A DNA stretch of 64,000 bases. It comes from a bacterium (lineage in GTDB: Bacteria; Myxococcota; UBA727; JAUIJE01). Of this stretch, positions 1 through 64,000 are shown piece after piece (position 1 is the stretch's first letter; the number at the start of each line of letters is the position of its first letter). The notes under the pieces are model-generated. The model had not been told where the DNA came from, did no database searches, and was given only the letters and a program-made list of their open reading frames with translations. Location: positions 372,001-436,000 of the forward strand of contig JAUIJE010000004.1 in assembly GCA_030431455.1 (NCBI GenBank), given 5' to 3'. Both the position numbers and the translations under genes were made by a program.

Positions 1-1774
1 CGAGCAGGCCGCCGTTGCTGCCTCCGCCGATGGCCAGCTTGTCACTTTTGGTCACGCCCATGGCGAACAGGTGCTTGGCCGCCCAGGCAAAATCGTCGAA
101 CACGTTCTGCTTTTTCTCGAGCATGCCCGCCTCGTGCCAGGCCTCGCCGAACTCGCCGCCCCCCCGCAGGTTGGGCAGCGCGAACACCCCGCCACGCTCG
201 AGCCAGCCGAGCAGGCCGACGGAGAAGCTGGGGGTGAGGCTGATGTTGAAGCCACCGTAGCCGTAGAGGTACGTGGGGTTTTCGCCGTTCATCTCGAGGC
301 CCTTTTTGTGGACCACGAACATCGGGATCTTGGTGCCGTCCTTGGACGCGTACCAGACCTGCTGGGTCTCGTAGTCGTCGGGGTTGAACTTCACCTCCGG
401 TTTGCGGAACAGGGTGCTCTTGCCGGTGGTGAGGTCAAGGTGGAACACGGTGTTGGGGTAGGTGAACGACGTGAAGGTGTACCAGGTCTCTTTGTCCTGG
501 GACTTCCCGGAAAAGCCACCCACCGAGCCGATGGCGGGGAGTTCGATCTCGCGGAGCGCCTTGCCCGCGTAGTCGTGGAAGGTGAGCTTGTCATAGGCAT
601 TGTGAAGCTTTCCGACCAGGAAGCCGCCGCCGATCATCTTCACCGATTCAATCTTGTCTTCGCCCTCGGAGACGATCTCCTTCCAGAACTTCTTTTGGGG
701 CTTGCGGATGTCGATCGCCACCAGCCGGCCTTTGGGGGCGGCGAGGTCGGTGCGGATGTAAAAGGTGTTGCCTTTGTTGCCCACGAACTCGTACGCAGCG
801 TCGAAGTCGTCGAGGATGCGCTTGACCTTCTTGTCCCGGCCGGAGAGCGCCTTGTAGTAGAGACGGTTGCGGCGGTCGGTGCCCTTCCACACGTGGATGA
901 CCAGGAACTTGCCGTCTTCGGTCACGCGGGCGTCGAAGCCACGCTCTTTGTGTTCGGGTTCCTCGAACACCAGCTGGTCTTTTTCCTGCGGGGTGCCGAG
1001 CTTGTGGAAATAGACCTTGTGAAAGTAGTTGGCCTCCTCGAGGTCGTCGCCCTCTTTGGGCGCGGGGTAGCGGGAGTAGTAAAAGCCGCTGCCGTCTTTG
1101 GCCCAGGACGCATCGGAGAACTTGCTCCATTTGATCTCGTCGGGGAGGTCCTTTTTGGTCTCGATGTCGCGGACCTTCCAGGTCTTCCAGTCCGAGCCAC
1201 CGTCGGACAGGGAATAGGCAAGCCGCTTGCCATCGTCGCTGATCGCGATCTCAGACAGCGCGATGGTGCCGTCTTTCGACAGGGTGTTGGGGTCGAGCAA
1301 CACCTCGGGCTCTTGGTCGAGGGCCTTTTGGGTGTAGAGCACGCTTTGGTTCTGTAGGCCGTCGTTCTTGTAGAAGAAGTAGCGGCCGCCTTCTTTGAAC
1401 GTCGAGCTGTACCGGGCGTAGTTCCACAGCTCGGTGAGGCGGGTTTTGATTTCTTCGCGGGCTTTGATCTGCTCGAGATAGCCAAAGGTCACTTTGTTCT
1501 CGGCGGTGACCCAGGCTTTGGTGTCTTCCGCGTCCGGGTCTTCGAGCCAGCGGTAGGGGTCTTTGACCACGGTGCCGTGGTAGTCGTCTTCCTGCGCCAC
1601 TTCCTTGGTGTCGGGGTACACGATGACGTTCTCCTTCTCCGCGGGGGCGGCCACCGGCTCGGCGGTGGCGGGGGCGGTCGGCTCGGGGTCCGCCTTGATG
1701 TCCTCTTCGGTGGTGCCGCAGGACACCGTGGCGAGGGCGAGGGCCAAGGGGACGGTTCTGGTCATGAGGCGCAT
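1..1774 (-). CDS. Prolyl oligopeptidase (S9A), lipoprotein-like, 3' end outside window
   Basis: Serine peptidase that cleaves short peptides after proline. 591 codons are present and the gene runs off the left edge. The start at 1774 follows a GTCAGGAG-type ribosome site, and a second in-frame ATG lies three codons in. The N-terminus (MRLMTRTVPLALALATVSCG) looks like a signal peptide ending in a lipobox-like VSC, so export to the cell envelope is likely. After a Pro/Ala/Glu linker, DPYRWLEDPD is the typical N-terminal entry of the family. The nucleophile motif GGSNGGLL sits at the window edge, with its Ser codon at 17-19; the catalytic Asp and His must lie beyond the window. The family is usually about 700 residues, so roughly 120-150 residues are missing. 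It is divergent from the decarboxylase gene. Confidence 0.93.
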   Translation of the reverse strand, partial: MRLMTRTVPLALALATVSCGTTEEDIKADPEPTAPATAEPVAAPAEKENVIVYPDTKEVAQEDDYHGTVVKDPYRWLEDPDAEDTKAWVTAENKVTFGYLEQIKAREEIKTRLTELWNYARYSSTFKEGGRYFFYKNDGLQNQSVLYTQKALDQEPEVLLDPNTLSKDGTIALSEIAISDDGKRLAYSLSDGGSDWKTWKVRDIETKKDLPDEIKWSKFSDASWAKDGSGFYYSRYPAPKEGDDLEEANYFHKVYFHKLGTPQEKDQLVFEEPEHKERGFDARVTEDGKFLVIHVWKGTDRRNRLYYKALSGRDKKVKRILDDFDAAYEFVGNKGNTFYIRTDLAAPKGRLVAIDIRKPQKKFWKEIVSEGEDKIESVKMIGGGFLVGKLHNAYDKLTFHDYAGKALREIELPAIGSVGGFSGKSQDKETWYTFTSFTYPNTVFHLDLTTGKSTLFRKPEVKFNPDDYETQQVWYASKDGTKIPMFVVHKKGLEMNGENPTYLYGYGGFNISLTPSFSVGLLGWLERGGVFALPNLRGGGEFGEAWHEAGMLEKKQNVFDDFAWAAKHLFAMGVTKSDKLAIGGGSNGGLL

Positions 1775-1817
1775 GGGTTCTCCTGACGGTAAAAGACTTG
1801 GCCCGGCTACCGCAGGT

Positions 1818-1848
1818 TTGCCTCACTGGCGAGGGGGCCCTGTATGCT
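1818..1848 (+). promoter_or_regulatory. Candidate leaderless promoter of the decarboxylase gene
   Basis: TTGCCT (1818-1823), 19 bases, then TATGCT (1843-1848), which lies six bases before the ATG at 1855. That spacing is what a leaderless transcript needs, and no Shine-Dalgarno sequence precedes the ATG. The 19-base spacer is long, so this is a pattern-based guess. Confidence 0.35.
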
Positions 1849-1854
1849 CGTCCC

Positions 1855-3276
1855 ATGGACGGCACCGCGCCCCGGTTGGACCTCAATGCGGCCGCGCTCG
1901 CGGCCCTGTGCGACGAGGTCCGGGACCTCATCCTGCGGCACCACGCGGGACTGCCCGACGCGTTCGTGGGCCAGAGCGAGGGGGGCGCGGCCTTGGCCGA
2001 GGCCATGCGCGAGCCAGAAGCCGCCGCCGGTCCCACCCCCGCGCCGGAGCTGCTCGCCGTCGTCGAGCAGGCGCTCTCGGTCACGTACAACACCGCGTCC
2101 GGGGGCTATCTCGCCTACGTGCCCGGCGGGGGGTTGCCCGCGGCCGCCGTCGGGGACCTGCTCGCTTCGGCCCTCAACCGCTACGTGGGCGTGTGGCGCG
2201 CGGCCCCCGGGCTCGTCGAGCTCGAGCAGAACGTGATCCGAAGGTTCGCCGAGATCGTGGGGTACCGCACCGGCGCAGACCAGACCGCCCACGGGATTTT
2301 GACCTCGGGGGGCTCGTTGGCGAACTTCTCCGCGGTGGTCACCGCCCGCGAGGCGCTCCTCGGGCGCGACATTCGCCACGGGGTGCTCTACACCTCGGCC
2401 GAGGCCCACCACTCGGTGCAAAAGGCCGCGCAGCTCGCGGGCATTTTTGAAGACCGGGTCCGCATCGTGCCCCCCGGCGCCGACCTGCGGCTCGACCCAG
2501 TGGCATTGGAACACGTGGTGGCCGAGGACCGGGCCCAGGGATTGGTGCCGTTTTGCACCGTGGCCCAGGCGGGCAGCACCAACACCGGGGTGGTCGACGA
2601 CCTGGACGCGCTCGCCGACGTGTGCGCGGCCCACCGCATGTGGTTTCACGTCGACGCGGCCTACGGCGGGTTCTTCGCCATGACCCAACGCGGCCGGGCC
2701 GCCCTGCGCGGCCTGTCCCGGGCGGACTCGGTGACCCTCGACCCCCACAAGGGGCTGTTTCTGCCTTACGGCACCGGGTGTTTGCTGGTCAAAGAGGACG
2801 GCCCCTTGCAGCGCGCCCACGACGTGGCCGCGGCGTACATGCCGGCCATGGCCGACGGGGCCGAGCACATCGACTTCTGCGCGATTTCGCCGGAGCTGTC
2901 GCGCCGGGCCCGCGGGCTGCCGGTGTGGTTGGCGCTGCGCCTGCATGGGCTGGACGCGTTCCGCGCCGCCCTCGACGAGAAAATGGACCTCGCGCGCCGG
3001 TTGCACCACGGCATTGTGGCCCGGCCGTGGCTCGAGACGGTCACGCCCCCCACCTTGTCCCTGTTGTCGTTCCAGGTCAAAGCCGAGGACCCGGACGCGG
3101 CCACCGAGCGGCTGCTGCAAACTGTGAATAGCTATGGCCGGGTCTTCTTGACCGGCACCCGCATCGCGTCGCACGGCTACGTGGGTCGCGCCTGTGTGCT
3201 GCACCTGCGCACCACCGCGCGACACATCGACATGTGTCTGGCGGACCTCGACCGCGCCCACGCGGAGCTGGCCTGA
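1855..3276 (+). CDS. Group II PLP-dependent amino-acid decarboxylase
   Basis: Member of the family of aromatic-L-amino-acid, tyrosine and glutamate decarboxylases, which release CO2 from an amino acid to give an amine. 473 residues, normal for the family. The PLP-binding lysine is in DPHKGLFLPYGTG (about residues 301-313), and the upstream DAAYGGFF holds the aspartate that contacts the PLP ring nitrogen. The segment ILTSGGSLANFSA matches the phosphate-binding region. The ATG at 1855 is preferred over an upstream in-frame one because MDGTAPRLDLN begins the family's N-terminal helix and a TATGCT element lies just before it. Substrate cannot be told from sequence; aromatic amino acids are the commonest choice. 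The next gene starts 2 bases after the stop. Confidence 0.9.
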   Translation: MDGTAPRLDLNAAALAALCDEVRDLILRHHAGLPDAFVGQSEGGAALAEAMREPEAAAGPTPAPELLAVVEQALSVTYNTASGGYLAYVPGGGLPAAAVGDLLASALNRYVGVWRAAPGLVELEQNVIRRFAEIVGYRTGADQTAHGILTSGGSLANFSAVVTAREALLGRDIRHGVLYTSAEAHHSVQKAAQLAGIFEDRVRIVPPGADLRLDPVALEHVVAEDRAQGLVPFCTVAQAGSTNTGVVDDLDALADVCAAHRMWFHVDAAYGGFFAMTQRGRAALRGLSRADSVTLDPHKGLFLPYGTGCLLVKEDGPLQRAHDVAAAYMPAMADGAEHIDFCAISPELSRRARGLPVWLALRLHGLDAFRAALDEKMDLARRLHHGIVARPWLETVTPPTLSLLSFQVKAEDPDAATERLLQTVNSYGRVFLTGTRIASHGYVGRACVLHLRTTARHIDMCLADLDRAHAELA

Positions 3277-3278
3277 CC

Positions 3279-4730
3279 ATGGCCCGCGTCGGGGGCAAAC
3301 GACCGCGTCTCACCGGGCCGCAAAAGGGCGGCCCCCCGCTGTCCAAGCTCGCCCAGGCGCTGTTGTCCGCGGGGCTGGCCAAGACCCCGGCCGAGGCCCA
3401 GCGCATGGCGCAGAAGCTCCTCGGCACCTTGCAGAAGGCGGGCTTTGCCGGCCAAACCCCGGCCGAGGCGCTCAAGTCCTTTCAGCAACAAAATGGGCTC
3501 AAGCCCACCGGCACCCTCGACGCCAAGACCCAACAAGCCCTGACCGAACGCGGCTTGATGCCCGGTCCCGGCGGCGCCGGCGCGGGCCCGGCCGGGGACA
3601 AGGCCGGCGGGGGCGTGGCCCCGAAAGGCGGGCGCGGCCCGGCCCCGGATCCGACCGGTCCCCGGCCCTCGCCGGGGGCGCGGCCGGGGGAGGCCTCTCA
3701 CATGGAGCGGCCCGGGACCCAGCAGAAGTTCGGCCGCTTTGTGCAACAGCCCAGCGCCCGTCCCGCCAATGCCACTGCGCAGTCGCCCGCGGCCTCGGCC
3801 GCCCCCACCCCGCTTGGCCACCGCGGGGTCGAGGTCAGCCAGGCCCAGGCCCGCAACGAGCTGTCCCAGCACAACCCCGAAGCGCAACAGATGCAGTCAC
3901 TTTTGTCCCAGCTGCAAGGCCGTGGCTTTGGGCAAGGGCAGCCCACCTCGGCGCGGGGGATGCGCGAGGCGTTGCGCGCGTTTCAAGCCCAGCAGCAGCT
4001 GCCCGCGTCGGGCAAGATGGACGCGGCCACCCAACACGCGCTGCAGCGGGAGGGGCTGCTCACCAAAGACGGGCAGCCGGCGGAGAGCAAGGCCCCGCCG
4101 GTGCTCACCGACGCGCGGAGCCCAGACCCGGAACCCGCGCGCGCGGCGGCCGACGAGGGGCGCGGACCCGCGGGCGGAGAGCGGGCGGCCGCGGACGGAG
4201 GCGGGGCCACCGCCCACGACGCGGATGCGGTCCCGCAGGTGATCCACGGCTTGGGCGAGATGGACGTCGGCTACGAAGACGAGACCGGCAACGCCCCCTC
4301 CGGCGACGAGGACGAGGACGACGAGCGCCGCGGCCACGCCACCCTCGACGACGGGGAAGAGCACGAGGAGGGGTATTACGAGGTGCCCGCGCTCGCGGTG
4401 CAGATTCACGCCGCCCTCGAGGCCATCGTGCGCGACGACGACCTCACCGGCGCGCCCACCTACGCGTGGGATGTGACGTTCTACAAACCGGGGGTGTACG
4501 GCCGGCGCCAACCGGCGACCCCCCTGTGGCACATCGGCATCGAGCAGACCGGTCCCTTCGACCCGATTTGGGAACAGGCCCAGCGGGTGCTCGAGGACAA
4601 GCTCGCGGAGATCGAGCCCGAACACGAAGCGATCAACATCTACGCTTTTCGAAACGCCCTGCGCCGGGCCCGGGTGCGGGGGCAGGGGGACGTCCCGGAC
4701 CTGCTCCCCCGGGGCAAGCTCAAGGGGTGA
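3279..4730 (+). CDS. Protein with two peptidoglycan-binding-like domains and an acidic linker
   Basis: 483 residues, two bases after the decarboxylase stop and probably co-transcribed. Two three-helix modules of the PG_binding_1 type are visible: one at about residues 20-95, containing LKSFQQQNGLKPTGTLDAKT, and one at about 200-265, containing LRAFQAQQQLPASGKMDAAT. A Pro/Gly-rich stretch separates them. An Asp/Glu-rich, probably disordered segment (about 325-370) leads to a folded C-terminal domain of about 110 residues that I do not recognise. There is no signal peptide, odd for a wall-binding protein, so the modules may bind something else or the protein may be exported in another way. Its 3' end overlaps the convergent gene by 11 bases. 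Confidence 0.8.
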   Translation: MARVGGKRPRLTGPQKGGPPLSKLAQALLSAGLAKTPAEAQRMAQKLLGTLQKAGFAGQTPAEALKSFQQQNGLKPTGTLDAKTQQALTERGLMPGPGGAGAGPAGDKAGGGVAPKGGRGPAPDPTGPRPSPGARPGEASHMERPGTQQKFGRFVQQPSARPANATAQSPAASAAPTPLGHRGVEVSQAQARNELSQHNPEAQQMQSLLSQLQGRGFGQGQPTSARGMREALRAFQAQQQLPASGKMDAATQHALQREGLLTKDGQPAESKAPPVLTDARSPDPEPARAAADEGRGPAGGERAAADGGGATAHDADAVPQVIHGLGEMDVGYEDETGNAPSGDEDEDDERRGHATLDDGEEHEEGYYEVPALAVQIHAALEAIVRDDDLTGAPTYAWDVTFYKPGVYGRRQPATPLWHIGIEQTGPFDPIWEQAQRVLEDKLAEIEPEHEAINIYAFRNALRRARVRGQGDVPDLLPRGKLKG

Positions 4731-5745
4731 GCGAACCCTCGGCGCCGGCGGACGCGATGGCGTCACACAAGGCGTCGTACACATCCAGCGTGGCAATGAG
4801 ACTGCTTTCGTACGCGCCGTCGGGGAGTTGGTCGAGGCCTTCGGTCATGCCACAGAAGTCCGCGCCCCGGATGCGCCGGTGGCGTCCGATGCGGCGGATC
4901 AGGGCGAGCATGTCGTCGTAGGGCATGCGCCCTTGGTTGTCCCCCAGGCCCCAAGGCATCCAGTCGTCGTCGGTGGGTTTGAACCGCCAATCGGTCACGA
5001 TGGCGTCCTTGGCCACGTCGAGATCGATGGTGAGGTAGACGTCGAGGTCGGGGAGCATGGTGGGGGAAAAGCCGGCCACGTCTTTCCAGGTGACCTCGAG
5101 GGCGGGGCGGGGGCCATCGCGCAACACCTCAGGCTTTTTGGCGTCGCCGGGAGGGGCGAGACGGACCTCGGTGACGGTGTCGACGGAGATGTTGCCACGG
5201 GCCACGTCCACGGTGTGGGGCATCACCTTCCAAAAGGTCTCTACAATGTCCCTGCGTGGGGGTACGACCCACTGGTGGAGCTTCTCGAAGTATTCGCACC
5301 GGTAGTAGTAGGCGTTCTCGATCAACACCCGGCCCCGCTCGACAAAGTCGAGGTTCTCGGGGTTCATGCCCAGGAGCACGACCCGGTGGGTGCGGTCGTT
5401 CTCCATGATGCGGCCGACGAAGTTGTAGCAGTCGATCTTCCAGCGGAAGGTGTCGTCCTTGTCCGGGTGGGCATCGATCTGCACGAAGCAGAACTGCTCG
5501 TCGGGGTTGGCGGCGAGGAAGCCCTCGTAGAGCCACGTGGTCTCGTGGTGGTAATTGCCCGAGCCGTTGATGGCGATGAACGGGCCCGCGGGGAGCTCCC
5601 GGGCGGGGGACTTGGCGTCGGGGAGCCGGCCATAGGGGGCGAAGGTCCCGTCGATGTCGATGCCCCGGGTGCTCATCAAGAACTCAGCCGAGGCCACGGC
5701 CTCGGGGTATTCGATGACGAATGTGGGGACAGCCGGAGCGGTCAC
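4720..5745 (-). CDS. Arginase/ureohydrolase-fold protein of unknown substrate
   Basis: 341 residues from a GTG start. Three segments resemble the metal-binding strands of the arginase/histone-deacetylase fold: GSGNYHHETTWL, FVQIDAHPDKDD (compare DAHxD) and VYLTIDLDVAKD (compare DxDxxD). The UPF0489-like group has the same layout, so a binuclear-metal hydrolase is plausible, though the substrate is unknown. A segment near the C-terminus (GADFCGMTEG) fits the late strand that often carries a Glu. It begins one base after the stop of the PP2C gene, so the two are probably translated from one message. The 3' end overlaps the gene on the other strand by 11 bases. Confidence 0.72.
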   Translation of the reverse strand: MTAPAVPTFVIEYPEAVASAEFLMSTRGIDIDGTFAPYGRLPDAKSPARELPAGPFIAINGSGNYHHETTWLYEGFLAANPDEQFCFVQIDAHPDKDDTFRWKIDCYNFVGRIMENDRTHRVVLLGMNPENLDFVERGRVLIENAYYYRCEYFEKLHQWVVPPRRDIVETFWKVMPHTVDVARGNISVDTVTEVRLAPPGDAKKPEVLRDGPRPALEVTWKDVAGFSPTMLPDLDVYLTIDLDVAKDAIVTDWRFKPTDDDWMPWGLGDNQGRMPYDDMLALIRRIGRHRRIRGADFCGMTEGLDQLPDGAYESSLIATLDVYDALCDAIASAGAEGSLTP

Positions 5746-5746
5746 G

Positions 5747-6529
5747 TCAGGGCAGGACCTTGACGCACACCGCGCTTACGTTGTCGGTGCCGCCGTTCTT
5801 GTTGGCCTCGTCGATGAGCGCGTTGCACATGCCCTCGACGTCGTCGGCCCGGGCCTCGTCCTGCAAGAACCCGTTGATGATGGTGTTCATGTCGGGGTCG
5901 GTGACCATCCCGGACAGGCCATCGGAGCACAGCATGAACACGTCGCCGGGCTTGGGCTCATGACGTCCGATGTCCACCGCGATGGTGTCCTTCATGCCCA
6001 GCGCGCGCACAATCACATTCTTGTGCGGGAAGTTCTCGATTTCCTCGGGGGTGAGCGCGTGGGCCTTGAGGTAATCGTTGAGCAGGGAGTGGTCTTCGGT
6101 GAGCTGAATGATGTTGCCGTCGCGGAACAGGTACGCCCGGCTGTCGCCGCAGTGCCCGGTGTAGGCCCCGTCGTGGGTGAACAACATCGTGACCACGGTG
6201 GTGCCCATGCCGCGCTTCTTGGCGTCCTGCTGGGCGGTCTCGTAGATGGACCGGTTGGCGAGCTTCACGCTGGTCGACAGGCGGTTCTCTTCGTACTTGA
6301 GCCCGCGCTCCTCTTTGAACGGCCAGGTCTGCTCTTCGTCTTTCGACGTCATCTCAAAGAACTGCTTGATCTGGTCGACGGCCATGGCCGACGCGACCTC
6401 ACCAGAGGCGTGCCCGCCCATGCCATCGGCAACGATGAATAGGTTCTCATGCGGCACCAGCAACACGCTGTCTTCGTTGTGCGTGCGCTTCATCCCGACG
6501 TTGGTCAAGGCTGCCGCTTTGAGCTTCAT
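5747..6529 (-). CDS. PP2C-family protein serine/threonine phosphatase
   Basis: 260 residues, the normal size of a single-domain bacterial PPM phosphatase. All metal-binding motifs are present: NEDSVL near the N-terminus, VADGMGGHASGE, GDSRAYLFRDG, CSDGLSGMV and GGTDNVSAV. The start at 6529 (MKLKAAALTNVGMKRTHNED) is chosen because the family begins with this strand; the in-frame extension further upstream is low in coding character and runs into the divergent gene. It probably reverses phosphorylation by Hanks-type kinases such as the one at 30574-32562. The arginase-fold gene follows after one base. Confidence 0.95.
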   Translation of the reverse strand: MKLKAAALTNVGMKRTHNEDSVLLVPHENLFIVADGMGGHASGEVASAMAVDQIKQFFEMTSKDEEQTWPFKEERGLKYEENRLSTSVKLANRSIYETAQQDAKKRGMGTTVVTMLFTHDGAYTGHCGDSRAYLFRDGNIIQLTEDHSLLNDYLKAHALTPEEIENFPHKNVIVRALGMKDTIAVDIGRHEPKPGDVFMLCSDGLSGMVTDPDMNTIINGFLQDEARADDVEGMCNALIDEANKNGGTDNVSAVCVKVLP

Positions 6530-6583
6530 GGGACCCAAAACCTCTCTCTGATCGCGCCACCGTACCGGAAAACTTTTCCCGCG

Positions 6584-6597
6584 CACAACACGTTGTG
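6584..6597. promoter_or_regulatory. Palindrome in a divergent intergenic region
   Basis: CACAAC-AC-GTTGTG: two perfect 6-base arms around a 2-base centre, in the 88 bases between the divergent phosphatase and beta-helix genes. It could be an operator for a dimeric regulator. TTGTGA (6593-6598) followed 15 bases later by TAAGAT (6614-6619) may be a weak promoter for the rightward gene, with the palindrome overlapping its -35. Confidence 0.25.
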
Positions 6598-6617
6598 ACA
6601 CTTCAAATGCGGCTAAG

Positions 6618-7757
6618 ATGCCCCCCCAACCTCCCCTTGGAGCCCCTTTGCCCCCGCTGCGCATCGCCCGCGTGCCGGATTTGACCGCCGGTCCCCTCGC
6701 GCCCTTTGGCGACGCCCCCGCCGACTGCCCCATCATGGGCCGGCCGCTGCGCGAGACCCAACAGGCCGCGGCCGACTTGGCCGGGGCCGCGCTCACCGAT
6801 TGTCCAGACCTGGCCACCGCCGCGGCGCAGGGCATCGACGTCGCCATCGCCGCGCCCCTTTATGTCACGGCTGAATTTTTGCGTTGGTTGTCGGACCAGC
6901 GCACCGGACCGGGCCGGCGCCGGGCCCAGCTCGCGGCCGGCACCGCGCACCACGATCAGGTCTGTGCCCGCGCCCCCGACCACCACGGGCCGCGCTGGCT
7001 CGATGCCTGGGCCGGCGACCTCGCGCACGGGGAGGACAGCCCCGCGGTGCTCGACGACGACGACGCGGACGAGGTCCGGGTCGACCCCTACGGCCCGCCC
7101 CCGCACCGCTTGCGGATCCCCACCCCGGCCGCCTACGCCGCGCCGCTCACCCATTGGCTCGACCTGCTCGACGTCAACCTGGCCGCGCTCAGCCAGCAGC
7201 GGGCGCGCCTGGGCACGGGCAACCGAAAGGCCGCGGGGGTCAAGATTCACCCCAGCGCGCACGTCGAGGGCTCGGTGCTGGAGGCTGGGGCGCGCATCGA
7301 TGCCGGCGCGTCCGTCATCGGGTGCCACGTCGGGGCGGGGGCCCAGATTGGGCAAAAGGCGGTGTTCGACCGGTGCGTGGTCGGGGCCGGGTGCTCGACG
7401 TTGATCGACACCCACTTTCGGCGGTGCGTGTTTTTTCCCGGCTCGACGCTGTCGAGCATCGGGGAGACGGACATCATCATGGGCCAAGGGGCGTTCATCA
7501 CCAGCGCGGTGTCCCTGTACGCCCGTTTGCCCGGCCTGTGCGGCACCGTCGAGGGCGCGCCCAGCCGGCGGCCGATCGTGGGCTTGGCGATCGGGCACCG
7601 GGCGATTCTCGGGGCCCGGGCGCTGTTCAGCGCGGGGCTGTCGGTGCCCAACGACACCATCATCGTGATGCGCCCCGACGAGGGCGCGACCAAGCTCGAC
7701 GACGACGGGCTGGCCCGGGCGCACATGTTGCGCGGCACCGCCGACGACGCGGTCTAG
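6618..7757 (+). CDS. Left-handed beta-helix (hexapeptide-repeat) protein, nucleotidyltransferase-like
   Basis: 379 residues from the ATG at 6618. A start at the in-frame TTG at 6648 is also possible, since GGAG lies just before it and the preceding residues are mostly proline. Residues about 210-345 are a left-handed parallel beta-helix: repeated [LIV]-G-x4 hexads such as IHPSAHVEGSVLEAGARIDAG, as in GlmU C-terminal domains and sugar acyltransferases. The N-terminal 200 residues, with a LRWLSDQRTG-like segment, resemble the poorly conserved front part of sugar nucleotidyltransferase-like proteins, but I see no intact pyrophosphorylase G-rich loop. It is convergent with the polysaccharide deacetylase, one base apart. 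A role in envelope sugar chemistry is inferred. Confidence 0.8.
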   Translation: MPPQPPLGAPLPPLRIARVPDLTAGPLAPFGDAPADCPIMGRPLRETQQAAADLAGAALTDCPDLATAAAQGIDVAIAAPLYVTAEFLRWLSDQRTGPGRRRAQLAAGTAHHDQVCARAPDHHGPRWLDAWAGDLAHGEDSPAVLDDDDADEVRVDPYGPPPHRLRIPTPAAYAAPLTHWLDLLDVNLAALSQQRARLGTGNRKAAGVKIHPSAHVEGSVLEAGARIDAGASVIGCHVGAGAQIGQKAVFDRCVVGAGCSTLIDTHFRRCVFFPGSTLSSIGETDIIMGQGAFITSAVSLYARLPGLCGTVEGAPSRRPIVGLAIGHRAILGARALFSAGLSVPNDTIIVMRPDEGATKLDDDGLARAHMLRGTADDAV

Positions 7758-7758
7758 G

Positions 7759-8691
7759 TCACACCGCGGGGAAGTCGCGCAACCGCAAGGGGTGTCGTCG
7801 TCGACACAGCGCTTCGATGCTGGCGCGGAGCCGGGACACCTTGGTCGCCGCGGGCAGCTGCAGATCGGGTTGGGCCTCGATGAGCGCGGGTTCGTACCCG
7901 TCGTCGCGGTCGGCGAAATCGATGGCGTGCAGCTCGAGCACCACCGGGTGGCGGGCGTGGGCCATCGTCGTCGACAGCGCGCGCCCGGCGGGGGTGGGCA
8001 GCATCGACAGCGTGGTCCCGAGCCAGGGGAACAGGCGCGGGGTGGAGATGGGAATCTCGAGGTAGCGGCGGCGATCGCCGGGGCCGCCTCGTCGGTAGCG
8101 CGCGGCGGTGGAGGGAAAAAACGGGCGACGGGTGGCGGCAAACTCCCGCACGTCCCCGAGCAGCGAGTGGCTCGGTCGTCGTCGCACCCGGTAGCTGCCG
8201 AGGGCGGCCCCCCGCAGGGCGAAGTAGGCCGGGGTGGGAAACAGGCTGGAGTCGTACCGGTAGCCCCGGGCGTCGAGGGCATCGCACAACACTTCGGAGA
8301 GGTTGTAGCCCGGGGCGCGAAAACCCACCGGGGGCGCGCCGGCGACCGCGGCGATGGCGTCGTCGGCGCGGGCGAGGTCGGCGTCGATCACCGCGCGGGG
8401 TTGTTGGCTGAGCCGGTAGTCGTGGGCGTAGGAGTGCGAGGCGATCTCGTGCCCGGCGTCGACGAACCGGGTGATGGCGGCCCGGGCCTCGTCGTCGGCG
8501 AGGTCGCGGCCGACCACAAACAACGTGGCCGGGGCCCGGAGGTCGTCGAGCAACTCGAAAAAGCGGGGCAGGGCGTGGGAAAAAATCGGGTCCGGGCCCG
8601 CGCCGGCGGGGAGGCCGTGGATGGCGCGGTAACAGTTCGCCCCGTCGACATCGAGGGTGATGGCGCACAGGTCGGTGATCGGGGTGTTCAC
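7759..8691 (-). CDS. Polysaccharide deacetylase (NodB homology, CE4 family)
   Basis: 310 residues. It would remove N-acetyl groups from a sugar polymer or lipid-linked sugar. The first strand LCAITLDVDGAN holds the catalytic base and first metal ligand region (DVD), and the metal-binding histidines are in HEIASHSYAHDYRLS (HxxxxH type). GFRAPGYNLSE is the third motif, and ELHAIDF near the end fits the last (LHxxD). The GTG start at 8691 overlaps the upstream stop as GTGA, so translation is coupled to the kinase-like gene. No signal peptide is visible, so it probably acts in the cytoplasm on a precursor, as some small-molecule or lipid-linked sugar deacetylases do. Confidence 0.93.
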   Translation of the reverse strand: MNTPITDLCAITLDVDGANCYRAIHGLPAGAGPDPIFSHALPRFFELLDDLRAPATLFVVGRDLADDEARAAITRFVDAGHEIASHSYAHDYRLSQQPRAVIDADLARADDAIAAVAGAPPVGFRAPGYNLSEVLCDALDARGYRYDSSLFPTPAYFALRGAALGSYRVRRRPSHSLLGDVREFAATRRPFFPSTAARYRRGGPGDRRRYLEIPISTPRLFPWLGTTLSMLPTPAGRALSTTMAHARHPVVLELHAIDFADRDDGYEPALIEAQPDLQLPAATKVSRLRASIEALCRRRHPLRLRDFPAV

Positions 8692-9410
8692 GACGGGGCG
8701 GGGTCTTGGCGGGGGGCGCCGCGCCCGGTGACGGCGGGGAACGCCCACCGCGCGTAGGCGCACACGAGCACGATCACGAACGACAACACCGCGAACACGA
8801 TGTCCGTGGTGTGCCAAGCGATGAGCCCGAGCAAAAACAGACTGCCCGCCAGGCGCAACACCGCGAGGGCCCCGCGGCGGAGGGCGAACAGGCCGATGGC
8901 CTCGAGGATGACCAAGGGCGCGCCGTACGCCACCGAGCGCCAGACCGCGTCGAGGTCGTTGGTCACCAGGTCCCACCGGGTGATCACGACGTCGGCAAAA
9001 ATGAGCACCGCCCCGAGCGAGATGATCAACACCCCGGCGGCGGCGGCGTCCTTGGCCAGCATCGCGAGCCGGTGAAAGTCCCGCACAAACAGGTCGACCA
9101 ACGCTTCGAGGCCGGTGTTGAGGATCTCGGCGAACCACACCGCGGTCACCGCGAACAGCAGCGACGAGCGAATGGACAAATCGAAGGGCAAGGTCATGCC
9201 CACGATCATCACCATCAACGCGCTCAGCATGTGCAGCTTCATGTTGCGCTGGCTCGCGATCACCCGGGACACCCCGACGAACGCGGCGCGGAAGCTGCTC
9301 ACCACCCCGAGCTTGGGCAAGACCTCGTACACCTCCGCCTTGAGCGGGACGACCACGCCCCGTTGCGTGGGCGGGGCCGGAGCCTGGTCTTCGGGCCGGT
9401 CGGGGGTCAT
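8688..9410 (-). CDS. Diacylglycerol/undecaprenol kinase-like membrane protein with extra C-terminal helices
   Basis: 240 residues. The first about 140 are a DgkA-type integral membrane kinase: ASQRNMKLHMLSAL, then AEILNTGLEALVDL with the catalytic Glu/Asn region, then KDAAAAGVLI in the third helix. Gram-negative DgkA phosphorylates diacylglycerol and Gram-positive relatives phosphorylate undecaprenol; the sequence does not decide. The family is usually about 120 residues, and here about 90 more residues with three further hydrophobic segments follow. No Shine-Dalgarno is seen before the ATG. Coupling to the deacetylase by a GTGA overlap suggests a joint role in lipid-linked sugar metabolism. 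Confidence 0.85.
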   Translation of the reverse strand: MTPDRPEDQAPAPPTQRGVVVPLKAEVYEVLPKLGVVSSFRAAFVGVSRVIASQRNMKLHMLSALMVMIVGMTLPFDLSIRSSLLFAVTAVWFAEILNTGLEALVDLFVRDFHRLAMLAKDAAAAGVLIISLGAVLIFADVVITRWDLVTNDLDAVWRSVAYGAPLVILEAIGLFALRRGALAVLRLAGSLFLLGLIAWHTTDIVFAVLSFVIVLVCAYARWAFPAVTGRGAPRQDPAPS

Positions 9411-9461
9411 GCGTCTATTGTGGCAGGTCCGGGCGGATTTGCGAGCGCGTTCGGGGCCGGG

Positions 9462-9746
9462 TCACAGGCCGCGACGGCGGGCGATGAGCGCGGCGTGTTC
9501 GATCAGACGGCGGCGCAACATGTCGCGCAGGAGCGCTTCGGTGCTGGTCGACACCGGCCGGGCGGATCGTTTGCCGAGCCACGCGGCCGCGATGCGCACG
9601 GTCTCGTCGACCGCTTGGTCATCGATGCGGGGGATGACCCGGTCGTCGACGAAGAACAGCTCGCGGCCGATCTGTTTGAGCAGCAGGCGCAACACCCGCC
9701 GGCCCCGGCGCACGTGATCGATGTCGTACAGATCGCCCACGCCCAA
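9462..9746 (-). CDS. Small conserved-looking protein of unknown function
   Basis: 94 residues from a TTG at 9746, or 92 from the GTG at 9740. I do not recognise it. Codons are strongly G/C at the third position, as in its neighbours, which supports it as real. The protein is basic and helical (HVRRGRRVLRLLLKQIG, LLRDMLRRRLIEHAALIARR), without signal or membrane segments. It lies between two genes of the same direction, 51 bases before the kinase-like gene, and probably belongs to that operon. Confidence 0.6.
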   Translation of the reverse strand: MGVGDLYDIDHVRRGRRVLRLLLKQIGRELFFVDDRVIPRIDDQAVDETVRIAAAWLGKRSARPVSTSTEALLRDMLRRRLIEHAALIARRRGL

Positions 9747-9834
9747 ACCGTACGGCCGGGGGAGGGCCCAGGAAACTTTTCGACAGCCTGCGCAGATGGG
9801 GCGACCAGCGGGGCCGGACGGGGCCGCGTGTGGG

Positions 9835-10839
9835 TCAGGCGTCGACGTCGGGGCCCTCTTTGCGCCCCATGTCTGTGACCGTGAGGAACAGCCGCTCGAC
9901 CACGCCCCCCGCGACCTCTCGGGTCATGGTCTTGCCGAGCTTTTCGGTCTTCACCGCGTACAGCGCGAACTCGTACTCGCCGGGCGTGTCCACCAACAGC
10001 GTGTAGTGGCCGTCTTTTTTGGACGGGTGAAACTCGTAGCCGGGGCGCTCGCCCCCGAGGAGCGCGAAGTGTTTGATCCGGGTATCCGGCGGGACTCTGA
10101 TCTGCACCGGATGCCCGGCGTGAATGCCGCTGCTGTGGGTCATGGCCAGGTTGTCGCCGAGCACCGCGCCGTACTCGACGTCGGGCATCATGTCCGGGTG
10201 CTCCTCGAGGAGGCGCATCTTGACCTCGAGGGGATACACATCGCGGATGGGCTTGCTCTCGAGCTCGGTGAGGACCTTGTCGACGTTCTTGCTGTGGCTG
10301 AAGCCGGCGAGAAACGTCGCGGCCTGGTCGATGGTCTGGCTCCGGTCGAGCCCGTCGAGCATCCAATGATCGTACATGCGCACGAGGTGGGCGGCGCATT
10401 TGATCTGACCGAGCTGCTCGGCCTCCCGCGGCGACAGCTCGGGGCTGAAGGTGTCCACCGCGCCTTGGTCGCGCAGGTTCGCGAAACGCTCGGCGTCTTC
10501 TTGCGCGTGGCCGAGGATGTACGCGTTGCGCTGGTCGCCGCCGGCTTGTTGTTGGTCGAAGCCGTCTTGGGCCCCTTTGCGGCGGATGCCGTCGACGGTG
10601 GCGGCCCCGGTCTCATCTTCGCCTTCGCCCAGGCCCGGCTCGACGTCGGCTTCCCCGGCGGCGCCGCCTTTGCCCACCCGGCGGTGCCGGAGATGGAGTC
10701 CTTCGTGTCCGTCGGGATCCGCGTCGTCGGCGTCGAGACCTTGGTCGAGTTGCCCCAACCCTTCGGCGACGCCGTCGGTTTCGACTTTTCGCTTGCGACG
10801 TTTTTTGCGGACCCGTTTGGGTCCCCTGACCTTGGCCAA
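9835..10839 (-). CDS. Unknown 334-residue protein with a basic N-terminal tail
   Basis: Starts at a TTG (10839) with GGAGG seven bases upstream; a longer in-frame extension upstream covers the bactofilin promoter and is rejected. The first 20 residues are very basic (GPKRVRKKRRKRK), followed by an acidic low-complexity stretch to about residue 75. About residues 110-200 are helical (AAHLVRMYDHWMLDGLDRSQ). The last 110 look beta-rich (QIRVPPDTRIKHFALLGGER, HYTLLVDTPGEYEFALYAV). No family is recognised and no signal peptide is seen. It is divergent from the bactofilin cluster and heads a reverse-strand gene run. Confidence 0.75.
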   Translation of the reverse strand: MAKVRGPKRVRKKRRKRKVETDGVAEGLGQLDQGLDADDADPDGHEGLHLRHRRVGKGGAAGEADVEPGLGEGEDETGAATVDGIRRKGAQDGFDQQQAGGDQRNAYILGHAQEDAERFANLRDQGAVDTFSPELSPREAEQLGQIKCAAHLVRMYDHWMLDGLDRSQTIDQAATFLAGFSHSKNVDKVLTELESKPIRDVYPLEVKMRLLEEHPDMMPDVEYGAVLGDNLAMTHSSGIHAGHPVQIRVPPDTRIKHFALLGGERPGYEFHPSKKDGHYTLLVDTPGEYEFALYAVKTEKLGKTMTREVAGGVVERLFLTVTDMGRKEGPDVDA

Positions 10840-10980
10840 ACCAAACCTCCGCGCCGATCTTAGCGCAGCCGGCGCGATTGCACGCCCGGCAATTCGTCTC
10901 GACTCGACGCACCGTGCACGGACCAACCCCGCAACCGCAGGCGGCCCCCTGACGATCGACGATTGTCGCCGTCCGTTTGG

Positions 10981-11010
10981 TTGACCTTGGTCACGACGAA
11001 AAGCTAGCGT
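10981..11010 (+). promoter_or_regulatory. Candidate housekeeping promoter of the bactofilin operon
   Basis: TTGACC (10981-10986), 18 bases, then TAGCGT (11005-11010), about 50 bases before the first bactofilin ATG. The -35 is near consensus; the -10 keeps only the most important T, A and T. This lies in the 220-base divergent intergenic region (10840-11059), where nothing else stands out. Confidence 0.45.
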
Positions 11011-11059
11011 CCCTCCACTTTGCTTTTGGCGGATCGGCCACGAGCGACAGGAGGGGGCC

Positions 11060-11395
11060 ATGGCAGAAGGTTGCGTGATCGGACGAGGCATCCAGGTGAA
11101 GGGCAACCTCACCGGGGGCGAAGACCTCACCGTGGAAGGCTCGGTGGAAGGGCACGTCACCCTCAAGAACCACATCACCGTGCTCGAGTCGGGGGAAATG
11201 CAGGCCGACATCAGCACCCATTCCCTCGAGGCCCACGGCCGGGTGAGCGGGCAGATCGACGCCCAAGACCTGGTGTCGTTGAGCGCCCAGGCCCACGTGG
11301 TGGCGGACATCCGCGCCCCTCGGGTGGTGATCGAGGACGGGGCCCGCTTCAAGGGCCGCATCGAGATGGACGTCGAGCTTCCCCCCGACCTCTGA
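11060..11395 (+). CDS. Bactofilin 1
   Basis: 111 residues; AGGAGG precedes the ATG. Bactofilins polymerise without nucleotides into filaments built from a right-handed beta-helix. The repeated strand pattern is visible throughout: IQVKGNLTGGEDLTVEGSVE, then VLESGEMQADISTHSLEAHG, ending in the family's typical ARFKGRIEMD. It has very short tails on both sides of the core. First of three tandem bactofilins read in one direction. In Myxococcus, such proteins form scaffolds that position chromosome or polarity proteins or shape the cell. Confidence 0.93.
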   Translation: MAEGCVIGRGIQVKGNLTGGEDLTVEGSVEGHVTLKNHITVLESGEMQADISTHSLEAHGRVSGQIDAQDLVSLSAQAHVVADIRAPRVVIEDGARFKGRIEMDVELPPDL

Positions 11396-11467
11396 TTCCC
11401 GAGTTTAGACTTTTCTTCTTTTTTGGAAGTGTGACCGCGCAGCAGCGCAAACAACCGCGAGGCAGTT

Positions 11468-11782
11468 ATGGCCAACACCGTGATCGGCAGTACCATTGTG
11501 ATCGATGGCGAAATCTCCGGCGACGAGGACCTGGTGGTCCGCGGCACCATCAAGGGCCGCATTGGATTGTCCGCCAGCCTTTATGTTGAGAATTCTGGAA
11601 GTGTCGAAGCCGACATCGAGACGGAGAACGTCGAGATCTCCGGGAGCGTGACCGGCAACATCCGGTCCTCCGACAAGGTGGAGCTCAAGAGCGACGGCCG
11701 CATGACCGGTGACATCAAGGCCCCGCGCATCCTGATCGCCGACGGCGCGGTGTTCAAGGGCAACGTCGACATGGACCGGTGA
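11468..11782 (+). CDS. Bactofilin 2
   Basis: 104 residues; a GAGG lies before the ATG. It is almost pure bactofilin core: IDGEISGDEDLVVRGTIKGR at the start, regular six-residue-type strands, and AVFKGNVDMDR at the end. It is close in sequence to the genes on both sides, so the three probably arose by tandem duplication and may co-polymerise. The 72-base gap to bactofilin 1 contains a T-rich run (11405-11426) but no clear hairpin. Confidence 0.94.
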   Translation: MANTVIGSTIVIDGEISGDEDLVVRGTIKGRIGLSASLYVENSGSVEADIETENVEISGSVTGNIRSSDKVELKSDGRMTGDIKAPRILIADGAVFKGNVDMDR

Positions 11783-11831
11783 TCGCGGCCCGCCCGCAGC
11801 TTCACCGCCCCACTGAATCCGAGGAAACGAT

Positions 11832-12476
11832 ATGGCCACCAGGCACGACGACGACAGCGCCACCGTGATCGGCGAATCGATGCTCATCCAGGGCAATCTG
11901 CAAGGGGACGAGGACCTTCATGTCCTCGGCCGCGTGGACGGCAGCATCGAGCTGCAGCGCACCTTGGTGGTGGCCGAAAGCGGCATCGTCAAGGCCGAGG
12001 TCACGGTCAAGAACGCCATCATCTCCGGGGTGGTGGTCGGCAATGTACATGCATCCGAAGCGGTGGAACTGACCCGTGAGGGCCGCATGGTCGGGGACAT
12101 CAACGCCCCCCGGGTGATCATTGTCGACGGGGCCAGCTTCCGCGGCAACGTGGACATGGGCGACGTCGAGAACATGCCGGCCCGGCCCCCGCGCACCGAG
12201 CGGCCAAGGGTCAGTGCCCCCGCCCCGGCCCCGGCCACCCGGAGCCGCGCCTCCGCGCCCCCGGCGGCCGCGCCCAAATCCGAGGACGCCGACGCCACCG
12301 TCGAGGTGCCGGCCCCCGACGCGGGCACGGCCAAGACCAAGGTCCAAATCAAGCCGCCGAGCGGCGGCGGCAGCAGCCCCAAGAAGAAGCCCGCGTTCTT
12401 GGATCCGCCCAAAGCCCGTGGCTTGCCCAAGAAGGGCAAGAAGAAGCGGTCGCGGGTGGTCGTGAAGCGCAAGTGA
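11832..12476 (+). CDS. Bactofilin 3 with a basic C-terminal tail
   Basis: 214 residues. About residues 8-115 are the bactofilin core (MLIQGNLQGDEDLHVLGRVD to ASFRGNVDMGD). The last 100 are Pro/Ala-rich and end in a strongly basic stretch with KKGKKKRSRVVVKRK. This is the layout of Myxococcus BacP, whose tail contacts partner proteins, and a similar adaptor role is inferred here. The stop overlaps the GTG start of pyrE as GTGA, so expression is coupled to it. Confidence 0.94.
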   Translation: MATRHDDDSATVIGESMLIQGNLQGDEDLHVLGRVDGSIELQRTLVVAESGIVKAEVTVKNAIISGVVVGNVHASEAVELTREGRMVGDINAPRVIIVDGASFRGNVDMGDVENMPARPPRTERPRVSAPAPAPATRSRASAPPAAAPKSEDADATVEVPAPDAGTAKTKVQIKPPSGGGSSPKKKPAFLDPPKARGLPKKGKKKRSRVVVKRK

Positions 12477-13057
12477 GCGACGGCGACCGCGCGCGGCTGT
12501 TGTCGCTTCTCGTCGAGCACGCGTTCTCGGCCCGGGAGGTGACGCTCGCTTCGGGCCAGAAGAGCGATTTTTACATCGACTGCAAACAGGTGGCTCTCCG
12601 GGGGGAGGGCCATTTTCTGTTGGGCCGGTTGATGTTCGCCGCGCTGGAGGCGCTTGAGCCCGACGGGGGCGCGTACGCCGCGGTCGCAGGCATGAGCATT
12701 GGGGCCGACCCCCTGTGCAGCGCGGTCAGCCTCACCGCGTTCGTGGCCGGTCGCGAGCTTCCCGCGATCTATGTGCGCAAGGAGGCCAAGGGACACGGCA
12801 CCGGGGCGTACCTGGAGGGGGCCGGGGCGGTGGCCGACCACAGCCGGGTGCTCCTGCTCGAGGACGTGATCACCACCGGGGGGTCGACCTTGCGCGCGGC
12901 CGAGCGGGTCCGGGACGCGGGCTATGTTGTAGACTCCGCGGTATGCATCGTGGACCGACAAGCCGGGGGCGCGGACAATCTCGCCGAGGCCGGCATCCAG
13001 TTGACGTCGCTGTTCGACAAAGCCGACCTGTTCGCCGCGGCCGGGGGCGGGGCGTGA
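12473..13057 (+). CDS. pyrE: Orotate phosphoribosyltransferase
   Basis: Joins orotate and PRPP to give OMP, the fifth step of UMP synthesis. 194 residues, normal size. FYIDCKQVALRGEGH is the N-terminal substrate loop, AVAGMSIGADPL the middle motif, YVRKEAKGHGTG the flexible catalytic loop (with KxxxKxHG), and VLLLEDVITTGGS the PRPP-binding motif. The GTG start lies inside the end of the bactofilin gene and the gene's own stop overlaps the next start as GTGA, so three unrelated functions share one message. Confidence 0.96.
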   Translation: MSDGDRARLLSLLVEHAFSAREVTLASGQKSDFYIDCKQVALRGEGHFLLGRLMFAALEALEPDGGAYAAVAGMSIGADPLCSAVSLTAFVAGRELPAIYVRKEAKGHGTGAYLEGAGAVADHSRVLLLEDVITTGGSTLRAAERVRDAGYVVDSAVCIVDRQAGGADNLAEAGIQLTSLFDKADLFAAAGGGA

Positions 13058-13914
13058 CCCGCGCGCGCCTCGTCGCCGGGGGCCTTTTGCTCGCGCTCGT
13101 GGTGGCCTGCGCCACCGCGAAGGGGCCGGTCAAGATGACCGAGGGGGTGAGCGCGGCCGGGGCCTGGCACCGCGTGCTCGAGGAGCACACCCTGCGGGCC
13201 CAGCTTTGGTACGGCCTGGTGTTTCACTCCGCGGACATCGACTGCACGCTGGTGACCCCGCGTTTGCGCTCCGCGTTCATCGCCGACCGCGACCGGTTCT
13301 ACGGGGAGATCGCCGACGACCTCGCCGCGGACCTGCAGAACTTGGGCAAGCGGCCCGACGAGGGCTACGACGCGCCCATGGCCCGCGCGCCGGTGGCCGA
13401 AAACGAGATCGTCATCTACGCGGCCTTGTGGGCCGCGGACACGGATTTTCGCGACCTCGGCACCGACTACACCGCCTGGACCATCCAGCTGAAGCGGGGC
13501 CCGGCGATGGTCATCCCCCGGGAGATCGACAAGCTGCGCAACAACGAAGCGCTGGCCGCGATCATGCCCCACGTCGACCGTTTCGACAATGTGTATGTAT
13601 TGCGCTTCCCGATGGTGGACGCCGACACCGGCACCGCGATGTTCACCCCCGGGGGCGAGCCGCTGCACCTCGAGGTCAAAAGCGCGCTCGGGGTCGCCAC
13701 CTTCGAGTGGTCGCTCACCGGCCCGGCCGACCTCGACCTCGTGGCCCCGGCGGAAAAAACGTCGGCCCCGCCGGCCCCGGCCCCGGCCGAGACCGTGCCC
13801 GCGGATCAGGGCGGTTCGCCGTCCGTCGACGAGACCGGTCCCGCCGCCGACCCGCCCGCCCCGGTGGACGCACCCGCCGAAGGCCCCGGCCCCGGCGACG
13901 CCGGGCCTTCGTAG
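13054..13914 (+). CDS. Lipoprotein of unknown function
   Basis: 286 residues from a GTG that overlaps the pyrE stop. The N-terminus (RLVAGGLLLALVVACATA) is a lipoprotein signal with Cys19 as the lipidated residue. The mature part to about residue 225 is a mixed domain (WYGLVFHSADIDCTLVTPRL, RFYGEIADDLAADLQNL) that I do not recognise. The last 60 residues are Pro/Ala/Glu-rich and probably disordered. This tail lies opposite the tail of the methyltransferase gene over 109 bases. Confidence 0.85.
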   Translation: MTRARLVAGGLLLALVVACATAKGPVKMTEGVSAAGAWHRVLEEHTLRAQLWYGLVFHSADIDCTLVTPRLRSAFIADRDRFYGEIADDLAADLQNLGKRPDEGYDAPMARAPVAENEIVIYAALWAADTDFRDLGTDYTAWTIQLKRGPAMVIPREIDKLRNNEALAAIMPHVDRFDNVYVLRFPMVDADTGTAMFTPGGEPLHLEVKSALGVATFEWSLTGPADLDLVAPAEKTSAPPAPAPAETVPADQGGSPSVDETGPAADPPAPVDAPAEGPGPGDAGPS

Positions 13915-14567
13915 GCGAGGGCGCGCCAGCGCGGATCGGGCCCGTCTCCGCCCGCCGCGCGCGGCCGGGCCCCGTCGAGCACGCTGTCGTAGACCGTGAG
14001 CCAGAAGTCTGCGGTGGGGCGCGCGCGCAGCCACGGCGCGTCGAGATCGACCCCCAGCGCGCACACACAGATCGCGTGGTCGCGGGCCACGGCGTGCAGC
14101 CGGGCGATCACCGCCGCCAGCGCGGGGCCGGTACACGGCGCGTAGAGATAAAACACCGTGCCGTCTGCGAGCGCCGCCTCGCGCACGTCCCCGACGACAA
14201 ACGCGGCGGCCAAGGCGGCGCGCGTGGCCGCGGAACGGGCCACGTTCACGTACGCGGGTTCGCGTTCGATGCCGCGCACCCGCGCGCCGGTGAGGGCCTG
14301 GGTGAGCAGCGCGACCCGGCCGAGCCCGGCCCCGAGGTCGATGAACACGTCGTCGGCCGTGACCGGGACCGCGCCCACCGCGCGCGCCACCGCGGCGACC
14401 CCGCTCTGGTGCAGGCCCACCGCGTCCGGGTCGTCGCCCGCGCCCTGCCCACCCTGGATGTGGCGGGCCGCGGCCTCGTCGACCCCGAGCCAGGCATCGC
14501 AGGCCGCGTCCCGGTCCTGCGGCGCGGTGTGGCAAAGATGGTCCACCAGGGGATGACGGCGCGGCAC
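13806..14567 (-). CDS. Class I SAM-dependent methyltransferase
   Basis: 253 residues from a GTG. The SAM-binding loop is VFIDLGAGLGRVALL (about residues 72-86), followed by the acidic end of strand 2 (IEREP) and VVGDVREA at strand 3. The segment YLYAPCTGPALAAVI fits motif IV, although the usual D/N-PP-Y/F signature is absent, so the target is unknown. GHQ-like spacing and AYVNVARSAA recall the DOT1/precorrin-type group. The last 40 residues are Gly/Ser/Pro-rich and overlap the lipoprotein tail on the other strand by 109 bases. Confidence 0.82.
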   Translation of the reverse strand: MPRRHPLVDHLCHTAPQDRDAACDAWLGVDEAAARHIQGGQGAGDDPDAVGLHQSGVAAVARAVGAVPVTADDVFIDLGAGLGRVALLTQALTGARVRGIEREPAYVNVARSAATRAALAAAFVVGDVREAALADGTVFYLYAPCTGPALAAVIARLHAVARDHAICVCALGVDLDAPWLRARPTADFWLTVYDSVLDGARPRAAGGDGPDPRWRALAYEGPASPGPGPSAGASTGAGGSAAGPVSSTDGEPP

Positions 14568-14630
14568 CGGGCCAGTCTAGGGCCCTGGCGCCGGCCACAG
14601 GTCGCCGCGCCAAGTCCGGGCCCTCGCTGA

Positions 14631-14636
14631 TACACT
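14631..14636 (+). promoter_or_regulatory. Candidate -10 element for a leaderless start
   Basis: TACACT, six bases before the ATG at 14643 and with no Shine-Dalgarno between. The same arrangement is seen at 1843-1848 before the decarboxylase. No convincing -35 is visible. Confidence 0.3.
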
Positions 14637-14642
14637 GTACCG

Positions 14643-17000
14643 ATGGCGATTCGCGGACCTTTCAAGAACGGCTTCGGCGGCCTGCGCCGCCCGGGCGGGG
14701 TGGGCCCCACCAAGCCCACGGCGCCGACCAGCACGAGCACGCCGCCCGGGGGGGCCGCGGGGGGCACACCGCCGTCGACGGGGGGCGATTTTGCCGGCAA
14801 GGCCGCGGACTTCGCCAAGCAGGTGGTGGGGCCGGCCAATGGCCAGGCGCTGTTCGGGGTGCAGATCGCGGCGATGAAGGGCGAGGTCGACGTGACCAGC
14901 CGGAGCGACGGCGCGCCCGATCTCGAAGCCGGGCAGGGGGTCACCGCCCACCAAATCGCCGCCCAAGAGGCGGAAATCGAAAAAAAGCGCCGGGCGAGCA
15001 AGGGCTCGGACATCTATTTCTACAGCGGCGACGGGCAGATCAAGGAGTTCTTGTCGCCCGGGCGCACGTCGCTGATGGGCCATTCGCTGTTCGGCAACGT
15101 CGGGCTGTCGAGCAAGGCGCTCGTGCTCGGCGGCACCCTCGAGGGAAGCGCGGCCCCGGGCCTGACCCACGCGGGCAAGCTGCTCGTCGGGGGACTGCAC
15201 GACGCGGGCGTGGCCCAGATGGGGCCCTACCGCGGCGACAACCCCGCGCTGTCGGGCAAAGAGATCGTGGTCGCGCACAAGAAGGTCGGCGGGAGCGCCA
15301 CCGTGGCGGTGGGGGCCTGGGCCGGGGTCGGCATCGGGGCGTCGCTGCAGCCGAGCAAAGGCTCGTCGGTGCTGTACCGCACCCACCTCGACAAGCCGGA
15401 CGCCGACGCGCTCACCGAGGACAAAAACGCCGCGGTGGGTTTTTTGCGCGAGAAGGCCGAGTCCGTGGGGCTGAAAAAGCTGCGCCTGGACATCCCCGAC
15501 ATCGCGAAGCCGGAGACCATGCGCGTCGGTGACGAGCTCGTGGTCGCGACCCATGGCGGGGTGCGCGCTGGGGTGTTCGCGTTTGGCGTGGCGGTGGGGG
15601 TCGGGGCCTCGGCCACGTTGCACGGTGAGTTCGAGCTGCACGCGACCAAGCTCGACGACCACCGCGTCCACCTCACGGTCAACCCGACCCGGGTGCGCGC
15701 GATGTCGTACGGGGTCAACTCCCTGGGCACGGTGTCGCTCGACCTGCACCGGACCGAGAGCAAAAGCCTGACCCAGGCGTTTGTGTTCGACCTGTCCACG
15801 CCGTCGGGCAAGCAGGCGTACCTCGACGCGCTCTCGGGCAACCTCCCGCACCAGACCGGCATCGCCCTCGACAAGGATCGCAGCGTCACCGACCTCGAGA
15901 CCTACGTGCGGGAAGAGCAGCTCCCCGTCGGGGTTGAGCGCACCTATCTCGAGCGCGCGGACCTGTCGTCGCGGGACATCGGCGCGCGGGTGGGCATCCC
16001 CATTCGGTTCGGCAAGAACGTGTGGTGGGGGCTGTCCGGCCTCGCCCGCTCCCGGGCCAAGGTCGATCACACCCGCACCGGCACCGACGGGGACCAGACC
16101 AAGCGGGTCGAGACCCGCGGGGTCGAGGACCGCTGGGAGGTGTTGCTCAGCGGCACCGAGACCGTGGGCGCGTTCGCCAGCCTGCGCGAACACACCGTCA
16201 TCGACGAGCAAGGCCAACGCACGACCACGTTTGGGGGCCTCGACCTCACCGCCCGGTTCGAGGACGACCGCGTGATGGGGCTGGAGCTCAACGACGAGGT
16301 GCTCGACGTCATCAATGGGGTGTTCGGCACCGCCATCGCGCCCTTCGCCGAGGCCGGTCACCGCCAGGCCCGCACCATCGAGGTCAAGGCCACGCTGAGC
16401 GCCGCCGACCTGGCCACCCTGAGCCAGGTCGCGGGGTCGGACGCAACGGCATTGGCGACGGCCAAGGACCTCGACCAAGCCGACCTCGCCCAGATGCTCG
16501 ATGATGTGCGGGCGGCCCAGACCCCGGCCGACCAGTCGCGGGCGGTGCTCGGCTACCTGAGCAAAAACGGCATCGCCCGGCTGGGCGCGGTGTTCGCCCT
16601 CGCCGGCCGCGGCGCCGAAGAGCTCACCGTCGACACCTGGAGCACCTCCTACCACCGGCCGCTCGACGACGCGCGCGCCCTCGAGCAAAAATACCCCGAA
16701 CCTCTGGCCCTCGACGCGGGCAAGTGGTCGCTGGTGCGCCGGTTCGGCGCGGCCCACACCTTGATGGTGTCGGTGGACCGGGCCGCGGCCGAGCTCGCCG
16801 ACGATCCCATCCTGGGGGACAAGGACAAGGCCGACGTGCTCGCCCACCTCGCGCAAGCCGCGGCGGTGGCGGATCAGGTCGCGTCGTTTGATCACCTGAG
16901 CCCCGACGAGCAACAGGCCCTGCGCACGATGCTCGACGTCGGCTACACCACCACCGTGGCCCAGCAGGTCATCGACCGGCTCGACGAGGCGGCGGCATGA
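14643..17000 (+). CDS. Unknown 785-residue protein, Gly/Pro-rich head and beta-rich body
   Basis: I do not recognise this protein. The first about 40 residues are Gly/Pro/Thr-rich; there is no signal peptide and no clear transmembrane helix. About residues 115-430 alternate short hydrophobic strands with Gly (KLLVGGLHDAGVAQMG, ATVAVGAWAGVGIGASLQPS, VGVGASATLHGEFELHA), suggesting a large beta structure. The last about 200 residues are helical and end in a Leu/Ala-rich region (AHLAQAAAVADQVASFDHLS). Codon use matches the neighbours, and the length and overlap with the next gene (ATGA) leave no doubt it is expressed. A secreted effector or self-assembling shell are guesses only. Confidence 0.8.
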   Translation: MAIRGPFKNGFGGLRRPGGVGPTKPTAPTSTSTPPGGAAGGTPPSTGGDFAGKAADFAKQVVGPANGQALFGVQIAAMKGEVDVTSRSDGAPDLEAGQGVTAHQIAAQEAEIEKKRRASKGSDIYFYSGDGQIKEFLSPGRTSLMGHSLFGNVGLSSKALVLGGTLEGSAAPGLTHAGKLLVGGLHDAGVAQMGPYRGDNPALSGKEIVVAHKKVGGSATVAVGAWAGVGIGASLQPSKGSSVLYRTHLDKPDADALTEDKNAAVGFLREKAESVGLKKLRLDIPDIAKPETMRVGDELVVATHGGVRAGVFAFGVAVGVGASATLHGEFELHATKLDDHRVHLTVNPTRVRAMSYGVNSLGTVSLDLHRTESKSLTQAFVFDLSTPSGKQAYLDALSGNLPHQTGIALDKDRSVTDLETYVREEQLPVGVERTYLERADLSSRDIGARVGIPIRFGKNVWWGLSGLARSRAKVDHTRTGTDGDQTKRVETRGVEDRWEVLLSGTETVGAFASLREHTVIDEQGQRTTTFGGLDLTARFEDDRVMGLELNDEVLDVINGVFGTAIAPFAEAGHRQARTIEVKATLSAADLATLSQVAGSDATALATAKDLDQADLAQMLDDVRAAQTPADQSRAVLGYLSKNGIARLGAVFALAGRGAEELTVDTWSTSYHRPLDDARALEQKYPEPLALDAGKWSLVRRFGAAHTLMVSVDRAAAELADDPILGDKDKADVLAHLAQAAAVADQVASFDHLSPDEQQALRTMLDVGYTTTVAQQVIDRLDEAAA

Positions 17001-17299
17001 GCGACCCGGCCGCGGCCATCGCCGGGGTCTTCGCCGAGCTCACCCAAGCGATGAGCCGCGGCGACGTCGACGCCTACCTCAAGCTGTGCGCGCGGGACGC
17101 CGCCCCCCAGGTCGCGCTGTTCGAGAAGAACGCCCGCCGGGCCCAAGAGGACGGCCTGCACTTCGTGCTCCGGGAAATCCGCACCATCGGCGACGTGGCC
17201 GAGACCCACTTCGACGTCGTCGACGGCAACCGCGTGCTCGAGCGGGCCCACCTCTCGCTCACCGTCGAGCCCGACGGCTGGAAGGTCCGCGCGCTGTAG
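16997..17299 (+). CDS. Small NTF2-like (SnoaL/DUF4440-type) protein
   Basis: 100 residues. The pattern AELTQAMSRGDVDAYLKLCA, a middle strand with DVAETHFDVVDGNR and a closing LSLTVEPDGWKVRAL is typical of the NTF2-like cone fold. No catalytic residues are evident. Its ATG overlaps the stop of the 785-residue protein (ATGA), so it is translated with it and is likely a partner, chaperone or immunity-type protein for it; that link is inferred from coupling alone. Confidence 0.7.
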   Translation: MSDPAAAIAGVFAELTQAMSRGDVDAYLKLCARDAAPQVALFEKNARRAQEDGLHFVLREIRTIGDVAETHFDVVDGNRVLERAHLSLTVEPDGWKVRAL

Positions 17300-17368
17300 C
17301 CGGTCAGGGGGCGGTCTTGGCCCCCCGCAAAGATGTATTCGCGTCTCCGCAGGGGCCGGCACCCGTCG

Positions 17369-18667
<1,299 letters not shown>

Positions 18668-18784
18668 GGGGGCCTCCGGGGAAGGGTGGAGAGGGCGCGA
18701 CAATTCAACGCATCAGCCCGGGCGTTCGGACGAATCGATCCCGCCCGGCCCGGATACTTGTCGGTACTAAGGCTGACCCAGGGG

Positions 18785-18988
18785 TCAGGCGTCCTTGGTC
18801 TCGCCTTCGAGCTGTTTTTGGGGATCGCCGGGCTTGGTCTCGCCTTCCGGGCCGTCTTTCAGGCTGCGCCGGAACGAGTTGATGGCGCCGCCGAGGCCAG
18901 ACGCGATCCCCGGCAACCGGCTGCCCCCGAAGAGCAACAGGATGATCCCGAAGATGACGACCAGTTCCCACATGCCGAGGCCAAACAT
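18785..18988 (-). CDS. tatA: Sec-independent translocase subunit TatA/TatE
   Basis: 67 residues. One N-terminal membrane helix (MWELVVIFGIILLLFGGSRL) with the family's conserved Glu, then the FGxxRLP hinge and an amphipathic helix (IASGLGGAINSFRRSLKDG), then a charged tail. This forms the pore part of the Tat pathway for folded proteins. GAAGGAG precedes the ATG. tatB and tatC are not nearby. ActB and the DUF1552 protein in this window both carry twin-arginine signals and are likely cargo. It is divergent from hemB. Confidence 0.96.
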   Translation of the reverse strand: MFGLGMWELVVIFGIILLLFGGSRLPGIASGLGGAINSFRRSLKDGPEGETKPGDPQKQLEGETKDA

Positions 18989-19059
18989 CGCGGCTCCTTC
19001 AGGCCCTTTCTGGGCCCGTCCTTCTGACCATCGTTACCACCTCGCGCTCGTTGCGCAAA

Positions 19060-19090
19060 ATGACCAGCGAAAAACCCGCCCTGGTATGTT
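19060..19090 (+). promoter_or_regulatory. Candidate hemB promoter
   Basis: TATGTT (19085-19090) as -10, with ATGACC (19060-19065) as a weak -35 at 19 bases. It lies 22 bases before the hemB ATG, leaving room for a short leader with CAGGAGG. The -35 is poor. Confidence 0.3.
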
Positions 19091-19112
19091 GCAGACACCG
19101 CAGGAGGCCCGG

Positions 19113-20102
<990 letters not shown>

Positions 20103-20110
20103 GCCGGCGC

Positions 20111-21142
20111 GTGGCCCGGGCCGCGGTGCCCGACATCTCCGTGTTGATGCCGGCCCGGGACGCGGCCGGCACCATCGACGAGGCGCTGGCCTCGGTGCGG
20201 GGGAGCGAGGGCGTGTCCCTCGAAGTGGTGGTCGTCGAGCACGGTTCGCGCGACGACACCGCGCGATGTGTCCAGTCACATGGGGATGCGCGCGTGCGCT
20301 TGGTGCCCACCGGCCGGTCGGTGCCGTTCGCCGACGCGCTGAACCGCGGGGTCCAGGCCTGCCGGGCGCCGCTCATCGCGCGCATGGACGCGGACGATGT
20401 GATGGACCCGCACCGGCTGCGCGACGACGTGGCCCACGCGCAGGGGGCGCCGGCCCTGGCCGCGGTGGCCTGCCAGGTGGCGCTGTTTGGCGGCCGCGGC
20501 GACCAGGGGCGGGGCATGGCCCGGTACGTGGCCTGGCAGAACGCGGTGTGCGCGGCCGACGACATCCGCCGCGAGATGTGGATCGAGCAGCCGCTGTGCC
20601 ACCCCGCGACCACCTTTCGGCGCGCCGCGCTCGACGCGGTGGGCGGGTACCGCCACGGTCTCTGGCCCGAGGACTACGACCTGTTTTTTCGGCTCTGGCT
20701 GGCCGGGCTTGGCATCGAAAAGCGCGCCAAGGTCCAGCACCATTGGCGCGAACACCCCGGGCAGACGACGTGGACCAGCCCCCGCCAGTCGCGGGACGCG
20801 CTGTGTTGCCTGAAGGTCGCGGCGATGATCGCGCGGTACCGCATCCGGTCCCGGCCGGTGCTGGTCGTCGGGGCGGGCAAGGAGGGCGGCCGGGTGGGGC
20901 GGGTGCTGCGCGCCGCGGGCGTTGATCCGGTGGCGTACTTTGACGTCGATTTGCGCCGGGTGGGCCGGGAGCGGCACGGGGCGCGGGTGCACCACGTGGA
21001 CGGGCTGGCCGAGGTGGCGAGGGCCCATCCCGGGCGGTTTGTGATCGGGGCGGTGGGCCAAAGCGGGGCCCGGGCGGTGGTGCGCGCCCAGCTTTCGGCC
21101 GCGGGTCTGGTCGAGGGCACCGACGCGGTGGTGGTGGCTTAG
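20111..21142 (+). CDS. Family 2 glycosyltransferase with a C-terminal Rossmann-like domain
   Basis: 343 residues from a GTG eight bases after hemB. The GT-A domain is clear: ISVLMPARDAAGTIDEALAS at the start, the acidic DxD-type motif in ARMDADDVMDPHRL, and the acceptor-side GLWPEDYDLFFRLWLAG. After residue about 250, RPVLVVGAGKEGGRVGRVL is a nucleotide-binding G-rich loop and the rest resembles the N-terminal domain of sugar O-acyltransferases (PglD-like). The sugar and acceptor are unknown. No membrane segment. It overlaps the convergent PilZ gene by four bases. Confidence 0.88.
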   Translation: MARAAVPDISVLMPARDAAGTIDEALASVRGSEGVSLEVVVVEHGSRDDTARCVQSHGDARVRLVPTGRSVPFADALNRGVQACRAPLIARMDADDVMDPHRLRDDVAHAQGAPALAAVACQVALFGGRGDQGRGMARYVAWQNAVCAADDIRREMWIEQPLCHPATTFRRAALDAVGGYRHGLWPEDYDLFFRLWLAGLGIEKRAKVQHHWREHPGQTTWTSPRQSRDALCCLKVAAMIARYRIRSRPVLVVGAGKEGGRVGRVLRAAGVDPVAYFDVDLRRVGRERHGARVHHVDGLAEVARAHPGRFVIGAVGQSGARAVVRAQLSAAGLVEGTDAVVVA

Positions 21143-21933
21143 AGCGCCTCGCGGGCTTCTGCGTATTTGAGCAAAGCGGTGATGGTCTCGAGCAGGTCGA
21201 ACAGCCGCAAGGGTTTGTCGACGACAAAATCCGCCCCGGCCTGGAGCATGTCCCGGCGGAGGTTGTCGGCCCGCGGGGCGATCATCACCACCGGGAGGTA
21301 CTCGAGACGGTGGTGGGTGCGGATGCGGTCGAGCAGCTGCATGCCGTCCATGTTGGGCATGTAGATGTCGAGCACCGCGAGGTCGATGCGTTCGCGCTGC
21401 AACACCCGCCAGGCCTCGGCGCCGTCCGCGGCCTCGACGAGGTCAAACCGGGTGTGGCCGCCGGTCTGGGCTTGCAGCCGCTGCACCGCCCGCCCCACCA
21501 GCTCGCGGAACACGCGGTTGTCGTCGGCCACCAGCACCCGGTAGGTCTTGGCGTCGGCGAGCTCCCAGGGGTTTTGTTCGCCCATGGCGCGCAGCACGCT
21601 CTGGACCTCGGAGGGGGCCGAGGACCACTCGAGCCCGAAGCCACAGGTGCCGTCCTCTTCGAAGGTCTGGACCCGCCGCACCACGCCCTCGAGGTGCACA
21701 CATTTGAGCAGACCGGGAAAGCTCAGCTCCAGGGCCACGGTGTCGCCGACCTCGACGTGGCTGTTGCCCCGAATAAACGCGCCGGACGCGGACAGATCGT
21801 GGGTGTGGCCGTGCGCGCCGTCGACGAAGCCGACCTTGAGCACCAACGGAAAACGAGGGTGACGTCGCCGCTCGGCGCCGTGCGCCGCGAGGTGTTCCAG
21901 GCTGGCGACGGCGGTGCTCAGGCTCGACCTCAG
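21139..21933 (-). CDS. PilZ domain plus response-regulator receiver protein
   Basis: 264 residues. PilZ domain at about 20-125, with ERRRHPRFPL (RxxxR-type c-di-GMP loop) and HTHDLSASGAFIRG (D/NxSxxG). Receiver domain at about 138-258, with ADDN, the phospho-acceptor in LAVLDIYMPNMDG and the Lys in VDKPLRL; the usual Thr/Ser after strand 4 is Ala (VVMIAPRA). It would join c-di-GMP binding to a phosphorylation signal, as in the myxobacterial motility regulators. No ATG, GTG or TTG lies in frame between the upstream stop and the PilZ motif; a CTG at 21933 overlaps that stop as CTGA and is proposed as the start. Confidence 0.88.
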   Translation of the reverse strand: MRSSLSTAVASLEHLAAHGAERRRHPRFPLVLKVGFVDGAHGHTHDLSASGAFIRGNSHVEVGDTVALELSFPGLLKCVHLEGVVRRVQTFEEDGTCGFGLEWSSAPSEVQSVLRAMGEQNPWELADAKTYRVLVADDNRVFRELVGRAVQRLQAQTGGHTRFDLVEAADGAEAWRVLQRERIDLAVLDIYMPNMDGMQLLDRIRTHHRLEYLPVVMIAPRADNLRRDMLQAGADFVVDKPLRLFDLLETITALLKYAEAREAL

Positions 21934-23258
21934 TGTGGCCGAAGCGCGGCCACAAAAAATCCATCGGTGCCGTGCACGTCCGGCCGCAATGTCATGGCAG
22001 GCCCGGCCGGCAGGCCCGCGGCGAGCGATGACAAGGGCACCGCGGTGGCCTCGCCCCGGTTCACGAAGGGGGTCACGACCTCCTCGTTTTCCGCGGCGAA
22101 CAGCGAACAGGTCGCGTACACCACCACACCGTCCTCGCGGCACAGGCGCAGGGCCTGGGCGAGGAGCTGTTGCTGCACCTTCGAATAGGCATCGACACGC
22201 GCGGCATCGAGGCGAAGGGCCCGATCTGGGCTGTGCCGCAGGGTGCCCGACGCGGTGCAGGGCGCATCGACGAGGACCCGGGCGAACGACCGGGGGGCAA
22301 AGGGGGGCGCGGTCCCGTCCGCGAGCACGAACACCGCCGCGGGGATGTCGCGCGCCCGCGCCGCTTGCAGCCGGTCGCGGTCGATGTCGCACACCACCAC
22401 CCGGTGCCCGAGAGCGCCGAGCAGCTTGGCCTTGCCCCCGCCCCCGCCGCACAGATCGAGCACCCACTCGCCCGCCGGGGGCTGGGCGAGCTGGGCGATG
22501 AGCTGGCTGCCCGGGTTCATCGGCCACACCGCGGCCCGCACCGCGGGCGGGAGCTTGCCGAGGGGGATGCGCTCGTCGGACTCGATGGCGGTGTCGCACA
22601 AGGGGTGCGGCCGCACCCCGGGCTTTTGGGCCTGCAAGGCCAAGATCGCTTCGCCCCGGGTCAGCCGCGAGGGGTCGACGGCGAAGCCGACCTTGGCCGG
22701 TTGCAGCAGGGCCTGTTCGAGCGCGTCCGCGTCGGGGAGGTGGGCGATCTGCGCCCGCACGAAGGGGGGCAGGCGCTCGGCCAGGGGGGTGCGCCACAGC
22801 GCGTCGAGGGGCGCGGGCAGCTTGGCGTCGCACAGCCCGGGGTTGGCCGCGAGCACCGCGCACAGGTCCTGGTCCCGCCGCCGGGGCGGGACCCCGCCGA
22901 ACCCCGCCACGGCCTCGTCGATGCGGGCCTCTAGGTCGAGCCGCCGCCGGGCCCAGGCAAACAGCGCGTCGGCCGCGACCTGGCGTTCGGTCTTGCCCAG
23001 CCGCCGGCGGGCGGACAGCTCGGCCAGCACCTGCTTGAGCGGGGCGCGGGTCGCGCGGTGCCGGGCGATGGCGTCGAGCACCACCGTGACGGGGGCGGGG
23101 AGCGTGTCGGCGTCGGCCAACACCCGCTCGCGGCCCTGCATCGGCCGGGGGCCGGTGTCGGCGACGCGGGGGGGCGATTTTTTTCCCGGTTTGCGTCCGC
23201 GCTGGTCGGCGCCCGCCTTCTTGCGGGGCCGGCCTCGGGGGGGGCCGCGGCGGCTCAC
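21930..23258 (-). CDS. RsmB/NOP2-family 16S rRNA (cytosine-5) methyltransferase
   Basis: 442 residues. A basic tail of about 45 residues (GPPRGRPRKKAG, GRKPGKKS) leads to a NusB-like helical RNA-binding domain (VLDAIARHRATRAPLKQVLA to ALFAWARRRLDLEARID). The methyltransferase domain has the SAM loop DLCGGGGGKAKLLG and both catalytic cysteines, one in DAPCTASGTLRHSPD and one in YATCSLFAAENEEVV. The GTG at 23258 overlaps the yggX stop as GTGA. It could be RsmB itself or a paralogue with another cytosine target. Confidence 0.93.
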   Translation of the reverse strand: MSRRGPPRGRPRKKAGADQRGRKPGKKSPPRVADTGPRPMQGRERVLADADTLPAPVTVVLDAIARHRATRAPLKQVLAELSARRRLGKTERQVAADALFAWARRRLDLEARIDEAVAGFGGVPPRRRDQDLCAVLAANPGLCDAKLPAPLDALWRTPLAERLPPFVRAQIAHLPDADALEQALLQPAKVGFAVDPSRLTRGEAILALQAQKPGVRPHPLCDTAIESDERIPLGKLPPAVRAAVWPMNPGSQLIAQLAQPPAGEWVLDLCGGGGGKAKLLGALGHRVVVCDIDRDRLQAARARDIPAAVFVLADGTAPPFAPRSFARVLVDAPCTASGTLRHSPDRALRLDAARVDAYSKVQQQLLAQALRLCREDGVVVYATCSLFAAENEEVVTPFVNRGEATAVPLSSLAAGLPAGPAMTLRPDVHGTDGFFVAALRPH

Positions 23259-23557
23259 GAGGGCTCGTCGGGGGACGGGCCCGGCTCGGTGGGGGTGCCC
23301 ACCTCGAGGGCGGCGCCCGCCTGGTCGTCGTCGAGGCACAAAAAGATGCGGAGCTGCTCCACCAGCTTTTTGCGGTGGGCCTTCTCCGACAGGTCGAGGT
23401 GGTACTCGTTGACGATTTTGAGCTGCATCTCTTCCCATTCGGCCCAGCTCTCTTTGCCGACGTGGGCGAGCACCTCTTGGCCGAGGGGACCGGACAGCGG
23501 GGCCTCGTCGAGGGCTTCCACCTCTTGCTTCAATCGTTTGTCGAACACCGTGGCCAC
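23255..23557 (-). CDS. yggX: Fe(2+)-trafficking protein YggX family
   Basis: 100 residues from a GTG with AGGAGGAG six bases upstream. The family core is clear in LGQEVLAHVGKESWAEWEEM and KIVNEYHLDLSEKAHRKKLV, with the typical length of about 90 plus a short acidic tail. Relatives protect iron-sulfur clusters and take part in iron handling during oxidative stress. The single N-terminal cysteine of Escherichia coli YggX is missing here (ATVFDKRLK). It is first in a coupled run with the rRNA methyltransferase and the PilZ-receiver gene. Confidence 0.9.
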   Translation of the reverse strand: MATVFDKRLKQEVEALDEAPLSGPLGQEVLAHVGKESWAEWEEMQLKIVNEYHLDLSEKAHRKKLVEQLRIFLCLDDDQAGAALEVGTPTEPGPSPDEPS

Positions 23558-23681
23558 CTGGGTCTCCTCCTCGCACCAACCAACCAGGGCGGTAGCAAGT
23601 GGGGCCACCTTATCGCAACCGGTTGCCTCCCCCTGTCGCGGGCTTTCTTTTCGCGACACGACGGGGATACAGTCCCGCACG

Positions 23682-24788
23682 ATGTCCACGGTTCTCGTCG
23701 TCGATGGGATCAAAAAGCGCCGCAACGCGATCAAGGCCGCGCTCGAAAAGCGCGAGGTCGACACCCATGAGGTCTCCGACGCCTACGCGGGTCTCGCCGC
23801 GCTGGGGCAGGGCACCTACAGCGGCATCATCATCGCCGAGGGCAAACGCCAGCTGTCGGTGAAGAGCCTGTGCGCGCTCGCCCTGCGGCGTCACACCGAC
23901 GTCCCGGTGTTTTTGATCCTGCGCAAGGTCGAGCACGCCCGCGAGGTCCGGCAAGAGCTGGGGCCGCGGGTGTTGTTGGTGCCGCCCGAGTGGGGCGTCG
24001 AGCAGCTCTGTACCCGGGTGGCCCAGAGCTGCGTGGTGTTGCCGCCGGAGTTCCACGAGGCCCCGCCGCCCCAGGGCCCCATCGTGCTCGAGGGTGCGTT
24101 CGAGGAGGAGGCCGGGCCCGCCCTGCTCATCGGTCTGTTCGTGCAGGAGCTCTCCGGGCGGCTCAGCGTCATCGACGACGGGGTCACGGTCTCGACGGTA
24201 TTCTTCCGGGACGGGGAGCCGGTGTGGGTTGTGCCCCCCGGGGGGGATACGGCGGTATTCCGTCACATTGTGCATCTCGGGCTGGTGCCGCCCGACTTGT
24301 CGCCCACCCCGGTGCCCGACGGCGAGCTGCTCCTGTCCATGGTGCGCAAGGGCACCCTGACCAAAGCGGACGTGAAGAAGGTCATGGTCGACCTCGTGCG
24401 CGAGGAAGTGTTGAGCGTGGCCGCCCGCCGCACCGGGGAGTACTCTTTCGTCGAGGACCAGACCTACGCGGCCCACCCCGGCCCGGGCCTGTCGGTGAAT
24501 CCCTTTGGGCTCATTTTTGAGGTCAAGCGCAAGAGCGTGCCCCCGCCCGAGTTGATGGAAATTGGGCAGAGCATGGGCGGCCGGCGCATCTTTGCCGGGC
24601 CTGGTCTCGACGTGGCCAAAGAGAAGATCCGCCCGTTCTTGCGGGGGGGCGACGCCACCGAGGCCCTCGATGGCGAGACCACGGTGCAAGAGTTCTGCGA
24701 TCGGGTGGGGCTCGACCCGGTGATGGGCAGCCTGTTGGTGCTCAGCCTCGTGGAGGCCCGGCTGGCCCGGCTGGGCGAAGCCGCCTAA
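23682..24788 (+). CDS. DUF4388 (PATAN-type) protein with a degenerate receiver domain
   Basis: 368 residues. The first about 120 look like a response-regulator fold (STVLVVDGIKKRRNAIKAAL) but the acidic pair is reduced to one Asp and the phospho-acceptor position reads IIIAEGK, so it is probably not phosphorylated. The middle part (GAFEEEAGPALLIGLFVQEL, then GRLSVIDDGVTVSTVFFRDG) is the DUF4388 domain, common in Myxococcota and cyanobacteria and linked to signalling scaffolds. TACAGT lies eight bases before the ATG with no ribosome site. Its last 30 bases are duplicated just downstream. Confidence 0.82.
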   Translation: MSTVLVVDGIKKRRNAIKAALEKREVDTHEVSDAYAGLAALGQGTYSGIIIAEGKRQLSVKSLCALALRRHTDVPVFLILRKVEHAREVRQELGPRVLLVPPEWGVEQLCTRVAQSCVVLPPEFHEAPPPQGPIVLEGAFEEEAGPALLIGLFVQELSGRLSVIDDGVTVSTVFFRDGEPVWVVPPGGDTAVFRHIVHLGLVPPDLSPTPVPDGELLLSMVRKGTLTKADVKKVMVDLVREEVLSVAARRTGEYSFVEDQTYAAHPGPGLSVNPFGLIFEVKRKSVPPPELMEIGQSMGGRRIFAGPGLDVAKEKIRPFLRGGDATEALDGETTVQEFCDRVGLDPVMGSLLVLSLVEARLARLGEAA

Positions 24789-24793
24789 CCAAC
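24759..24793. repeat. Direct repeat copy 1 (end of DUF4388 gene)
   Basis: 35 bases beginning CGGCTGGCCCGGCTGGGCG and ending ACCAAC. It matches 24851-24885 at 34 of 35 positions; the one change turns TAA into TGA. It includes the gene's last codons and stop. Confidence 0.9.
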
Positions 24794-24831
24794 GTACAAA
24801 ATCAGCTGCGCCTTGTGCGAGACCGGCGCAC

Positions 24832-24848
24832 GCAACGCGAAGCGTTGC
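24832..24848. other. Perfect hairpin between convergent genes
   Basis: GCAACGC-GAA-GCGTTGC, seven base pairs with a three-base loop, between the two direct repeats and between the convergent DUF4388 and E1 genes. No T run follows on either strand, so it is not a standard intrinsic terminator. Confidence 0.5.
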
Positions 24849-24850
24849 CA

Positions 24851-24885
24851 CGGCTGGCCCGGCTGGGCGAAGCCGCCTGACCAAC
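24851..24885. repeat. Direct repeat copy 2
   Basis: Second copy of the 35-base sequence, 92 bases downstream of the first and just before the 3' end of the convergent E1 gene. It reads as the tail of a deleted or partly duplicated DUF4388 gene end. Confidence 0.9.
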
Positions 24886-24893
24886 CTCTCGGG

Positions 24894-26990
24894 TTAGAAC
24901 GCGAGCAGCTCTCGGGCGGCGGCTTCGATGTCGCTCACCTGCGGCAAGGTCTCGGTCTCGAGGATGGGGGAGAAGCCCACCGGGATGTCCTTGGCCGCGC
25001 AGCGCATGATCGGGCCGTCGAGGTCCATAAAACAGTCCGCGGCCACGATCGCGGCCACTTCCGAGCCAATGCCATTGAACAGGTGGTCTTCGTGCACGAT
25101 GAGCACCTTGCCGGTGCGGCGCACGGTGGCGGCGATGCCCTCGCGGTCGAGGGGTTTGATCGAGCGCAGGTCGAACACCTCGATGCTGTGGCCTTCCTCG
25201 GCGAGCTTCTCGGCCACGGTGAGCGAGAAGTGCACGGTGGTGCCGTAGGTGATGATCGAGAGGTCTTCCCCCTCGCGGCGCACCCGGCCTCGGCCGAACG
25301 GGATGCAGTACTCGGGGTCGGTCTTTTCCGCTCGCGCCTCTTTGCGGTTGTAGAGGTACTTGGGCTCGAGGCAGAAGGTCATGCCCCGCGAGCGGATCGC
25401 GGTGCGCAGCAGGCCCGACGCATCGTCGGCGAATGCGGGGTAGACCACGCGCAGGCCGGGCAGGTGCGACATGATCGCTTCGACATTTTGCGAGTGGTAC
25501 AGGCCGCCGGTGATGTACCCGCCCGAGGCCAACCGGCACACGATGTTGGGGCTGAACTGCCCTTTGCTGCGCCAGTAGTCGTGGCTGGTCTCGACGATCT
25601 GTTCCATCGCCGGCCACACATAGTCCGCGAACTGGGCGGCTTCGATCACCACCCGGATGTTGTCGTCGTAGCGGCACATGCCGTTGGCGGTCCCGACGAT
25701 GAAGTCCTCGGCGATGGGCGCGTTGAACACCCGCTCAGGGCCGAACTCCTGCAGCATGCCCTTGGTGAGGTTGAACACCCCGCCCTTGTCTTTGCTGGCC
25801 ACGTCTTGGCCCCACAAGAACGTGTCCGGGTTGCGGCGGAACTCTTCTTTCATGGTGCGGTTGACCGCCTCGCGCAGCTTCTCGTCGCCGGGCCCGGGGG
25901 GCTCGGTGACCACCCCGTCCTGGGTGGTGTCGTAGGGCTCGGGCACCACGAACAGCGCATTGCTCTCTGGCGACGGCTTGGCCGCGTTCTCCGCGCGTTC
26001 GGCGTCTTGGTCGAGCTGGGCGTCGACCTCTTGCTCCAGGCCCGCGAGCTCTTTTTCGGTGGCGATCTTCTTGTCGAGCAGGTGGGTGCGCAACCGGGCC
26101 ACGGGGTCGAAGGCTTGGGTGGCGGCGATTTCTTCTTTGGTCCGGTACAGCTCGTGGGCGTCAGAGTTGGAGTGCGCGCCCATGCGCACACATTGGGCCG
26201 AGACCAGGGCGGGGCCGGCGCCGCTCTTCACGTAGTCCACCGCTTCTTGCATGCCCCGCCAGCTGTCGTAGATGTCGGTGCCGTCGCAGAGGATGACGCG
26301 GAGGTTCTTGATTCCAATGTAATTGTTGCCCACCCGCTCGTTGGCGGTCTGCTCGGCGGTGGGCACGGAGATGCCAAAGCCGTTCTCTTGGACCACAAAA
26401 ATCACCGGGAGCTTTTCCCGGGCCGCGCCGTTGTAGGCCTCGAAACAGTACCCTTCCGACGTCGAGGACTCGCCCTGCGAGGTGAACGCGATGGCGTCTT
26501 TTTTGTAGTACTTGATCGCCCGGGCCACCCCCGCGCCGTGCAGGGTGTGGTTGCCGGTGCAGGAGCTGACGTTCTGCACGCCGATGGCGGGTTTGCCAAA
26601 GTGGTTGGACATGTGCCGGCCGCCCGAGCAGGGGTCCTCGTCGCGGGACAGGCCGTTCAAGAAACATTCGTAGGGAGACAGGCCCGCGGCCAACGCCACC
26701 CCCATGTCCCGGTAGTAGGGGAACAGGAAGTCCTGGTTGGGGCGGAAGCTGCGCCCCAGGGCGATCTGAATGCCTTCGTGGCCCCCGCACCGCGCGTGGT
26801 AGCTCCAGCCCATGCCGCGGCGGATGTATTTGCTCGCGCGGTCGTCCATCGCGCGCACGAGGTACGCCTGGCGGTACCACTCCTTCTGGGTGGCGGCGTC
26901 GACCTTGACGGCGTCGTGCTGGAGCGGACCCGGGCCTTGCGAGAGCAGGCGGAGCGTGGGGGTCTCGGAGGTGGCGACTTGGCTGGTCAT
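24894..26990 (-). CDS. Fused alpha-beta E1 of a 2-oxoacid dehydrogenase (branched-chain type)
   Basis: 698 residues joining both E1 subunits, which are separate in most bacteria. It decarboxylates a 2-oxoacid on thiamine diphosphate and hands the acyl group to the lipoyl E2. Alpha part (about 1-350): SYHARCGGHEGIQIALG, and the ThDP loop in GESSTSEGYCFEAYNGAA, where the usual GDG reads QGE. Linker about 350-375. Beta part (about 375-698): FGPERVFNAPIAEDFIVGTA, SYDYWRSKGQ-like and IVHEDHLFNGIGSEVAA. Branched-chain (leucine-derived) use fits myxobacterial iso-fatty-acid synthesis but is inferred. GAAGGA precedes the ATG. E2 and E3 genes are not in the window. Confidence 0.9.
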   Translation of the reverse strand: MTSQVATSETPTLRLLSQGPGPLQHDAVKVDAATQKEWYRQAYLVRAMDDRASKYIRRGMGWSYHARCGGHEGIQIALGRSFRPNQDFLFPYYRDMGVALAAGLSPYECFLNGLSRDEDPCSGGRHMSNHFGKPAIGVQNVSSCTGNHTLHGAGVARAIKYYKKDAIAFTSQGESSTSEGYCFEAYNGAAREKLPVIFVVQENGFGISVPTAEQTANERVGNNYIGIKNLRVILCDGTDIYDSWRGMQEAVDYVKSGAGPALVSAQCVRMGAHSNSDAHELYRTKEEIAATQAFDPVARLRTHLLDKKIATEKELAGLEQEVDAQLDQDAERAENAAKPSPESNALFVVPEPYDTTQDGVVTEPPGPGDEKLREAVNRTMKEEFRRNPDTFLWGQDVASKDKGGVFNLTKGMLQEFGPERVFNAPIAEDFIVGTANGMCRYDDNIRVVIEAAQFADYVWPAMEQIVETSHDYWRSKGQFSPNIVCRLASGGYITGGLYHSQNVEAIMSHLPGLRVVYPAFADDASGLLRTAIRSRGMTFCLEPKYLYNRKEARAEKTDPEYCIPFGRGRVRREGEDLSIITYGTTVHFSLTVAEKLAEEGHSIEVFDLRSIKPLDREGIAATVRRTGKVLIVHEDHLFNGIGSEVAAIVAADCFMDLDGPIMRCAAKDIPVGFSPILETETLPQVSDIEAAARELLAF

Positions 26991-27123
26991 GAACAAATCC
27001 TTCGATGAGCCCAGAGTGGGACAACCCGTCATGCATGCCCAAGCGACAAAAAAACCACAACCGGCCCCGTGCAGATGCGCTCTGGATGCTGCGGTGTGTC
27101 ACCCCGGCCGTTTTCTGGGACCG

Positions 27124-27139
27124 CGCGCACAGGTGCGCG
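27124..27139. promoter_or_regulatory. Inverted repeat before the CetZ-like gene
   Basis: CGCGCAC-AG-GTGCGCG, perfect 7-base arms, 42 bases before the ATG at 27182 and in the 191-base region between divergent genes. It could be an operator or a leader hairpin. GATAAAG follows directly. Confidence 0.3.
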
Positions 27140-27181
27140 ATGATAAAGAGACGGACCGCCTCCCGCGGCCTCTGCAACACA

Positions 27182-29656
27182 ATGCCCCCAGCCGACAAAG
27201 ACACCCGTTCCCTCGACCTCTGCGCCATCGGGCTTGGCCAAGGCGGCGGCAATCTCGCCGCTGAATGGCGCCGGCGCGGCTACCGCACGTTGTTGCTCAA
27301 CACCGCCCGGTCGGACCTGTCCGCGGTGGGCCGGCAAGAGGGGCTCGACGTCCCCGACAAATACCGGATGCACATCGGCATCGGCGACACCGACGGCGCG
27401 GGCCGGGATCCCGAATACGGCGCGCGCTGCGTCGAGCACCACGCCGACGAAATCAAAGACGCGGTGGCGCGCCACCTCGACGGGGCGGACGCGCTCATCG
27501 TGTGCGCGGGGCTGGGCGGCGGCACCGGCTCTTCGGTGTACGCGTTGCTCGACGTGCTCGAGCCCTTGGACATCCCCGTCATCGCGGTGGTCACGCTGCC
27601 TTCTCAAGCCGAAAGCGGCATCACCAAAGTCAACGCCGTGCGCACCGCCAACGCGTTGGTGACCGCGCCCCTGCACGGCCGGGTGTTCATCGACAACGCC
27701 CGCCTGGTCGACGCGTTCCCCGACGTGGACATCATCAGCTACTACCCCCGGGTCAACAGCAAGGTGCTCGGGCCCCTCGACGCCCTCAACCGGCTCAACC
27801 GTTCGGACGATCGCTGGTCCATCCGCTCGTTCGACGCCGAGGACCTGCGCAAGGTGTTGCTCTCGGGGGGCGTGCTCCAGACCCATGTGCACGTGTTCGA
27901 GGACGGGCTCACCAGCCCCACCCAGCTCGTCGACGCGGCCGCCTACTGCGTCGACGGGGGCGCCCACCTCGCCGCCGGCCTCTCGCTGGACAAATGTGCC
28001 TACCTGGCGGTGGTGGTCACCGGCCCCGAAGAGGCGCTGCGCAAGACCTCGATCAAGGTGTTCGACGACGGGGCGGCCCTGATCAAAGAGCACACCAAAG
28101 GCGGCGCGGTCTACGAAGGGCTGTACGTCGTCGACGACAAGAACGCCAAAGTCACTGCACACATCCTGTCCGCTTCGTTGGCGTTGCCCGCCCGGGTGGA
28201 GTCGCTCCTCGCCGAGGCCCGGGCCGAGGGCCAGGAGCTGATGAACAAGATCCAGGCCGACATCCCCCAGCTCGAGATCTCCCCCCTCGAGGGCCTGGAC
28301 CTGTTCCGCGCCCCCAGCCGGCGCAGCCGCCGGGCCCCGCGCCCCGACGCGCCCAAACCCCGCCCCTTGGCCGCCCAGCTGTTGAGCCAGGTCGACGCGG
28401 TGGCGGTGTCCGAGGTCGCGCCCCCGCACGAGCCGTCGGCCGATCCTTCGCTGCAGGAGCTGAGCGACATCGGCGACCTCGACGCGATGGAGGCCACCGC
28501 CCACGTCGACGAAGCGCAAAAGAAGCAGGTGAGCGAGCCCGCCGCCCACCGCACCCCCTCCCGGGTGGCGGCGCTGCCGGGGGAGCGGGCCCAGCCCCAC
28601 GAGCGCACCGGGGTCTTCGACGAGGCCCCCCTGTCCGATGACGAGGACGAGCCCAACCCCTACGTGCCCCGGGTGGGCACCGGCCAGATGGACATGGCCT
28701 CCGACGTGGAGAATCTCGAGCCCACCGCTTACGTGGCGCAGGACGCCGCCGACGACGCGTCCCGCCGCGGCAAGGTCGCGTTGATGACCGAAGAGGGGTT
28801 GAGCGTCGAAGGGGTGAGCCTGCCCGATGACGTGTCGCTGCCCAGCGTCGATGCAGATGCATTGTTCGCGGAGAGCGAAGCCAGCGAAGAGTCGATCCTG
28901 CCCGCCCCGAGCGAGGCCCCGGACGAGCGCCGCACCGCCAAGAAGCGAGGGCGGGGGACCCAGGTGCGCATCGGCACCGGCCGGCACGACGACGACCCCT
29001 ACCAGGAGTCGCCGGAGAAGACCGAGTCGGTGCCGCAGGAGGAGGTCAACGACGCGCTGCTCGCCGCGGGCGAGAACGGCATGTTCGAGGCCGAAGAGTT
29101 GCCAAGCGAGTTTGAGCTCGGGGAGGAGGCGGACCAGTTCGAGCTGCCCGCGTCCCTGACCAAGCCCGTCGATGACGACGCGATCATCGCCGCCGACGAC
29201 GTGCCCCGGGATGTGCCCTCCAACTTCGACCAGTCCGACGAGGACACCGCCGGCGCCCCCCCGCCGCACAGCTTTCAGGCCCAGCCCACCTTGGTGAGCC
29301 AGGTCGACGAGCTCTTGCTCAGCTCGTTGCGCGAAGCGTCCCGGCAAAGCGGCACCGTGGTGCAGAACGTGTACGAGGACCTCATCGACCGCTTCCGCCA
29401 GGCCCCGGACAAGCGCGGCCGCGAACGCGTGGCCCGCCGCCTGATGGACGACGCCAAGAGCGACGACGTCGAGGTGCGGGCCTTGGCGGTGTGGGCCATG
29501 GCCAAGCTCGAGCAGCGCGGGTTCAAGCGGGCGCTGTCCAAGTCCACCAACGACAAGAACCCGGAGATCGCCAAGCTCGCGCTCACCGGGCTCGAGCAGA
29601 TCGCGTTCAAAGAACAGCAGCGCGCCAAGCGCAAAGCCAAACGTTCCCGCAGCTGA
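27182..29656 (+). CDS. Tubulin/FtsZ-superfamily GTPase, CetZ-like, with long C-terminal extension
   Basis: 824 residues. The GTPase domain spans about 10-375. T1 loop GLGQGGGNLA (17-26), LLNTARSDL (38-46) where FtsZ has NTDAQAL, the tubulin signature CAGLGGGTGSS (108-118), and FDAED (217-221) with the two acids of the catalytic T7 loop. The NTARSDL and GAGRDPEYG (72-80) segments recall archaeal CetZ more than FtsZ. Residues about 375-700 are acidic, Pro-rich and probably disordered. The last 120 form HEAT-like helix pairs (DDVEVRALAVWAMAKLEQRG) and end in a basic tail. Several in-frame starts exist; 27140 is the main alternative. No division genes adjoin it, so it is probably not the cell's main FtsZ. 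Confidence 0.85.
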   Translation: MPPADKDTRSLDLCAIGLGQGGGNLAAEWRRRGYRTLLLNTARSDLSAVGRQEGLDVPDKYRMHIGIGDTDGAGRDPEYGARCVEHHADEIKDAVARHLDGADALIVCAGLGGGTGSSVYALLDVLEPLDIPVIAVVTLPSQAESGITKVNAVRTANALVTAPLHGRVFIDNARLVDAFPDVDIISYYPRVNSKVLGPLDALNRLNRSDDRWSIRSFDAEDLRKVLLSGGVLQTHVHVFEDGLTSPTQLVDAAAYCVDGGAHLAAGLSLDKCAYLAVVVTGPEEALRKTSIKVFDDGAALIKEHTKGGAVYEGLYVVDDKNAKVTAHILSASLALPARVESLLAEARAEGQELMNKIQADIPQLEISPLEGLDLFRAPSRRSRRAPRPDAPKPRPLAAQLLSQVDAVAVSEVAPPHEPSADPSLQELSDIGDLDAMEATAHVDEAQKKQVSEPAAHRTPSRVAALPGERAQPHERTGVFDEAPLSDDEDEPNPYVPRVGTGQMDMASDVENLEPTAYVAQDAADDASRRGKVALMTEEGLSVEGVSLPDDVSLPSVDADALFAESEASEESILPAPSEAPDERRTAKKRGRGTQVRIGTGRHDDDPYQESPEKTESVPQEEVNDALLAAGENGMFEAEELPSEFELGEEADQFELPASLTKPVDDDAIIAADDVPRDVPSNFDQSDEDTAGAPPPHSFQAQPTLVSQVDELLLSSLREASRQSGTVVQNVYEDLIDRFRQAPDKRGRERVARRLMDDAKSDDVEVRALAVWAMAKLEQRGFKRALSKSTNDKNPEIAKLALTGLEQIAFKEQQRAKRKAKRSRS

Positions 29657-29681
29657 CGTTTGTTCGGGCCGGTTGCGGCCT

Positions 29682-30548
29682 CTACGGTTCGCGCCGATCG
29701 AGGTCCGCCCAGAGGTTGGCGGCGTCGAACACCTCGAGGGGCAATAGCCCCGCGGCCTCGACCAAACGCTCCACGTGGGGGCGGTCGGGCCCATCGAGCC
29801 CGACCCCGAGGGTCAGGCGCTCGGACAGCACCCACAATGCCAATGGACGGGCGACCCCCGCCTCCACCGCGCGCTCGACGTCGCCGTCGCGCAGCTCTTC
29901 GAGGGCGTGGCGGAAGCTGTACAGCGAAAGCAGCGACTGGTTGACCCCGCGGTGCTCGAGCCAGGCCAGGGCCTCGTCCACAAGCTGGTTGTCGTCCGCT
30001 TCGGTGTCGGTGAGGGCAAAATCCATCAGGCCGTCGGCGAGGATCGCCCCCGCCGCGAGCTCACTCGAGGCGGACAGGGCGTGGGACAGATCGTCGAGCG
30101 CGCCCAGGGTGCGGCCGAGCAGCGACAGGCCTTCGCCCAACGAGCGCAGCTCGGGGGACAGGCCGTCGACATCCACGCGGTCGGCGTGGATGTGGTGGGC
30201 GCTGTCCAGCGCGTTCTCCAGGAGGCGGGAAAAGCCGCGCTGGTCTTTGGGCAGCGCCGCGTCCACCTCGCGCAGGGCCGAGGCCAGGCTGCCGAGCTTG
30301 TCCACCGACAGGCTGGGGCGCGAGGCGAGCAGGAGCAGCGCGCGCTGGGCCGGGACCAAAGCCCCGGCGTCGGTGCAGAAGCGGGCCAGGGCCGAGACCA
30401 GGCGGGCCGCGGTGTGGTCGAGCTCCTCGCGGCGGGCGCCCTGGGCGGCTTGGTCGCGCAGGCTTTGCAGCGAGTCGGCGAGGTCTTTGACCGATTCAGG
30501 CGGAGGTTGTTTGGGCGCGGGCATGGGTGAGCCCGACGCGTAACCCAT
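29682..30548 (-). CDS. Unknown alpha-helical protein
   Basis: 288 residues from the ATG at 30548, or 280 from the ATG at 30524; neither has a good ribosome site. I do not recognise it. It is Leu/Ala/Glu-rich and nearly all helical (LADSLQSLRDQAAQGARREE, QRALLLLASRPSLSVDKLGS), without cysteine clusters, signal or membrane segments. It lies 25 bases from the 3' end of the CetZ-like gene on the other strand and 25 bases after the kinase gene's stop region starts upstream, so it may follow the kinase in one transcript. Confidence 0.7.
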   Translation of the reverse strand: MGYASGSPMPAPKQPPPESVKDLADSLQSLRDQAAQGARREELDHTAARLVSALARFCTDAGALVPAQRALLLLASRPSLSVDKLGSLASALREVDAALPKDQRGFSRLLENALDSAHHIHADRVDVDGLSPELRSLGEGLSLLGRTLGALDDLSHALSASSELAAGAILADGLMDFALTDTEADDNQLVDEALAWLEHRGVNQSLLSLYSFRHALEELRDGDVERAVEAGVARPLALWVLSERLTLGVGLDGPDRPHVERLVEAAGLLPLEVFDAANLWADLDRREP

Positions 30549-30573
30549 TCAACCGGTCAAAAACAGGGGGGAA

Positions 30574-32562
30574 TTATTGGGCGTTGGTGAACCGCGAGCT
30601 TTTGCGGTCGGTGTTGCGGCGCTCTTTTTTGTCCGTGCTGTCGTCCGCTTCGACGTTGGCGTTTTGGAAGCGGCGGCCCTTTTTGCTCCGGTCGGTGATG
30701 CGGCGCTCTTCTTTCGGCGGCGGGTCGTCGCGCCGGGTGCGGGTGGTCTTGCGGGTGGTGTGGCGCCGCTCTTTTTTGGGGCGGGCCTTGTCGTCGGGCT
30801 CCGCCGGCTTGTCCGCGGCGGGCGGGGGCTCGGGCGGCTTTTCCGCCACCGCCTCGGGGGGCTTTTCGGGGGGCGGGTCTTTCGCCGGCTCGGCTTTGGC
30901 CGGGGACGAGCGGCGTTTGGGCCGGCGCTTTTGGCTCTTCTGGTCGAGCATCTCGCGCAGCTCCTTGGCCTGCTCGCGCACCTCGGGGCGCACGTGGGGG
31001 GTGTCGTCGAGCGCGTCGAGCCAGCGTTTGGCGGTGCGGGTGTTGCCGATGGCGATGTTGGCCTCGATGCGCACGGCCACGACCTCGGGGAGCAGCGCGT
31101 CTTGGGGGTCGAGGCCCTTTTCGAGCAGGGTCAGCGCGGCTTTGTGCTCGTCGTTGTCCATCAACGTGGCCGCGCGCTCGATCATGCGCTCGACCTCTTC
31201 GGGCGTGCTGCTCACGGGCTTTTCGGGCAGCTCGGGCGGCTTCTCCGGCCAGAAGGTGTAGGCGCCCGCGCCACCGGTGATCAGCACCCCGAGGGCGAGG
31301 GCGGCCCACAGCCCGGTGCGGCGCCGGCCGAACGCGGCGCTGATTTCGTCGTCGAGCAGCGACGTGGTGATCGGGGTGTTGGTCGGCCCGGAGTTGTCGA
31401 GGTTGACCATGCCGCCAAACACGGGGGCGACCGCGGGCTCCTTGTCGAGCAACAAGAGCGCGTCCTCGGCGGTCTGGGGACGCTTGTTGGGGTCCTTTTG
31501 CAGCAGCGCGTCGATGACCCCGAGCAACGGCTTGGGGATGTCCTCGCCGCGCAGCTGGACCGGGTCGGGCACCTGGGCCTCGACGTGGGCACGGAGCACG
31601 GCGAAGGTCTTCTCGCCGGTGAACGGGGGCTGCCCGGTGAGCATCTCGAACAGGATGAGCCCGGCGGCGTACAGATCCGATCGCCCGTCGACGCCTTGGC
31701 CGGAAATCTGCTCGGGGCTCATGTACTGCGGCGTGCCCATGAGCATGCCGGTCTGGGTGAGCTTCACGCCCTCTTCTTGTTTGGCGATGCCGAAGTCGAC
31801 GAGGGTCACGTGGCCTTCAGGGCTCAGCACGACGTTGGCGGGCTTGATGTCGCGGTGGATGACCCCGCGGGCGTGGGCATAGCCGAGGGCGCTGACGAGC
31901 TTTTCGAACACGTACTGGGCTTTGTCGTGCGACATGTGGCCGACTTCGCCGAGCACGTCGTCGAGGTTCTTGCCCTCGACGTACTTCATGACCAAGAAGC
32001 GATCGTCCCCGTCGGCGGCGAAGGTCACCAGGGGCACGATGTTGGGGTGATCGAGGGCGGCGAGGGCGCGCGCCTCTTGGGTGAAGCGGTCGCGGATGGC
32101 CTTGTCCCGGGCCAGGGCCGCGGGCAGTGCCTTGATCGCGACCTGTTGCCCGCTGACGTCGTCGCGGCCGAGGAACACCGTGCCCATGCCGCCGGTGCCG
32201 AGCTTTTTGACGATTCGGTACTGGCGCAGCACGAGGTCACCCGGGCCGAACCCCGGCGCCTCGTCGCTGTCCATGGGGATCGGGGCCGCGGTCGGACCGT
32301 GGCCCTCGGCGGTGACCACCGGGTGCATGGCCATTGTGCGCTCGTGCGGCGTCAGCGGCTTCACCCGGCCGCTCGGGCTGCTGTGTTGGATGGGGCGCTC
32401 GACGGGGGGGGCCGCGCGCTCGGCGTACATCGGGTCGGTGGGCTCGACCACGGGGCCGGAGCGCCGCGCGGGCAGCACGTCAGCGCCGCACTGCGGACAA
32501 AACTGCACCCCGGCAGGCACATCGGCCGCGCACGTGGGGCAGGCTTGATTCCCGCTCGACAT
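30574..32562 (-). CDS. Hanks-type Ser/Thr protein kinase with zinc ribbon and membrane anchor
   Basis: 662 residues. N-terminal zinc ribbon (CPTC at 8-11, CPQC at 22-25), then a kinase domain at about 110-375: LGTGGMGTVFLG (P-loop), VAIKALP (Lys), HRDIKPANVV (catalytic loop), VDFGIA (DFG) and GTPQYMSPEQ (activation segment). One transmembrane helix follows (LWAALALGVLITGGAGAYTF), then a TPR-like helical segment and a Lys/Arg/Pro-rich tail. With the kinase in the cytoplasm, the tail would lie in the periplasm. GGAG lies before the ATG and TAAGAT (32571-32576) may be its -10. Confidence 0.95.
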   Translation of the reverse strand: MSSGNQACPTCAADVPAGVQFCPQCGADVLPARRSGPVVEPTDPMYAERAAPPVERPIQHSSPSGRVKPLTPHERTMAMHPVVTAEGHGPTAAPIPMDSDEAPGFGPGDLVLRQYRIVKKLGTGGMGTVFLGRDDVSGQQVAIKALPAALARDKAIRDRFTQEARALAALDHPNIVPLVTFAADGDDRFLVMKYVEGKNLDDVLGEVGHMSHDKAQYVFEKLVSALGYAHARGVIHRDIKPANVVLSPEGHVTLVDFGIAKQEEGVKLTQTGMLMGTPQYMSPEQISGQGVDGRSDLYAAGLILFEMLTGQPPFTGEKTFAVLRAHVEAQVPDPVQLRGEDIPKPLLGVIDALLQKDPNKRPQTAEDALLLLDKEPAVAPVFGGMVNLDNSGPTNTPITTSLLDDEISAAFGRRRTGLWAALALGVLITGGAGAYTFWPEKPPELPEKPVSSTPEEVERMIERAATLMDNDEHKAALTLLEKGLDPQDALLPEVVAVRIEANIAIGNTRTAKRWLDALDDTPHVRPEVREQAKELREMLDQKSQKRRPKRRSSPAKAEPAKDPPPEKPPEAVAEKPPEPPPAADKPAEPDDKARPKKERRHTTRKTTRTRRDDPPPKEERRITDRSKKGRRFQNANVEADDSTDKKERRNTDRKSSRFTNAQ

Positions 32563-32728
32563 CCGACTCCATCTTACAATTCAGGCCGTTACAGCAACGG
32601 ACACAAATCACGACCAGGATAGGAAAAGCATAGACGGATCTCTAATCCTCTTCATTCCCGACGTGTGGGGATTGGTGCGCGTGATCGTGATCTGTCGGGA
32701 CCGGGGCCTGCCCCGTCGGGAGGCCCGC

Positions 32729-33544
32729 TCAGGACCGGGCCCGGCGGGGGCGGGCGTCGTGGCCGGCCAGGCGGCGGCTGGTGGCCCACTGGTGCGCGGC
32801 CAGGCGCAGCGTCCACCCGAGGAAGGCCGGTCGCCGGCGGGCGGTGACCAAGACCCGCGGCGCGTGGCGCGCAAACGCCAGCAGGAGCCGGGCGCGGTGC
32901 CAAAAGGTCGGGGGCAGCAGCAGCTCGCGGTTTTTGTGGTCGAGCTCAGCGTCGAGAAACTTGTCGATGAGGTTGCCGGGGGGGCCGAGGGTGGCGAAGA
33001 ACGTGAAAAATGCGGCCGGGGCCCCGTCGAACAAGGGCACGAACAGCGCGGCGAACGCGCGGCCCTCGTCCTCGACCGCGCGGATGAAGGCGCCGCGCCG
33101 GAGGGTGCGCTGTCGCCGGGTGGCGGCCTCGATGTGCCAAAGCCATTGCACGATCTCGTCGGCGGTGGCCCGGTCGGCGAAGGCGTCGGCCAACCGTTGG
33201 GCCGCGTCCGAGATGGGCCGGTGGGCATCGCCGCGCACCGCCGCGGCGAGGTCCGCGAACGCCTGGTCGCGGTCGCGCCCGTCGTCGAGAAACGCATCGA
33301 TGCGTTCGCACGCGCAGAGCGCTTGGGTGATGCGCCGGGCGGCGTCCGTGTCGAGGTCGTGGCCAAAAAATGTGCACAGCTGACCGGTCACGTCGCCCAG
33401 CGCCCGGTACTCGGTCCGGGTCACGTCGTCGGCACGGAGCGTTGTTGACACCACGGAGCCCCCCGTTTTTGTCGCTGGTTGGTGTCCCGCGACGAGACGC
33501 CCGATGGGGCGCTCGTCGTGGCCTTGGCGCGCGAACGCATCCAT
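32729..33544 (-). CDS. Unknown helical protein with acid-rich motifs
   Basis: 271 residues from the ATG at 33544. GTG codons at 33454 and 33451 give a shorter 240-residue form (STTLRADDVTRTEYRALGDV) and may be the true start. It is all helical. Two Asp-rich helices, CERIDAFLDDGRDRD and GNLIDKFLDAELDHKN, sit about 120 residues apart, a layout that loosely recalls the metal-binding pairs of isoprenoid synthases such as squalene/phytoene synthase. I see no other match to that family, so function stays open. It follows the DUF1552 gene by 16 bases, in the same direction. Confidence 0.68.
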   Translation of the reverse strand: MDAFARQGHDERPIGRLVAGHQPATKTGGSVVSTTLRADDVTRTEYRALGDVTGQLCTFFGHDLDTDAARRITQALCACERIDAFLDDGRDRDQAFADLAAAVRGDAHRPISDAAQRLADAFADRATADEIVQWLWHIEAATRRQRTLRRGAFIRAVEDEGRAFAALFVPLFDGAPAAFFTFFATLGPPGNLIDKFLDAELDHKNRELLLPPTFWHRARLLLAFARHAPRVLVTARRRPAFLGWTLRLAAHQWATSRRLAGHDARPRRARS

Positions 33545-33560
33545 GATGTTGAGATGCGCT

Positions 33561-34973
33561 CTAGAAGAAGCCGGACAAGGGCCCGGTGTTGTGGTCGGGG
33601 TCGCCGAAGGTGGCGTCGTCGATGTCGAACATGCGCAGGAGCGAGACGAGGAAGTCGCAGTGTGAGGCGTTTTCGTACTCGAGGAAGCGGCCGGTGGGCA
33701 GCCCGAGACCGGCGCCCCCGGCGGTGAGGAAGGGCATGTTGGTGTGGGTGTGGGCGTTGCCCACCGCGAGCTCGTTGACCAGCACCACCACGGTGTTGTC
33801 GAGCAGGGTGCCCTCGCCCTCGGGGATGCTGTCGAGCCGCTCGAGGAAGCCGGCGATTTGGCCCATCAGCCACGTATGTCGCTGCACCAGCTCGTTGCGT
33901 TGGCTCAGGCTCGAGGGGCCGGCGTGGGACAGGGCGTGGCCGAGGTTGTTGGCGGGGGTGAAGGTGTCGGGGTCCTCGGGGGTGACGTCGACCCAGGGGT
34001 GGGGCACGTCGTTCTGCGCGTTCATGAATTGGAGCGTGGCCACATGCGTGACGTTGCAGGCGAGGGCGGCGGTGATGATGTCGAACTGGGCGGCGGTGAC
34101 GTCGGGGATCGAACCCACCTCGAGCGGCCCGGTGACATTGGGCCCTTCGGGCACGCCGCAGCCGGACAGCGAGCCGATCTTGGCCAGCCGGTGCTCGACC
34201 CCGCGCACGAAATCGAGGTGCTGCTCGAGGCGTTGCTTGTCCGCGGTGGACACCTGTTGGTTCAGGAGCTTGAACTGGCGGCCGACCGCGTCGAGCACAC
34301 TTTGGCGCCGGGTGCGCAGGGCCTGGAGCTCCTCGGTCTCGGTGCCCATGTCCGAGAACACAATGTCGAAGGCCTGTGCAGGATCATTGATGGGCGGCAC
34401 CGGTGCGTCCGGTCCGAGATACGACATGCGGGACCGCACCTCGGCGGTGAGACAGCGCACGCCGAGGTGCAACGACGGCAGCGCGGTGGTCTGGCCGATG
34501 TGTTGGGCGATGCGCTGGTCGACGCTGATCGAGCTGGCCCAACCCGCTTTGGACCCATCGCCCCCGATGAAGTCCCCCTCGTTGAGGGGCGCGCCGGTGA
34601 GCACGCCGCCCATGCCTTGCTGGTGGGGCTCGCCCGGCCCGCTCTGGACCGCGTACATGTTGATGCCGGAAAAGACGTTGAGCCGGTCTTGGTAGGGCGC
34701 GAGGGGGGAGAGCACCGGGCTGAGGTTGAACGCGGTCTCGCTCGCCCCCGGGAGCGGGAACCACGCGTCGGGAATCACCCCGTTGGGGTGGCAAATGAAC
34801 ACCACCCGGTGGGGCATGCCCGACTGGGCGTGCCCCGGGCGGCTGGCCAGCCATGGCAATGCCACTGCAGCACCCGCGGCCCCCCGCAAAAAATGGCGCC
34901 GGGACAGGGCCAGGCCGCGCGCGCGGTCGGCCGCGGGCACGGGACGGCCCCAGGGCAGCAGCGAGCGGCTCAC
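33561..34973 (-). CDS. DUF1552 protein, Tat-exported
   Basis: 470 residues from a GTG that overlaps the upstream stop (GTGA). A twin-arginine signal is present (LSRRHFLRGAAGAAVALPWL). The family is common in Planctomycetes and Myxococcota and often sits beside DUF1592 proteins. The domain keeps FICHPNGVIPDAWFP near the start, a conserved GVRCLTAEVRSRMSYLGP segment and VVLVNELAVGNAHTHTNMPF near the end, in the manner of alkaline-phosphatase/sulfatase-like folds (DUF1501 relatives). No activity is known. It is likely a periplasmic partner of the DUF1592 cytochrome. Confidence 0.92.
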   Translation of the reverse strand: MSRSLLPWGRPVPAADRARGLALSRRHFLRGAAGAAVALPWLASRPGHAQSGMPHRVVFICHPNGVIPDAWFPLPGASETAFNLSPVLSPLAPYQDRLNVFSGINMYAVQSGPGEPHQQGMGGVLTGAPLNEGDFIGGDGSKAGWASSISVDQRIAQHIGQTTALPSLHLGVRCLTAEVRSRMSYLGPDAPVPPINDPAQAFDIVFSDMGTETEELQALRTRRQSVLDAVGRQFKLLNQQVSTADKQRLEQHLDFVRGVEHRLAKIGSLSGCGVPEGPNVTGPLEVGSIPDVTAAQFDIITAALACNVTHVATLQFMNAQNDVPHPWVDVTPEDPDTFTPANNLGHALSHAGPSSLSQRNELVQRHTWLMGQIAGFLERLDSIPEGEGTLLDNTVVVLVNELAVGNAHTHTNMPFLTAGGAGLGLPTGRFLEYENASHCDFLVSLLRMFDIDDATFGDPDHNTGPLSGFF

Positions 34974-36664
34974 GGCAACACCTCCCCGAGGTCGCGGGTG
35001 CGGAACGCGGGCATGCGCACGATGTCGAGCAGCAGCTCGCGCACGTTCTCGTGCTGTTCGAACTTGTGGCGGACCACGCCGAGGTTGCACACGTCGAGGC
35101 CGGTCTCGGCCCGGCCCAGGGCATAGCGGAACCATTGGGTGGCGTAGCAGTCGCGGGCCTGGTCGCTTTTCCCGATGCGGCCGGCGAGCTCGACCGGGCC
35201 GTGGAAGTCGCCCTCGAGGGCGCTGTCCATGGACCAGGTGTACATCAGCGAGCCGGAGTCATCGATGGGCAGGCCGTTCTCTTCGGTGCGGTGCCGGCCG
35301 AGGGCGTCGTACCCCTCGAACCCGAAGCCCACCGGGTCGATCAGCTCGTGGCAGTCCCGGCAGCTCTCTTCGGCGGTGTGGGCGGCAAACCGTTCGCGGG
35401 TGGTGGCGTTGGGGTCTGGGTCGGGGGGCACGATGGGCACATCGGCGGGCGGGTCGGGCAGGACCTCGCACAAGATGTGTTCGCGCACGAACACCCCGCG
35501 TTTGATCGGGGACGTTTGGTTGGCGTTGGCCAGCGCCGCGAGCAAGCCGGGCTGGGTGAGCAGGCCCCCGCCGTACACGTCGGGGGGCAGCGCATGGCGG
35601 GCCATGTCATTGCTTTCGGGGAGGCCGTACAGGGGGGCGAGGGTCGCGTCGGTGTACACGGCATTGGATGTGTACAGGGCTTCGAAGTCGCCGCCGGCGA
35701 AGAACGTCTCGTGGGTGATGAACGACAGCACGCTGTCGGCCCACGCCGACCGCCAGCTCGGGTCGTACCCGTCGAACACGTCGGGGTCCTTGTCGTAGAC
35801 GTGCAGCTGGGCGAGGCCGAGCCACTGGGCGTGGAACTCGCGCAGGGCGGATGCGGCTTTGTCGTCGCTGAGCATGCGCCGGGCCTGGGCCACCAGACCG
35901 GCCTCGGTGCTGAGCTCGTCGCGGGCCGCGGCCTCGAACAATGCGTCGTCGGGCATCGAGGCCCACAAAAAATACGACAAGCGGGACGCGAGCTCGTAGC
36001 TGTCCAGGGTGCGGAACGCGCCGCTGTCATCGAGCGTCCCGCGCTCCACCCGGTACAAAAACTGCGGGCTTTGCAGCACCGCCTCGAGGGTCGCGATCAG
36101 AGCCTCGCGGTGGCCGAGCGCGGGGGCGAGTTCGTCGTAGACCCGGCCCAAGATGAGCTTTTCCTCGTCGACCAGGGGCCTTCGGAACGCGCGGGTGGCG
36201 AAGTCGGCGACAAAGTCGCCCACACAGCCGGCGTCCCCGTGCCCCACGCAGGGGTGGTCGGCGTAGCGGCTTCCGGGGCCGAGGCCCCGGCGCGCGGCCC
36301 GCTCGGAGGCCTTCAGGTAGAGCTCGACGAGCAGCGACGAGGCCGCGTGGGAGGTCCCGTTGGCAAAGCCCAGCGTCTCGTTCTCCGGGGGGAAGGCGAC
36401 GTCGTGCGCGACGTCGAGACCGAACAGATCGCGCAGGGTGTTGTCGTATTCGGTGCGGGTCAGCAGCCGGGGGTAGGACGCGCCGGGCACCACGTCCTGG
36501 TCGGTGCACTGGTCGGGGTTGCCCATGGGCATCGGGAGCCGGCCGCGGGGGGCCTCGACCGCGAGCCCGGGGTCCGGCGCCTGCACCGGCACATCGACGG
36601 ACGAAACCGCGGGGGGGGTACACGCGCTCAGCACCCCAAGCGCCAGGAACCAACCGGTGCGCAT
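34970..36664 (-). CDS. DUF1592-type lipoprotein cytochrome (with DUF1587/1595/1588/1585 modules)
   Basis: 564 residues from the ATG at 36664; the longer frame further upstream crosses the rnpB gene and is rejected. Lipoprotein signal MRTGWFLALGVLSACTPP (Cys15). The planctomycete-type modules follow in order: YPRLLTRTEYDNTLRDLFGL (DUF1587), FATRAFRRPLVDEEK (DUF1595), LASRLSYFLWASMPDDAL (DUF1592), then CRDCHELIDPVGFGFEGYD (DUF1588, a CxxCH heme site) and the closing DUF1585 (DIVRMPAFRTRDLG). A surface c-type heme protein is implied. Its partner DUF1552 gene overlaps by four bases. Confidence 0.93.
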   Translation of the reverse strand: MRTGWFLALGVLSACTPPAVSSVDVPVQAPDPGLAVEAPRGRLPMPMGNPDQCTDQDVVPGASYPRLLTRTEYDNTLRDLFGLDVAHDVAFPPENETLGFANGTSHAASSLLVELYLKASERAARRGLGPGSRYADHPCVGHGDAGCVGDFVADFATRAFRRPLVDEEKLILGRVYDELAPALGHREALIATLEAVLQSPQFLYRVERGTLDDSGAFRTLDSYELASRLSYFLWASMPDDALFEAAARDELSTEAGLVAQARRMLSDDKAASALREFHAQWLGLAQLHVYDKDPDVFDGYDPSWRSAWADSVLSFITHETFFAGGDFEALYTSNAVYTDATLAPLYGLPESNDMARHALPPDVYGGGLLTQPGLLAALANANQTSPIKRGVFVREHILCEVLPDPPADVPIVPPDPDPNATTRERFAAHTAEESCRDCHELIDPVGFGFEGYDALGRHRTEENGLPIDDSGSLMYTWSMDSALEGDFHGPVELAGRIGKSDQARDCYATQWFRYALGRAETGLDVCNLGVVRHKFEQHENVRELLLDIVRMPAFRTRDLGEVLP

Positions 36665-36735
36665 GTGACGAATGTGTATCACGTCGGGGTCCATCCCGCC
36701 GCACCGGACCGTCGTGATCTGGACGAACCGGCCGC

Positions 36736-36772
36736 AAAAAGCCGCCGCCCGACCTCTCGATCGTGCGGCGGC
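36736..36772 (-). terminator. Intrinsic terminator of rnpB
   Basis: On the reverse strand GCCGCCGC, a 16-base loop, GCGGCGGC and then TTTTTGC. It begins eight bases after the 3' end of the RNase P RNA. Confidence 0.85.
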
Positions 36773-36779
36773 GCGTCGC

Positions 36780-37157
36780 GTTTCAGGGGCCTGGTAAGCC
36801 GGGTTCTGTCCCGCCGACGGTCGCCCGCCGCCGGGGGCGTTCATTCGTCTAGGGCCGCCGTTGCCGACGGCCTCGAGCGGCACTGGGGGGCGGCGCGGGC
36901 CGCGCCTGGGCCAAAAGCCCGTGCCCCCAACCACCTTGCTCCGGGTGGGGTTTACCCTGCCGCGACCGTCTCCGGCCGCGCGGTGCGCCTTTGCCGCACC
37001 GTTTCACCTGTGCCCCGGCGCTGCCGGGGCAGTCTGTTCTCTGTGGCACTGTCCTTCAGGTCGCCCTGACCGGCCGTTAGCCGGCACCCATGCCCTGCGG
37101 AGCCCGGACTTTCCTCTCGTCATCAAAAACCAGCGAACGCCTCAGACCCTGAAGCGC
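36780..37157 (-). ncRNA. rnpB: RNase P RNA, bacterial type A
   Basis: Catalytic RNA that trims the 5' end of tRNA precursors. Reading the reverse strand, the 5' part has GAGGAAAGTCCGGGCTCC, the middle AGGTGAAACGGTGCGGC and GCAGGGTAAACCCCACCC, and the 3' part ACAGAACCCGGCTTACC: the universal P4 core and ends. The P1 helix is formed by TTCAGGGTCTG at the 5' end and CAGGCCCCTGAA at the 3' end, which sets the boundaries within a few bases. It lies 32 bases after the large cysteine-repeat gene and is followed by its own terminator. Confidence 0.96.
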
Positions 37158-37189
37158 CCGCGGTCTGTACCAGACAACGGCCGGGGCGC

Positions 37190-40100
37190 CTACGGGTTGG
37201 CGCGGCGCCGGCGGGACAGGCCCCAGACCAAAAGCGGCAGCACCGCCCCGATGGGCGCGCTCGACGAGGGGCCGGGCGCGTGGGCGCAGTTGAACACCGC
37301 GGGCCCGACCAACCAGCCCGATCCCGACACCCCGAGATCGTCCTCGAAGCCGTCGCCGTCTTTGTCCGCGTCGCACGCGTCGCCGAGCCCGTCCTCGTCT
37401 TCGTCCTCTTGCCCCGGGTTGTCGTCGTCGGGGCAGTTGTCCACGAGGTCGCGGATGCCGTCGCCGTCGCCGTCCGCGATGGTGTTGTTGACCACGTCGA
37501 TGTTCTCGATCGCCACGTTGTTGTCGACGTTGGCGTCGCCTTCGGTGCTCACCCGCGCGGTGTGGGTGACCTGGGGCCGGGCGCTGTCGTCGGTGTCGAC
37601 CACCAGGGCGAGGTCGACGAGGGACTCGCCGGGGCCGACCACCTCATCGGTGGTGCAGGTGATCGCGCCGGCGTCGTTGGTGCACGACCAAATGTCCGCC
37701 GAGCTCGAGGCCAGGGTCTGCCCGGTGGGCAGGGTGTCGGTGACCTCGATGGTCCCGGTGGTGGGGGCCCCGCCGATGTTGGTGATGGCGATGAAGTAGC
37801 TGGCTTGCTCGCCCACGACGAACTCATCGGGGGCGTCGACCTCGATGCGCAGGTCGATCTGGCCCTCGTAGGGGGTGCACACCGACGGCTGACCGGTGCA
37901 GTCGTAGTTCGGTTCGCGTTCGCAGGTGTCGCTGCACCCGTCGCCGGCTTGGTTGTTGCCGTCGTCGCACTCTTCGACCCCGGACACGATGAGCCCGTCT
38001 GAACAGTTGACGCTGCAGGCGCCCCCCGCGGGGTTGCAGGTCCAGCCGGTCTCGACTTCGCAGGTGCTGCTGCACCCGTCGTCGCTGTCCGCGTTGCCGT
38101 CGTCGCACTCCTCCTCGTCGGACACGATGAACAGGTCGCCGCACACCGGCACACAATCCTCGTCGGGGGTGTCGCAGGCATAGCCGGCCTCGGTCTGACA
38201 GGTGTCGTCGCAGCCGTCCCCGCCGTCGTCGTCCCCGTCGTCGCAGGTCTCGGGGGCGGTGAGCACCCCGTCGCCGCACACCACCACGCAGTCTTGGCCC
38301 ACCACCGGGCAGGCGTACCCGACCTCGAGCGCGCAAATGTCACTGCATCCATCGCCGGCGGTGGTGTTGCCGTCGTCACAGGTCTCGCCCACCACGATGG
38401 TGCCGTCGCCGCACACCGCGGTGCAGGCCCCGCCCCCGGGCGGGCAGGTGAAGCCGTTCTCGGCCACTTGGCAGTCGCTGCTGCACCCGTCGGCGCCGAT
38501 GAGGTTGCCGTCGTCGCAGGCCTCATCGCTGGCCGCGAACCCGTCGCCGCAGGTGGAAAAACACGGGGTGCCCGCGGTGGGGCAATCGTAGCCGTCCTCG
38601 ACCTCGCAGGTGTCGCTGCACCCGTCGCCCGCGGTGGTGTTGCCATCGTCGCAGCCCTCGGGGACGTGGACCGCGCCATCGCCGCACACCGGGGTGAACG
38701 CCGAGCACGTGTCGCCGGCCAGGCACACCCCGCTCAAGCAGTCGGTGTTGTTGACGCAGGACAGCCCGCCGGTGCAGGGCGCACACACCGTGCCGCCGCA
38801 GTCGACGTCGGTCTCGTCTTGGTTGAGGGCGTTGTCCCGGCAGGAGGGGTCGAGCACCACCGGGAGCACGGTCTCGGCCGCCACCGTCTCGACCAGCGCC
38901 CAGGTGTCGAGGCACAACCCGTCCCCGTCGTCGAACGGGTAGGCGTGGGCGCCGGTCGCGCTGTCGACCCCGGCGGTGCCGTCGGCGCCCCCGGTGTCGG
39001 TGTCGTCGAAGTACACGGTGGTGTCGGGGGCGGTGGGGCCATTTTGGCGCTCTACGATCACGCCGTTGGGGCTGGCCTCGACGTCAAAGTACGGCACGTG
39101 CAGCTCGCCGGACACGAACGTCACCCGCAGCATCGGGGTGTAGCTGCCCACGGGGATGGCGGTGCCGGTGTCGTCGCGCCCGTCCCAGGCGATGGGGTGG
39201 GTGCCGGGGCCGGGCAGGTGCGCGCTCAAGGTCACGACCTGGCCGCCGCCGAAGTCGACCCGCAGGCGCACCCCCGTGGGCTGGTCGGTCTCGACGAGGA
39301 ACACGCCCCCGTCGGGGAACACCTGGCCGGTCCCGGGGGTGCCGTCCTGTCCTTGAAAGGCGACCGGCTGGCCGAGGGTGGGCGGGGTGTGGGCGGTGTA
39401 GAGCCAGGTGGTGCCGCCGGCGAGCGGCGCGGTGGCGGGGAGGGCCGGGTCGGGGGTGGTGAAGAACAGCTTGTGGGTCACCTGGCGCGGTCCGTCGAGC
39501 AGGTTGGGGTCGCGCAGCGACGTGCCCGCGGGGAGCGCGGCGCCGTTGAGGTCGATGCTCTTGTACAGCGGGTTGTTTGTGTCGGTGAGGAGCAGGCCGG
39601 TGTTGTTGGCGATGAGCAAGCCCGCGCCCGGTTGGGCCCCGTTGAGGCGCAGCCGGTACTGGAGCCCGTCGGGGGTGAGCACGTGCACGGTGGGGTCGAT
39701 GGGCTGGTTGGCGCCGCCGCTGCTCAGCGACAGGTAGGGGGCGTAGACCCGACCGGGCAGCGGAATGTTGTTGTTGTCGGTGACGGTGACGTCAAACGCG
39801 GCGATGGTGGCGTGGTCGTTGGGCTGGGTCCACGCCGCGTCGGCGGCGACGACGTCGTCGAACGCGCCCGCGGGGTTGGGCGAGGTGAACTCCACTTTGT
39901 ACAGGCCGGCCGCGCTCGCGGCCACGGTGCAGGACACAAACGAGCCCGGGCCCACGGGACCGGCGAGCTCGTGCGCGCGGTCGGCGATGAGGCCGGTGCC
40001 GGGCTGGTCCACCGCGCAGCTGGTCAGAGAGCCCCCGGGCGCGCGCACGGTGGCGTTGCCCGCGCCGACCCCCATCGCCGACGAGCCGACGTGCACGATG

Positions 40101-40291
40101 TCGCCATTTTGGGCATAGGCGAACAGGACCACGCGTTGGGCGATCCCGTCGAGCACCTGGGGCGATTGGGTCTGCAGACCCCACACCCGCTGGGCGGCGT
40201 TGTCGTTGAGCTCGCGGCTGCCCTCGGCCAGCGCGGGCGCGGTCAGGGCAAACACAAACAGGGCCAAGCCAGGGCGCACAAACCGCATCAT
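37190..40291 (-). CDS. Large surface protein with Myxococcus cysteine-rich repeats and MYXO-CTERM-like tail
   Basis: 1033 residues; GAAGGAG lies nine bases before the ATG. Signal peptide (MMRFVRPGLALFVFALTAPALA). About 25-520 are beta-rich unknown modules. About 530-795 hold six copies of the Myxococcus disulfide repeat, each of the form CGDGxxxxxExCDDGNxxxGDGCSxxCxxExGYxC. A DUF11-type domain follows (YFIAITNIGGAPTTGTIEV, about 810-930), then thrombospondin-type-3 Asp-rich Ca-binding repeats (DNCPDDDNPGQEDEDEDGLG). The end (NCAHAPG, then AVLPLLVWGLSRRRRANP) looks like MYXO-CTERM: a cysteine, a hydrophobic helix and an Arg cluster, which would anchor it to the outer membrane surface. Confidence 0.93.
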   Translation of the reverse strand: MMRFVRPGLALFVFALTAPALAEGSRELNDNAAQRVWGLQTQSPQVLDGIAQRVVLFAYAQNGDIVHVGSSAMGVGAGNATVRAPGGSLTSCAVDQPGTGLIADRAHELAGPVGPGSFVSCTVAASAAGLYKVEFTSPNPAGAFDDVVAADAAWTQPNDHATIAAFDVTVTDNNNIPLPGRVYAPYLSLSSGGANQPIDPTVHVLTPDGLQYRLRLNGAQPGAGLLIANNTGLLLTDTNNPLYKSIDLNGAALPAGTSLRDPNLLDGPRQVTHKLFFTTPDPALPATAPLAGGTTWLYTAHTPPTLGQPVAFQGQDGTPGTGQVFPDGGVFLVETDQPTGVRLRVDFGGGQVVTLSAHLPGPGTHPIAWDGRDDTGTAIPVGSYTPMLRVTFVSGELHVPYFDVEASPNGVIVERQNGPTAPDTTVYFDDTDTGGADGTAGVDSATGAHAYPFDDGDGLCLDTWALVETVAAETVLPVVLDPSCRDNALNQDETDVDCGGTVCAPCTGGLSCVNNTDCLSGVCLAGDTCSAFTPVCGDGAVHVPEGCDDGNTTAGDGCSDTCEVEDGYDCPTAGTPCFSTCGDGFAASDEACDDGNLIGADGCSSDCQVAENGFTCPPGGGACTAVCGDGTIVVGETCDDGNTTAGDGCSDICALEVGYACPVVGQDCVVVCGDGVLTAPETCDDGDDDGGDGCDDTCQTEAGYACDTPDEDCVPVCGDLFIVSDEEECDDGNADSDDGCSSTCEVETGWTCNPAGGACSVNCSDGLIVSGVEECDDGNNQAGDGCSDTCEREPNYDCTGQPSVCTPYEGQIDLRIEVDAPDEFVVGEQASYFIAITNIGGAPTTGTIEVTDTLPTGQTLASSSADIWSCTNDAGAITCTTDEVVGPGESLVDLALVVDTDDSARPQVTHTARVSTEGDANVDNNVAIENIDVVNNTIADGDGDGIRDLVDNCPDDDNPGQEDEDEDGLGDACDADKDGDGFEDDLGVSGSGWLVGPAVFNCAHAPGPSSSAPIGAVLPLLVWGLSRRRRANP

Positions 40292-40362
40292 CGACGCGCT
40301 CCTTCGTCGTAAGAGGCGAGACGGGACTACCAAAGTTGCGCCCCGCAGGTAAGCCCTGGGAC

Positions 40363-41211
40363 ATGACCGTCTGGTGCGCACAGCTTTTGGCCTTGGTGTG
40401 GTGCGTGAGCGCCACGGCCGCGTCCCCCACGGGCCCGCTGGTGCACGGGCACCGCGGGGCCCGGGCGCGGTTCCCGGAGAATACCTTGCCCGCCTTCGCG
40501 CACGCCCTCGCGCTGGGCGCGGACGTGCTCGAGCTCGATGTGGTGCCCTCCCGCGACGGTCACCTCGTGGTCAGCCACGACCCGGTGATCGATCCCGCGC
40601 GCTGCCGGGGCGACGGCGGCCCCTGGCCGATTCGTGAAATGGCATTGGCCGACCTCCGCCGGCTCGACTGCGGCGCCCAGCCGCACCCGGACTTTCCCGC
40701 CCAGGTTGCGGTCCCGCACACGCCCCCGCCCACCCTGGACGAGGTGTTCGCCTTGGCCCGGGCGTGGCCCCAGGTGCAGTTCAACATCGAAGCCAAGGCC
40801 GTGCCCAGCCGCCCCGCGCTGTCCGCGCCCCCCGCGGCGTTCGCGGGGTTGCTCGTCGAGGCGGTGGCCCGGGCCGAGGTCGGGCCCCGGGTGATCGTGC
40901 AGTCGTTCGACGACCGTCTGCTCCTCGCGGTCAAGGCCAGGGCCCCGGCGCTGCGCACCGCCCTGCTGGTGAACAAGACGCACGTCGACTACGTGGCCGC
41001 GGCCCGCGCGGCCCAGGCGGACATCCTGTCGCCCCACCACGCCTGGGTGGTGGCCGAGGACGTGGCCCGGCTCCACGCCGCCGGGATCGAGGTGGTGCCC
41101 TGGACCGCGAACGCTCCCGCGGACTGGGACCGGCTTTTGGCCCTCGGGGTGGACGGCATCATCACCGACGACCCCGGCGCGCTGCGGGCCCATTTGCGCA
41201 CCCGGCGGTAG
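40363..41211 (+). CDS. Glycerophosphodiester phosphodiesterase, exported
   Basis: Splits glycerophosphodiesters into an alcohol and glycerol 3-phosphate. 282 residues. Signal peptide (VWCAQLLALVWCVSATAA), then the GDPD hallmark HGHRGARARFPENTLPAF, LELDVVPSRDGHLVVSHDP, FNIEAKA and, at the end, GVDGIITDDPGAL. The catalytic His pair and Glu/Asp ligands are all there. It acts in the periplasm or outside. Divergent from the cysteine-repeat gene and convergent, three bases apart, with the next gene. Confidence 0.94.
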   Translation: MTVWCAQLLALVWCVSATAASPTGPLVHGHRGARARFPENTLPAFAHALALGADVLELDVVPSRDGHLVVSHDPVIDPARCRGDGGPWPIREMALADLRRLDCGAQPHPDFPAQVAVPHTPPPTLDEVFALARAWPQVQFNIEAKAVPSRPALSAPPAAFAGLLVEAVARAEVGPRVIVQSFDDRLLLAVKARAPALRTALLVNKTHVDYVAAARAAQADILSPHHAWVVAEDVARLHAAGIEVVPWTANAPADWDRLLALGVDGIITDDPGALRAHLRTRR

Positions 41212-41214
41212 CGG

Positions 41215-42045
41215 TCAGGGGGCGCGGGGCCTGTCCCCGATGAGGTCGCGGCGGCCGCGCTTGTTGCGCCACGGCTTCCAGGTGCCCCCGTCTTGACCGG
41301 GCTGGGCCGGGGTCACAAATGTTGTTGCATCGGGGCGGGCCAGCGCGGCCCCCGCCGCGGGGGTGGCGTCGAGCCCCCGGTAGCCTTGCCCGGGCGCGTC
41401 GTTGTCGGACCACACCACGCGTTCGTGTTCGTCGATGGCCGCGGCTTTGGCCCCGGCCCCCGCGGACAGGGGCCAGGCGTAGGCGACAAAGCGCCGCTCG
41501 GCCCGCTCGTCGTCGACGCCCTGGTCCGCTTCGGTGACGAAGCCGGCGGCCCCGGGCACGTACAACCGAAACACATAGCCGTCGCGCTCGAACAGGTCCC
41601 CTCCGAGGGGGCGAAACCGCAGCAGCAGGGGGGCGTTTTGGGTGCCGTTGCGCAGGGTGCCGGACGTCATCTCGCCCAATGTGAGTGCACTGCCCACGCC
41701 GTCGCCATCGGGGTCGACCAGGCCCCGTTCGCGGGCGATGTCCTCGGCGAACACGATCTCGCGCAAGTGGCTGACCGCGAGGCGGGCGAGGGCGCGCTGC
41801 CCCCCGGCCACCACCCCGGGGGCGGCGTTGTGCAGGGTGAAGCGCACCATGATCACGAGGTTGATCACCGCGAGGGTGCCGATGGCCGCCCACAGCAGGG
41901 GCGTGTCCTTGCTCGGGCGGAGCGCCACGCCCCCGAGGAGCAAGGCCAGCGCGGAGAAGATCGCGAGCTTGCCCATCACCCCCGCGGCCACGGTGAGCGC
42001 GACCAACGCAACCAACAACACAGGGCGGAACCGCGCCGGGGACAT
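41215..42045 (-). CDS. Unknown membrane protein with a calcium-loop-like motif
   Basis: 276 residues from the ATG at 42045. Two or three hydrophobic helices at the N-terminus (PVLLVALVALTVAAGVMGKL, FSALALLLGGVAL, AAIGTLAVINLVIMVRFTL), then a soluble part. That part starts with LREIVFAEDIARERGLVDPDGDGVGS, whose DPDGDG resembles an EF-hand loop, followed by GYVFRLYVPGAAGFV and FVAYAWPL, similar to DUF2950-type proteins. The function is unknown. The 211-base gap to ctaB contains a candidate sigma-54 promoter for ctaB. Confidence 0.7.
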   Translation of the reverse strand: MSPARFRPVLLVALVALTVAAGVMGKLAIFSALALLLGGVALRPSKDTPLLWAAIGTLAVINLVIMVRFTLHNAAPGVVAGGQRALARLAVSHLREIVFAEDIARERGLVDPDGDGVGSALTLGEMTSGTLRNGTQNAPLLLRFRPLGGDLFERDGYVFRLYVPGAAGFVTEADQGVDDERAERRFVAYAWPLSAGAGAKAAAIDEHERVVWSDNDAPGQGYRGLDATPAAGAALARPDATTFVTPAQPGQDGGTWKPWRNKRGRRDLIGDRPRAP

Positions 42046-42095
42046 GCCGTCGATGTATTGCCTGGCCGCGGGGTCGACAAGCGCGATCGGGATTG

Positions 42096-42109
42096 GGCAC
42101 GACCTTTGC
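42096..42109 (+). promoter_or_regulatory. Candidate sigma-54 promoter of ctaB-sco
   Basis: GGGCACGACCTTTGC matches the -24/-12 consensus TGGCACG-N4-TTGC except for the first T. GG at 42096-42097 and GC at 42108-42109 are separated by exactly ten bases. Transcription would begin near 42121, about 135 bases before the ctaB ATG. Sigma-54 promoters are frequent in myxobacteria and need an enhancer-binding activator. Confidence 0.45.
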
Positions 42110-42256
42110 GACCTTCGCGGGAGCGCGCGCGGCGACCGACGTGGCCGGGCGCGTCTGGTCGAGTTTGTGCGGCGAAGGCGTCGCGCTTTTGTGGCGAAAT
42201 GCCGCAGCCGCGGCCGGTTGCCAAACCGCTCACCGGCGCTAGGTTCGCGAGGAAAC

Positions 42257-43183
42257 ATGATGACCCCGACTGCCCGCCTCCTCGACAAGTCACTGGCCCC
42301 CGCGTGGCGCGCGCGCGACCTCGTGACGTTGACCAAGCCCAACATCACGCTGATGAGCGTCGTCGTCGCCGCCGGTTCGATGGCGATCGTCGGGGCCACC
42401 ACCGGCCGCGCGTTGTCGCCGGTGAGTTGGGTGCTGGTGCTCGCGGGCATCGCGCTGTCGGTGATGGGCGCGGGGGCGCTCAACATGGCCCTCGAGCACG
42501 CGCTCGACGCGCGCATGGCCCGGACCAAAAATCGCCCCATCGCCGCCGGTCGCATCAGCCCCGAGGTTGGTTTTGTCCTCGGCGGGCTGCTCAGCCTGTT
42601 CGCGTTGGTGTTGCTCGCGATGACCGCGCCGGCGTTGACGGTGGCGCTCACGTTTGTGGCCCAGGTCAGCTACGTGGCGATCTACACCCCGATGAAACAA
42701 AAGAGCGCGTGGGCGGTGGTCGTCGGGGCGGTGCCCGGCGCGCTGCCCATCCTGATGGGCACCACCGCGATGACCGGACGGATCGAGTCGGTCGGGCTTT
42801 GTTTGTTCGCGGTGATGGTGATCTGGCAGCTGCCGCACTTCATGGCGATCACCATCTACCGCCGGCGCGAGTACACCGCCGCGGGGTATCGCGTGGCCGC
42901 GGAGTCGATGGGTCTCGAGTGGACCAAGACCGCGATCGTGGCCACCACCGCGCTGTTGGTGGCGGTGTCGTTGATGCTCGGCCCCCTCGGGGCGGCGGGG
43001 TTCATCTACAGCTCGGCCGCGGCGGTGGTCGGCTTGTGGTTCGCGGTGCTGGTCGCGGCGGGCTACGCCGGGCGCGACGACGCGCGCTGGGCCCGCAAGG
43101 TCTTTTTGGGCTCGCTGGTCTACCAAATGGTGCTGTTCTGCTCGCTGGGGCTCGACGCGGTGGTGCGCGGGATGGGGGCATGA
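42257..43183 (+). CDS. ctaB: Protoheme IX farnesyltransferase (heme O synthase)
   Basis: Adds a farnesyl group to heme B to make heme O, the precursor of heme A for the oxidase. 308 residues with about eight membrane helices. The UbiA-type substrate loops are present: NMALEHALDARMARTKNRPI (NxxxDxxxDxxMxRTxxRP) and YTPMKQKSAWAVVVGAVPGA, and WQLPHFMAITIYRRREY. GAGGA precedes the ATG. It overlaps sco by ATGA. With the cox operon just downstream, this is the heme-supply arm of oxidase assembly; ctaA is not in the window. Confidence 0.96.
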   Translation: MMTPTARLLDKSLAPAWRARDLVTLTKPNITLMSVVVAAGSMAIVGATTGRALSPVSWVLVLAGIALSVMGAGALNMALEHALDARMARTKNRPIAAGRISPEVGFVLGGLLSLFALVLLAMTAPALTVALTFVAQVSYVAIYTPMKQKSAWAVVVGAVPGALPILMGTTAMTGRIESVGLCLFAVMVIWQLPHFMAITIYRRREYTAAGYRVAAESMGLEWTKTAIVATTALLVAVSLMLGPLGAAGFIYSSAAAVVGLWFAVLVAAGYAGRDDARWARKVFLGSLVYQMVLFCSLGLDAVVRGMGA

Positions 43184-43845
43184 CCATGGGGTCGGTCGAG
43201 ACGACGAGCAGCGAAGAGCGACCGTTCTTCAAAAGTCCGTTCTTTTGGGCGTTCATCATCGGGGCGGTGTTGATCACCGTGTTCCGCCCGCTCGCGGAGT
43301 CGTTCCAGACCGCGCCCCCGCCGATCCAGAAGCTGCAGCCCTGGTCTTTGACCGATCACAATGGCCATGCATTCGGGTCCGAGCAGCTCAAGGGCAAAGT
43401 CTGGGCCGCGGACTTCTTCTTCACCCGGTGCCCGAGCATCTGCACTGAGCTCACCAAGAACATGAAGCGGCTCACCGAAGCGATGGAGCGCCACGGTGAT
43501 TTCCGGTTCGTGAGCTTCACCGTCGACCCCGACCACGACACGCCCGACGTGCTCGCCGCCTATGCCCAAAAGCACGGGGCGGACACCGATCGCTGGACGT
43601 TCGTCACCGGCACCAAAAAAGACCTCGTCGATCTCATCGTGGGGCAAATGAAGTTCCACGTCGGCGACAAAGAACCCATCGGCGATCTGAGCCAAGCCGA
43701 CCTCTACGACATCTCGCACACCGCGAAGTTTGCGTTGTTCGACCAGAACGGCGATCTGCGCGCGCTGTTCTCCGCCGACGACGAGGGCATGGCGGCGTTG
43801 TCCTCCGCCGCGCGCCTGCTCGAGAAAAAGGGCCCCAACCCCTGA
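43180..43845 (+). CDS. SCO1/SenC-family copper chaperone 1
   Basis: 221 residues, membrane-anchored by one N-terminal helix (FFWAFIIGAVLITVF). The thioredoxin-like domain carries the copper motif RCPSICTEL (CxxxC) and the distal His in DISHTAKF, so copper delivery to the CuA site of cytochrome oxidase is the expected role. FVSFTVDPDHDTPDVLAAY is a family hallmark. Translated from an ATGA overlap with ctaB; an ATG at 43186 is an alternative. A terminator follows nine bases after the stop. Confidence 0.94.
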   Translation: MTMGSVETTSSEERPFFKSPFFWAFIIGAVLITVFRPLAESFQTAPPPIQKLQPWSLTDHNGHAFGSEQLKGKVWAADFFFTRCPSICTELTKNMKRLTEAMERHGDFRFVSFTVDPDHDTPDVLAAYAQKHGADTDRWTFVTGTKKDLVDLIVGQMKFHVGDKEPIGDLSQADLYDISHTAKFALFDQNGDLRALFSADDEGMAALSSAARLLEKKGPNP

Positions 43846-43854
43846 CCGTCGGTC

Positions 43855-43881
43855 GCGCCGCATGTCACTGCGGCGCTTTTT
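43855..43881 (+). terminator. Intrinsic terminator after ctaB-sco
   Basis: GCGCCGC, loop ATGTCACT, GCGGCGC, then TTTTT: a seven-pair G/C stem followed by a T run. It separates the ctaB-sco unit from the act-cox operon. Confidence 0.9.
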
Positions 43882-43902
43882 CAGGACAAAAACATCACAC
43901 GC

Positions 43903-43952
43903 GCGGCGTCTTGCCGCAGGACGTTTCCACCGCGCATGCGGCAACTCGCCGC
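43903..43952. promoter_or_regulatory. Paired hairpins before the act operon
   Basis: Arm 1 at 43903-43918 (GCGGCGTCTTGCCGCA) and arm 2 at 43937-43952 (TGCGGCAACTCGCCGC) are inverted copies of each other with two mismatches, 18 bases apart. Each arm is itself a hairpin, GCGGC-N5-GCCGC. The rest of the 272-base gap (43846-44117) shows the terminator, no clear promoter, and GAGAGGGA as ribosome site before actA. An operator or attenuator-like control is possible. Confidence 0.5.
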
Positions 43953-44117
43953 ACAAGATTGTCGCGCGCGGAAAAGCCTCGATTCTCGACGAGAAACCCC
44001 TTGCGTTGTCCCTTGGCGGCTGCAACAACGCGACCGAATCGTCCCAACAAAACGGAACGGTTTTTGATTCCCGGTGTAAAGCCGCACCTCGTGTCAAACC
44101 ACTGAGAGGGATCGCCC

Positions 44118-44860
44118 ATGCAGATCTTTCCCCGATGGACCAATGAGATTCCGAAGTTCGCGCCGCCGGTGGCCACGGTGGCCGCGGTGTTTGCCGTGTT
44201 CGTGGTCTGGTTTTGGTTCTCCCCCAAGCACACCGACGTCGGCTATGCCCCCCGCCAGCCCATTCCCTACAGCCACAAGCTGCACGCGGGCGACCTGGGC
44301 ATGGACTGCCGGTATTGCCACACCAACGTCGAGCGCTCCGCGCACGCCGGGGTGCCCCCCACCCAGACCTGCTTGAACTGCCACAACATTGTGCGCAAGA
44401 ACTCCAAAGCGTTCGCCCTGCTGCGCGACGCCAAGCACCTGGGCGACGACGGCAACCAGACCAAGGACGAGAACGGCGTGGGCGAACTGAAAGCCCAAGG
44501 CCCGTCGGTCCCTTGGCTGCGCATCCACAAAGTGCCCGACTACGCCTATTTTGATCACTCCGCCCACGTGACCGTGGGGGTCGGCTGCAAAAGCTGCCAC
44601 GGCCGCATCGACCAAATGGTGGTGGTGCAACAGCAAGAGCCCCTGTCCATGGGCTGGTGCCTGACGTGTCACCGCAACGTGCGGTACTTCGACGACCGCG
44701 GCTACGAGCCGGCCGACGTGTTGCGTCCGCTCGACCAGGTCTCGATCACGGACATGACCTACGGCAAGGACCATCCCGCCTACGCGGGCTGGGTGTCGAA
44801 AGCGCGTGAAAAAGCAAAAACCCTCCGGCCGCCCACGGTCGAGTGTTCGGGGTGTCACCG

Positions 44861-44864
<4 letters not shown>
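44118..44864 (+). CDS. actA: Alternative complex III pentaheme cytochrome ActA
   Basis: 248 residues. One N-terminal membrane helix (VATVAAVFAVFVVWFWF) anchors a periplasmic domain with five CxxCH sites: CRYCH (64-68), CLNCH (85-89), CKSCH, CLTCH and CSGCH at the C-terminus. It carries electrons inside the quinol:cytochrome c oxidoreductase. Some relatives have five hemes, as here. GAGAGGGA precedes the ATG, and its stop overlaps actB as ATGA. First gene of the respiratory operon. Confidence 0.96.
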
Positions 44865-48223
<3,359 letters not shown>

Positions 48224-48225
48224 CC

Positions 48226-49680
48226 ATGGCAACCGACATGACCGCCCAGAGCTACGGCGACGTCAATCTCGAAGATCCGGTTTCCGGACGCGAGTTGCTC
48301 ATTCGTGGCAACCATGACTTCCACTACGTGACCGAAGCCGTGTGCTCGGTGGCGGAGATGAAGCTCCTCGATACGCCCAAGCCCTGGGTGTTCGGCTGGA
48401 TGCTCGCCGTCAGCGTGCTCGCCTTCCTCGGCTCGCTCATCCTCTATCTCATCTGGGAAGGGGTCGGCATCTGGGGCAACAACAACCCGGTCGGCTGGGG
48501 TTGGCCCATCGTCAACTTCGTTTTCTGGGTCGGCATTGGCCACGCAGGAACATTGATTTCCGCCATTCTCTATCTGTTCCGGCAGAAGTGGCGGACGTCG
48601 ATCAACCGCTACGCCGAGGCCATGACCATCTTCGCGGTCATCTGTGCGTTGGTGTTCCCCGGCATCCACGTTGGCCGCATCTGGCTCGCGTACTGGCTGT
48701 TGCCGCTGCCGAACCAAATGGACATGTGGGTCAACTTCCGCTCGCCGCTCCTCTGGGACGTGTTCGCGGTCGGCACCTACTTCACGGTCTCGTTGCTCTT
48801 CTGGTTCACCGGGCTGGTGCCCGACTTCGCCACCCTGCGCGACCGGGCCCAACACAAAGTGGCGCAGGTGCTGTACGGCATCGTGGCCATGGGCTGGCGC
48901 GGCTCGCAACGTCACTGGAACCACTACGAGAAGGCCTACCAAATCATGGCCTGCTTCTCGGCTCCGCTGGTGCTCTCGGTGCACACCGTCGTTTCCTTCG
49001 ACTTCGCGGTCTCGCAGCTGCCCGGTTGGCACACGACGATCTTCCCGCCCTACTTCGTCGCCGGGGCCATCTTCTCCGGCTTCGCGATGGTGCAGACCCT
49101 GGTGATTCCCGCGCGTGCTTGGCTCGGTCTCAAGCACATCGTGACCATCAAGCACATCGAGAACATGAACAAGATCATCCTGTTGACCGGATCCCTCGTC
49201 GGGTACGCGTACACCATGGAGTTCTTCATGGCCTGGTACTCGGGCAACGAGTACGAGGGCTTCACGTTCATCAACCGGATGTTTGGCCCGTACTGGTGGG
49301 CGTACTGGATCATGATGAGCTGCAACGTGTTCTCGCCGCAGTTCTACTGGTTCAAGAAACTGCGCACGAACATCACGTTCTCGTTCATCCTGTCCATCTT
49401 CGTGAACATCGGGATGTGGTTCGAGCGCTTCGTCATCACCGTGACCTCGCTCGCCAACGACTTCCTCATCTCGAGCTGGGACTACTTCGTGCCCACCTGG
49501 GTCGACATCTCGATGTTCATCGGGTCGTTCGGTCTGTTCTTCACCCTGTTCTTGCTGTTCGTGCGGTTCTTCCCCGTCATCGCCATCGCCGAGGCCAAAT
49601 CGGTGATGCCCGAGGCGGACCCGCACTATCACCCCCCGCACGACGACCACCCGGCGCCGGCTGCGGCGGCGAGCGCGTAA
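48226..49680 (+). CDS. actC: Alternative complex III membrane subunit ActC (NrfD-like)
   Basis: 484 residues with about ten membrane helices. NrfD/PsrC-family quinone-binding subunit: [39 protein letters not shown] and [20 protein letters not shown] are characteristic. It starts two bases after actB. Together with ActF it forms the membrane core of the complex. The C-terminus is a His/Pro/Ala-rich tail. Confidence 0.96.
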
Positions 49681-49690
49681 GGAGTCAACG

Positions 49691-50230
49691 ATGGCAAAAC
49701 CACCGCGCACTTGGGGCCTGCTGGCCCAATACGAATCCGCCGCCGACATCTACAAGGCGTGCGAAAAGGTCCGCGACGCGGGCTACAGCAAGTGGGACGC
49801 GCACACGCCGTTCCCCGTGCACGGCCTCGACAAGGCGATGGGCGACAAACCGTCCCCGTTGCCGTGGATGGTGCTGGGCGGTGGGCTCACCGGCGGCACG
49901 TTCGCGATGTCGTTCATGATTTGGGTCAACGCGTTCGACTACCCGCTCAACATTGGTGGCAAGCCGCTCGCGTCGGTCCCCGCGTTCATCCCCGTGACGT
50001 TCGAACTCACGGTGCTGTTCTCGGTGTTCGCGTGTTTCTTCGGCTTGTGGTTCTTGTGCCGCTTGCCCCAGTTGTTCCACCCCGCGTTCGCCAACAAAGC
50101 GTTCGCCCGGGTCACCGACGACAAGTTCTTCATCATCATCGAGGCCGCGGACAGCAAGTTCGACAAGAGCAACACCCGGACCCTGCTCGAGCAGACCGGC
50201 GCCACCCTCATCGAAGAAGTGGAGGACTGA
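49691..50230 (+). CDS. actD: Alternative complex III subunit ActD (DUF3341)
   Basis: 179 residues with two membrane helices (WMVLGGGLTGGTFAMSFMIW and ELTVLFSVFACFFGLWFLCR) between a soluble head and tail. The head YKACEKVRDAGYSKWDAHTP and FPVHGLDKAMG are hallmark segments. AAGGAG precedes the ATG. Structural subunit between ActC and ActE. Confidence 0.94.
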   Translation: MAKPPRTWGLLAQYESAADIYKACEKVRDAGYSKWDAHTPFPVHGLDKAMGDKPSPLPWMVLGGGLTGGTFAMSFMIWVNAFDYPLNIGGKPLASVPAFIPVTFELTVLFSVFACFFGLWFLCRLPQLFHPAFANKAFARVTDDKFFIIIEAADSKFDKSNTRTLLEQTGATLIEEVED

Positions 50231-50233
50231 GCC

Positions 50234-51196
50234 ATGCGCCACACCGCCACCATTCTCCTCGGCTTGGCCCTGTTGGGCACCGGGTGCCGCGGCTGGGTCT
50301 CCGAGCAGCCCCCCGTGCACCTCAACCCCAACATGGACACGCAGGAAAAGCTCAAGCCCTACCGCAAGAGCGAGTTCTTCCCCAACGGGCGCGCGATGCA
50401 GACCCCGCCCGACGGCACCGTGGCCCGGACCTACGCGGGCAACGAGGTGCGGGACCGCGCGCTGCTCGGCACCGACGAGCACTACAACACCGGCAAACAA
50501 GGCGGCGCGTTCGCCTCGACCATCCCCGCGGGGGTGGACCTGACCCTGGCCACCCTGCGCCGCGGCCAGGAGCGTTACAACATCTACTGCTCGCCGTGCC
50601 ACGGCAAAGACGGCGCGGGGCAGGGCACGGTGTCGCGGCGCCTGACCACCAAGCCGCCCACTTTCCACCAGCAGCGCATCTGGGACCTGGTGCCGGGCGA
50701 CATCTTCAACACCATCACCCACGGCAAGAACTTCCCGAACATGGCGCCCTACGCCGCGCAGATCCCCGTCGAGGACCGCTGGGCGATTGTGGCCTACCTG
50801 CGGGCCCTGATGCAGACCCAAAAACCCGACCTTCCCGCGTTCACCGGCGGCACCGCCAACGACGCGACCGCGTTCGACGGCGACAAGTCCGAGGACGCTG
50901 CGGCGCTCGACGCCAAGCTCGGGCCGGTGGCGCAGACCGTGACCTTCGACGACGGCACCGCCAACCTCTCCGACGCTGGACAAGCCGCGCTCAACGGGGT
51001 CGCGGCGCAGCTGAAAGGCAACACCATGTTGCTTCAGGTGACGGTGGTCGCGGCCGACGCCGCCCTCGCGCAACAACGCGCGGCGGCGATCAAGACCCAC
51101 CTCGGCGGCCAAGGGGTCGACGGGGGGCGGGTGGTGACCCAGGCCGACACCGGCGCCGACAGCATTGATTTCCGCACCGCGGACGCGAACGAGTAG
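50234..51196 (+). CDS. actE: Alternative complex III mono-heme cytochrome ActE with an OmpA-like tail
   Basis: 320 residues. Lipoprotein-like signal (ILLGLALLGTGCRGW) and one heme site, C119SPCH123, with the distal Met in KNFPNMAPYAAQI. The cytochrome part ends near residue 200. The remaining 110 residues, after an Asp/Ala linker, read VTFDDGTANLSDAGQAALNG and LAQQRAAAIKTHLGGQGVDG, a loose match to the OmpA C-terminal domain, which is unusual for ActE. It hands electrons to the next acceptor, probably the CoxB hemes. Confidence 0.94.
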   Translation: MRHTATILLGLALLGTGCRGWVSEQPPVHLNPNMDTQEKLKPYRKSEFFPNGRAMQTPPDGTVARTYAGNEVRDRALLGTDEHYNTGKQGGAFASTIPAGVDLTLATLRRGQERYNIYCSPCHGKDGAGQGTVSRRLTTKPPTFHQQRIWDLVPGDIFNTITHGKNFPNMAPYAAQIPVEDRWAIVAYLRALMQTQKPDLPAFTGGTANDATAFDGDKSEDAAALDAKLGPVAQTVTFDDGTANLSDAGQAALNGVAAQLKGNTMLLQVTVVAADAALAQQRAAAIKTHLGGQGVDGGRVVTQADTGADSIDFRTADANE

Positions 51197-51205
51197 GGAC
51201 GGGAC

Positions 51206-52405
51206 ATGGCACACGAAATCAAGATCCCCGAAGACGTCGATTTGCCCGCCTCGAGCCTGTGGTCCAAGCTTTGGATCATCGGTGCCGGCGTGGGGGCCCT
51301 CGGACTGGTCGGGACGTTCGCGACCTACTCGAGCAACCAAAAGCACATCTACCACTCATACCTGTTCGCGTTCATGACGATGCTGTCCATCGCCCTCGGG
51401 TGTTTGGCCTTCGTCATCATCCAACACGTGGTGCGCGCGGGGTGGTCGGCGGTCATCCGCCGCATCGCCGAGAACGCGATGATGACGCTGCCGGTCTTCG
51501 TCCTGCTGTTCATTCCGGTCTACGTCGGGGTGCACGACCTCTACCACTGGAGCCACGCCGAGAGCCTGGACGACATCCTCAAGGCCAAGGCGCCGTACCT
51601 CAACATGGAGTTCTGGCGCATCCGCGCCGTCGTCTACTTCGTCATCTGGGGGGTGCTGGCGGTCTTCTTCTACCGGAAGTCCACCGCGCAGGACGACAAC
51701 CAGAAAGACCCGTCCCTGACCCGTTCGATGTGGAAGGCGTCGGGGGTGGCGGTGCTGCTGTTCGGCCTGTCCCAGACGTTCGCGTCCTTCGACTGGCTGA
51801 TGAGCGAGCAACCGCACTGGTACTCGACGATGTTCGGCGTGTACTACTTCGCGGGCTCGATGCTCGGCGCCTACGCGTTCATGACCCTGGTGGCCAAAGG
51901 GCTGCAAAAGGGTGGACTGCTCAAGACCGCGATCACCACCGAGCACTACCACGACCTCGGCAAGTTCCTGTTCGGCCACACCGTGTTCTGGGCCTACATC
52001 GGCTTTTCCCAGTTCTTCCTCATTTGGTACGCGAACATTCCGGAGGAGACCGAGTTCTTCATCCACCGTTTGCACCACGGCTGGGAGACGGTCAGCTATG
52101 CCCTCCCGTTGGTGCACTTCTTCATTCCCTTCTTCTTCCTGCTCTCGCGGCACGTCAAGCGTCACCCCACCGGCATTCTCGTCGGCGCGTTCTACGTGAT
52201 GGCGATGCACATCCTCGATGTGTGGTGGTTGGTGATGCCCAACGCGGGCGGCCACATGGGAGAGAAGATCTGGATCGACGCCTGTGCCCTCCTCGGGGTC
52301 GGGGGCGCGTTCCTCGCCGTGTTCGGCTTCGTCATGAACCGTCACAAGCTCATCGCCATCGGTGACCCGCGCCTCGAAGAGTCGCTGGCTCACGAGAACT
52401 ACTAA
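51206..52405 (+). CDS. actF: Alternative complex III membrane subunit ActF
   Basis: 399 residues with about ten membrane helices, NrfD-related and similar in layout to ActC. FASFDWLMSEQPHWYSTMFG and FLIWYANIPEETEFFIHRL are family segments. GACGGGACATG gives a weak ribosome site. Ten bases separate it from actE and ten from the next gene. It completes the membrane core. Confidence 0.95.
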   Translation: MAHEIKIPEDVDLPASSLWSKLWIIGAGVGALGLVGTFATYSSNQKHIYHSYLFAFMTMLSIALGCLAFVIIQHVVRAGWSAVIRRIAENAMMTLPVFVLLFIPVYVGVHDLYHWSHAESLDDILKAKAPYLNMEFWRIRAVVYFVIWGVLAVFFYRKSTAQDDNQKDPSLTRSMWKASGVAVLLFGLSQTFASFDWLMSEQPHWYSTMFGVYYFAGSMLGAYAFMTLVAKGLQKGGLLKTAITTEHYHDLGKFLFGHTVFWAYIGFSQFFLIWYANIPEETEFFIHRLHHGWETVSYALPLVHFFIPFFFLLSRHVKRHPTGILVGAFYVMAMHILDVWWLVMPNAGGHMGEKIWIDACALLGVGGAFLAVFGFVMNRHKLIAIGDPRLEESLAHENY

Positions 52406-52415
52406 GGGGGCGACC

Positions 52416-52709
52416 ATGGGTGGACACAGCAACATCCCCGCCAACTATGAAGAGCTGAACGCTCGCGACGTCAACGTGAAGGAGACGGGGCAGATCTTTC
52501 TGTACACCGTCGTGCTCGCGGCGGTGTTCTTCGCGTCGGTGTTCGTCCTGTACATCTACTTCCGGTGGGAGCTGGACAAGGTGCAAGAAGCGAACATCCG
52601 CACCTACGACAACCCCGCCTACCAAGAGCTCAAGCAGGCCGCGGACAAGAACCTCGATGGCGCGAAGCTGTCCATCGAGGAAGCGATGAAGAAAGCGGCC
52701 ACCAACTAA
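52416..52709 (+). CDS. Small single-helix membrane protein of the act operon
   Basis: 97 residues. A soluble head of 30 residues (YEELNARDVNVKETGQIFLY), one membrane helix (TVVLAAVFFASVFVLYIYF) and a charged tail (QEANIRTYDNPAYQELKQAA). I do not recognise the family, but a small single-helix protein at this spot is typical of act operons and may be an accessory subunit of the complex. GGGGGCGACC precedes the ATG; the Sco gene starts three bases after its stop. Confidence 0.8.
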   Translation: MGGHSNIPANYEELNARDVNVKETGQIFLYTVVLAAVFFASVFVLYIYFRWELDKVQEANIRTYDNPAYQELKQAADKNLDGAKLSIEEAMKKAATN

Positions 52710-52712
52710 GCC

Positions 52713-53546
52713 ATGCGTTCGATCGTCCTCTCCCTGGCCGTGTGTCTGGCTTCCGCGTCGGCGGGGGCGGACATCGGTGTGCAGGGGCCCGAGGACTTTC
52801 CGGACAAGAAGCGTCAGCCCCCCGAGGCGCAGATTCTCGACAAGATCGGCGCGAACGTGCCCCTCGACGTCAAGATGACCGACCACCACGGCAAGTCGGT
52901 GACGCTGGGGGACTACGTGGGCAAGGAAAAGCCGTTTGTGCTCGTGCTCGGCTACTACACCTGCCCGATGCTGTGCAGCTTGGTGCTCAATGGGACCATC
53001 AACGCGTTGAAGGATGTGTCGTTGACCCCGGGCGAAGAGTTCGAGGTGGTGGCGTTGTCCATCGACGCCCGCGAGGACCTCGAGATGGCCGCGAAGAAGC
53101 AGGCCAACTATGCCAAGGCGTGGGGCGCCGAGGGCGCTGATGAGGCGTTGACCTTCCACGTGGCCGAGCAGTCGGAAATCAAGCGCTTGGCCGATGCGGT
53201 GGGGTTCGGCTACGTATGGGACGACGAGCTGCAACAGTTCGCGCACGGCGCGGGCATCTTTATCGTGTCCCCGGACGGCACCCTGACGCACACGCTCTAC
53301 GGCGTGTCGTTTCGGCCCGGGGACGTCAAATTCGCATTGATTGATTCAGCCAAGGGTGAGGTCGGCAGCGTCGTCGACCACATCGTGATGAGCTGCTTCC
53401 AGTACTACTCAGACAATCACAAGTATGGCTTCTACATCTGGGGGCTTGTGCGCCTGGTGGGCGTGGTCACGCTTGTGTTCTTGGGGGGGCTCTTGATCGC
53501 CATGTGGCGGCGAGAGCGCGCCAAGAGGGGACCTTTGGCCGTATAG
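52713..53546 (+). CDS. SCO1/SenC-family copper chaperone 2
   Basis: 277 residues with a signal peptide (IVLSLAVCLASASAGA), a thioredoxin-like domain and a C-terminal membrane helix (GVVTLVFLGGLLIAMW). Copper motif YYTCPMLCSLV (CxxxC) and His in QFAHGAGIF. Anchored at the C-terminus, whereas the Sco at 43180 is anchored at the N-terminus, so the two probably serve different steps. Position just before coxB links it to CuA assembly. Confidence 0.94.
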   Translation: MRSIVLSLAVCLASASAGADIGVQGPEDFPDKKRQPPEAQILDKIGANVPLDVKMTDHHGKSVTLGDYVGKEKPFVLVLGYYTCPMLCSLVLNGTINALKDVSLTPGEEFEVVALSIDAREDLEMAAKKQANYAKAWGAEGADEALTFHVAEQSEIKRLADAVGFGYVWDDELQQFAHGAGIFIVSPDGTLTHTLYGVSFRPGDVKFALIDSAKGEVGSVVDHIVMSCFQYYSDNHKYGFYIWGLVRLVGVVTLVFLGGLLIAMWRRERAKRGPLAV

Positions 53547-53562
53547 GCCGGGAGGTTTATCG

Positions 53563-55116
53563 ATGACACCTGAAGAACTGATCGCCATGAACATGCCCAC
53601 CGATTCGGTGTGGCTCCCCACCGCCGCGTCGACGGTCGCGGTGGAAGCGGTCGATAAGCCCTACTACCTCATCTACTACACGTGCGTGGTGACGTTCTTC
53701 TTGATCGTCATCCCGATGTTCTACTTCATGGTGAAGTACAAGCGGCGCAGCCCCGACCAAAAGGCGGAGAGCCAAGCCGACCACAGCCAGCTCATCGAGA
53801 TCATCTGGTCGTCGGTCCCGCTCATCTTCTTCGTCATCATCTTCGTCTGGGGCTTCCGCGGCTACATGATGCTGCAGGTCGAGCCGCCCGATTCGATGCC
53901 GATCTACGTGCGCGGCTACCAATGGGGCTGGGAACTCACCTACGTCGAGGACGCGGACCGCAACGTGTTGTCCGAGTCGGCCAAGATCACCGGTCGCGAG
54001 ACCTTCGTGGTGCCCGCGGGCCGACCCGTGAAGCTGATCATGCACTCGTCCGACGTGCTGCACTCGTTCTTCATCCCGAACTTCCGGCAAAAGAACGACG
54101 TGCTCCCCGGTCGCTACACCACGGTGTGGTTCGAGGTGCCCAATGAGTTTGCGGCCACGCCGCCGAAGGACCTCAAGTACCCCGAGGGTGTGACCAGCGA
54201 GGGCGAGAAAATCATCTACGAGACCCTGCACTGGGAGGGCGGCGAGTATCCGATCTTCTGCACCGAGTACTGCGGCAAGGACCACTCGCGCATGCTCTCG
54301 AAGTTCAAGGTTGTGCCGCAGGAGCAGTACAACAAATGGGTGAACGCGGCGTCGTCGCCGGGTGGGCCCAGCATCAAGCGTGGGGCGAAAATCTACGCCA
54401 ACGTGTGCATGGCTTGTCACTCCAAGGACGGCTCCCGGGTGGTCGGTCCATCCTTCAAGAACCTCTACATGCGGAAGGGCAAGACCGCGGACGGCCAGGA
54501 GTACGTGGCCGATGACGCGTACATCAAGCAGTCCATCTACGAGCCCAACCGCATGATCGTGGAGAGCTACCCCCCGGCGATGCCCGCCCAGAACTTGAAC
54601 GACGACGAGCTCACGTCGATCATCATGTTCATCAAGAGCCTGTCCGGGGCCGCACCCGCCGAGGGTGACGCACCGGCCGAAGGCGACGCCCCCGCCGAAG
54701 GCGACGCCCCCGCGGAAGGCGACGCGCCGGCCGACGGGGACAAGCCCGCGGACGAGGCTGCGCCCGCCGAGGGCGACAAGCCCGCGGACGAGGCTGCGCC
54801 CCCCGCGGGCGAACAAGCCGCCGCCGGCCCGCCCAGCGCCGAAGCGGGCGAGAAGGTCTACAAAAGCATCTGCATCGCCTGTCACAGCATCGATGGGTCC
54901 CGTTTGGTCGGGCCCACGATGAAGGCGATGTACGGGCGCAAGACCAAGGGCACCAAAGGTGAAGAGTACGTGCTCGATGACGCGGGGATGAAAAACGCCA
55001 TCCTCAACCCCAACGCCAACATCGCCGACGGCTACCCCCCAGCGATGGTGTTGCCGAAGAAATTGTCCGACGCCGAAATCGACAGCGTCATCCTCTACAT
55101 CAAGACTCTGAAGTAA
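53563..55116 (+). CDS. coxB: Cytochrome c oxidase subunit II with two fused cytochrome c domains
   Basis: 517 residues. Two membrane helices (about 30-55 and 78-103), then the CuA domain with HSSDVLHSFFIP and the cluster in FCTEYCGKDHSRM (two Cys, His, Met). Two cytochrome c domains follow: C282MACH and C437IACH, joined by a repetitive acidic linker of Ala-Pro-Ala-Glu-Gly-Asp units. caa3-type subunit II usually carries one heme; here the second would give a chain from ActE to CuA. GGGAGG lies before the ATG. Confidence 0.95.
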   Translation: MTPEELIAMNMPTDSVWLPTAASTVAVEAVDKPYYLIYYTCVVTFFLIVIPMFYFMVKYKRRSPDQKAESQADHSQLIEIIWSSVPLIFFVIIFVWGFRGYMMLQVEPPDSMPIYVRGYQWGWELTYVEDADRNVLSESAKITGRETFVVPAGRPVKLIMHSSDVLHSFFIPNFRQKNDVLPGRYTTVWFEVPNEFAATPPKDLKYPEGVTSEGEKIIYETLHWEGGEYPIFCTEYCGKDHSRMLSKFKVVPQEQYNKWVNAASSPGGPSIKRGAKIYANVCMACHSKDGSRVVGPSFKNLYMRKGKTADGQEYVADDAYIKQSIYEPNRMIVESYPPAMPAQNLNDDELTSIIMFIKSLSGAAPAEGDAPAEGDAPAEGDAPAEGDAPADGDKPADEAAPAEGDKPADEAAPPAGEQAAAGPPSAEAGEKVYKSICIACHSIDGSRLVGPTMKAMYGRKTKGTKGEEYVLDDAGMKNAILNPNANIADGYPPAMVLPKKLSDAEIDSVILYIKTLK

Positions 55117-55131
55117 AGCGAGGAACCCATC

Positions 55132-57015
<1,884 letters not shown>

Positions 57016-57025
57016 GGAGAACGCA

Positions 57026-57679
57026 ATGAGCCCCACCGAAGGCAAGTTCCCACTCGCGCATCACTTCAAGTACCCGCAGCAGCAGCTCGACTCCAACAAG
57101 CTGGGGATGTGGCTGTTCCTCGGGCAGGAGGTGCTGTTCTTCTCCGGCGTGTTCTGCGCGTACACCGTCTACCGCTGGTTGCACCCGGAGGTGTTCGTCG
57201 AGGCCCATCACTTCCTCGACGTGAAGTGGGGCGCGATCAACACCGGCATTCTGTTGTTCTCGAGCTTGACCGTGGCCCTCGCCATCCGATCTGCTCAGAT
57301 CAACAAACAGGGCCAGATCAAAATGTACCTGCTGCTCACCATTGCGTGCGCGTTCGGGTTCATGATCATCAAGTACATCGAGTACTCCCACAAATTCCAC
57401 GTGGGCTTGTTGCCCGGTCAGTACTTCACCGCCGAGAGCCACCTGATTCCCAACCCAGACCAGGTGCAGCAGTTCTTTGGCATCTACTTCACGATGACGG
57501 CTCTGCACGGTTTGCACGTGGTGGTCGGCATCGGGGTCCTGGCTTGGATGTACGTGCGCACCAGCAAAGGGGAGTTCGGCCCGCACAACTACGCGGCGCT
57601 CGAAATCTCCGGTCTGTACTGGCACATCGTCGACATCATCTGGATCTTCCTCTTCCCCCTCCTCTACTTGATTCACTGA
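57026..57679 (+). CDS. coxC: Cytochrome c oxidase subunit III
   Basis: 217 residues with five membrane helices, the short form typical of caa3 enzymes. Motifs: [37 protein letters not shown]-like ([15 protein letters not shown]) and [17 protein letters not shown] at the end. AAGGAGAACGCA precedes the ATG. Stabilises subunit I and its proton pathway. Confidence 0.96.
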
Positions 57680-57691
57680 AAGGGCACGGAC

Positions 57692-58174
57692 ATGAGCGGC
57701 GCATATCGCAATCCCGTCGACCCCCCCCACAATCACGTGACCCCGTTGTGGGTCTACTGGGGCGTGTTCTTCACCCTGCTGGGCCTGACCCTGCTCACCG
57801 TGTTCAGTGCGCAGTTTGACCTCGGGGTGTTCGACATCTTCGTGGCCATGGCCATCGCGGTGGTCAAGGCCACCCTGGTGTTCGCCATCTTCATGCACCT
57901 GTGGTGGGACGAGAAGCTCAACTCGGTGGTGCTTGTCATCGCCTTGATTCTCATGGGTGTGTTCCTGATGTTCGCGGTCACCGACCTGAACAGCCGCGGG
58001 ATGGTCGACCCGGTCAAAGAGAACTTCTCCATCCGCAACGAGATGGTGCAGGAGTACGAAGAGGCCAACCCCGAGGGCAAGCCGCTGCGTGCGTTCAAGA
58101 ACGAGTGGTACCGCGCCCCCAACGAGGAGGAAGAGAAGAAGCTCTTCGACCTCGACGCTGAAGGCGGACACTGA
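57692..58174 (+). CDS. coxD: Cytochrome c oxidase subunit IV (prokaryotic type)
   Basis: 160 residues with three membrane helices (PLWVYWGVFFTLLGLTLLTV, IFVAMAIAVVKATLVFAIFM, VVLVIALILMGVFLMFAV) and the HLWWDEKLNSVV loop seen in the family. The soluble tail of about 60 residues is long and acidic. Last gene of the operon; the tandem hairpin array starts four bases after its stop. Confidence 0.92.
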   Translation: MSGAYRNPVDPPHNHVTPLWVYWGVFFTLLGLTLLTVFSAQFDLGVFDIFVAMAIAVVKATLVFAIFMHLWWDEKLNSVVLVIALILMGVFLMFAVTDLNSRGMVDPVKENFSIRNEMVQEYEEANPEGKPLRAFKNEWYRAPNEEEEKKLFDLDAEGGH

Positions 58175-58177
58175 GCC

Positions 58178-58490
58178 TACGTTTCTCCAGGTCGGCTCTC
58201 GCCGACGTCGAAACGTGATTTCGAACGAGCCCCACCGTGTGCCTCGGCATGCGGCTGGGGCTCGCGTCGTATGGTGACCCCGTCTACGTTTCTCCAGGTC
58301 GGCTCTCGCCGACGTCGAAACGTGACTCGAACGAGCCCCACCGTGTGCCCCGGCATGCGGCTGGGGCTCGCGTCTTATGGTGACCCCGTCTACGTTTCTC
58401 CAGGTCGGCTCTCGCCGACGTCGAAACGTGATTTCGAACGAGCCCCACCGTGTGCCCCGGCCTGCGGCTGGGGCTCGCGTCGTATGGTGT
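58178..58490. repeat. Three tandem copies of a 106/107-bp two-hairpin unit
   Basis: Copies start at 58178, 58285 and 58391; the third is cut off near 58490. Each begins TACGTTTCTCCAGGTCGGC. Unit hairpin A: ACGTTTC ... GTCGGC-TCTC-GCCGAC ... GAAACGT, nested. Unit hairpin B: CGAGCCCCA, about 21 bases, TGGGGCTCG. Copies differ at a few bases, mostly in loops or linkers. It sits between coxD and the quinone-oxidoreductase gene. It could protect or process the 3' end of the act-cox message, bind a protein, or act as a REP/BIME-like element. No protein is coded by it. Confidence 0.92.
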
Positions 58491-58593
58491 CCCCCGGGCA
58501 CCGGGACGGTGCCTCGAGCAGGTGGCGTGAGGTGTCGAGATCCTTGGCTAGTCGAACTGGGCGGGCGTCCTATTTTGAGCGCTCGGAGGAACG

Positions 58594-59616
58594 ATGACCA
58601 CCATGAAAGCCGCGCGCATCTATGACTACGGAGGGCCGGAGGTCTTTCGGGTGGAGGACGTGGCGCGGCCGGTGCCGGGGCCCCACGACGTGCTCATCGA
58701 GGTGCACGCCTCCAGCGTGAACCCGGTGGACACCAAGATTCGAGCCGGCGGTCAGCGTGGCATCGTGCGGCTGAAGATGCCGTGGATTCTCGGTCTCGAC
58801 GTGTCCGGGGTGGTGGTGGCCAAGGGGGACAAAGTCACTGCATATGAGGTGGGCGATGAGGTCTACAGCTCGCCCACGCACCGGCGGCCGGGCTGCTACG
58901 CGGAGTACGTGGCCGTCGACCAGGCCGCGGTGGCGAAAAAGCCGGCGGGCTTGACCCACGCCGAGGCCGCGTCGTTGCCTCTGGTGGGGCTCACCGCCAT
59001 GCGCTGTCTCGAGGACACCCTCCGGGCCGGCCAGGGGCAGGAGCGGCCGCTGCGCGTGCACATCCAGGCGGGGGCGGGCGGGGTCGGGACGTTCGCGATC
59101 CAGATGGCGAAGATGTTCGGGGCCGAGGTCTCGACCACGTGCAGCCCGCGCAACGAGGCGTTGGTGCGATCGCTGGGCGCGGACACGGTCATCGACTACC
59201 GCGCCCAACCCTTCGACGAGGTGGTGCACGGGGCCGACGCCATCCTCGAGTCGGTGGGGGGCGAAGACTGTGAACGCGCGTTGCGGGCGGTGCGCAAAGG
59301 GGGCGAGGTCGCGATCATCACCACCGGCTTGCCCGAGCGAACCAAGCGGTACGGCGGCCTGGGCGGCGCCCTCATGACCGGGCTGTGGATGGCCGGCTGG
59401 GTGGTGCGGGGCCGGTTGCGGGGCATCAAGGCGCGCGCGGTGGTGCGCGCCCCCGACGGTGACGGGCTGCGCCGGCTCACCGAATGGGTCGAGGCCGGTC
59501 ACATCAAACCGGTGGTGGAGCAGTCGTTCGGGCTGGACGACATCGCCGCGGCCCACGCCCTCCTCGAGCGCGGGGGCTTTCGCGGCAAAATCGCCGTCAC
59601 CACGCGCGCGGCCTGA
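58594..59616 (+). CDS. Medium-chain dehydrogenase/reductase, NAD(P)H:quinone-oxidoreductase type
   Basis: 340 residues. GroES-like N-terminal domain (EVHASSVNPVDTKIRAGG) without the zinc-binding Cys/His set, then the Rossmann domain with AGAGGVGTFAIQMAKMFGAE as the nucleotide loop and GADTVIDYRAQPFDEV. Lack of zinc ligands favours a quinone or enone reductase. GGAGGAACG precedes the ATG; another ATG lies nine bases on. Separated from coxD by the hairpin array, so it has its own start. Confidence 0.92.
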   Translation: MTTMKAARIYDYGGPEVFRVEDVARPVPGPHDVLIEVHASSVNPVDTKIRAGGQRGIVRLKMPWILGLDVSGVVVAKGDKVTAYEVGDEVYSSPTHRRPGCYAEYVAVDQAAVAKKPAGLTHAEAASLPLVGLTAMRCLEDTLRAGQGQERPLRVHIQAGAGGVGTFAIQMAKMFGAEVSTTCSPRNEALVRSLGADTVIDYRAQPFDEVVHGADAILESVGGEDCERALRAVRKGGEVAIITTGLPERTKRYGGLGGALMTGLWMAGWVVRGRLRGIKARAVVRAPDGDGLRRLTEWVEAGHIKPVVEQSFGLDDIAAAHALLERGGFRGKIAVTTRAA

Positions 59617-59665
59617 CCCGCCGGGCGGCTTTATGCCCAGACCGGATGGGGGTACCGTCCGCGTC

Positions 59666-62155
59666 ATGTGGAAAATCGCACCCCTGGTTTTGCCGTTGTG
59701 GATGGTGGCCGCGCAGACAGACGAGGCGCCCGCCGAGGGGGCGGCCGCGGCGGAGGCGGCGCCCCCGGTGACGGATTCGCGCGGCCTCGCCCCCGCCGAG
59801 ATCCCGCCCACCAGCTTGCGTTATGAGATGAACGCCGCGCTCGCGCCCAAGACGCGGAAAATCCTCGGCAAGGAGACCATCACCTGGACGGTGCCGGGGG
59901 CGACACCGGTGCGCAAGGTGCCGCTGCACCTGTACCTCAACGCGTTTTCCAACGAAGCCTCGACGTGGATGCGCGGGGCGACCGCGTTGCGCAACTTCGA
60001 TGCCGAGAAGTACATCGAGCCGTTCGGCGACCCGTGGGGGTACGTCGTGATCCAGAAGATCGAACAGCTCGTGCGCACCGAAAAAGCCGTCGAGCCCCCC
60101 GCGGCGGCGGCGGCCGACGACGACGACAAGGACCCGCCCAAGAAGAAACGCAAAAAGCGCCGGCGCAAACGCGCGCGGGACCCCGCGGACACCGCGGACG
60201 CGGCCCCGCCTGCGGCCCCGCCCGCCCCCGAGGTGGTGGTCGAGGAAAAGTGGGTCGACGTAACCTACAGTTTCATTGCCCCCAATGACGGCAACGTGCA
60301 CGACCGAACGCTCGCCGAGGTCGCGTTGGCCGCGCCGGTGCCGCCGGGCAAGGAGCTGGTGCTGCGGGTGAAGTTCTTGTCGCGGTTGCCCGTGCCCATC
60401 GCCCGGACCGGCGGCGGTCTCGGCTATTTCCACGTCGCCCAGTGGTTTCCCAAGCTCGGCATGTACGAGGTCAAAGGGGTGCGGGGGGCGCGCGCCGATG
60501 GATTCAACGTGCGGCAGTTCCACGGGCCCACGGAGTTCTACGCCGAGTACGCGGATTGGAAGGTGGCGATCCAGACCCCGGAGGCGTTCACCGTCGTCGC
60601 CACCGGCGAGCGCACGGACAAGCCCACCCCCACCAAGGACGGCTACGTCGAGGTCACCTACCAGCAGCGCGGGGTGCACGATTTTGCCTGGGTCGCGGCC
60701 GAAGACATCGTCGTCGACGAAAAGGTTCATCAGCCCGCGGGGGGCGGCCCCCCGATCAAGCTGTCGATGGTTGTGCCCAAGGGCCTCGAGTGGATGTTGC
60801 CCACGATGCGCAAAGCGTCCGAGACCACCTTTGACGTGCTCGGCAAGCGGGTTGGTCCCTATCCGTACTCGACGATGAAGGTCATCTGCCCGCCGATGAA
60901 GGCCGCGGAATCGGGGGGCATGGAGTACCCCACGCTGGTCACGGGGCTGACCGCCGACGAGCTCTACGCGCAGTGGCCCTTCGCCAACGTGCACCTCAAC
61001 GAACAAGTCATCGCCCACGAGGTCACCCACAACTACTTCTACGGGTTGGTGGGCAGCAACGAACAAGAGGAGGCGTTCCTCGACGAGGGCTTCACCAACT
61101 ATTGGGAAGCGGAGATCGCCGACGTGATCCTGGCCAACACCGTGTCCGAGGTGGCGGGCTTTCCTGTGCTGGGCAACGACCTCGACAAGATGGGCTACAA
61201 GTCCAACGCGCCCAAGATGCACGAGAGCGTGGTGCGCAAGCCCGCGAACATGTTCTTCCCCGGCACCCACGGGACCCAGATCTACAACCGCCCCACGCTC
61301 ATCCTCCGCACCATGAACAATCGCTTCGGCCGGGGCGAGACCGACAAGCTGTTCTCCGCGTACTTCGCCCGGTGGCGTTTCCGCCACCCGGCGCAGGAAG
61401 ACTTCTTGGCCGTGGCCCAAGAGACATTGACGCCGAATGCCTATGCATTTTTACGCGAACAGATGTTCGCCCGCACCATCCCCGACTACGCGGTGGACAA
61501 AGTCTCGGTGGACAAGGTCGAGCCCCGCCGGGGCATCTACCTGCCCCCGGGCCCCCTGACCGGGGATCCGGTGCCCTCCGCGGAGGTCACCGCGGAGGGG
61601 GAGGCCTTGGCCCACGCCGCGTTCCGTCTCGACGACGCCCAACGCACCGACGATCGTTTCAGCGCGGTGGGCATGCCGCCCCTGGCCGACGAACAAGCCG
61701 GGCTGGCGATCAAGATCTACGACCCTGGCTTCGTCGTCGACGGGACCCCGCCGGAGACGGTGTTTGGCACCGTGCAGACGGTGGTGGCCGAGGCCGAGAC
61801 CGTCCCGGCCGAGGCCGCGGACGAGGACGAAGAGGAGGACGTCTACCGCACCAGCGTGCGCCTCACCGGGCCGGGGTTTGCCCACCTGCCGGTGGACGTC
61901 GCGTTCGAGTTCGACGACGGCAAGAAGGTCACCCAGCGCTGGGACGGGCGCGCGGCCTGGCGGGAGTTTGTGTTTTGGCGGAAGGCCAAGCTCAAGCAGG
62001 TCTGGATCGACCCGTCGGACGAGCTCCTCGTCGACGCGGACCCGACCAACAACGGGCGGATCGAGGAGCCGGACAGCCCGGCCGCGACCGAGGCCAGCGG
62101 GGTGGTGGCGGCGTTCGTGTCTTGGTTGGTGATGGGGGTGGCGTGGTGGCTTTGA
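59666..62155 (+). CDS. M1-family zinc metallopeptidase, membrane-anchored
   Basis: 829 residues; TACCGT lies seven bases before the ATG, and this start gives a signal peptide (MWKIAPLVLPLWMVAA). The aminopeptidase core has the exopeptidase-type loop GGMEYPTLVTG (compare GxMEN) and the zinc site HEVTHNYFYG-Lx-SNEQEEAFLDEGFTNYW (HExxH, then Glu 18 on). Residues about 150-190 are a very basic and acidic insertion (DDDDKDPPKKKRKKRRRKRA) inside the N-terminal domain, and the C-terminus is a hydrophobic helix (VVAAFVSWLVMGVAWWL), so it is probably a membrane-bound outward-facing peptidase. The next gene overlaps its end. Confidence 0.9.
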   Translation: MWKIAPLVLPLWMVAAQTDEAPAEGAAAAEAAPPVTDSRGLAPAEIPPTSLRYEMNAALAPKTRKILGKETITWTVPGATPVRKVPLHLYLNAFSNEASTWMRGATALRNFDAEKYIEPFGDPWGYVVIQKIEQLVRTEKAVEPPAAAAADDDDKDPPKKKRKKRRRKRARDPADTADAAPPAAPPAPEVVVEEKWVDVTYSFIAPNDGNVHDRTLAEVALAAPVPPGKELVLRVKFLSRLPVPIARTGGGLGYFHVAQWFPKLGMYEVKGVRGARADGFNVRQFHGPTEFYAEYADWKVAIQTPEAFTVVATGERTDKPTPTKDGYVEVTYQQRGVHDFAWVAAEDIVVDEKVHQPAGGGPPIKLSMVVPKGLEWMLPTMRKASETTFDVLGKRVGPYPYSTMKVICPPMKAAESGGMEYPTLVTGLTADELYAQWPFANVHLNEQVIAHEVTHNYFYGLVGSNEQEEAFLDEGFTNYWEAEIADVILANTVSEVAGFPVLGNDLDKMGYKSNAPKMHESVVRKPANMFFPGTHGTQIYNRPTLILRTMNNRFGRGETDKLFSAYFARWRFRHPAQEDFLAVAQETLTPNAYAFLREQMFARTIPDYAVDKVSVDKVEPRRGIYLPPGPLTGDPVPSAEVTAEGEALAHAAFRLDDAQRTDDRFSAVGMPPLADEQAGLAIKIYDPGFVVDGTPPETVFGTVQTVVAEAETVPAEAADEDEEEDVYRTSVRLTGPGFAHLPVDVAFEFDDGKKVTQRWDGRAAWREFVFWRKAKLKQVWIDPSDELLVDADPTNNGRIEEPDSPAATEASGVVAAFVSWLVMGVAWWL

Positions 62156-63081
62156 TCTCGATGTGGATGAGCGGCCTGCGCCTTCGTGCAGGGTCATTGC
62201 GGCTGATTTTTCTCCGCTGGGTGTGTTTGCTCGCCTGCCTCCTGCCCGGGCGGGTGATGGCGGGCAAGGTGTTCGAGACCGCGTTCGGCCAGGACCCGCA
62301 CGTGGCCAGTCGCGCGGGGGCGCCCCCGCTGGCCGCGGTGATCGGCGCGGTGCAGGAGCTCGGGCCCGCCATGGGCGTGCTCGTCGCCGGCGGGTTGGTG
62401 TTCCTCGTGCTCGACCAGCTGCTGAGCGCGACCTGCCTGACCCTGTGTGACCCCAACCGGGGCGATGCCAAGCTGTCGGTGTGGAACGCGACCTGGCGCT
62501 TCGGCATGCAACATCTGTTGCCGCTGTTGCGCATCGCGGTGGCCGGTGCAGTGGGATTGGCGGTGGTGGCGTTCGCGGTGGGCAAACTCCTGCACGCCTG
62601 GGATGTGTCGCTGGAGGCCGCGGGGGCCAGTGGCCTCTACCGCGTGCGCGGCCTCGTCATCGCGCGGCTGGTGCTCCTGGCGCTCGGTTTTGCGATGGTG
62701 GGCGCGGTGACCTACTGGGCGCGCACCCTCACCGTGGCGGATGAACGCCGCCGGTCGCGGCGGGCGCTGGTCGACGCGTGCAAGGTCATTTGGCGCGCGC
62801 CCTTGTCTGCCGGGCTTTTGTTCGTGGGGCTCACCGCGGGCTACAGCCTCGCCACCGCGTGGGTGCTCACGGAGTTGTTGCCGGTCACCGGCGACAACAC
62901 CGCTGGGTTCTTCGTGTGGTCCGGTCTGATGCTGTTGCAGTGCGTCCTGTGGCATTGGACTTGGCACACCGCGCGCCTGCTGTACGCCGACCCGCTGTTC
63001 GTGGGCATCGCGGGGCGGGGCGACGAGAACTTCGCGCTCACCGATTGGCTGCGCGGCCTGGTCCGGGGCATTCGGTCCTGA
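62146..63081 (+). CDS. Unknown polytopic membrane protein
   Basis: 311 residues from a GTG at 62146 (ATG at 62161 is the alternative); both lie at or past the stop of the peptidase, so it is translationally coupled to it. A signal-like helix (LRLIFLRWVCLLACLLPGRV) is followed by about five membrane helices (VLVAGGLVFLVLDQLL, LLRIAVAGAVGLAVVAFAVG, LVLLALGFAMVGAVTYW, APLSAGLLFVGLTAGYSLAT, FFVWSGLMLLQCVLWHWTW). I do not recognise the family. Its coupling suggests it works with the peptidase. Confidence 0.75.
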   Translation: MALISMWMSGLRLRAGSLRLIFLRWVCLLACLLPGRVMAGKVFETAFGQDPHVASRAGAPPLAAVIGAVQELGPAMGVLVAGGLVFLVLDQLLSATCLTLCDPNRGDAKLSVWNATWRFGMQHLLPLLRIAVAGAVGLAVVAFAVGKLLHAWDVSLEAAGASGLYRVRGLVIARLVLLALGFAMVGAVTYWARTLTVADERRRSRRALVDACKVIWRAPLSAGLLFVGLTAGYSLATAWVLTELLPVTGDNTAGFFVWSGLMLLQCVLWHWTWHTARLLYADPLFVGIAGRGDENFALTDWLRGLVRGIRS

Positions 63082-63178
63082 GCGGTAGATCCGGCGCAAG
63101 TTGCCGGAAAGAAAAGGGAATCGGGCGGGCCGCGCAAGTCCACGGCCCCGGTTCCGGATCTTGATCCGAGGGTGCCGA

Positions 63179-63214
63179 AGCCGCGCGCGAGTCGACCGCG
63201 CGCGCTCGGCGGCT
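63179..63214. other. Hairpin in a 284-bp intergenic region
   Basis: AGCCGC ... CGAG ... CTCG ... GCGGCT: a bulged ten-pair stem. The region 63082-63365 lies between two convergent genes and also has CCGGC-GCAAGTT-GCCGG (63092-63108), CGGATC-TT-GATCCG and an AT-rich island (63317-63353) that stands out in this GC-rich DNA. It could hold terminators or a small RNA; nothing here is a recognisable family. Confidence 0.35.
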
Positions 63215-63365
63215 GACGAAACGGTCACTCGCAGGCAGGCGAGGGGCGGGACCGGCTTGTCCTGCGCGGCACCGTGGCGGCGGCGGGGGCGGGCCCTCGC
63301 GCCAGCCCTCCTAAACCCCCAAATTTACAAATAAAAACAATCTGCTCCAAAACCGCGCAGGCCGC

Positions 63366-63803
63366 TCACCCGGGGACGACCGGGGGGCAGTCGCCCCCGC
63401 GCAGCTCCTTGCGCCACACCACGCGCAGGCCCGACCACGTCGCGTCGATGGCGCAGACCTTGTTGTCGACCAGGCCGCAGGGCAACGCGACCGCGCGGAC
63501 CACGTCCTCGGTCATGTCCGTCTTCACCCCGGACGCTTTTTTGGGCCACGCCACCCACAGCCCGCCGGCGGGGAAAACCGCGCGAGCCGCGGCCGCGAAG
63601 CGCCGGCGGAGGGTGGCCGCGTCTTTGGCGAAGAGCACCACAACATCCGCCTGTTTGCCCACCCGTTGCCGGACGGTGGTGCCCGGGGGCAGTCGTCCCA
63701 ATGTGTCTGTAAACCCGCCGGGGGCGGACAGCACGGCCACGCGGTGGCCGTCTTTGATGCCCAGCTTTTTCGGCAGCGGGGTTCCGGAATAGCCCGCGGT
63801 CAT
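63366..63803 (-). CDS. DUF3052-family protein
   Basis: 145 residues. GTPLPKKLGIKDGHRVAVLS opens the family domain, and VAWPKKASGVKTDMTEDVVR followed by GLVDNKVCAIDATWSGLRVV are its most conserved segments. The family is widespread in actinobacteria and some Gram-negatives and has no known activity. It is a stand-alone cytoplasmic protein. The stop is convergent with the membrane-protein gene across a 284-base gap. Confidence 0.93.
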   Translation of the reverse strand: MTAGYSGTPLPKKLGIKDGHRVAVLSAPGGFTDTLGRLPPGTTVRQRVGKQADVVVLFAKDAATLRRRFAAAARAVFPAGGLWVAWPKKASGVKTDMTEDVVRAVALPCGLVDNKVCAIDATWSGLRVVWRKELRGGDCPPVVPG

Positions 63804-63975
63804 GTCGGGCGCACCCAGCCAAACAAATCAGGTCCCCCGCGTTGGTCGACGAAGTGCCGCATGCCCCCCCCTTGGCGTTCCTGGTTGGTACCAAGCGCCG
63901 GCGTGGGGTGACAACCGCGGTCAGGGGGCCGGCGACGTCGACCTGTCCGGGCGCAGCTGGCCGGCGCGGTCCGGA

Positions 63976-64000
63976 TCAGAACGCGCCGAGCAACACGCCC
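63976..64000 (-). CDS. Last codons of a further reverse-strand gene
   Basis: The frame ends GVLLGAF and a stop. A terminal Phe after alternating hydrophobics is typical of outer-membrane beta-barrels, but seven codons are too few to identify a protein. No gene is seen between 63804 and 63975. Confidence 0.3.

Follow-up and report, generated by a model that had tools for sequence, protein, structure and literature searches.

The systems closest to the locus described here act at the 3′ ends of bacterial messages. Stem-loops at such ends are established as blocks to 3′-5′ exoribonucleases (PMC7509114). In the gal operon of E. coli, which has two tandem terminators, RNA terminated by Rho is trimmed until a stem-loop is reached (PMC9927376); this operon thus serves as a worked precedent both for tandem terminators and for trimming to a stem-loop (PMC9927376). 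An array of hairpins at the end of a cytochrome oxidase (cox) operon in a Myxococcota genome resembles tandem intrinsic (Rho-independent) terminators in that G+C-rich hairpins stand in series directly after the operon's last gene, and its location and predicted folding suit it as a barrier to 3′-5′ decay, which would define a factor-terminated end. It differs from intrinsic terminators, one of which the nearest relatives have at the same spot, in that it is without a U-tract and derives from a triplicated two-hairpin unit. Exoribonuclease-blocking stem-loops, including the gal 3′ end, are single hairpins, whereas this array has six predicted ones. Like REP/BIME elements, it consists of intergenic palindromic units that follow genes and would fold in RNA; however, those elements occur as many dispersed copies, and this is one array of three with no copies in relatives.

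In the window (the whole 64,000-nucleotide stretch of DNA that was analysed), TRF places the array at 58177–58494, with a period of 106, 3.0 copies, 95% matches and a score of 594. The array and its flanking genes are arranged as follows.

57692–58174, plus strand: cytochrome c oxidase subunit IV gene (caa3 type), last gene of the act-cox operon (Pfam COX4_pro, E 1.8e-10)
58177–58283, plus strand: unit copy 1, 107 bases
58284–58389, plus strand: unit copy 2, 106 bases
58390–58495, plus strand: unit copy 3, last bases divergent
58594–59616, plus strand: zinc-type dehydrogenase/quinone oxidoreductase-like gene (Pfam ADH_N, ADH_zinc_N, ADH_zinc_N_2)

The subunit IV gene, of a caa3/aa3 oxidase, is also above the cut-off for NCBIfam TIGR02229 (caa3_sub_IV). 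Its TGA stop codon occupies 58172–58174. The array, which starts 2 bases past this stop, closes a co-directional gene series that includes coxA, coxB, coxC, a SCO1 gene and a cytochrome c gene of the act-like part (the label "act-cox operon" is taken from an earlier sequence-only reading of this DNA). The dehydrogenase gene, TIGR02824-like though under the cut-off, is co-directional and lies about 100 bases past the array end. Elsewhere in the window, 18/36-base repeats at 54651–54819 correspond to an Ala-Glu-Gly-Asp-rich linker joining two cytochrome c domains in an oxidase subunit II fusion protein, a (GTCGCC)n tract of 65 hexamer copies occupies 18065–18455, and a class A RNase P RNA lies on the minus strand at 36779–37152 (Rfam RF00010, 241 bits).

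Two hairpins, A and B, are found in every copy of the unit, and a further short hairpin lies just outside it.

58179–58216, plus strand: hairpin A of copy 1 (ACGTTTC/GAAACGT outer; inner stem GTCGGC-TCTC-GCCGAC at 58191–58206)
58226–58264, plus strand: hairpin B of copy 1 (9 pairs, bulge, 8 pairs)
58286–58323, plus strand: hairpin A of copy 2
58332–58370, plus strand: hairpin B of copy 2
58392–58429, plus strand: hairpin A of copy 3
58439–58477, plus strand: hairpin B of copy 3, one inner pair lost
58496–58514, plus strand: extra short hairpin GGGCACC..GGTGCCT, immediately 3′ of the array and outside the unit

In hairpin A, an ACGTTTC..GAAACGT outer stem encloses GTCGGC-TCTC-GCCGAC, a perfect 6-base palindrome pair with a 4-base gap. 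Hairpin B pairs CGAGCCCCA with TGGGGCTCG, followed by one bulged C and 8 more pairs. The sequence-only reading had described three tandem units of about 106–107 bases with two hairpins each, which the TRF result and the presence of both hairpins in all copies bear out. It had given hairpin B 9 pairs; these outer pairs are present, but the full stem has 17 pairs in copies 1 and 2. By chance, the hairpin motifs of the array would be expected 0 to 0.02 times in the window.

The copies, with unit lengths of 106 or 107 bases, are 96–97% identical and differ at six places in total (five substitutions and a single deleted base). The differences spare hairpin A and the outer 9 pairs of hairpin B; one falls in the hairpin B loop, and an A to C change in copy 3 disrupts an inner pair of B. 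The earlier statement that changes fall mainly outside the stems is literally true, but one change does break a B pair, and the sparing of the stems is weak (P about 0.04–0.06), six differences being too few to show selection. Compensatory stem changes, for which that reading had suggested comparing the copies, are absent from the six differences; the copies are too alike for a covariation test, and searches of this genome and of relatives returned no homologous units beyond the three copies. Since each copy has private differences, it is improbable that assembly produced the array by repeating a single copy. The units follow one another head to tail with no unique spacers between them, in agreement with the earlier view that this is not a CRISPR.

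All three copies are predicted to fold better than dinucleotide shuffles, the energies of copies 1, 2 and 3 being −57, −54 and −50 kcal/mol and their z-scores −5.6, −5.1 and −2.9; this was the outcome of the folding that the sequence-only reading had proposed. When copy 3 is folded in isolation, the preferred predicted fold of the B region is a shifted alternative (GCCCCGGCC/GGCTGGGGC), because one inner pair is lost. The minus strand of the array is also predicted to fold strongly; any palindrome gives a strong fold on either strand. As at an intrinsic terminator, a predicted stable, G+C-rich hairpin stands soon after the gene end. A terminator scan of the array found no U-tract after any of its hairpins (the tails read GATTTCG, CGTCGTATGG and CGTCTTATGG), and for this reason a canonical intrinsic terminator in the strict sense was rejected. 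A known RNA family was rejected as well, since the region 57600–59000 gave no match to Rfam 15 covariance models up to E 1.

Relatives were found with the subunit I protein as query (a subunit IV query of the genome contigs matched nothing). The nearest subunit I, from a Myxococcota MAG, is 73% identical, and the collection is without a close sister genome. The nearest relatives carry a single canonical hairpin-plus-U-tract terminator after the subunit IV gene:

L011: AAAAAGGCCTTCGGGCCTTTTGTT
L012 and L032: GGCACTGACCTTTGGTTGGTGCTTTTTTTTT
L017 and L033: AGCAGGCTGGTGGCCTGCTTTTTTTTT
L018 and L058: CAAAGGCGGCCCGGGGCCGCCTTTG

Within 100 bases of the subunit IV gene end, a stem of at least 8 pairs is present in 26 of 70 relatives (9.1 in shuffles), and a hairpin with a U-tract within about 100 bases in 13 of 70 (0.4 expected from shuffles). 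None of the relatives shows a tandem array of this kind.

We also surveyed gene ends in 2.01 Mb of stretches of this genome, drawn from four of its contigs, using a simple codon model to call genes. Hairpins of at least 8 pairs follow 45% of 409 gene ends, compared with 26% of 710 upstream regions and 17–23% in shuffles, and U-tract terminators are present at 15% of gene ends and 4% of upstream regions. Post-gene hairpins are thus common in this genome, and a minority of gene ends have U-tract terminators. The cox array hairpin ranks 11th of 110 3′ ends in the sample from contig C28, which is strong but not extreme; the unusual feature of this gene end is its triplication. The pattern GAGCCCC-N-GGGGCTC was rejected as a signature of terminators across the genome: its occurrences outside the array are scattered, and the reversed control pattern is commoner.

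Nine intergenic tandem arrays, the cox array included, were found in the 2.01-Mb sample (period at least 30, score at least 120). Several consist of hairpin units, their sequences being unrelated. Of the nine, eight are in regions that contain one or more gene 3′ ends, a proportion that is not significant (P 0.08). Arrays in this genome include the following.

G000:C16:164056-164283 (L160:4056-4283): after tRNA-His, an 88-base unit with a canonical U-tract terminator, 2.2–2.6 copies, 99% identical
G000:C16:114677-114823 (L157:14677-14823): after a gene, between plus- and minus-strand genes, a 43-base unit with two hairpins (CATTCCGGAGGAATG; GCAACGC..GCGTTGC), 3.4 copies
G000:C16:208623-208937 (L162:8623-8937): with convergent genes either side and beside a U-tract terminator, an approximately 80-base unit with hairpin CCTCGCGCGC-TTTT-GCGCGCGAGG, about four copies
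G000:C4:148916-149301 (L214:8916-9301): an 87-base unit, 4.4 copies

The tRNA-His array, 3′ of which lies a third, different terminator, is like the cox array in being of local origin and in consisting of nearly identical hairpin-containing 3′ segments in tandem, and unlike it in having a canonical hairpin and U-tract and an unrelated sequence. These cases support the view that 3′ segments bearing hairpins undergo local tandem duplication in this genome, which does not in itself prove a function for the extra copies. Because unrelated hairpin arrays, the duplicated tRNA-His terminator among them, also sit after genes, local duplication is the origin we favor for the cox array. A dispersed repeat with the core CCCACCCAACTGAGGGCGGGCCTGCGT occurs at 13 sites genome-wide (at most 3 mismatches; 0 for a control pattern), several of them in tandem arrays, with places at C4:148916-149301, C8:841231-841656, C16:297264, C8:539097 and C28:532921; it constitutes a repeat family in this genome that has no relation to the cox array. 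Further intergenic repeats are a 142-base tandem unit that folds strongly (G000:C2:276698-277051, L200:16698-17051; 2.5 copies, 97% matches) and a (GGGAAC)n microsatellite with 69 copies of the hexamer, after which comes a TCCCTC run (G000:C28:117521-117931, L132:17521-17931).

The unit itself was sought across the 7.7-Mb genome, as the sequence-only reading had advised, and is confined to the cox array; the other four matches are fragments of 16–22 bases. Searches of 39 relatives and of 195 genomes from the phylum Myxococcota returned no copies, and the weak matches inspected outside this genome are fragments spanning a minor part of the unit. Its uniqueness to the cox locus indicates that the copies arose in situ, and its absence elsewhere in the genome and in relatives argues that it is neither mobile nor dispersed. 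On these comparisons, the unit can be called neither mobile nor conserved within the genomes searched.

Most likely, then, the array represents a familiar type of signal that was duplicated locally, namely hairpins or terminators lined up in tandem where an operon ends, and not a new genetic element. We assign a probability of about 0.6 to its being a locally triplicated 3′-end hairpin block that both defines the 3′ terminus of the act-cox message and shields it, and that contributes to insulating the following gene. As the sequence shows, one two-hairpin segment past the last cox gene was tandemly duplicated twice; each unit, once in the transcript, is predicted to form two strong hairpins. 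On its way out of the operon, RNA polymerase would pause at the array or terminate after it. Because no U-tract follows any array hairpin, we propose that termination in or after the array would be factor-assisted, by Rho or NusA/NusG. Exonucleases acting 3′ to 5′ would trim the message back to a hairpin and stop there, leaving a defined and protected 3′ end. The three copies could provide redundancy that insulates the downstream dehydrogenase gene, and their number may be largely neutral. Stabilization or processing of the 3′ end, which the sequence-only reading had raised, is partly supported: it fits the place of the array just past the final cox gene, the excess of hairpins at gene 3′ ends in this genome and the single terminators of the nearest relatives. 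It is weakened by the missing U-tract, although the genome does use U-tract terminators.

The main rival is neutrality of copies two and three, with slippage or unequal exchange having tripled an intergenic segment rich in hairpins and the added copies contributing nothing beyond what one did. Palindromes promote replication slippage, the unit is unique to this locus, its copies are nearly identical and hence recent, and the genome has other, unrelated intergenic tandem arrays. The unchanged hairpin A and outer B stem speak against neutrality, weakly given six differences, and we consider it a real if minor possibility. More doubtful is a broader proposal, that the lineage repeatedly amplifies post-gene hairpins in tandem and thereby adjusts read-through or message stability through the number of copies, with the cox array as one of several sequence-unrelated cases.

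The array could instead be a regulatory leader of the dehydrogenase gene, with attenuator hairpins or serial palindromic protein-binding sites. The dehydrogenase gene is co-directional with the cox genes, and the palindrome pair of hairpin A would suit a binding site. However, the array adjoins the upstream stop and is separated from the downstream start by about 100 bases, a sigma-70-like promoter was found neither in nor before it, no Rfam match was obtained, and the site is without the copies elsewhere in the genome that a regulon would need; we regard a leader as distinctly unlikely.

Genes for small RNAs in tandem, or one for a small repetitive protein, are very improbable. A mechanical ORF of 108 codons (58271–58597) overlaps the array, but the unit lengths of 107 and 106 are not multiples of 3 and the frame shifts from copy to copy, for which reason a coding sequence was rejected; the lack of a promoter-like site and of an Rfam match also counts against both. 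A mobile intergenic element, which the sequence-only reading had raised, or a dispersed repeat of REP/BIME or MITE-like type, which a hairpin-rich, intergenic, repeated array might suggest, is refuted for this genome by the distribution given above: three adjacent copies, with nothing but fragments beyond them.

To our knowledge, transcription termination has been little studied in G+C-rich relatives of the myxobacteria. As it stands, the triplicated hairpin block is a local curiosity and not a new system. If our reading is true, this locus would clearly exemplify an operon end made from a triplicated two-hairpin block without a U-tract in such an organism, and tuning of 3′ ends by copy number would be testable on the cox array.
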